Shown: positions 1-37,480 of the stretch, one piece after another
How the letters are laid out: the number at the start of each line of letters is the position of its first letter
How positions within the stretch are numbered: the stretch's first letter is position 1
Notes under the pieces: generated by a model
What the model saw: the letters and a program-made list of their open reading frames with translations, nothing else
What the model was told of the DNA's origin: nothing
The model's database searches: none
From: Aeromicrobium choanae
Lineage (GTDB): Bacteria; Actinomycetota; Actinomycetes; Propionibacteriales; Nocardioidaceae
Direction: 5' to 3'
Assembly (NCBI GenBank): GCA_029265505.1
Contig: JAJUII010000004.1
Location: forward strand, 1 to 37,480
DNA: 37,480 nucleotides
Translations under genes and position numbers: made by a program

Positions 1-2
1 AC

Positions 3-1046
3 CACAACGCGGGGACTGTGGAGTTTATCTTCGACCCCGATCTTTCCACTTTCTACTTTTTAGAGATGAACACCCGCCTGCAGGTCGAGCACCCGGTCAC
101 CGAGGAGGTCACCGGCATCGACCTGGTGGCCTGGCAGATCGCCGTCGCGAACGGCGAGCGGCTCCCGCTCACCCAGGACCGGATCGTCGCCGCAGGGCAC
201 GCGATCGAGGTCCGGGTCTACGCCGAGGACCCGTACGGCGGCTTCCTGCCGCAGGCGGGCCGGGTGGACGCCGTCCGCTGGCCGACCGACACGGCTCGGG
301 TCGAGACGGTGGTGACCGACGGCACGGCGGTGACGTCCGCGTTCGACCCGATGCTCGCCAAGATCATCACCTCCGGGCCGGACCGCGACGCCGCGATCGA
401 GGCGATGCTCGCCGCCCTGGACGGGACCGCGATCTTCGGCGTCACCACGAACACCGGCTTCCTCGCCCGGGTCGTGGACTCCCCGACCTTCCGCACGGCG
501 GCGATGGACACCGGATGGCTCGATCGCCAGCCCGACGAGGTGCTCGCGCCCCCGCAGGTGCCGCCGAGGGCGCTGGCGGTCGCGGCCGGGCTGTTGTGGC
601 CCGAGGTCGGGGACGGCTGGCGGTCCGCCGGTCCGTCGGCGCCGATCGTCAGACCGGTCGTCGACGCGGGCGGCGAGCGGCACGACGTCGTCGAGACGGC
701 CGAGCCCACCGAGCCGCACCTGGTGCAGGGCCCGCGCGCCCAGGTCGCGATCGCCGGTCAGGTGTGGACGTTCGAACGTCCCGACGGGACCCGCCGTCCC
801 CGGGTCGTCCACGCCGGTGACGCGGAGATCCTCGCCCCGATGCCGGGATCGGTGATCGCGGTCGACGTCACGGTCGGCGACACGGTCGAGGCAGGGCAGC
901 GCCTCGGCGCGGTCGAGGCGATGAAGATGGAGCTGGCGCTCACCGCCCCGCACGACGGCGTGGTGACGCAGGTCCCGGTGGTGGGCGCCCAGGTGAAGAT
1001 GGGCGACCTGCTCTTCCACGTCGACCCCGACGCCCAGGAGGCGTGA
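3..1046 (+). CDS. Biotin-dependent acyl-CoA carboxylase alpha subunit (acetyl/propionyl/methylcrotonyl-CoA carboxylase), 3' part; continues off the left edge
   Basis: Frame open from base 3 (HNAGTVEFIFDPD...FYFLEMNTRLQVEHPVTE, biotin carboxylase core); C-terminal biotinyl motif EAMKMEL; stop TGA at 1044-1046. Confidence 0.95.
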   Translation, partial: HNAGTVEFIFDPDLSTFYFLEMNTRLQVEHPVTEEVTGIDLVAWQIAVANGERLPLTQDRIVAAGHAIEVRVYAEDPYGGFLPQAGRVDAVRWPTDTARVETVVTDGTAVTSAFDPMLAKIITSGPDRDAAIEAMLAALDGTAIFGVTTNTGFLARVVDSPTFRTAAMDTGWLDRQPDEVLAPPQVPPRALAVAAGLLWPEVGDGWRSAGPSAPIVRPVVDAGGERHDVVETAEPTEPHLVQGPRAQVAIAGQVWTFERPDGTRRPRVVHAGDAEILAPMPGSVIAVDVTVGDTVEAGQRLGAVEAMKMELALTAPHDGVVTQVPVVGAQVKMGDLLFHVDPDAQEA

Positions 1047-1978
1047 TGACCGGACTGCCGATGGTCCACCCCGACCCCTCCCTTCCCCGGCGGGTGACGA
1101 TCTACGAGGTCGGCCCGCGCGACGGACTGCAGAACGAGGCCGGTCTCGTGCCGGTCGACGACAAGGTCGAGTTCATCGAGCGGCTGATCGCGGCGGGACT
1201 GCCGATCGTCGAGGCGACCAGCTTCGTCCACCCGTCCTGGGTCCCGCAGTTGGCCGACGCCGCCGAGGTCGTGGCGCGGCTGCCGATGGACGGGCCGGTC
1301 CCCCTTCCGGTGCTGGTGCCGAACGAACGCGGCCTGGACCGCGCGCTCGAGGCGGGCGTCCGCCATGTCGCGATCTTCGCGAGCGCCACCGAGACCTTCG
1401 CGCGCAAGAACCTCAACAGCACGGTCGAGGACCAGTTCACGATGTTCGAGCCCGTCGTCGAGCGCGCCCGCGCCGCCGGCCTCGACGTCCGGGCCTACGT
1501 CTCGATGTGCTTCGGTGACCCGTGGGAGGGGCCGGTCGACCCGGTCCAGGTCGTGCGGGTCGGCAGGCGACTGCTCGATCTCGGCGCGACCCAGCTGTCG
1601 CTCGGTGACACCATCGGTGTCGGCACGCCGGGACACGTGTCCCGCCTGGTGTCGGAGCTCGTGGCCGCGGGAGTGGGCGTCGAACGACTCGCGATGCACT
1701 TCCACGACACCTACGGACAGGCGCTGGCCAACACCTTGGCCGCGCTGCGCTGCGGCGTCACGACCTTCGACGCGTCGGCCGGTGGGCTGGGCGGGTGCCC
1801 CTACGCCGAGAGCGCGACCGGCAACCTCGCCACGGAGGACCTGGTGTGGATGCTCGACGGACTGGGCATCGAGCACGGCGTCGACCTCGACGCGCTGGTC
1901 CGGACGAGTGCGTGGATGGCCGGGGTGCTCGGTCGCCAGAGTCCCTCGGCGGTCGTGCGCGCGCTCAGCTCCTCCTGA
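1046..1978 (+). CDS. Hydroxymethylglutaryl-CoA lyase
   Basis: VTIYEVGPRDGLQNE, SFVHPSWVPQLADA, GGLGGCPYAESATGNLATEDLVWML motifs of HMGL-like TIM barrel; ATGA overlap with the upstream gene. Confidence 0.94.
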   Translation: MTGLPMVHPDPSLPRRVTIYEVGPRDGLQNEAGLVPVDDKVEFIERLIAAGLPIVEATSFVHPSWVPQLADAAEVVARLPMDGPVPLPVLVPNERGLDRALEAGVRHVAIFASATETFARKNLNSTVEDQFTMFEPVVERARAAGLDVRAYVSMCFGDPWEGPVDPVQVVRVGRRLLDLGATQLSLGDTIGVGTPGHVSRLVSELVAAGVGVERLAMHFHDTYGQALANTLAALRCGVTTFDASAGGLGGCPYAESATGNLATEDLVWMLDGLGIEHGVDLDALVRTSAWMAGVLGRQSPSAVVRALSSS

Positions 1979-2642
1979 TCCGGCGGTCCTTGAGCTCGGC
2001 CTGGGCGTAGCGCCCGACCTGCCACGTGCCGAAGCCGTCCGCGCCGGCACCCACCGCGCCTCCGAGGAGGGGGACACGCTTGCCGGCGAGCATGAGCGCC
2101 CGCCGACCGATCGTGCGACCGACGAGCTCGGCGGTGACCTCCTTGGCGATCCGTTCGTCGAGCACCGGATCGTGAACCGGCGAGGTCGCCAGCGCCATCG
2201 GAGACGACGGCAGCGAGCGCTTGCGGATCATCTCCTTGACGGTGTCCTCGCCGAGCATCACCGCCAGGACCGCGTTGCGGACCCGCGGGTCGGCCAGGTC
2301 GTAGCCGCGCAGGTGCGCGATCCCGGCGACCAGATGGCACTGGACGAGCGTCACGCCGACGACGTTCGCCGGTACCGTCGCGGCCGCCAGGGCCAAGCCG
2401 CCGAGGTTCGTGACGAACCCCTGCAGGCCGGCCAGGCTCGTGTGGGAGCGGACCAGCGCCGCGACCGCCTTCTCGACGTCACCACCGTGGGCGGCGAGCT
2501 TCGCACCTGCCGTCTCGACCACGGGACGCAGGGGGCCGACGCCGTCGATCGCCCGGTCGAGGACCGCGCGGACGTAGCCGGACGCCACGGCCGGGACGAC
2601 GTGCGACCCCGCCTCGCGGGCGATGCGGTCCTTCATGCTCAT
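1965..2642 (-). CDS. EcsC family protein
   Basis: C-terminal 2/3 of the 391-aa ORF; start at MSMKDRIAREAG; EcsC-like pattern (FVTNLGGLALAAATVPANVVGVTLVQCHLVAGIAHLRGYD...). TATGCT box 6 nt upstream of the ATG. Confidence 0.8.
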   Translation of the reverse strand: MSMKDRIAREAGSHVVPAVASGYVRAVLDRAIDGVGPLRPVVETAGAKLAAHGGDVEKAVAALVRSHTSLAGLQGFVTNLGGLALAAATVPANVVGVTLVQCHLVAGIAHLRGYDLADPRVRNAVLAVMLGEDTVKEMIRKRSLPSSPMALATSPVHDPVLDERIAKEVTAELVGRTIGRRALMLAGKRVPLLGGAVGAGADGFGTWQVGRYAQAELKDRRIRRS

Positions 2643-2732
2643 GGCGCAAGCATAGGAACAGCCCACCAAGACGGCCCGATTCGCCGCTCCCAGCCATCCC
2701 GTCGCGACCGTTCCGGCTCTACTCTGTGATCC

Positions 2733-3698
2733 ATGGCGCAGGAGCCCTTCTCCTCTCGCGTGGCCTCCGAGCAATGGCGGAGCAGCGCGATCGAGTGGAT
2801 CGAGGAGTGCCTCGCACGTGCCTCGATCCGGGTGACCGGCCCGATCGAGCAGCCCCGGATCCGAGCCTGGTCCACCCACATGACCGTGCCGACCGACGTC
2901 GGACGTGTCTGGTTCAAGGCCACGTGCCCGGCGATGGGATTCGAGCCGGCGCTGCAGTCGACCATCGCGCGGCTCGTCCCCGGCGCGGTGCCCGACCCCC
3001 TGGCGACGGACGTCGAGCGAGGCTGGATGCTGACCCGGGACCACGGGCCGGCGCTCGGCGACGAGCGGGAGCCGACGCTGCAGGACTGGCGCTCGGCGCT
3101 CGCCGAGGCCGCGCGGGTGCAGCGCCTGCTGGCCGACCACCGCGAGGAGCTGCTCGCCACCGGACTACCGGACGCCGGCCCGGAGACGGTCGTCGCGCGG
3201 TTCGACCGACTGCTCGACGTGCAGGAGCAGTCGCCGCCCGATCACGGCGGCCGGGTCTCGACCGAGGTCGTCAAGGAGCTGCGTGCTCGGCGCGGCGAGC
3301 TGGCCGACGCTTGCGCGGAGCTGATGGAGTCTGCGGTGCCCTCGACCTGGCAGCACGGTGACCTTCACCCGTGGAACCTGTACGACGCCGGTGGGACGGT
3401 GGCGTTCTTCGACCTCGGCGACGGCATGTGGTCCCACGCGGCGGAGATCCTCGCGGTGCCGTACGGCATCGTGACCGACCGCGGAGGGCCACCGTGGGAC
3501 GACATCGTCTCGGCCTGGACGCAGGTGTGGGAGGTCGATCGCGCCGACTTCGACCGGATGTGGCGCGCCTGCGGCTTCACCCACGCGGTCAATCGGGCGA
3601 TCACCTGGCATCGCGCCCTCATGTCGGCCACGCTGGCGGAGGTCGAGCAGTGGGGCGACCAGGTGGAGAAGAACCTGGCCTCGATGGTGGACCTGTGA
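2733..3698 (+). CDS. APH-type phosphotransferase family protein
   Basis: WQHGDLHPWNLYDAGGTVAFFDLGDGMWSH is the APH/choline-kinase catalytic signature; TACTCT box 7 nt upstream of ATG. Confidence 0.82.
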   Translation: MAQEPFSSRVASEQWRSSAIEWIEECLARASIRVTGPIEQPRIRAWSTHMTVPTDVGRVWFKATCPAMGFEPALQSTIARLVPGAVPDPLATDVERGWMLTRDHGPALGDEREPTLQDWRSALAEAARVQRLLADHREELLATGLPDAGPETVVARFDRLLDVQEQSPPDHGGRVSTEVVKELRARRGELADACAELMESAVPSTWQHGDLHPWNLYDAGGTVAFFDLGDGMWSHAAEILAVPYGIVTDRGGPPWDDIVSAWTQVWEVDRADFDRMWRACGFTHAVNRAITWHRALMSATLAEVEQWGDQVEKNLASMVDL

Positions 3699-4351
3699 TG
3701 GGCGCGGACCTGCCGCCGTCGCCGTGGGTGTTCGACCCGGAGGAGTGGCCACTGGAGGACTGCATCGCCTGGGGCGCCGACCTGCGGCCCGAGACGTTGA
3801 TCGACGCCTACCGCCACGGCGCCTTCCCGATGCCGGATCGCAGGCGTTTGCTGTGGTGGTCGCCGATGGAGCGCGGGGTCCTCCTGCCCGGAGATCTGCG
3901 GGTCTCGCGCTCGCTCCGGCGATCGATGCGTCGGTTCACGATCACGGTGGACACCGACTTCGAGGCGGTCATCGACGCCTGCGCCGATCCCGACCGGCCG
4001 GGGTGGTGGATCGACCGGCACATCCGCGACGCCTACGTGCGTCTGCACCACCTGGGATACGCGCACAGCGTCGAGACCCGTGACGAGGAGGGTCTGCTCG
4101 TCGGCGGTCTCTACGGCGTCTCGATCGGCGCACTCTTCGCGGGCGAGTCGATGTTCCACCATCGGACCGACGCCTCCAAGGCCGCGCTGGTCGCATTGGT
4201 GGAGCGGATGTCGACGGTCGAGGAGTGGATGATCGACACCCAGTGGCGGACCCCGCACCTGGCCTCACTGGGGGTGCGGGTCGTACCGCGGGAGACCTAC
4301 CTGGCCGCGATTCGCACCCTCGTCGACGCTCCAGGCCCGATTTGGCGCTGA
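3698..4351 (+). CDS. aat: Leucyl/phenylalanyl-tRNA--protein transferase
   Basis: WGADLRPETLIDAYRHGAFPMP, WWSPMERGVL, GGLYGVSIGALFAGESMFHHRTDASKAAL are Aat hallmarks; ATGA overlap with upstream gene. Confidence 0.95.
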   Translation: MGADLPPSPWVFDPEEWPLEDCIAWGADLRPETLIDAYRHGAFPMPDRRRLLWWSPMERGVLLPGDLRVSRSLRRSMRRFTITVDTDFEAVIDACADPDRPGWWIDRHIRDAYVRLHHLGYAHSVETRDEEGLLVGGLYGVSIGALFAGESMFHHRTDASKAALVALVERMSTVEEWMIDTQWRTPHLASLGVRVVPRETYLAAIRTLVDAPGPIWR

Positions 4352-4447
4352 AATCTCGCGACACGCCGGGGTACCCGCGAGTTCGGGGCCCCCGCATGCT
4401 CCCTAGACTGAGCGAGTACCAATCACATCCATTTCAGGAGCAGAATC

Positions 4448-4726
4448 GTGGCACTTTCCCGCAGCGATCTCGTCGCCAAGTTGGCTGAGGAGACCGGCAG
4501 CACCAAGAAGGAAGCCGACGAGTTCTTGACCGCCTTCGCCGAGATCGCCATCAAGTCGGTCCAGGAGGGCGAGAAGATCTCGATCCCCGGTGTCCTCTCG
4601 ATCGAGCGTGTCAAGCGTGCCGCTCGCACGGGCCGCAACCCCGCCACCGGCGAGACCATCGACATCCCCGCCGGCTTCGGCGTGAAGGTCAGCGCCGGTT
4701 CGCGCCTCAAGGCCGCCGCGAAGTAA
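4448..4726 (+). CDS. hup: HU family DNA-binding protein (92 aa, no Lys-rich tail)
   Basis: LVAKLAEETGSTKKEADEFLTAF...RTGRNPATGETIDIPAG; GTG start, AGGAG RBS, TAGACT -10 candidate at 4404-4409. Confidence 0.95.
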   Translation: MALSRSDLVAKLAEETGSTKKEADEFLTAFAEIAIKSVQEGEKISIPGVLSIERVKRAARTGRNPATGETIDIPAGFGVKVSAGSRLKAAAK

Positions 4727-4736
4727 GACCTCGTGA

Positions 4737-4777
4737 GACGTCGCCCTCGGCCCTGTGCACACAGGGTCGGGGGCGTC
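4737..4777 (+). terminator. Hairpin terminator after the HU gene
   Basis: Inverted repeat cgccctcggCCCTGTG-ca-CACAGGGtcgggggcg just 3' of the HU stop; no strong T tract. Confidence 0.6.
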
Positions 4778-4799
4778 GTGCGTATGTGAGGATCTCTCG

Positions 4800-5888
4800 G
4801 TGACTCGATACGACCGCCTGGCCCGGGAGAGCCCCGACTTCGCCCACTGGAAGCTGCCCGCCGCCGCGCTCGTGGGCGTCGCCCTCTACGGCGTCGCGAC
4901 GATCGCCGTGGTGACGGTCGTGATGATCGGCCTGCTCGTCGCGGGGACCGACCCGGAGCGTTGGCTGGGGTCGATGGGTCAGCAGATCTCGCTCGACGAT
5001 CCGGCCAAGCTCGCCGTCGAGCTCGGGCTGATCGCTCTGCTGCTCCCGTCCGTGGTGTTGCCGGTGGCCCTCGTCTGGCGTCGCCACGTGGGCTACCTCC
5101 ACTCGGTCGCCGGCCATCTGCGGTGGCGGTGGCTCGGTCGGTGTCTGGGCTGGGCGTTCACCGTCGTCGTCGTGGCGCTGTCGCTCGGGGTCGCCGTCGC
5201 GCTCGCCGCAGGCGACGAGACGGTCGAGGCCACGCTGCCGGATGCCCGCGGCTGGGCCGCGATCGCGGTCGCGGTGGCGCTGGTGCCGTTCCAGGCCGCC
5301 GCCGAGGAGTACGTCTTCCGCGGTGGGCTGCTGCAGCTGATCGGCTCCTGGACGCGGCGGGCCGCCGTGCCCGTGCTCGTCACGAGTCTGCTGTTCGCCG
5401 CCGGGCACCTCTACGACTTCTGGGGCTTGGTCTCGGTCTTCGGGTTCGGCGTCGTCGCCGCCGTGGTCACGATCAGGACCGGCGGTCTGGAGGCCGCGAT
5501 CGCCCTGCACATCGCGAACAACACGGTGCTCATGGCGTTCGACGTGGTCGGCCTGGTCGACTCCACGGGTGAGGGCGCCGGTCTCGTCGACGAAGTGGTC
5601 CCGTCGGTGCTCATGTGTCTGGTCTTCTGGGGTCTGGTCGAGCGGTCGGCCCGGCGTCACCGGATCCAGCGTCGTCGTCGGCCCATGCCGACGCCGCCGG
5701 TCACGATCGTGCCGCCACCGCCGTACCAGCCGTCGGGCCCGGCCGTGGCCCCGACGCCGCCGCCGTTCCAGCCCGGATCGGACCGGGGGCGCGCCGGCGC
5801 GGTTCCTCCGCCCTTCGTCCCACCGGCCCCTGAAGTCCCACCGAACGCACCGCCCTATCCCGGCGATCCCGGACCGTGGAAACGGTGA
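4800..5888 (+). CDS. CPBP family intramembrane metalloprotease with Pro-rich C-terminal tail
   Basis: EEYVFRGGLLQ and H-containing TM motifs (AGHLYDFWG, ALHIANN) in a multi-TM protein; tail PPPPYQPSGPAVAPTPPPFQP... Confidence 0.88.
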   Translation: MTRYDRLARESPDFAHWKLPAAALVGVALYGVATIAVVTVVMIGLLVAGTDPERWLGSMGQQISLDDPAKLAVELGLIALLLPSVVLPVALVWRRHVGYLHSVAGHLRWRWLGRCLGWAFTVVVVALSLGVAVALAAGDETVEATLPDARGWAAIAVAVALVPFQAAAEEYVFRGGLLQLIGSWTRRAAVPVLVTSLLFAAGHLYDFWGLVSVFGFGVVAAVVTIRTGGLEAAIALHIANNTVLMAFDVVGLVDSTGEGAGLVDEVVPSVLMCLVFWGLVERSARRHRIQRRRRPMPTPPVTIVPPPPYQPSGPAVAPTPPPFQPGSDRGRAGAVPPPFVPPAPEVPPNAPPYPGDPGPWKR

Positions 5889-6020
5889 GTTCCTTGCCAC
5901 CGCACCCAGTTGAATGGTTGATTGTCTCCAGGCACCGCGCGTGAACGTCACGATCGGCGAACCCGCGCGTCACGCGCGCGACGGTGTCCCGTCGGTCGGA
6001 GCAGGGGTGGAAGGAGGGCC

Positions 6021-6413
6021 ATGGTTCACCGTCGTGACGTGGTCCGTCTGCCCTTCGAGTCGTCCACACCCGGGATCGCCCGCACCAAGCTCGCGGCCTT
6101 CCTGACCCTCAACCGCGCCGATCTGGACGTCATCGACGACGCGCTGATCGTCCTGAGCGAGATGATCGCCAACGCCGTCGCGCACGGCACCCCGGACGAG
6201 GACGGGACGATGGAGATCTCCTGGGCGATCGAGGACGGTCAGCTCCTGCTCAGCGTCCGCGACGCCGGTCGCGCGACCGAGCTCGTGCCGCGCCCCTTCG
6301 ACGAGGACTCGCTCGGCGGCCGTGGCCTGTCGATCATCAGTCGGGTCGCCGACGCCTGGTCGGTCGACTCCAGCGACGGCACGTGCGTGCGTGCCGAGCT
6401 CGCGCTGGCCTGA
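6021..6413 (+). CDS. ATP-binding (HATPase_c) anti-sigma regulatory factor-like protein
   Basis: LSEMIANAVAHGTP (N box) and SLGGRGLSIISRVADAW (G box); strong RBS aaggagg before ATG 6021. Confidence 0.85.
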   Translation: MVHRRDVVRLPFESSTPGIARTKLAAFLTLNRADLDVIDDALIVLSEMIANAVAHGTPDEDGTMEISWAIEDGQLLLSVRDAGRATELVPRPFDEDSLGGRGLSIISRVADAWSVDSSDGTCVRAELALA

Positions 6414-6450
6414 CGCCCCGTCGCGGCACGCGACGGATACCGTGGCGTCC

Positions 6451-7290
6451 ATGGGCAAGAAGTCGAGACGTACCAAGCCGGCCAAGCAGCGTATGCCCTT
6501 CGTGGCGCGCACGTTCGAGGGCCTGCCCTCCGAGGGCGACTGGGTCGCGCTGCGGGAGTTCGTCCCGTCGGCGACCGCCGTGGCGCGGCTGCGCGACGGC
6601 CGAGAGGTGCGCTTCTGCTCCCTGCTGCCCGGTGCCGGAGCTGGTCTGGTCCGCCCCGACGGCGAGATCTGGGTCGGTCTGCAGGTGCTCCACAACCACG
6701 GCGACATCAGTCGTGACCTGGCCCACGTCATCGAGCTCGCCGAAGGCCTGGAGCCGGGCACCGCGATCCGGATGACTCCCTCGGGGGTCGGACCGCGGCT
6801 GCAGGATCTCGTCGATCCCGAGAGCGGCCTCGACCTGCGGATCCACGACAGCTTCGATTGGTGGCTGGTCCACGAGGACCTCGACTCGCCGGCCGCGGCC
6901 ACCGCGCTGCAGGAGGCGAACGAGTCGATCGCACCGACGACGCGGCTGGCCTCGGTGGAGTCCGCCTACGTGACCGACATGGGCGACCACGTCTACCTGC
7001 GCTGGATCCTCCCGCAGGACGAGGGACCCCTGCTCGACGCGTTCGCGCGCCTGCGCGCGGCCGGCGAGGACGCCATCGTCGAGGGCACCACCCTGATCGG
7101 GATCTTCCGCGCGCACGGCCTCCTCGTCCCGGTCTGGGAGCTCGACGGTGTGGACACCGCGGCGCTCGACGAGGCCATGCCGACATACTCGACCGCGCTG
7201 ACGGACGCGCTCGCGCGGACCGACGAGCTGACCGCCGACGAGCGCACCGCCCGCCGAGACCTCATCAGTCGCCAGGTCACGATCCGCTGA
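6451..7290 (+). CDS. DUF5926 family protein
   Basis: Start MGKKSRRTKPAKQRMPFVARTFEGLPSEGDWVALREFVPSATA, resembling actinobacterial DUF5926; TACCGT box 7 nt upstream. Confidence 0.8.
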   Translation: MGKKSRRTKPAKQRMPFVARTFEGLPSEGDWVALREFVPSATAVARLRDGREVRFCSLLPGAGAGLVRPDGEIWVGLQVLHNHGDISRDLAHVIELAEGLEPGTAIRMTPSGVGPRLQDLVDPESGLDLRIHDSFDWWLVHEDLDSPAAATALQEANESIAPTTRLASVESAYVTDMGDHVYLRWILPQDEGPLLDAFARLRAAGEDAIVEGTTLIGIFRAHGLLVPVWELDGVDTAALDEAMPTYSTALTDALARTDELTADERTARRDLISRQVTIR

Positions 7291-7353
7291 CGTGACCCGC
7301 CACACGCGCCCGGTGGTGGGGACGGGCTCAGGCGGAGCGCCTACGCTGATCGG

Positions 7354-8064
7354 GTGGAGTGGAATGACTACGACGCCGCCCTCTTCGACCTCGACGGAGT
7401 GATCACTCCCACCGCCGAGGTGCATCGGCAGGCCTGGGCCAGGATGTTCACCGACTTCTTGGCCGACCGTCCCGACGTCGCGCCGTACACCGAGGACGAC
7501 TACTTCGCGCACGTCGACGGCAAGCCCCGCTACGAGGGCGTCGCCTCCTTCCTCGCCTCCCGAGGCATCGAGCTGCCGCACGGGGATCCCGGCGACGACC
7601 CCACCCGAGAGACCGTCTGCGGCCTCGGCAATCGCAAGAACGACTACTTCCGCGACGTGCTGGACAGCGACGGCGTCGAGCCGTATCCGGGCTCGGTCGC
7701 CCTGCTGGACCACCTGGCCCGGCGCGGGGTGCGTCTGGCGCTCGTGTCCAGCTCCCGCAATGCGATGCCGGTCGTGGAGGCCGCCGGTCTCGCCGACCGG
7801 TTCGAGGTCGTCGTCGACGGTGTCGTCGCGGCGCGTGACGGCATCGCCGGGAAGCCGGAGCCGGACACCTACGTGGCCGCCGCAGAGCGCCTCGGGGTGC
7901 CCACCGCCAAGGCCGTCGTGCTCGAGGACGCGGTCTCGGGAGTCCAGGCCGGCGCCGCCGGCGGATTCGGCCTCGTGATCGGCGTCGATCGGGGCGCGGG
8001 CGCGGACGTCCTGCGCGAACACGGCGCCGACCTCGTCGTCTCGGACCTTGCGGAGTTGATCTGA
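7354..8064 (+). CDS. HAD family beta-phosphoglucomutase
   Basis: DAALFDLDGVITPTAEVH, VSSSRNA, GKPEPDTY, VLEDAVSGVQAG; coupled (ATGA) to a GH65 gene. Confidence 0.92.
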   Translation: MEWNDYDAALFDLDGVITPTAEVHRQAWARMFTDFLADRPDVAPYTEDDYFAHVDGKPRYEGVASFLASRGIELPHGDPGDDPTRETVCGLGNRKNDYFRDVLDSDGVEPYPGSVALLDHLARRGVRLALVSSSRNAMPVVEAAGLADRFEVVVDGVVAARDGIAGKPEPDTYVAAAERLGVPTAKAVVLEDAVSGVQAGAAGGFGLVIGVDRGAGADVLREHGADLVVSDLAELI

Positions 8065-10568
8065 TGAGCTCGCACCAGCCCCCCGGTACGTCCGACCCGA
8101 TCGACCGCACCCGGTGGCCCGTCGATCCGTGGCGCCTGGTGGAGGCGTTCCCCGACCCGAAGGACCTGGGCGTCACCGAGACCCTGTTCTCGGTCGGCAA
8201 CGGCTACCTCGGGATGCGCGGCAACGTCGCCGAAGGACGTGACTCGCACACCCACGGGACGTTCATCAACGGCTTCCACGAGACCTGGGAGATCCACCAC
8301 GCCGAGGAGGCGTACGGGTTCGCGCGGGTCGGCCAGACGATCGTCAACGCGCCGGACGCCAAGATCATCCGGCTGTACGTCGACGACGAGCCGCTGCTCG
8401 TCAGCGTCGCCGATCTGCTCGAGTACGAGCGATCGCTCGACTTCCGCGACGGCGTGCTGCGCCGCGAGATGATCTGGCGCACGCCCTCCGGCAAGCGAGC
8501 CAAGGTCGTCTCCGAGCGGATGGTCTCCTTCACCGAGCGCCACCTGGCCGTGTTGCGGTTCGAGGTCACGATGCTGGACGACCCCGCCCCCATCACCCTT
8601 TCCTCGCAGATCCTCAACCGTCAGGACGGCGAGGACGAGTACCACGTCCGGTCCAAGGCGATGGGCGAGGGCCACGACCCGCGCAAGTCCGACGGCTTCG
8701 ACCGACGCGTGCTCGACCCCAAGCAGCAGTGGGCCGACGAGGAGGCGGGCCGGGTCATGCTCGGGTTCCGGTGCGTCGAGAGCGGCATGACCCTCGCGGT
8801 CGCCGCGCACCACGAGCTCGATACCGAGAACGACCACACCCACCGCGTCCACGTCGAGGGCGACCTGGCGAAGGTGTCGTACCGCATCGCGGCCCAGCCG
8901 GGTGTCCCGGTCCGACTGACCAAGCTCGTCTCGTACCACACCTCGCGCGGTGTTCCCGTGCGCGAGCTGTTCGACCGGTGCCACCGGACCCTCGACCGTG
9001 CCTTCGAGGAAGGCGTCGAGCGGCAGTACGAGGAGCAGCGCGAGTGGCTCACCGCCTTCTGGGAGCGCTCCGACGTCGAGGTGCCGGGACACGACCACCT
9101 GCAGCAGGCGATCCGCTGGAACCTCTTCCAGGTGGCGCAGGCCAGTGCCCGCGCCGAGGGCGTCGGGATCCCGGCGAAGGGGGTGACCGGCTCGGGCTAC
9201 AGCGGTCACTACTTCTGGGACGCCGAGATCTACGTGCTGCCCTTCCTGACGTACACGAGCCCGGACTACGCCCGCAACGCGCTGCGATTCCGCCACAGCC
9301 TGCTCGACGCGGCCCGTCGCCGCGCCGACGAGATGTCCCAGTCGGGCGCACTGTTCCCGTGGCGCACGATCAACGGCGAGGAGGCGTCGGCCTTCTACGC
9401 GGCGGGCACCGCGCAGTACCACATCGACGCCGACATCGCCTACGCGCTGACCCAGTACTACCTCGCCACCGGCGACGAGGACTTCATGGTCCGGCAGGGC
9501 ATCGACATCCTCGTCGAGACGGCGCGGATGTGGGTCGATCTGGGCTTCTGGCGCGACGAGGAGATCGGCACCTTCCACATCCACGGCGTGACCGGCCCCG
9601 ACGAATACACCACGGTCGTGAACGACAACCTGTTCACGAACGTCATGGCCCGGTTCAACCTGCGCGCCGCCGCCTACGCCGTGTCGCGACTGGCGGAGCG
9701 TGACGGTCCCGAGTACGAGCGGATGATGCGTCGACTGAACCTCGACCCGCAGGAGGTCGAGGACTGGAAGCGGGCGGCGCGCAACATGGCCATCCCGTAC
9801 GACGAGGCGCTCGGCGTGCACCCCCAGGACCAGCACTTCCTCGAGCGGGAGGTGTGGGACCTGGAGAACACGCCGCTGGAGAAGCGGCCGCTGCTGTTGA
9901 ACTACCACCCGCTGGTGATCTACCGGTTCCAGGTGATCAAGCAGGCCGACGTGGTGCTCGCGATGTACCTGCAGGGCAACCACTTCACCTACGACCAGAA
10001 GCGCGCCAACTTCGAGTACTACGACCCGATCACCACGGGTGACTCGACGCTCTCGGCGGTCGTGCAGTCGATCATCGCCGCGGAGGTCGGCTATCGCGAT
10101 CTGGCATACCGGTACTTCCTCGCGGCGCTGTTCGTCGACCTGGCCGACCGGCACCGCAACGCCACCGACGGGGTCCACGTGGCGTCGACCGGAGGCGTGT
10201 GGAGCATCCTCGCGTCGGGCTTCGGTGGGTTCCGCGACCACGAGGGCACCTACACCCTCGATCCGCGCCTGCCCGAGAGCTGGGACGAGATGATCTTCCG
10301 GGTCACGATCCACGGCACGCGCGTCCGGGTGACGGTGCGCCAGGACGCTCTGGAGCTGTTCGTCGAGGATCAGCAGCCGGACGCCGCGGGTCAGGTCGTC
10401 GATCCCCGGTTCGAGGTGCGCGGCACGTCGGTCACGGTCTCTCCCGGAGATCCGGTCGTCGTGCCACTGGAGGGCCAGGGACCCGCGATCGAGGGCACGC
10501 CACCGCCGGTCGCCGGTCGGCGCCGCGCCGACGGCACCGTCATCGCGGCCATCGTGCCGGGTCGCTGA
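8064..10568 (+). CDS. Glycoside hydrolase family 65 protein (trehalose/maltose/kojibiose-type disaccharide phosphorylase)
   Basis: FSVGNGYLGMRGN, GYSGHYFWDAEIYVLPFL, HIHGVTGPDEYTTVVNDNLFTN, KQADVVLAMYL, SIIAAEVG, GGVWSILASGFGG. Confidence 0.95.
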   Translation: MSSHQPPGTSDPIDRTRWPVDPWRLVEAFPDPKDLGVTETLFSVGNGYLGMRGNVAEGRDSHTHGTFINGFHETWEIHHAEEAYGFARVGQTIVNAPDAKIIRLYVDDEPLLVSVADLLEYERSLDFRDGVLRREMIWRTPSGKRAKVVSERMVSFTERHLAVLRFEVTMLDDPAPITLSSQILNRQDGEDEYHVRSKAMGEGHDPRKSDGFDRRVLDPKQQWADEEAGRVMLGFRCVESGMTLAVAAHHELDTENDHTHRVHVEGDLAKVSYRIAAQPGVPVRLTKLVSYHTSRGVPVRELFDRCHRTLDRAFEEGVERQYEEQREWLTAFWERSDVEVPGHDHLQQAIRWNLFQVAQASARAEGVGIPAKGVTGSGYSGHYFWDAEIYVLPFLTYTSPDYARNALRFRHSLLDAARRRADEMSQSGALFPWRTINGEEASAFYAAGTAQYHIDADIAYALTQYYLATGDEDFMVRQGIDILVETARMWVDLGFWRDEEIGTFHIHGVTGPDEYTTVVNDNLFTNVMARFNLRAAAYAVSRLAERDGPEYERMMRRLNLDPQEVEDWKRAARNMAIPYDEALGVHPQDQHFLEREVWDLENTPLEKRPLLLNYHPLVIYRFQVIKQADVVLAMYLQGNHFTYDQKRANFEYYDPITTGDSTLSAVVQSIIAAEVGYRDLAYRYFLAALFVDLADRHRNATDGVHVASTGGVWSILASGFGGFRDHEGTYTLDPRLPESWDEMIFRVTIHGTRVRVTVRQDALELFVEDQQPDAAGQVVDPRFEVRGTSVTVSPGDPVVVPLEGQGPAIEGTPPPVAGRRRADGTVIAAIVPGR

Positions 10569-10571
10569 GGG

Positions 10572-12182
10572 TCAGCTCGCGGGCGGGAGCGTCGCGGGCA
10601 CCCGGACCAGGACCACGCCGGGGTGTACCTCGGCGGTGATCTCCTGGCCCTCGCCTGCCGGATCGCCGTCCAGCTGCATCGGCACGGACTTCTCGGCGCG
10701 GACGTGGACGCGTCGGCCGCACATCCGGTGCAGGCGCTCGTCGTTGGTCTTGCGCCGGGTGATGACCCGGGCGACGATCGACAGCCAGCCGATGAAGCGC
10801 TTCGGGGCGACGACCACGACGTCGAGCAGGCCGTCGTCGATCTCGGCGTCCGGCAACAGCGGGATGCCCGCCTGGAGGAATCCGACGTTGCCGACGACGA
10901 CCGTCCGGGCCCGGAACCGCTGGGGCTCCTGGTCGTCGATGGTGATCTCGACCTTGGTGCGGGGGAAGGTGATCGCCTTCACCCCGGACACGAAGTAGGC
11001 CAGGTAGCCGACGCGCTTCTTCAGGTCCTCGTTGACGCCGGTCATGATCATGGCGTCCATGCCGAGTCCGGCCATCACCAGGAAGGACGTCTCGGTGCCG
11101 TTGTCGCTGCTGAAGGTGGCGAGGTCGATCGCGCGGTCCTGACCGGCGAACACCACGTCGAGCGCGTCGCGGGTGTTCACCGGGATGTCGAGATTGCGGG
11201 CCAGCAGGTTGCCCGTCCCGTGGGGGAGGACGCCGACCGCCACGCCGGACCGGGCGGCGGTCTCGCAGACCGCGCGGACCGTGCCGTCGCCGCCGGCCGC
11301 GATGATCATGTCGACGTCGGCCTCGAGCGCGGCTCGGGTCTGGCCGTAGCCGGGGTCCTCGACGCTGGTCTCGAACCAGCGGGGCTCGTCCCAGCCGTGC
11401 TGGGCTCCGACCTGGCGCACCTTGGCCTTGAACTCCTCGACGTCACCGACCTTGGCCGGATTGAGCACGACCGCCGCGCGTCGTCGACCCGAGCCCGTCA
11501 GGACCGCCCACTCGGTCGGCAGCCGACCCTTGCCCCGCACCAGCACGTGCCACAGCAGCAGCGGGACGAATCCACCGAACGCCACGCCCGCGACCACGTC
11601 GCTGACGTGGTGGACGCCCAGCAGGACCCGGTCGGCCATGACGAGCACGGCGAGCGTGATCCACAACGTGAGCAGCAGACGTCGGCGCAGGCCGCGACCG
11701 GTCGTCACGATGGTCAGCAGGCCCAGGACGGTGAACACGACGCCGGCGCCGGCGGCGTGCCCGCTCGGGAACGACCAGCCGCCGATCTCGTGCAGGGGGC
11801 TGTCCCAGACGGGGCGCTCCCGCTGCACCAGGAGCTTGACGAGGTAGTTGCCGCCGATGACCACGGCTCCGCTGAGGACCGTCCAGCCTGCCAGCAGGCG
11901 TTCACCGCGCCACCACAGCAGCGCGGCCACCACCGCGAGCACGATGCCGGCCGCCCAGTTGTTCGTGAGCACGGCGATGACGTCGAGGGTGTCGACGAGC
12001 CAGGGACGGGAGGCGCTGACGTCGTAGGCCCACTGCGCGACCGACTCGTCACGCGCGACGAGCGGCTGCCACCGGTTCCACACGAGCACGGTCAGGCCGA
12101 GGAACACGATCGCCTGGACGCTGAGGACCGTCGGCGTCAGGTACGGCCGGTCGCCGTCCGCGCGCCGCAGGTCGATGGTCAC
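10572..12182 (-). CDS. Bifunctional PAP2 phosphatase / diacylglycerol kinase-like (lipid kinase) fusion
   Basis: PAP2 motifs KLLVQRERP, PSGHAAGAG, HHVSDVVAG followed by DAGK motifs AAGGDGTVRAVCE, GVLPHGTGNLLARNLDIP. GTG start at 12182 (VTIDLRRADGDRPYLTP). Confidence 0.93.
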   Translation of the reverse strand: MTIDLRRADGDRPYLTPTVLSVQAIVFLGLTVLVWNRWQPLVARDESVAQWAYDVSASRPWLVDTLDVIAVLTNNWAAGIVLAVVAALLWWRGERLLAGWTVLSGAVVIGGNYLVKLLVQRERPVWDSPLHEIGGWSFPSGHAAGAGVVFTVLGLLTIVTTGRGLRRRLLLTLWITLAVLVMADRVLLGVHHVSDVVAGVAFGGFVPLLLWHVLVRGKGRLPTEWAVLTGSGRRRAAVVLNPAKVGDVEEFKAKVRQVGAQHGWDEPRWFETSVEDPGYGQTRAALEADVDMIIAAGGDGTVRAVCETAARSGVAVGVLPHGTGNLLARNLDIPVNTRDALDVVFAGQDRAIDLATFSSDNGTETSFLVMAGLGMDAMIMTGVNEDLKKRVGYLAYFVSGVKAITFPRTKVEITIDDQEPQRFRARTVVVGNVGFLQAGIPLLPDAEIDDGLLDVVVVAPKRFIGWLSIVARVITRRKTNDERLHRMCGRRVHVRAEKSVPMQLDGDPAGEGQEITAEVHPGVVLVRVPATLPPAS

Positions 12183-12266
12183 AGGAGTCCCTCTCGTGTC
12201 GATGGCTCGCCATAGCGTAACCGCGCCGACGGCGCCGTGCGGGTCGTCCCTCGCTAGGCTGGCGAT

Positions 12267-13550
12267 GTGATCGATCCTCGACTGCTGCGTGACGACCCCG
12301 ACTTCCTCCGTGCCGCCCAGGAGCGCCGCGGCGAGTCGTCGGAGCTGATCGATCAGCTCGTCGCCGCCGACGAGGCGCGACGCCGGGCGATCGCCGACTT
12401 CGAGCGGGTACGCGCCGAGCAGAAGAGCCTGGGCAAGCAGATCGCCCGGGCGCAGGGGGAGGAGAAGCAGGCGCTGCTCGCCCGGACCAAGGAGCTCGCG
12501 GCGGAGGTCAAGGCGGCCGAGGCCGCCAAGACCGAGACCGCTCAGGCCTTCGACGCGCTCATGCGGTCGATCCCCAACCCGACCACCGAGGCGCCGCCCG
12601 GCGGCGAGGACGACTTCGTGGTGCTGGAGGAGATCGGCACCCGACGCGACTTCGACGCGGAGGGCTTCGCCCCGCGGGACCATCTCGAGATCGGCGAGGC
12701 GCTGGGCGCGATCGACGTCGAGCGTGGCGCCAAGGTGAGCGGCTCGCGGTTCTACTACCTGACCGGCGTCGGCGCGCAGTTGGAGCTGGCTCTGGTGCAG
12801 CTGGCGATGCAGACCGCCACCGAATGGGGCTTCACGCCCGTGATCCCGCCGGCGCTGGTCAAGCCCGAGGCGATGGACGGCACCGGATTCCTCGGTCAGG
12901 CCGCGGACGACGTCTACCGCCTGGAGAAGGACGACCTGTACCTCGTCGGCACCTCCGAGGTGCCGCTCGCGGCCTACCACTCCGGCGAGATTCTGCCGGC
13001 TGACTCGCTGCCGCGTCGCTATGCCGCGTTCAGCCCGTGCTTCCGGCGTGAGGCGGGCTCCTACGGCAAGGACACTCGCGGCATCTTCCGCGTGCACTGG
13101 TTCGACAAGGTCGAGATGTTCGTCTACACGACGCTCGACGAGGCCGCCGCCGAGCACGAGCGGCTGCTCGGCTGGGAGAAGGCCTGGCTGCAGAAGCTCG
13201 AGCTGCCCTTCCGGGTCATCGACGTCGCGGCCGGCGACCTGGGCATGTCCGCGGTGCGCAAGTTCGACTGCGAGGCGTGGATCCCGTCGCAGGGCAAGTA
13301 CCGCGAGCTGACCTCGACCTCGAACTGCACACAGTTCCAGTCACGACGCCTGGACGTCCGCACCCGCGCCGCCGGCGAGGAGTCCACGACGCACGTGGCG
13401 ACGCTGAACGGGACGCTGTGCGCGATGACCCGCACCATCGTCGCCCTGCTGGAGAACGGCCAGCAGGCCGACGGCTCGGTGCGGCTGCCCGCTGCGCTGC
13501 ACCCGTACCTCGGCGAGGTGCTCCGGCCGGTCGATGCGGGAGGCGATTGA
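12267..13550 (+). CDS. serS: Seryl-tRNA synthetase
   Basis: [23 protein letters not shown] coiled-coil arm; class II motifs [63 protein letters not shown]. Confidence 0.98.
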
Positions 13551-14336
13551 GTGTCCTGGCGTCCCCGGCTCGTGGCGCTGGACGTCGACGGCACCATCGT
13601 CGATCACCGCAACCAGCTCAGCCCCGCCGTCAAGGAGGCGATCCTCGCTCTGCGTGAGCAGGGCGTCGCGATCGTGATCGCCACCGGTCGAGCCGTGCCG
13701 GGCGTCTACGACGTGCTGGACAAGCTCGGATTCCGTGAGGGGCTCGGCGTGGCGAGCAACGGGTCGGTCGTCTTCGGGGTCGACCCGTTCGAAGTCGTGC
13801 AGACGACCACGTTCGACGCGCGCGAGGCGGTGCGCCGCGTGCTGGAGCGGGTCCCCGAGGCGCTCGTCGCCGTCGAGGAGGTCGGCGTGGGATACCGGGT
13901 GAACCGGGCCTTCCCCCAGGGCGAGATCACCGGCGAGATCATCCTCGACGAGGTCGAGCGGATGGTCTCCCAGCCGGTCACTCGTGTCGTCGTGCGCGCG
14001 CCCGACCACGACCGCGAGGAGTTCTCCACCCTCGTGGAGGACCTCGGGCTGGACGGCACCAACTACTACATCGGCTACACCGCCTGGCTGGATCTCGCCC
14101 CGGAGGGCGTCTCCAAGGCCTCCGGCCTCGAGACGGTCTGCCGCGTCATGGGGCTGACCGCCGCCGACGTCCTCGCCGTGGGCGACGGCCACAACGACCA
14201 CGAGATGCTCCAGTGGGCCGGCCGCGGCGTCGCCATGGGCCAAGCCCCCGACGAGGTCAAGGCCGTCGCCGACGACGTCACCGCCCCCGTCGAGGCCGAC
14301 GGCCTCGCCCTCGAACTGCGCCGCTGGCTGGATTGA
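13551..14336 (+). CDS. Cof-type HAD-IIB family hydrolase
   Basis: LVALDVDGTIVDHRNQLSPAVKEAI, VIATGRAVPGVYDVLDKLG, VLAVGDGHNDHEMLQWAGRGVAMGQAPDEVKAVADDVTAP. Confidence 0.93.
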   Translation: MSWRPRLVALDVDGTIVDHRNQLSPAVKEAILALREQGVAIVIATGRAVPGVYDVLDKLGFREGLGVASNGSVVFGVDPFEVVQTTTFDAREAVRRVLERVPEALVAVEEVGVGYRVNRAFPQGEITGEIILDEVERMVSQPVTRVVVRAPDHDREEFSTLVEDLGLDGTNYYIGYTAWLDLAPEGVSKASGLETVCRVMGLTAADVLAVGDGHNDHEMLQWAGRGVAMGQAPDEVKAVADDVTAPVEADGLALELRRWLD

Positions 14337-14338
14337 AG

Positions 14339-14415
14339 TTTCCCCGGTTAACCGGGGAAACCAACTCTTCACGAGGGAAACTTCCCTCGTTCCGTGCCAG
14401 AGAACCTCGTGAAGT
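14339..14415 (+). repeat. Left 77-bp composite inverted repeat (IR-L) flanking the AbiEi-like gene
   Basis: TTTCCCCGGTTAACCGGGGAAACC...GGAAACTTCCCTC...AGAACCTCGTGAAGT; matches the reverse complement of 15467-15543 in 63/77 positions without gaps. Confidence 0.9.
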
Positions 14416-15392
14416 CACGGGATCGTCGTGCGTCGTGGTCGACCGTAGAGGCGGCGCGACTGCTCCATCGCGGCGCGAATCCTCTGGCAGGTCGCTTTCG
14501 GCGAATTGAGATCGGCATAGATCCAGCGGCTCATTCCCCGAGGGATCTCGCGAATGCGATCTTCGCGTCGCTTCTCCTCCACCAGCACCTGGCCCAGGTC
14601 GGCCCCCGAGTACGGGTTCAGACGGCCGTACTTCACCAAGCCGTCGAACTCGCCGCAGTGCCAGAAGTCCTCCCAGTCGAAGTCGACCCGCCCGAGCAGC
14701 CCGCCGTGCCCGTCGAAGAAGTCGACCTGCATACGCGGGATCGGCAGACCGCCCATGCGGAACATGTAGACCGACCGGACCTCCCCCACGGATTCGCACT
14801 CCGGCGCCGCCCACATCAACGCGAGGCGGACCTTCGCGACGCCCGGCCAGCGGGACATGGCATCCAGACGGTCGAGGAGCTCGGCCTCGTCGGCGCCTTG
14901 GCGGAGGAGGTGCGACACCTGAACCATCCCGGCTTCGGTACCGGCGATCGAGGCGGTCTCCAGGACCGCCCGAGACGGGATGACCAGTCGGTGACCGTCG
15001 ACCTCGACCACGTCCTCCTCCGGCAGCCGACCGCCGTGGTGGACGACCTTCGCCTCGGTTCGCGCGGTCGTCCGGTCCGGCCTGGTGACGTGCACCGTCT
15101 CCAGGTCGAGCCCGAACGAGACGCCGGTGTGGATGACGGCCGCCGAGTGATGGCTGATGACGACGTCCGCCGGCAGCTTGTCCTGAGCGGCGAAGGCGAG
15201 GATGCGGTGCCGCTCCTCGGGCGACAGGCCCTCATGCCCGCGCGGAGCGTAGGTCCCCGGGCGCAGACGCACGAGCACCTTGGACCTGATCGCGTCGCGG
15301 ATCTGACGATCGTCGAAGCCGAGGTCGAGGAGGTCGGGGCGTCGGATGTATCCGCCGCGGTGCTGCGCGAGTGATGCGAAGAAGTCGTCCAT
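14415..15392 (-). CDS. Solitary AbiEi-like (type IV TA antitoxin-domain) protein with C-terminal DUF559/PD-(D/E)XK-like region
   Basis: N-term MDDFFASLAQHRGGYIRRPDLLDLGFDDRQIRDAIRSKVLVRLRPGTYAPRG (AbiEi-type wHTH); C-term VDFDW...CGEFDGLVKYGR...EEKRREDRIREIPRGMSRWIYADL, resembling DUF559/Vsr-like. The ORF can extend to a GTG at 15488 inside the right repeat. Confidence 0.78.
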   Translation of the reverse strand: MDDFFASLAQHRGGYIRRPDLLDLGFDDRQIRDAIRSKVLVRLRPGTYAPRGHEGLSPEERHRILAFAAQDKLPADVVISHHSAAVIHTGVSFGLDLETVHVTRPDRTTARTEAKVVHHGGRLPEEDVVEVDGHRLVIPSRAVLETASIAGTEAGMVQVSHLLRQGADEAELLDRLDAMSRWPGVAKVRLALMWAAPECESVGEVRSVYMFRMGGLPIPRMQVDFFDGHGGLLGRVDFDWEDFWHCGEFDGLVKYGRLNPYSGADLGQVLVEEKRREDRIREIPRGMSRWIYADLNSPKATCQRIRAAMEQSRRLYGRPRRTTIP

Positions 15393-15466
15393 CCGACGAG
15401 CGTGATCGCGATGCCGATGCGCCTGAAGGCCCGCTTTCGCTCCTGTGGACGAGCCGATCGGTGTCC

Positions 15467-15545
15467 ACTTCGCGAGGTTCTTTGTCACTGAGTGAGGGAA
15501 GTTTCCCCCGCTCAGTGGCGGTTTCCCCGCTTAACCGGGGAAACC
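15467..15545 (-). repeat. Right composite inverted repeat (IR-R) flanking the AbiEi-like gene
   Basis: Reverse complement reads GGTTTCCCCGGTTAAGCGGGGAAACC...GGAAACTTCCCTC...AGAACCTCGCGAAGT, colinear with IR-L. Confidence 0.9.
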
Positions 15546-15640
15546 GACGGCCAGCGAACCGCTCGGCGCAGGAGAGGCGCCGCTCGTCGGTGTGGTCTGG
15601 CGCACACTCGCCGATTGCGGCACCGTGGACACGGCAGACT

Positions 15641-15656
15641 TGTGATTTGCGACACC
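15641..15656 (+). promoter_or_regulatory. Candidate CRP/GlxR-type operator upstream of acsA
   Basis: TGTGATTTGCGACACC versus TGTGA-N6-TCACA: perfect left half, GTG-N8-CAC core, 2 mismatches in the right half; 23 nt before the acsA start. Confidence 0.4.
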
Positions 15657-15678
15657 CCGAGAGTCCCCAGGAGGCCCC

Positions 15679-17646
<1,968 letters not shown>

Positions 17647-17716
17647 TCGGACGACCCGGCGGCGCGGCGGCGGTCTCGGGCAGCCGCCGCGCCTCCGTGT
17701 GGGTAGGCTCACGTCC

Positions 17717-18142
17717 ATGACCAAGACGACGGACGACCCCACGATCGGACGACTCGTCGCGGATGTCACCCGCGATCTCTCGGCGATCGTCCAGCACGAG
17801 ATCGCCCTGGCCAAGTCCGAGCTGAAGGTGAGCGTCCGCGCCGGCGGTCTCGGGATCGCGCTGATCGGGGCGGCGCTCTTCCTGCTGCTGTTGGTCCTGA
17901 TCCTCGGTTCGGTCACGATCGCGTACTTCCTGACGATGACCGGCCTGCACGCGGCGTGGGCGTTCCTCATCGTGACCGGCGTCTATCTGCTGCTGGCGGT
18001 CGTGCTCGGGCTCGTCGCCTGGACCCGGTTCAAGAAGGTCTCGGTGCCGGAGAAGACGATCGGTGCGGCGCGCCAGATCCCGTCCGCGCTGAGTCCGGGC
18101 CCCACGCCCGGTCAGCGGGTCAAGGGCGCACGACGCGCGTGA
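17717..18142 (+). CDS. Phage holin family (YqjE/actinobacterial holin superfamily III-like) membrane protein
   Basis: Start MTKTTDDPTIGRLVADVTRDLSAIVQHEIALAKSEL then two hydrophobic TM spans. Confidence 0.75.
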   Translation: MTKTTDDPTIGRLVADVTRDLSAIVQHEIALAKSELKVSVRAGGLGIALIGAALFLLLLVLILGSVTIAYFLTMTGLHAAWAFLIVTGVYLLLAVVLGLVAWTRFKKVSVPEKTIGAARQIPSALSPGPTPGQRVKGARRA

Positions 18143-18935
18143 GGAGCCCCGCCGCGGCGAGCGCCAGCCCGGCGGCGGCCACCGGCCACGACAGGGACAT
18201 GAACGAGTCGACCATCCGGTCGGCGAGCACCTCGGCCAGCCGCTGCGCCTGAGGAGTGTCGCCACGGCGGCCGACCACGGCCGGAGCGACGAGTCGACCC
18301 GCCACCCACCAGACGGCCGTCGAGGCCACCAGGCCCCCGCCGAGCGCGGCGACCATGAGCGCACGACGTCGCGCCGTCGCCACCGCCAACATCGCGGCGA
18401 TCAGTCCGACGCCGACGGCGACGGTCGTGACCTCGGCGGACCGGGACACCGCCGTCACCCAGACCGCGGGGTCGTCGCGGCTCACGGTCACCGGGAGGGT
18501 CGCGGGCCGGGGAAGGTCGATCGGCAGCTCCGCCGTGATCTCGTCCAGGGCGAGGTCCACCAGCGGGGCCAGGTCGGCGTCGACGACCGGGGGTGGGTCC
18601 CGCAGGAGGAGACCGGCGTGCGTCCGGGACGCCGTCTGCCGCCACGCTCGACTCCAGTCGTCGGCCTCCTCCAGTCGGACGATCGCCTGGGTGACGAGGC
18701 GCTCGACGTCGTCGCGCCAGGGCTGCCCGAGGCCGGACCGCCGGGCGAAGGCGTCGCCGGCGAGCTCGGCGGCGGCCTGACGCACGTCGGGGTCGTCGCC
18801 CACCGTGCCGACCAGGTCGACGAATCCGGACCGGCTCTGCACGTGCAGTGTCGTCCAGCCGGCGCCGATCGCCACCGTCGACGCGAGGAGCGTGACGAGC
18901 CACAGGGTGGCGGCGACGGCTCGTCTCACGTGCAC
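18120..18935 (-). CDS. Hypothetical membrane protein
   Basis: Continuous ORF with N-terminal TM, extracytoplasmic-type domain, several C-terminal TMs; GTG start overlaps the marP-like stop (alternative GTG at 18929). Confidence 0.7.
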   Translation of the reverse strand: MHVRRAVAATLWLVTLLASTVAIGAGWTTLHVQSRSGFVDLVGTVGDDPDVRQAAAELAGDAFARRSGLGQPWRDDVERLVTQAIVRLEEADDWSRAWRQTASRTHAGLLLRDPPPVVDADLAPLVDLALDEITAELPIDLPRPATLPVTVSRDDPAVWVTAVSRSAEVTTVAVGVGLIAAMLAVATARRRALMVAALGGGLVASTAVWWVAGRLVAPAVVGRRGDTPQAQRLAEVLADRMVDSFMSLSWPVAAAGLALAAAGLLTRVVRP

Positions 18936-20092
18936 GCTCCCGTCCCGACCGCGTCGGCGGCGCGGATGCCCTCCCGAGCGACGGGAAAGGCCTCGGCCGC
19001 GGTGACGGCGTAGCCGGTCTCCTCGTCGGAGATGGAGGCCGCGAAGATCACCCCGACGACGTCGCCGTCCTCCGAGACGAGCGGGCCGCCGGAGTTGCCC
19101 GAGCGGACCAGGGCGCGGATCGAGAACACGTCACGAGCGACACGCCCGCGGCCGCGGATGTCGGGACCACGCAGATCGATCCGGGCGCGGATGCGGGCCG
19201 CGCGCGCGTCGAACGGGCCGTTCTCGGGGAATCCGAGCACCGCTGCGGGGTCGCCCTCCTCGGCCCGGGTGTCGAACCGCAGGGGCCGGCCGTTCATCCC
19301 GGGCACCGCGAGCACGGCCAGATCCAGGTCCTCGTCGAAGACCACGGTCGTCGCCCGCAGTCGCCGATCGCCCAGGGTGACGATCGGTGCCGACACGCCT
19401 GCGACGACATGGGCGTTCGTCATGACGCGGTCGGCGGCGATGACGAAGCCCGACCCCTCGACCGTGCGGCGGCACTCGGCCTCGCCCCGGACCGTCACGA
19501 CGCTGTCCCGCGCGGCACGTACGCCCCGCCGCCTCAGGACCGACTCGTCGGGGGACTGCGTCGACGGGATGACCTCCGCCTGGAACGGGTCGAGGTACTG
19601 CGGGAAGACGTCGGTGGTGAGGGTGTCGGTGAACGAGCGGAGCAGGTCGCCGGCTCGGGTGGGCATCACCGAGTCGACCCGCGCCAACACGACAGACTCG
19701 CGGACCACGGTGCTGATGTACGGCAGGGTCGAGGTGCTCACCGCGTAGCCCACCGCCCACGACACGGCCATGACGACCGCCGTTCCGAAGGCCGCCCCTG
19801 CGACCGCGTCGACCGTGCGTCCCGGACCCTGCCGGATGCGCAGGGCGTGACCGATCCTCAACCCGATGAGATTCCCGACGCCGGCGACCGCGAAGACCAG
19901 GGCGAGGGCCATCAGGCCCGTGGCCGGACCGCCGGACCGCTCGCCGAACACCAGGGGCGCCACGACGATGCCCAGGACGAACCCCAGCACCAGCCCCATC
20001 CCGCTGAAGAAGTTCGACACGAAGCCGTTCACCCATCCGGTGTAGGCGTACAGGCCGATGAGGACGAGCAGCGCGGCGTCGAACCAGCTCAT
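18926..20092 (-). CDS. MarP family periplasmic serine protease (CvpA-like TM region plus trypsin-like domain)
   Basis: N-terminal 4-TM CvpA-like region; protease motifs MTNAHVVAG, DLDLAVL, GNSGGPLVSEDGDVVGVIFA. Confidence 0.92.
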   Translation of the reverse strand: MSWFDAALLVLIGLYAYTGWVNGFVSNFFSGMGLVLGFVLGIVVAPLVFGERSGGPATGLMALALVFAVAGVGNLIGLRIGHALRIRQGPGRTVDAVAGAAFGTAVVMAVSWAVGYAVSTSTLPYISTVVRESVVLARVDSVMPTRAGDLLRSFTDTLTTDVFPQYLDPFQAEVIPSTQSPDESVLRRRGVRAARDSVVTVRGEAECRRTVEGSGFVIAADRVMTNAHVVAGVSAPIVTLGDRRLRATTVVFDEDLDLAVLAVPGMNGRPLRFDTRAEEGDPAAVLGFPENGPFDARAARIRARIDLRGPDIRGRGRVARDVFSIRALVRSGNSGGPLVSEDGDVVGVIFAASISDEETGYAVTAAEAFPVAREGIRAADAVGTGACT

Positions 20093-20093
20093 G

Positions 20094-20735
20094 TCACTCC
20101 GGCAGGGGGATCGTGCGGCTCGCGTCCCACGGGCGCTCCCAGCCGACCCGCTCGAAGACGCGCGAGATGATGCCGGCGGTGAACCCCCACAGCGGCACGT
20201 CGGTGCCGATGTCGAACGCCGGGCCGGTCCAACCGGACGGGTGGACGACGCTGTAGCGCCGCCGAGGATCGAGTAGACGCTCGAGCGGGGTCTGCAGCAC
20301 CTGCTCGACCTCCGCGGGGCTGCGCGGCTCGAGACGTCGCGGGTCCGGCCAGTAGGCCAGCACCGGGGTCACGGCGTGATTGCTGGGCGGTAGCCACAGG
20401 GTCGGGAGCTCGCCGAAGACGATGACCTCCTCCGGATCGAGCCCGACCTCCTCGTGAGCCTCACGCAGTGCGGTGTGCTCGGCGTCGCGATCGGTGGGGT
20501 CCTGCTTCCCGCCGGGGAACGAGATCTGGCGGGCGTGGTTGCGCAGGGTCGCCGCCCGCTCGGTCAGAAGCACGTCGCGCCCGTCGTCGCCGGCGCCGTC
20601 GGAGAACACCATGAGGACCGCGGCCGGCGTCGCCTCCGCCGGCGGGTGCGGGAAACGAGGTGCGAGGTGCTCGGCCTCGACCGAGTCGAGCAGACGCACG
20701 AGAGGCTCGAGCCAGCCCGGCAGGTGACTCGTCAT
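20094..20735 (-). CDS. NUDIX hydrolase (CoA pyrophosphatase type)
   Basis: [46 protein letters not shown] box with CoAse-like upstream motif; start [12 protein letters not shown]. Confidence 0.92.
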
Positions 20736-21463
20736 GCCGGCCCCTGGGCGGTCACGAGTGCCTCGGCGACCTCCGGGTCGGTGGGGCCGATGCCGTAGGA
20801 CGGACACCAGCGCGCCACCGGGCAGGCGCCGCAGGCGGGCTTGCGGGCGTGGCAGCGGCGGCGACCGTGCCAGATCACGCGGTGGCACAGCATGGTCCAG
20901 TCCTTGCGCGGGAACAGCGCGCCGACCGCGTGCTCGGTCTTGACCGGGTCCTTCGCGGTGGCCTCGTCCACCCAGCCGAATCGGCGGACGAGCCGGGCGA
21001 AGTGGGTGTCGACCGTGATGCCGGGGACGCCGAACGCATTGCCCAGGACGACGTTGGCGGTCTTGCGGCCGACGCCGGGCAGCGTCACGAGATCCTCCAG
21101 GCGCCCGGGCACCTCGCCGTCGAATCGTTCGACGAGGTTCGCCGAGAGCGCCATGATGCTCTCGGTCTTGGCGCGGAAGAAGCCGGTCGGGCGGATGATC
21201 GCCTCGACGTCGGCACGGTCGGCGGCGGCGAGCGCCGCGGCGTCGGGGTAGGCGGCGAACAGCGCCGGGGTCACCGCGTTGACGCGTCGGTCCGTGGTCT
21301 GCGCCGACAGGACGGTGGCGATCAGGAGCTGGAAGGGATCGGCGAAGTCCAGCTCGCAGTGCGCGTCGGGGTAGGTCTCGGCGAGAACGCGGTTGATCTT
21401 GCGCGCACGACGGACCAGCGACGTGGGCGGGCGACCGCCCGCGAGGCTCGATCCGTCAGGCAC
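20732..21463 (-). CDS. nth: Endonuclease III
   Basis: [62 protein letters not shown]-terminal 4-Cys cluster [17 protein letters not shown]. Confidence 0.96.
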
Positions 21464-21545
21464 GGCTCCACCGTATCCGGGTTCGTCACACGCTCACCGG
21501 GGCCATGTCGAGTGTGATCTGGCTTGCATGTGGGAAACTGGCCTC

Positions 21546-22223
21546 GTGACCGAAGACGTACTGCGCCAAGCACCCCTGTTCAACGGCCTCGACGAAGACG
21601 CCTCGGGCGCCCTGGAGGCCTCGATGTCCACGGTGACCCTGCGCCGCGGAGAGATCCTGTTCGCCGAGGGGGACGAGGGCGATCAGCTCTACGTCGTCAT
21701 CGAGGGCAAGATCAAGCTGGGCCGCCGCTCGATCGACGGCCGGGAGAACCTCATCGCCATCCTCGGCCCCGGCCAGATGTTCGGCGAGCTGTCGTTCTTC
21801 GACCCGGGCCCCCGCTCGGCCACCGCGACGGCGGTCACCGACGTCGAGATGCGCAGTCTGGGCCACAGCGCCCTCAACCCGGTCATCCGGTCCCATCCGG
21901 ACGTCGCCTACGCGCTGCTGAACCAGCTCGCCGGCCGACTGCGTCGGACGAACGAGGTCGTGGGCGACCTGGTGTTCTCCGACGTCCCGGGCCGCGTCTC
22001 GAAGGCGCTGCTCGACCTCGCCTCGCGGTTCGGCCGTCAGGCCGACGACGGCATCCACGTCAATCACGACCTGACGCAGGAGGAGCTCGCGCAGCTCGTC
22101 GGCGCCTCCCGCGAGACGGTCAACAAGGCGCTCGCGGACTTCGCCTCGCGCGGCTGGATCCGGCTCGAGCCTCGATCGGTCATCATCCTCGATCTGGAGC
22201 GGCTCAAGCGCCGGTCGCGCTGA
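21546..22223 (+). CDS. crp: Crp/Fnr family transcriptional regulator
   Basis: cNMP domain (GDEGDQLYVVIEGKIKLGR, GPGQMFGELSFFDPGPRSATATA) and HTH (LTQEELAQLVGASRETVNKALADF); syntenic with Rv3676. Confidence 0.93.
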   Translation: MTEDVLRQAPLFNGLDEDASGALEASMSTVTLRRGEILFAEGDEGDQLYVVIEGKIKLGRRSIDGRENLIAILGPGQMFGELSFFDPGPRSATATAVTDVEMRSLGHSALNPVIRSHPDVAYALLNQLAGRLRRTNEVVGDLVFSDVPGRVSKALLDLASRFGRQADDGIHVNHDLTQEELAQLVGASRETVNKALADFASRGWIRLEPRSVIILDLERLKRRSR

Positions 22224-22247
22224 GCTGCACGACGGTCACCTGAACGT

Positions 22248-22283
22248 GAACGCGCCTCCCGGACGGATCCGGGAGGCGCGTTC
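22248..22283. terminator. Bidirectional hairpin terminator between crp and the MBL gene
   Basis: Perfect 16-bp stem GAACGCGCCTCCCGGA-cgga-TCCGGGAGGCGCGTTC between convergent genes. Confidence 0.88.
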
Positions 22284-22295
22284 GTGTTCTGCGGG

Positions 22296-23060
22296 TCAGC
22301 CGCGCAGGTGGTCCAGTTGGGCTCGCACCGACGCCTCGGCCGCGTCCCACAGCACCGGATCCACGTCGGCGTAGACGATCTCGACCACCTCGCGTGCCGT
22401 CGTCGCGCCGGCGTCGAGGGCACGTCGCACCTGGTCGAGGCGTTCCTCGCGGTGGGTCAGGTAGTAGTCCAGGACCCCCGCGGCGTCGTCGACGACCGGG
22501 CCGTGCCCGGGCAGCAGCGTCGTGACCCGGCCGTCCTCGACGAGCGAGCGGAAGCGACGCAGCGACTCCAGGTAGGGACCCAGGGCGCCGTCCGGGTGGG
22601 CGACCACCGTGGTGCCGCGGCCGAGCACCGTGTCCCCGGTGAGCAGTGCGCGATCCTGGGGCAGCAGGAAGGCGACCGAGTCGCGCGTGTGCCCGGGAGC
22701 CGTCACGACCTCGAGCTGCAGTCCGTCGACCTCGATCGTCTCGCCGTCGCGGAGGGTCTCGGCATCGTGGGTGTGCTGGTCGGAGACCGCTCGGCACGGG
22801 GCGCCGGTCGCCTTGACGATGCGCTCGCGCGCGTCGGTGTGGTCCCAGTGGTGGTGGGTGAACAGCACGAGGGCGACCTCGCCGGCCGCCTCGACGATCG
22901 CGTCGACGTGCTCGGGCAGGTCGGGACCCGGATCGACGACCACCGACCGCTCGGCGCCCGGTTCGCGCAGGATCCACGTGTTCGTGCCGTCGAGCGTCAT
23001 GATGCCGGGGTTGTCAGCGAGGATGAACGCGGCGCGATCGGTGACGGGCGTGACGGTCAT
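22296..23060 (-). CDS. MBL fold metallo-hydrolase
   Basis: HHHWDHTDA, VVTAPGHTRDSVAFLLP, LTGDTVLGRGTTVV, LLPGHGPVV. Confidence 0.93.
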   Translation of the reverse strand: MTVTPVTDRAAFILADNPGIMTLDGTNTWILREPGAERSVVVDPGPDLPEHVDAIVEAAGEVALVLFTHHHWDHTDARERIVKATGAPCRAVSDQHTHDAETLRDGETIEVDGLQLEVVTAPGHTRDSVAFLLPQDRALLTGDTVLGRGTTVVAHPDGALGPYLESLRRFRSLVEDGRVTTLLPGHGPVVDDAAGVLDYYLTHREERLDQVRRALDAGATTAREVVEIVYADVDPVLWDAAEASVRAQLDHLRG

Positions 23061-23869
23061 GTGTGCTCCTCACGGTCGACGTCGAGCCACCAGTCGCCGT
23101 CCACCAGGACCGGCCTCGGCTCGATCGGTCGGATGACGCGGTCGGCGGAGGCCTTGAGTACCTCCGAGGCGGACAACGACGACAGCTCACGACAGGTGAC
23201 GGCCGTCGGCGGCAGCATCGCGGCCTCGCCACGATCCACGTGGGCCAGGACGTCGACGAGCGGTGCCCACAGTGAGCGGTCCGCCTCGGTGCTGACGGTG
23301 TCGATCCGCTGGCCCTCGGGGAGCGCGGCGACGAAGAACCGGGTGTCGTAGCGGCGCGGCTCGAACGCCGGCGTGATCCAGTGAGCCCACGCGCCGAGCA
23401 GGTCGGTGCGCAGGACGAGGCCGTGGTCGGCCAGGAACCGGGAGAACGTCAGCTCCTTGTTCTCGAGGGCGTCGCGTGCGTCGTCCAAGTCGGTGGTGTC
23501 GCCGACGACGGTGTCCTCGTCCGGTCCGGCCAGCAGCACGCCGGTCTCCTCGAAGGTCTCGCGGACCGCGGCCACCACGAGGCGCCGCGCGAGTCCGTCG
23601 TCGCAGCCGAAGCGACGTGCCCACTCCGAAGGTGGGGGCCCGATCCAGGTGAGCGGCTCACCGTCCTCGTCGTCGACCCGACCGCCGGGGAAGACGTACA
23701 TGCCGGGCGCGAACGCCATCCCGGAGTTGCGGCGCATGAGGAATGCCTCCAGGCCACGATCGCCGTCGCGCACGACCGCGATCGTGGCGGCGTCCTTGGC
23801 CGGGACGGTGTGATCCGGATCCCAGCCCTCGAGGCGCCCCGCCAGGAGCGGGGGAACAGGGACCAGCAC
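23057..23869 (-). CDS. NUDIX hydrolase
   Basis: MYVFPGGRVDDEDG...AAVRETFEETGVLL; ATGA-coupled to the MBL gene. Confidence 0.88.
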   Translation of the reverse strand: MLVPVPPLLAGRLEGWDPDHTVPAKDAATIAVVRDGDRGLEAFLMRRNSGMAFAPGMYVFPGGRVDDEDGEPLTWIGPPPSEWARRFGCDDGLARRLVVAAVRETFEETGVLLAGPDEDTVVGDTTDLDDARDALENKELTFSRFLADHGLVLRTDLLGAWAHWITPAFEPRRYDTRFFVAALPEGQRIDTVSTEADRSLWAPLVDVLAHVDRGEAAMLPPTAVTCRELSSLSASEVLKASADRVIRPIEPRPVLVDGDWWLDVDREEHT

Positions 23870-23870
23870 G

Positions 23871-24332
23871 TCAGTCCCTCACTTCGACGACGGCGTCGAT
23901 CTCGACCGGCGAGTCCAGCGGCAGCACGGCGACACCGACGGCGCTGCGGGCGTGTGCCCCCGCGTCGCCGAACGCCGCGGTCATCAGCTCGCTCGCGCCG
24001 TTGGCGACGGCCGGCTGTCGGGTGAAGTCCGGCGCGCTGGCGACGTAGACGCCGAGCTTGACGACCCGGACGACCGAGTCGAGGTCGACCACCGACCCGA
24101 TCGCCGCGATGACGTTGAGCGCGCACCGGCGGGCCAGCTCGGTGGCCTCCTCGGCGGAGACCTCGGCCCCCACCTTGCCGGTGGCGGGCAGCGCGCCGTC
24201 GACGAACGGCAGCTGGCCCGAGGTGTGCACGAAGGCTCCCGAACGCACGGCGGGGACGTAGGAGGCGACGGGCGCGGCCACCTCCGGGACGGTCAGGCCG
24301 AGCGCGGCCAGCCGATCGGCGACGGTACCCAT
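23871..24332 (-). CDS. RidA family protein
   Basis: SGAFVHTSGQLPFVDGALPATGKVGAEVSAEEATELARRCALNVIAAI...; start MGTVADRLAALG. Confidence 0.9.
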   Translation of the reverse strand: MGTVADRLAALGLTVPEVAAPVASYVPAVRSGAFVHTSGQLPFVDGALPATGKVGAEVSAEEATELARRCALNVIAAIGSVVDLDSVVRVVKLGVYVASAPDFTRQPAVANGASELMTAAFGDAGAHARSAVGVAVLPLDSPVEIDAVVEVRD

Positions 24333-24333
24333 C

Positions 24334-24489
24334 TCAGGCCACCGGCCGCTTGAAGTACGCCACCAGGTTCTCCGGGTTCGGGCCGGGGACGATCTGGACC
24401 AGTTCCCAGCCATCGGATCCGAAGTTGTCCAGGATCTGCTTCGTCGCGTGGACGAGCACGGGTGCGGTCAGGTATTCCCACTTGGTCAT
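24334..24489 (-). CDS. DUF4177 domain-containing small protein
   Basis: MTKWEYLTAPVLVHATKQILDNFGSDGWELVQIVPGPNPENLVAYFKRP; TACAGT box 6 nt upstream of ATG. Confidence 0.88.
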   Translation of the reverse strand: MTKWEYLTAPVLVHATKQILDNFGSDGWELVQIVPGPNPENLVAYFKRPVA

Positions 24490-24565
24490 GGCCCGACTGT
24501 ATCCCTCGGGACGCGTCGCCTCGTGACGACGGACGCATCGGCCGATCCGTCGGTAGGCTCGAATC

Positions 24566-25540
24566 GTGGCCAACTCGACCCCTCTGCACATCGTGACGGG
24601 CAAGGGAGGAACCGGGAAGACGACCGTCGCGGCGGCGCTCGCTCTCGCTCTCGCCGGTCGCGGCCGCAAGGTGCTGCTGTGCGAGGTCGAGGGCCGTCAG
24701 GGCATCGCCCAGGTGTTCGACGTCCCGCCGCTGCCCTACGAGGAGCGCCGGATCGCCACCAGTGACGCGGGTGGCCACGTCTACGCGCTGGCGATCGATC
24801 CGGAGGCGGCGCTGTTGGAGTACCTGCAGATGTACTACCGGCTCGGTCGTGCCGGCCGTGCCCTCGACAAGTTCGGGATCATCGACTTCGCGACCACGAT
24901 CGCCCCCGGAGTCCGCGACGTGCTGCTGACCGGCAAGGTCTACGAGGCCGCGCGTCGACGCGACGAGAGGACCTCGGCCTTCGTCTACGACGCCGTCGTG
25001 GTCGACGCCCCGCCGACCGGCCGCATCACGCGCTTCCTCGGCGTCAACGACGACGTCGCGGGTCTGGCCAAGGTCGGCCCGATCCGATCGCAGTCCGAGT
25101 CGATCATGGCCATGATGCGCGGCCCGCAGACTGCGGTGCACCTGGTGACGGTGCTCGAGGAGATGCCGGTCCAGGAGACGCTCGACGGCATCGCGGAGCT
25201 GACCGGCGCGGGCCTTCCGGTCGGCTACGTCCTGGTGAACATGGTGCGACCGTCGCTGTTGTCCCAGGACACCGTCGACGCCCTGCAGGACGGGCGGCTG
25301 ACCGCGAAGACCGTGGCGCCGGTGCTGCGGGACGTCGGACTGCCGTCCGCCGCGGCCCCCACGCTCGTCGCCGGGGGACTCGGCCACATCGAGCGTCAGC
25401 GTCTGCAGGACGAGCAGCGCGCGATCATCGAGGACTGTGGGCGACCGTCCGTCAGCCTGCCGCTGCTGACCTCCGGCGTCGACCTGGGGGCGCTGCAGGA
25501 GCTCGCCGAGCCGCTCGCGCCACTGGAGGACGCCCGATGA
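24566..25540 (+). CDS. ArsA/Get3-like ATPase, subunit 1 (Rv3679-like)
   Basis: Deviant Walker A TGKGGTGKTTVAAAL; VVVDAPPTGRITRFL; GTG start with TAGGCT 6 nt upstream. Confidence 0.9.
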   Translation: MANSTPLHIVTGKGGTGKTTVAAALALALAGRGRKVLLCEVEGRQGIAQVFDVPPLPYEERRIATSDAGGHVYALAIDPEAALLEYLQMYYRLGRAGRALDKFGIIDFATTIAPGVRDVLLTGKVYEAARRRDERTSAFVYDAVVVDAPPTGRITRFLGVNDDVAGLAKVGPIRSQSESIMAMMRGPQTAVHLVTVLEEMPVQETLDGIAELTGAGLPVGYVLVNMVRPSLLSQDTVDALQDGRLTAKTVAPVLRDVGLPSAAAPTLVAGGLGHIERQRLQDEQRAIIEDCGRPSVSLPLLTSGVDLGALQELAEPLAPLEDAR

Positions 25541-26736
25541 CCCGCCGCGCGGCGACCACGCCGTCCGACCGGCGGCCCCACGTCGAGCGTCGGATCTCGA
25601 CCCGTCACGAGCCGGACCGGATCGACGTCGACGCGATGCTCGCCGACCGCCGGACCCGGATCATCGTGTGCTGCGGTGCGGGCGGGGTTGGCAAGACGAC
25701 CACCGCCGCCGCGCTCGCCCTGCGTGCCGCCGAGCAGGGGCGCACGGTGTGCGTGCTGACGATCGACCCGGCTCGCCGGCTCGCCCAGTCGCTGGGACTC
25801 GTCGAGCTCGACAACACGCCCCGGCCCGTGCAGGGCATCGACGCCGGGGCGGGCGGGTCGCTCGACGCGATGATGCTCGACATGAAGTCGACCTTCGACG
25901 AGGTCGTCATCGCCCACGCCTCCCCGGAGAAGGCGGCCGAGATCCTGGCCAATCCCTTCTACGTCGCCCTGTCCAGCTCCTTCGCCGGCACCCAGGAGTA
26001 CATGGCGATGGAGAAGCTCGGCCAGCTGCACGCCGAGGGGCGCTGGGACCTGATCGTGGTCGACACGCCCCCGTCGCGGTCCGCGCTGGACTTCCTCGAT
26101 GCGCCCGAGCGGCTGTCCTCGTTGCTGGACGGGCGGTTCATCAAGCTGCTCCTCGCTCCGGCCAAGGGGCCGGCACGCCTGTTCTCCGCCGGTCTGGGGA
26201 TCGTGACCGCCGCGCTGAACAAGGTGCTCGGTGCCCAGGTGCTGCGTGACATGCAGACCTTCGTCGCCGCGTTCGACACCCTGTTCGGGGGGTTCCGGCA
26301 GCGGGCCGAGGCGACGTTCTCCCTCCTGCAGGCCGAGGGGACCGCGTTCTTCGTGGTGGCGGTGCCTGAGCCGGCGGCGATGCGGGAGGCCGCCTACTTC
26401 GTCGAGCGCCTCGAGGCCGACGACATGCCGCTGGCGGGGCTGATCGTCAATCGCGTGCACGACGAGAGCGCGGCCGGAATCAGCGCCGCGGACGCCGAGT
26501 CGGCCGCGCCGCGTCTGGCGAGGGGGCGTGCGGCCGAGCGTCGCACCGCCGAACTGCTCGACGTCCATGCCGAGCGGATGCGTCTGGCCGAGCGGGAGAA
26601 CCGACTCCGGGACCGTTTCTCGGCCGCACACAGAAACGTCGAGGTCGTGCCCGTTCCGGCGCTCGAAACGGATGTGCACGACCTCGACGGTCTGCGAAGG
26701 ATCGGGGATCATCTCGGCACGCCGCAGCGCGCCTGA
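25537..26736 (+). CDS. ArsA/Get3-like ATPase, subunit 2 (Rv3680-like)
   Basis: CCGAGGVGKTTTAAALALRAAEQGRTVCVLTIDPARRLAQSLGL; DLIVVDTPPSRSALDFLDAPERL; ATGA overlap with subunit 1. Confidence 0.92.
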   Translation: MTRRAATTPSDRRPHVERRISTRHEPDRIDVDAMLADRRTRIIVCCGAGGVGKTTTAAALALRAAEQGRTVCVLTIDPARRLAQSLGLVELDNTPRPVQGIDAGAGGSLDAMMLDMKSTFDEVVIAHASPEKAAEILANPFYVALSSSFAGTQEYMAMEKLGQLHAEGRWDLIVVDTPPSRSALDFLDAPERLSSLLDGRFIKLLLAPAKGPARLFSAGLGIVTAALNKVLGAQVLRDMQTFVAAFDTLFGGFRQRAEATFSLLQAEGTAFFVVAVPEPAAMREAAYFVERLEADDMPLAGLIVNRVHDESAAGISAADAESAAPRLARGRAAERRTAELLDVHAERMRLAERENRLRDRFSAAHRNVEVVPVPALETDVHDLDGLRRIGDHLGTPQRA

Positions 26737-26738
26737 GC

Positions 26739-26999
26739 TCAGCCGGCTGCGGGAACGAGGACGTTGCGCCAGCTCTTGATGTGCGGCTTGCGACGCAGCA
26801 GGGCGCGGCGCTCGCGCTCGGTCATCCCACCCCAGACGCCCCACTCGATGCGGTTGTCGAGAGCTTCGGCGAGACACTCGGCGCGGACGCTGCACCCGTT
26901 GCACACGAGCTTGGCGCGGTTCTGCTCGGCTCCCTTCACGAACAGATCGTCCGACTTGCCCAGACACGCGGCTTCCTGGGCCCAATTCTCGTTCCACAT
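26739..26999 (-). CDS. WhiB family transcriptional regulator (WhiB4/WblA-like)
   Basis: CLG...CNGCSVRAECLAEALDNRIEWGVWGGMTERERRALLRR: 4-Cys Fe-S signature and G(V/I)WGG turn; next to ponA2-like gene as in Rv3681c. Confidence 0.95.
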   Translation of the reverse strand: MWNENWAQEAACLGKSDDLFVKGAEQNRAKLVCNGCSVRAECLAEALDNRIEWGVWGGMTERERRALLRRKPHIKSWRNVLVPAAG

Positions 27000-27205
27000 G
27001 GCAGAGACCTTTCCCGAGACTTCTCCGGCCCCCTCGACCGGAGAAAAAGTTCCTCTTCTGCGGGATTCAGCCTAGAAAGCCGGGAGGTAAACGGACAGAT
27101 ACCTCCGGGTAGTTCCTGTCTAGTCCCAATGAGTCACCCGGGTCACACTCGCCCCGCCGCGTCCGCGGGCCGAAATGCGTTGCCGAGGTCACGTATTCTC
27201 ATGGC

Positions 27206-29410
27206 ATGGCGTGGCACGAGATGGGCGGATCCTTCAAGAAGGTCGCCGCGAGCGAACCGCGTCCGACGTCCAAGCTCGGGGCCATCGGGTCCATCGCCTG
27301 GTTGTCGGCGCTGGCCGGCATGATCGTCGCCGCCATCTTCATTCCGGGGACGGCCTTCATGGCCTCCACCACGAGCAAGGTCAGCAAGGACATCATCGAC
27401 CTCCCGCTCGCGCTGCAGGACCTGCCGAACCCGCAGACCACGCGCGTGCTGGCCTCGAACGGCAAGCGCATCGCGTACTTCTACCAGGAGAACCGCCAGG
27501 ACGTCCCGCTCGACAAGATCGCCCCGATCATGCGCGAGGCGATCATCTCGATCGAGGACTACCGCTTCTACGAGCACGGGGCGCTCGACCTCAAGGGCAC
27601 GCTGCGCGCGCTGCTCAACAACGCCGCCGACGGTGACACCCAGGGCGGCTCGTCGATCACCCAGCAGTTGGTCAAGCTGACCCTCGTCCAACAGGCCACG
27701 ACCAAGGAGCAGCGGGCCGCGGCGACCGAGGTCTCGACCGCGCGCAAGATCCGCGAGCTGAAGCTGGCGATCAACTACGAGAAGAAGTACGACAAGGACG
27801 AGATCCTCGAGCACTACCTGAACATCGCCTACTTCGGCGACGGCGCCTACGGCGTGAACGCCGCGGCCTACCACTACTTCTCGGTCAGCCCCGACAAGCT
27901 GACCACCGCCCAGGCGGCGACGCTCGCCGGCCTGGTCCAGAACCCCGAGCAGTACAACCCGCGGATCTACCCCGAGCGGGCCCTGAAGCGCCGCAACACG
28001 GTGCTCGCGGTGATGGCCCGTCTCGGCAAGATCTCGCGTGCCGAGGCCGAGGAGCTCAGCGCCACGCCGATCGGCCTGAAGATCACGTCGTTCCCGAACG
28101 GCTGCGTCGAGTCGGTCGCCTCGTTCTCGTGCGACTACATCCGCCGTTACCTGCTCAAGGAGCCCGCGCTCGGCGACACCGTCGAGGAGCGGCAGGCGAT
28201 GCTCGAGCGGGGTGGCCTGACCATCAAGTCGAACATCGACCTGACGATGCAGGGCCACGTCAACGAGGCCGTGCACAAGTACGTCGGCGCGACCGACAAG
28301 GCGATCGGCTCGCTCGCTCTCGTCGAGCCCGGCACCGGCAAGGTGCGCGCCCTGGGGCAGTCGCGCGACATGGGCCGCAACAAGAAGAAGGGCGAGTCCT
28401 TCATCAACTACTCCGTGCCCAAGGAGTTCGGCGACTCGAACGGCTTCCAGGCCGGATCGACGTTCAAGATCTTCACCACGGCGGCGGCGATCGAGGCGGG
28501 CATCCCGACCTCCAAGTCGTATCCCTCGCCGCAGACGATGACCATCCCGACCGGCGCCTACTTCGACTGCGACGGCAACGGAACGGGGCCCTGGCAGGTC
28601 AAAAACTCGACCGGCTCGGGCACCTTCGACATGGTGCGCGGTCTGCGCCAGTCGGTGAACACCTATTTCGCCCAGCTGGAGAAGGAAGTCGGTCTCTGCG
28701 AGACGGTCACGATGGCCAAGAAGATGGGCATCCCGATCCAGGAGCCGGACGTCAAGAAGGGCAGCCCGGGAAGCTACATCCCGTCGTTCACGCTCGGTCC
28801 GATCGACGTGAGCCCGCTGGACATGGCCGCCGCGTACGCCACGCCGGCCTCGGGTGGCCTGTACTGCAAGCCGCAGCCGGTCAGCGAGATCCTCGACCGC
28901 AACGGCAAGACGCTCAAGAAGTACAAGCCCGAGTGCAAGCGGGTGATGAGCAAGGAGACCGCGGCCAAGGTCAACGCGATCCTCGTCGGACTGCAGCAGC
29001 CGGGCGGCTTCGGTTACAACAACGGCACCGGCCTGCCGATCCCGTCGGCGGCCAAGACCGGTACCACCAACGACGCCAAGGCCGTCTGGTACGTCGGTTA
29101 CACGCCGGAGATCTCCGCGGCCTCGATGATCGCCGGCATCAACAGCAAGGGTCAGCCGTCCGGACTGGTCGGCACGACGCTCAAGGGCGTGCCGATCTCG
29201 TTCGGCATGGCAGGCGGCTCCTCACTGGCCGGCCCGCAGTGGAAGGCCGCGATGGGGCCGATCGCGGAGAACCTCACCCCGGCGCCGTTCGACGCCACCG
29301 TGCTGGAGTACGCCAAGCCGGCGAAGAAGAGCGACGATGACGACGACCGGGGCAGGTCCGGACGGGGCCGCGGCGGCGACCGTCGCGGCGGCGGACCGGA
29401 TCGCGACTGA
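27206..29410 (+). CDS. Class A penicillin-binding protein (PonA2-like transglycosylase/transpeptidase)
   Basis: GT51 motifs EDYRFYEHGALDLKGTLRALL, GGSSITQQLVKL, KILEHYLNIAYFG-like; transpeptidase motifs GSTFKIF, SVNTYF, KTGTTND. Confidence 0.95.
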   Translation: MAWHEMGGSFKKVAASEPRPTSKLGAIGSIAWLSALAGMIVAAIFIPGTAFMASTTSKVSKDIIDLPLALQDLPNPQTTRVLASNGKRIAYFYQENRQDVPLDKIAPIMREAIISIEDYRFYEHGALDLKGTLRALLNNAADGDTQGGSSITQQLVKLTLVQQATTKEQRAAATEVSTARKIRELKLAINYEKKYDKDEILEHYLNIAYFGDGAYGVNAAAYHYFSVSPDKLTTAQAATLAGLVQNPEQYNPRIYPERALKRRNTVLAVMARLGKISRAEAEELSATPIGLKITSFPNGCVESVASFSCDYIRRYLLKEPALGDTVEERQAMLERGGLTIKSNIDLTMQGHVNEAVHKYVGATDKAIGSLALVEPGTGKVRALGQSRDMGRNKKKGESFINYSVPKEFGDSNGFQAGSTFKIFTTAAAIEAGIPTSKSYPSPQTMTIPTGAYFDCDGNGTGPWQVKNSTGSGTFDMVRGLRQSVNTYFAQLEKEVGLCETVTMAKKMGIPIQEPDVKKGSPGSYIPSFTLGPIDVSPLDMAAAYATPASGGLYCKPQPVSEILDRNGKTLKKYKPECKRVMSKETAAKVNAILVGLQQPGGFGYNNGTGLPIPSAAKTGTTNDAKAVWYVGYTPEISAASMIAGINSKGQPSGLVGTTLKGVPISFGMAGGSSLAGPQWKAAMGPIAENLTPAPFDATVLEYAKPAKKSDDDDDRGRSGRGRGGDRRGGGPDRD

Positions 29411-29413
29411 GGG

Positions 29414-29875
29414 TCAGGCGCCGAGCCGCCGCTTGACCTCGGCGGCGACGGCTGCGCCGTCGGCACGCCCCTTCGTCTTGGACTGCACCAGGCCCATCAC
29501 CTTGCCCATGGCCTTCATGCCCTCGCCCGCGGCGCCGGTCTGCTCGATCGCCTCGTCGATGATCGCGGCGATCTCCTCGGCCGAGAGCTGGGCGGGCAGG
29601 TAGTCGGCCAGGATCTCGGCCTCGGCGCGCTCCTTCTCGGCGAGCTCGGGACGGCCGCCGTCGTCGAACGCGGCCGCCGCCTCCCGCCGCTTCTTCGCCT
29701 CGGACGACAAGACCGAGATCACGTCCTCGTCGGACAGCTCGCGGGCCGTGGTGCCGGCGACCTCCGCGTTCGAGATCGCGGTGAGCGCCATCCGGATCAC
29801 CGCCGTGCGCAGGGAGTCGCGCGCCTTGAGGGAGGCGTTCAGATCGGCGCGGAGACGGTCCTTGAGAGCAGACAT
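29414..29875 (-). CDS. GatB/YqeY domain-containing protein
   Basis: MSALKDRLRADLNASLKARDSLRTAVIRMALTAISNAEV...LPAQLSAEEIAAIIDEAIEQTGAAGEGMKAMGKVMGLV. Confidence 0.93.
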   Translation of the reverse strand: MSALKDRLRADLNASLKARDSLRTAVIRMALTAISNAEVAGTTARELSDEDVISVLSSEAKKRREAAAAFDDGGRPELAEKERAEAEILADYLPAQLSAEEIAAIIDEAIEQTGAAGEGMKAMGKVMGLVQSKTKGRADGAAVAAEVKRRLGA

Positions 29876-29929
29876 GGCTCCATTCTCCCACTGGGGCGCG
29901 CAGGCGCCCGCCGCCGCTAGGCTGGCCGC

Positions 29930-30832
29930 ATGAAGCCGAGCCGACTGCTGGGAGCGACCGCGGCGCTCGGCCTCGGCACGCTGGCCTACTCCTGGGTCGA
30001 GGCGACCCGGCGCTTCGTGGTCCGCGAGCTCTCGGCACCGGTCCTGCCACCGGGCAGCGAGCCGATCCGCGTCCTGCACCTGTCGGACATCCACCTGGTT
30101 CCCACGCAGACCCCCAAGCTGCGGTGGCTGCGTTCGCTCGCCTCGCTGGAGCCCGACCTCGTCGTGAACACCGGCGACAACCTGGCGCACGCGGCCTCGG
30201 TGACGCCGCTCACCGAGGCGCTCGGTGACCTGCTCGACGTCCCCGGCGTGTTCGTGTTCGGCTCGAACGACTACTTCTCCCCGCGGCTGAAGAACCCGAT
30301 GGCGTACCTCGGCGGCGGCACGGGGGTGGACGTCGGCGGCGACTGGGAGCGCGTCCGCGACCTGCCGTACGAGACGCTGCGATCGGAGCTGGGCCGGGGC
30401 GGGTGGCTCGACCTCAACAACGCTCGGGGCGAGCTGACCGTCAACGGCACCCGGATCGCGTTCCGTGGTGTCGACGATCCGCACCTGCGGTACGACGACC
30501 TGAGCGACCCGAGCACCGACCCGACCGCCGACCTGCGGATCGGCGTCGCGCACGCCCCGTACCTGCGGGTGCTGGACGCGTTCACCGCGGCCGGGGACGA
30601 GATCATCCTCGCCGGACACACGCACGGGGGACAGCTGCAGATTCCCGGCGTCGGCGCCCTGGTCACCAACTGCGACCTCGAGCCGGGCCGCGCCGACGGC
30701 CTGCACCGGCACCGCGTCGCCGGCTTCGGGGAGTCCTGGCTGCACGTGTCGGCGGGGTGTGGAACCTCGCCGTTCACCCCATTTCGGTTCTGCTGCCGAC
30801 CCGAGGCGACAGTCCTCACCCTGACCGGGTAG
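29930..30832 (+). CDS. Metallophosphoesterase
   Basis: VLHLSDIHLVP, NTGDN, VFGSNDYF, ILAGHTHGGQLQIP. Confidence 0.93.
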   Translation: MKPSRLLGATAALGLGTLAYSWVEATRRFVVRELSAPVLPPGSEPIRVLHLSDIHLVPTQTPKLRWLRSLASLEPDLVVNTGDNLAHAASVTPLTEALGDLLDVPGVFVFGSNDYFSPRLKNPMAYLGGGTGVDVGGDWERVRDLPYETLRSELGRGGWLDLNNARGELTVNGTRIAFRGVDDPHLRYDDLSDPSTDPTADLRIGVAHAPYLRVLDAFTAAGDEIILAGHTHGGQLQIPGVGALVTNCDLEPGRADGLHRHRVAGFGESWLHVSAGCGTSPFTPFRFCCRPEATVLTLTG

Positions 30833-30835
30833 AAT
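30806..30835 (+). promoter_or_regulatory. tRNA-Pro promoter (-35 GCGACA, -10 TAGAAT)
   Basis: TAGAAT 30830-30835, 18-nt spacer from GCGACA, 16 nt before the tRNA 5' end. Confidence 0.6.
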
Positions 30836-30851
30836 CGCGAAGGTTGCATCA

Positions 30852-30928
30852 CGGGGTGTGGCGCAGCTTGGTAGCGCGCATCGTTCGGGACGATGAGGCC
30901 GCAGGTTCAAATCCTGTCACCCCGACCA
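30852..30928 (+). tRNA. tRNA-Pro (anticodon CGG), CCA encoded
   Basis: Acceptor CGGGGTG/CACCCCG, anticodon arm CATCG-TTCGGGA-CGATG, T loop GGTTCAAATCC, 3' ACCA. Confidence 0.97.
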
Positions 30929-30930
30929 TC

Positions 30931-30958
30931 GAGACCCTCGGCTCCGGCCGAGGGTCTC
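30931..30958 (+). terminator. Hairpin terminator downstream of tRNA-Pro
   Basis: Perfect 12-bp stem GAGACCCTCGGC-tccg-GCCGAGGGTCTC starting 2 nt after CCA. Confidence 0.8.
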
Positions 30959-31012
30959 GCCCATTTCCGGCCCGACGCCGCTGTGACGGAGCGCACACCT
31001 AGACTGCGGTCC

Positions 31013-32968
31013 ATGGCTGCCGATGTGCTGTGGAACCCGCCGCTCACCGGCGACACCGCGATCGAGCGGTTCGCGCGGTGGGTGAGCCGGACCCGAGGGA
31101 TCGATCTTCCGGACTACGAGGCGCTGTGGCGCTGGTCCGTCGAGGACGTGGCCGGCTTCTGGGGCGCCTGGTTCGAACGCCTGGACCTGCCCCACGACGG
31201 CGAGCCCGAGCCGGTGCTGGCGGACGCGTCGATGCCGGGAGCCGTCTGGTTCCCGCGTCTGGCGCTCAACTACGCCGAGGCGATGCTGCGGATGCCCGGC
31301 CGCGCGGACGACGACGTCGTGATCATCGCCCGGTCGCAGAGCCGCGACGAGGTCACGGTGACCGCCGCCGAGCTGCGCGACCAGGTGGCCAGGGCGCGCC
31401 GTGGGCTGCTCGACCTCGGGGTCCGGCGGGGTGACCGGGTGGCGGCCTACGCCCCCAACATCCCCGAGACGCTCGTCCTGATGCTCGCCGCGGCGAGCAT
31501 CGGCGCGATCTTCTCCTCCTGCGCCCCCGAGTTCGGCACCCAGAGCGTCATCGACCGCTGGCGGCAGATCGAGCCGGTCGTGCTACTGGCCGTCGACGGC
31601 TACCGGTACGGCGACAAGGGCATCGACCGGCGCGAGCAGGTCGGCGAGATCAACGCCGCCCTGCCCAGCGTGCGCACCGTGGTCTGGCTGCCCTACCTCG
31701 ACCCGGCCGCCAGTCCGCCCGAGGGCGCCATCGGGTGGTCGGAGCTCACCGCCCGGACCGGGCCGTTGGAGTTCGAGCGACTCGAGTTCGCGTCGCCGCT
31801 CTACGTGCTGTTCTCCTCCGGCACGACCGGCCTGCCCAAGCCGATCGTCCACGGGCACGGCGGCATCACGATCGAGCACCTCAAGGCCTTGAGCCTGCAG
31901 AGCGACCTCGGCCCCACCGACCGCTTCTTCTGGTTCTCCACCACCGGCTGGATGATGTGGAACTACCTGGTGTCCGGGATCGGCGTCGGCGCGACGATCG
32001 TCATGGTCGACGGCAACCCCGCCCACCCCGACCTCGCCATGCTGTGGCGGCTCGCCGGCGAGCTCGGCATCACCTACTTCGGCACGAGCGCGCCGTTCCT
32101 GCTCCAGTGCCGCAAGGAGGGACTGCATCCGGCCCGGGAGGCCGACCTGTCCGCGCTGCGCGCGATCGGCTCCACGGGGGCGCCCCTTCCGGAGGCCGGC
32201 TTCCGGTGGGTCTACGACGAGTTCGATCCGTCGGTCCAGCTGTGCTCCGTCTCGGGAGGCACCGACACCTGCGCGGCCTTCGTCGCGAGCGCGCCCACGG
32301 TCCCCGTGTACGCCGGTGAGATCTCCTGTCGGGCGCTGGGCGCCGACGTCGACGCCTTCGACGAGGCGGGGGCCTCGGTGCGCGGGCAGCTCGGCGAGCT
32401 CGTCATCAAGCAGCCCATGCCGTCGATGCCGGTCGGGTTCTGGGGCGACGAGGACGGCTCGCGCTACCGCGCCTCGTACTTCGAGGACTACCCGGGCGTG
32501 TGGCGTCACGGCGACTGGATCACGATCACCGACCGCGGCTCGTGCGTCATCACCGGCCGCAGTGACGCCACCCTCAACCGTGGCGGCGTCCGCCTGGGAA
32601 CGTCGGAGTTCTACGCCGTCGTCGAGTCCCTGCCCGAGATCGCCGACAGCATCGTGGTGCACCTGGAGGATCCCGAGGGAGGTCCGGGGCGCCTGCTGCT
32701 GTTCGTCGCGCTCACCGAGGGCCACACCCTCGACGAGGCTCTCACCCGCCGGATCGCGTCCGAGCTGCGCACGAAGCTGTCACCGCGCCACGTCCCGGAC
32801 GAGATCCACCAGGTGCGCGGCATGCCGCGCACCCTGTCGGGGAAGAAGCTCGAGGTCCCGGTCAAGAAGATCCTGCGCGGCACCCCGGTCGACGAGGCGG
32901 CGTCCAAGGGCGCGCTGCAGAACCCCGAGGTGCTCGACGACTTCGTCGGCTTCGCCGAGAGGTCCTGA
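31013..32968 (+). CDS. Acetoacetate--CoA ligase (acetoacetyl-CoA synthetase)
   Basis: LWNPPLTGDTAIERF, VWFPRLALNYAEAML, LFSSGTTGLPKPIVHGHGG, WFSTTGWMMWNYLVSG, RTLSGKKLEVPVKKIL; TAGACT box 7 nt before ATG. Confidence 0.94.
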   Translation: MAADVLWNPPLTGDTAIERFARWVSRTRGIDLPDYEALWRWSVEDVAGFWGAWFERLDLPHDGEPEPVLADASMPGAVWFPRLALNYAEAMLRMPGRADDDVVIIARSQSRDEVTVTAAELRDQVARARRGLLDLGVRRGDRVAAYAPNIPETLVLMLAAASIGAIFSSCAPEFGTQSVIDRWRQIEPVVLLAVDGYRYGDKGIDRREQVGEINAALPSVRTVVWLPYLDPAASPPEGAIGWSELTARTGPLEFERLEFASPLYVLFSSGTTGLPKPIVHGHGGITIEHLKALSLQSDLGPTDRFFWFSTTGWMMWNYLVSGIGVGATIVMVDGNPAHPDLAMLWRLAGELGITYFGTSAPFLLQCRKEGLHPAREADLSALRAIGSTGAPLPEAGFRWVYDEFDPSVQLCSVSGGTDTCAAFVASAPTVPVYAGEISCRALGADVDAFDEAGASVRGQLGELVIKQPMPSMPVGFWGDEDGSRYRASYFEDYPGVWRHGDWITITDRGSCVITGRSDATLNRGGVRLGTSEFYAVVESLPEIADSIVVHLEDPEGGPGRLLLFVALTEGHTLDEALTRRIASELRTKLSPRHVPDEIHQVRGMPRTLSGKKLEVPVKKILRGTPVDEAASKGALQNPEVLDDFVGFAERS

Positions 32969-32991
32969 ACTCGGGGCTCGGACCGGCCCGG

Positions 32992-35315
<2,324 letters not shown>

Positions 35316-35443
35316 GGACAATCCTTGCTCTGGGAGTTCTGCCTACGCAGGCGTGTGACGCGGCGCTGCGCCCGCCTCAGTCTACGCGACCCGATCCCCG
35401 GCCCCTCCCGCTGTCCGAGACGCGGGCGCGTGCACCGACGGGG

Positions 35444-36040
35444 TCAGCCGACGGCGGTGCGGCCCTCGAAGGCGCGGCCGAGCGTGACCTCGTCGGCGTA
35501 CTCGAGGTCGCCGCCGACGGGAAGACCGCTGGCCAGCTTGGTGACCTTGAGGCCGAGCGGCACGAGCATGCGCATCAGATAGGTCGCGGTCGCCTCGCCC
35601 TCGAGGTTCGGGTCGGTGGCGATGATGACCTCGGTGACCGTGCCGTCCTGGAGCCGGCCGAGCAGCTCCTTGATCCGCAACTGGTCCGGGCCGATCCCCG
35701 CGATCGGGCTGATGGCTCCGCCCAGGACGTGGTAGCGGCCGCGGAACTCGCGCGTCCGCTCGATCGCGATGACGTCCTTGCTCTCCTCCACCACACACAG
35801 GACCGTCTCGTCGCGGCGCGGGTCGGCGCAGATGCGGCAGGTGGTGTCGACGGTGACGTTGCCGCAGATCGAGCAGAAGGCGACCTTGGTCTTGGCGTCG
35901 ATCAGGGCCTGGGCGAACCGCTTGACGTCCTCGGCCTCGGAGTCGAGCAGGTGGAAGGCGATCCGCTGGGCGCTCTTCGGTCCGATGCCCGGCAGTCGAC
36001 CGAGCTCGTCGATGAGGTCCTGGATCACGCTTTCGTACAC
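35444..36040 (-). CDS. recR: Recombination mediator protein RecR
   Basis: [32 protein letters not shown], zinc finger [16 protein letters not shown], Toprim [14 protein letters not shown]...; GTG start, TAGGCT 7 nt upstream. Confidence 0.97.
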
Positions 36041-36054
36041 GTCGCCCAGCCTAG

Positions 36055-36372
36055 TCAGTCGGTCAGCAGTTTCAGCCCGGCGACGCACCCGATGAGCCCG
36101 GCGATGAGAGCGATCTTCGCCACCGAGACCGACTCGGCGCCGGTCGCCATCGCGTAGGCGACCGTCGCCGTGGCGCCGATGCCGACCCACACTGCGTAGG
36201 AGGTGCCGATCGGCAGCTCGCGCATCGCCCAGGCGAGGCCGCCCATGCTGATGACCAGGGCGACGAAGAACACGATCGAGGGTCCGAGCCGGGTGAAGCC
36301 CTCACTGCGCCCCAGCGCGGTCGCCCACACGGCCTCGAACAGGCCCGAGACGATCAACACGATCCACGACAT
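36055..36372 (-). CDS. Small multidrug resistance (SMR) family transporter; probable guanidinium exporter (Gdx/SugE-type)
   Basis: [67 protein letters not shown]: 4-TM SMR with conserved Glu14 in a Gdx-like context. Confidence 0.93.
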
Positions 36373-36388
36373 GACGTCCTCCTTCGAT

Positions 36389-36429
36389 GGCCGTCTTGTC
36401 GCTGACCGGGTACGACTCCACTCGTCCGG
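36389..36429 (-). promoter_or_regulatory. Guanidine-III (ykkC-III) riboswitch aptamer
   Basis: Minus-strand CCGGACGAGTGGAGTCGTACCCGGTCAGCGACAAGACGGCC, closely matching the class III motif CCGGACGAG...GUACCCGGUCAG.GACAAGACGG; directly upstream of the SMR gene RBS. Confidence 0.88.
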
Positions 36430-36486
36430 GGCCGGGAGCTCCGGCTCGGACCCAGTGTGGCACGTCGGTCGGCGACCACGGCGGGT

Positions 36487-37480
36487 TCACCGGCGCAGGA
36501 AGTTGGCCAACAGATCGTGGCCGTGACCGGTGAGGATGGACTCCGGGTGCAGTTGCACGCCCTCGACCGGCAGGCTGCGATGCCGCAGGCCCATCACGAT
36601 GCCCGATCCGGTGCGCGCGGTCTCCTCGAGCACGTCGGGCAGATCCTCCACGACGAGGGAGTGGTAGCGCGCCGCCGTGAACGGGGACGGCAGTCCGGCG
36701 AACACGCCGCGTCCCTCGTGGTGGACGAGGGACGCCTTCCCGTGGACGATGCGGTCGGCGCGGCGGACGGTCGCACCGTGGACCTGGGCGATCACCTGGT
36801 GGCCGAGGCAGACCCCCAGCACCGGAACGTGCGCCTGGCCGAAGCGCAGGACGACCTCCGCGCTGATCCCCGCGTCGGCGGGGCCGCCGGGTCCGGGCGA
36901 GACGACGACGTGCGTGAAGTCGCCGTCGAGCAGCTCGGCGACGTCGGCTCCGTCGTTGCGGACGACCTCGGTCTGCGCGCCCAGTTCGCCCACGTACTGG
37001 ACGAGGTTGAAGACGAAGGAGTCGTAGTTGTCGATGAACAGGACCCGCGGGCGAGACCCGCGGCTCCGACGGCGGAGGCGACGGCCGAGCGGCCCGATCG
37101 CGTGCCGTCTCGGTCCGGGCGACGGTTCGGTGGGCGCCGGCTCCGGCGTCGGGGTGGGCCGGACGTCGAAGGATCCGTCCGGGCGGAGCGCGGTGCTCAG
37201 CGCCTCGGTGAGCCGAGCGGTGACCGGACCGACGGACCAGGAGCCGACGCCTTCGCAGGCGTGCACGGGGACGACGCCGCGGATCGCGTTGGTGGCGAAG
37301 ACCTCCGATGCCGCGACGAGGTCGGTGGTCGTCATCCGGTGCTGGAACACCGGGATGTGGAGCGCCATCGCCGCCTCGATGACACGAGCGCGCACGGTCC
37401 CGGGAAGCAGTCGGCCGTCGAGCGCCGGGGTGTGCAGTCCGTCGTCGTGGACCGCGAACAGGTTCGCCCGAGCGGTCTCG
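36487..37480 (-). CDS. Fusion of class IV aminotransferase (PabC/aminodeoxychorismate lyase-like) C-terminus with a glutamine amidotransferase (PabA/TrpG-like); 5' part off the right edge
   Basis: Frame open to the right edge: ETARANLFAVHDDGLHTPALDGRLLPGTVRARVIE...LVAASEVFATNAIRGVVPV, then linker, then VLFIDNYDSFVFNLVQYVGELG, SPGPGGPADAG, LGVCLGHQVIAQVHG, GVQLHPESILT. Confidence 0.9.
   Translation of the reverse strand, partial: ETARANLFAVHDDGLHTPALDGRLLPGTVRARVIEAAMALHIPVFQHRMTTTDLVAASEVFATNAIRGVVPVHACEGVGSWSVGPVTARLTEALSTALRPDGSFDVRPTPTPEPAPTEPSPGPRRHAIGPLGRRLRRRSRGSRPRVLFIDNYDSFVFNLVQYVGELGAQTEVVRNDGADVAELLDGDFTHVVVSPGPGGPADAGISAEVVLRFGQAHVPVLGVCLGHQVIAQVHGATVRRADRIVHGKASLVHHEGRGVFAGLPSPFTAARYHSLVVEDLPDVLEETARTGSGIVMGLRHRSLPVEGVQLHPESILTGHGHDLLANFLRR

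Follow-up and report, generated by a model that had tools for sequence, protein, structure and literature searches.

A single AbiEi_4-type gene between composite palindromic repeats in Aeromicrobium choanae, and its repeat-bracketed relatives in other actinobacteria

The element and its enclosed protein

The window, which is the whole 37,480-nucleotide stretch of Aeromicrobium choanae DNA that was analysed, contains one strong inverted repeat, the sole one returned by a repeat search. Its arms are 78 nt long and 82% complementary, are separated by 1051 nt, and match each other in blastn with an E value of 3e-19. Each arm combines a 24-nt palindrome (GTTTCCCCGGTTAACCGGGGAAAC) with a ∼32-nt hairpin and a tail, and a single gene, of AbiEi_4 type, is enclosed by the pair. 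The features are as follows (coordinates, strand, description).

13551–14336, plus strand: left flanking gene, HAD hydrolase (PF08282); the repeat begins 2 nt past its stop
14338–14415, no strand: left composite repeat, with palindrome 14338–14361, hairpin at about 14365–14396 and tail to 14415
14415–15392, minus strand: 325-amino-acid protein with an AbiEi_4-type winged helix-turn-helix (wHTH) and a probable PD-(D/E)XK-like domain (Pfam AbiEi_4, E=8e-8; start placed by homolog alignment)
14523–14795, minus strand: putative PD-(D/E)XK nuclease core, residues 200–290 (29-member alignment; profile match to paralogs that match DUF559 and REase_MTES_1575)
15243–15371, minus strand: AbiEi_4 winged-helix DNA-binding domain, residues 8–50 (Pfam domain match)
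15467–15544, no strand: right composite repeat, the inverted copy, with tail 15467–15484, hairpin at about 15486–15517 and palindrome 15521–15544
15679–17646, plus strand: right flanking gene, acetyl-CoA synthetase (acsA; gene annotation)

The earlier note had reported the arms as 77 bp with 63 of 77 positions identical. The pair is confirmed at the slightly greater length given above, and the blocky conservation, the palindromes, the distance of 2 nt from the HAD stop and the position relative to the AbiEi stop codon are as that note had claimed. The stop codon (complement TCA, 14415–14417) has one base in common with the left repeat. Because homologs align from MDDFF, the likely start is the ATG at 15392 rather than the GTG at 15488, which falls within the right repeat; the right repeat therefore lies entirely upstream of the gene.

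AbiEi_4 is the sole Pfam match of the enclosed protein. The wHTH is found in 27 of 29 aligned members, and the N-terminal half is also recognised by AbiEi models of PADLOC. In the C-terminal part the alignment contains the invariant motifs GE..R, D-F-x-W, GEFDGxxK and EKxRED (the F and W positions are nearly invariant), among which a catalytic-type D...ExD/K motif of the PD-(D/E)XK kind is present, with D237, E248, D250 and K254 invariant in all 29 members. Divergent paralogs in which an AbiEi domain is fused to a second domain match Pfam DUF559 and REase_MTES_1575, and these align with the subfamily over its full length (hhalign probability 99.9, E 9e-32) with D..ExDG in register. The subfamily itself gave no DUF559 match, direct comparison with Vsr gave no match, no solved structure was matched, and a single-sequence AlphaFold model reached a pLDDT of 40. 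The PD-(D/E)XK-like label is used because of the motifs and the paralog profile links, by which the protein is probably a wHTH joined to a PD-(D/E)XK-like nuclease.

Association of the gene with inverted repeats

Flanking repeats were sought by blastn at 48 subfamily loci in 49 genomes of the genus. Inverted repeats of 71–188 bp bracket the gene at all 48, with the downstream arm no more than 60 nt from the stop codon and a full unit of 1.18–1.44 kb. None of 155 control genes was bracketed in the same test (E<1e-8), the lone positive being the window gene itself. Two congeners (G006 and G069) carry the same gene inside the same repeat type as the window's own genome (G000), at other loci. Beyond the genus, bracketing was found for 25 of 26 strong homologs elsewhere in the class, which bears out what the earlier note had named as support, paired repeats that enclose this gene family. 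The signal weakens with homolog distance: strong flanking repeats accompany 20 of 42 remote homologs and, among the divergent AbiEi/DUF559 paralogs, about 15 of 24. Within the class, the 29-member profile matches 93 of 148 genomes, representing 56 of 81 genera. Searches of viral contigs and phages returned no relatives of the protein, and the plasmid homologs comprise three remote ones in Tsukamurella, one with flanking repeats. As a separate observation, three divergent AbiEi-type paralogs (L056, on C112 of G000, L183 and L187) are flanked by inverted short tandem repeats (e.g. CCTGTGCCGAGTCGTCAACC and CCGCCGACGAGTCACGCAGAT) with no composite hairpins.

The arms are strongly structured. Compared with shuffles, they fold with a median z of −4.6 (86% below −2), and controls with a median of −0.1 (4% below −2). 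Of the proposed base pairs, 93.7% form across 27 aligned copies taken from G000 and G006, and 59 cells are changed on both sides compared with 21.9 in shuffles, a value reached in 0 of 500. Note that the copies are related, so that the shuffle control overstates significance; sliding the partners, a control in which relatedness is retained, gives 0 to 12 doubly changed cells. Repeat sequence varies among lineages, and the hairpins are kept through compensatory change.

Changes in repeat sequence go along with changes in gene lineage. Palindromes of the GGTTTACC type reach at least seven counts in 22 of 37 gene-carrying genomes and in none of 12 genomes without the gene (Fisher P 0.0002), although the element's own arms are part of these counts and were also the basis for the search pattern, which biases the test towards a positive result. 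The TTACGGAG type occurs in three of the 49 genomes, namely in G002 and G033, where it is carried on the arms of their elements, and as one match in G031. Gene-less G060 retains three palindromes that are the same as in its relative G018, and these look as relics would.

Dispersed repeats and presence or absence among relatives

Every genome examined has its own repeat type scattered elsewhere in copies that enclose no gene. In G000, whose 2.3-Mb assembly is incomplete, 12 further gene-less sites were found, four of which (on C12, C110, C97 and C79) are inverted doublets. The copies occupy short intergenic gaps, typically a few nucleotides past a stop codon and often between convergent genes. 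The number in G006 is similar, and the palindrome there is a variant, TGTTAACA in place of GGTTAACC. When the palindrome was sought in 85,462 species genomes, a collection that may omit the window's own genome, six additional loci emerged, all from a single Marmoricola metagenome assembly.

In Marmoricola sp. RYN_217 (L136:6963-7427), two GTTTCACTGGTTAACCAGTGAAAC palindromes with long hairpins lie in the same orientation 440 nt apart. They flank a gene with a LigD_N phosphoesterase domain, a suspected second cargo, beside a ketol-acid reductoisomerase gene.

The earlier note had treated the repeats as the bounds of a single-gene element, a view that has to be modified in that most repeats are dispersed gene-less elements. 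They occur genome-wide but in specific association with the gene, and the refuting case named in that note, genome-wide repeats unrelated to the gene family, does not apply.

At the HAD–acsA site, six close relatives are without the gene, and HAD and acsA are 137–243 bp apart. In G006 the site holds a solo repeat whose TGA-A-GTTTCCCC junction is the same, apparent half-palindrome remnants are seen in G007 and G069, and G018, G060 and G061 have no recognisable remnant. The reverse test used the joined flanks of gene-bearing copies as query. The gene-bearing copy of G018 is missing from G060, G061 and G006, that of G069 from G061 and G006, and that of G006 from G069; several gene-less repeat sites of G000 are also empty in relatives. 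The closest junction comparison, TCC-TGACTCAGTC in G060 versus TGA-[1.2-kb unit]-TCAGTC in G018, provides an example in which an element and a clean empty site can be compared directly within a close pair. No target-site duplication is visible at this junction, the other comparisons being too diverged, and no excision intermediate was seen. Solo repeats and clean empty sites, both of which the earlier note had proposed to look for, occur among relatives, at the HAD–acsA site and at the sites of other copies, and its description of a discrete ∼1.2-kb unit amid housekeeping genes is supported.

Some of these sites contain other repeats. At the site of the G069 element, G060 and G018 (L258 and L259) carry a hairpin repeat from a different family (GAGATTTGCTCC...GGAGCAAATCT) that resembles repeats beside a paralog in L181, and some gene ends look like multi-family hot spots. 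At the site of the C97 doublet of G000, G061 has a different palindromic element (L253, G061:C2:63896-64610) and G007 has none.

Movement of the gene is less frequent. Within the window's own clade, G000, G006 and G069 each have it at a different locus, and other members lack it. It is usually single-copy, rarely multicopy, and often at one fixed locus. Both flanks are shared by 95 of 1128 locus pairs, from which it follows that several lineages kept the gene in place while protein and repeat diverged. The claim of a mobile unit therefore stands for occasional relocation of the gene-bearing form, but the gene is rarely multicopy and it is mainly the repeats that turn over. Dispersed gene-less repeats together with an often fixed gene imply that it is chiefly the repeat that moves, as in REP/RAYT systems, and the gene-bearing form only occasionally; the conserved position of many gene-bearing copies means that self-movement of the protein is not required.

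Interpretation and comparison with known systems

The closest parallel is with REPtrons and the RAYT-REPIN system, in which a usually single-copy gene has inverted palindromic flanks, gene-less repeats are dispersed between genes, some as inverted doublets, and inheritance is mostly vertical (PMC3116915, PMC3733652). RAYTs are single-copy and REP-flanked, with a phylogeny largely congruent with that of the species (PMC3116915). The window element resembles REPtrons in its inverted palindromic flanks and its dispersed extragenic copies, partly inverted doublets, and its family resembles RAYTs in low gene mobility. It differs in the enclosed protein, which has an AbiEi_4 wHTH and a PD-(D/E)XK-like domain instead of the Y1 HUH enzyme related to IS200/IS605, and in its repeats, which are longer composites of palindrome, hairpin and tail (70–120 nt). 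The 27 aligned copies have no constant GTAG/CGTC tag beside the palindrome of the kind present in REPtrons. No Y1_Tnp/RAYT transposase (PF01797) was found in G000 by a search that was positive in five control genomes, and the REPtron-like layout without a transposase that had been proposed from the window is upheld to that extent.

TIRtrons, in which RAYT-like genes lie between long TIRs, encode tyrosine transposases (PMC3733652). They share with the window element a single gene between long inverted repeats able to form repeat families, but the window element encodes no tyrosine transposase. A classical insertion sequence is different in that no DDE, Y1 or serine transposase lies between the terminal repeats here, where the only Pfam match is AbiEi_4. 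The DUF559 and REase_MTES_1575 proteins share nuclease-type motifs with the enclosed protein by way of the divergent AbiEi-fused paralogs; no link of either family to repeats was found in the open-access literature.

We consider the element to be probably a gene-bearing copy of a palindromic repeat together with a protein dedicated to it, an arrangement that parallels a RAYT gene and its REPs although the enzyme is unrelated. The repeats may be mobilised by the AbiEi_4/nuclease-like protein. For such a mechanism, the wHTH would recognise the palindrome, either as duplex or as extruded hairpin, and the PD-(D/E)XK-like domain would cut at it. The freed hairpin unit could then be copied into new gene-end sites by host repair or replication, with mostly the short repeat moving and occasionally the whole 1.2-kb unit. 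Protein bound upstream of its own gene would also permit self-regulation.

AbiEi antitoxins bind inverted repeats in their own promoter. The protein could be a DNA-binding regulator of palindromes and nothing else (an AbiEi-like autorepressor or nucleoid-type factor), with repeats that spread passively or through another enzyme and serve as gene-end terminators or binding sites. The N-terminal AbiEi_4 domain, the PADLOC matches and the location of repeats beside stop codons, frequently between convergent genes, all fit this. Autoregulation would account for the upstream palindrome, but not for the inverted copy right past the stop in nearly all homologs; it also leaves the lineage-matched dispersed copies unexplained, and the nuclease-type residues are invariant in 29 of 29 aligned members. 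We regard this explanation as unlikely, although it deserves more weight than those that follow.

That the gene is cargo of a MITE-like transposon, with an unrelated transposase acting in trans on the repeats, is a distinctly improbable alternative. The repeats resemble MITEs in being short, non-coding, dispersed, hairpin-forming and present or absent between relatives, and the gene-bearing unit has occasionally relocated. However, the same gene family is enclosed across dozens of genera in which the repeat sequences have completely changed, no target-site duplication is visible at the G018/G060 junction, and no parental transposase was found in G000, where the genome-wide search covered the Y1_Tnp family.

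It is very doubtful that this is a type IV toxin-antitoxin or phage-defence gene placed between repeats by happenstance. The AbiEi-like N-terminal half is what such a reading would predict, but repeats flank the family almost without exception, and the gene differs from AbiEi antitoxins in its extra C-terminal nuclease-like domain. The toxin-antitoxin reading was rejected at the locus itself, where the neighbours are the HAD hydrolase and acsA and there is no AbiEii nucleotidyltransferase partner. That two dispersed repeats came by chance to surround an unrelated gene, an event for which ∼14 repeat sites in a 2.3-Mb assembly would allow a pair 1.2 kb apart at an estimated level of roughly 1%, is refuted by the same gene and repeat type at other loci in G006 and G069 and by the 48 of 48 bracketed loci, and is given virtually no credence.

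Under the preferred reading of a repeat with its own dedicated protein, the recurrence of this gene with changing repeats across many actinobacteria points to selfish elements of an undescribed family that lacks a classical transposase. No earlier description of AbiEi or DUF559 together with palindromes, inverted repeats, Vsr or mobile elements was found in open-access papers, to which the claim of novelty is confined. What sets the element apart is the REPtron layout without the defining enzyme and with an unrelated protein instead; the case for novelty would be weaker if the protein does not mobilise the repeats. The chances appear evenly balanced that these elements form a large actinobacterial class in which a wHTH plus PD-(D/E)XK protein, unrelated to known transposases, spreads composite palindromes, as a second independent invention of the REP/RAYT type with its own transposition chemistry. 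If this is true, many actinobacterial annotations of “AbiEi family antitoxin” or DUF559 type would gain a repeat-associated role, there may be a mechanism of mobility without a DDE, HUH, tyrosine or serine recombinase, and the origin and spread of extragenic palindromes outside the proteobacteria would become testable.
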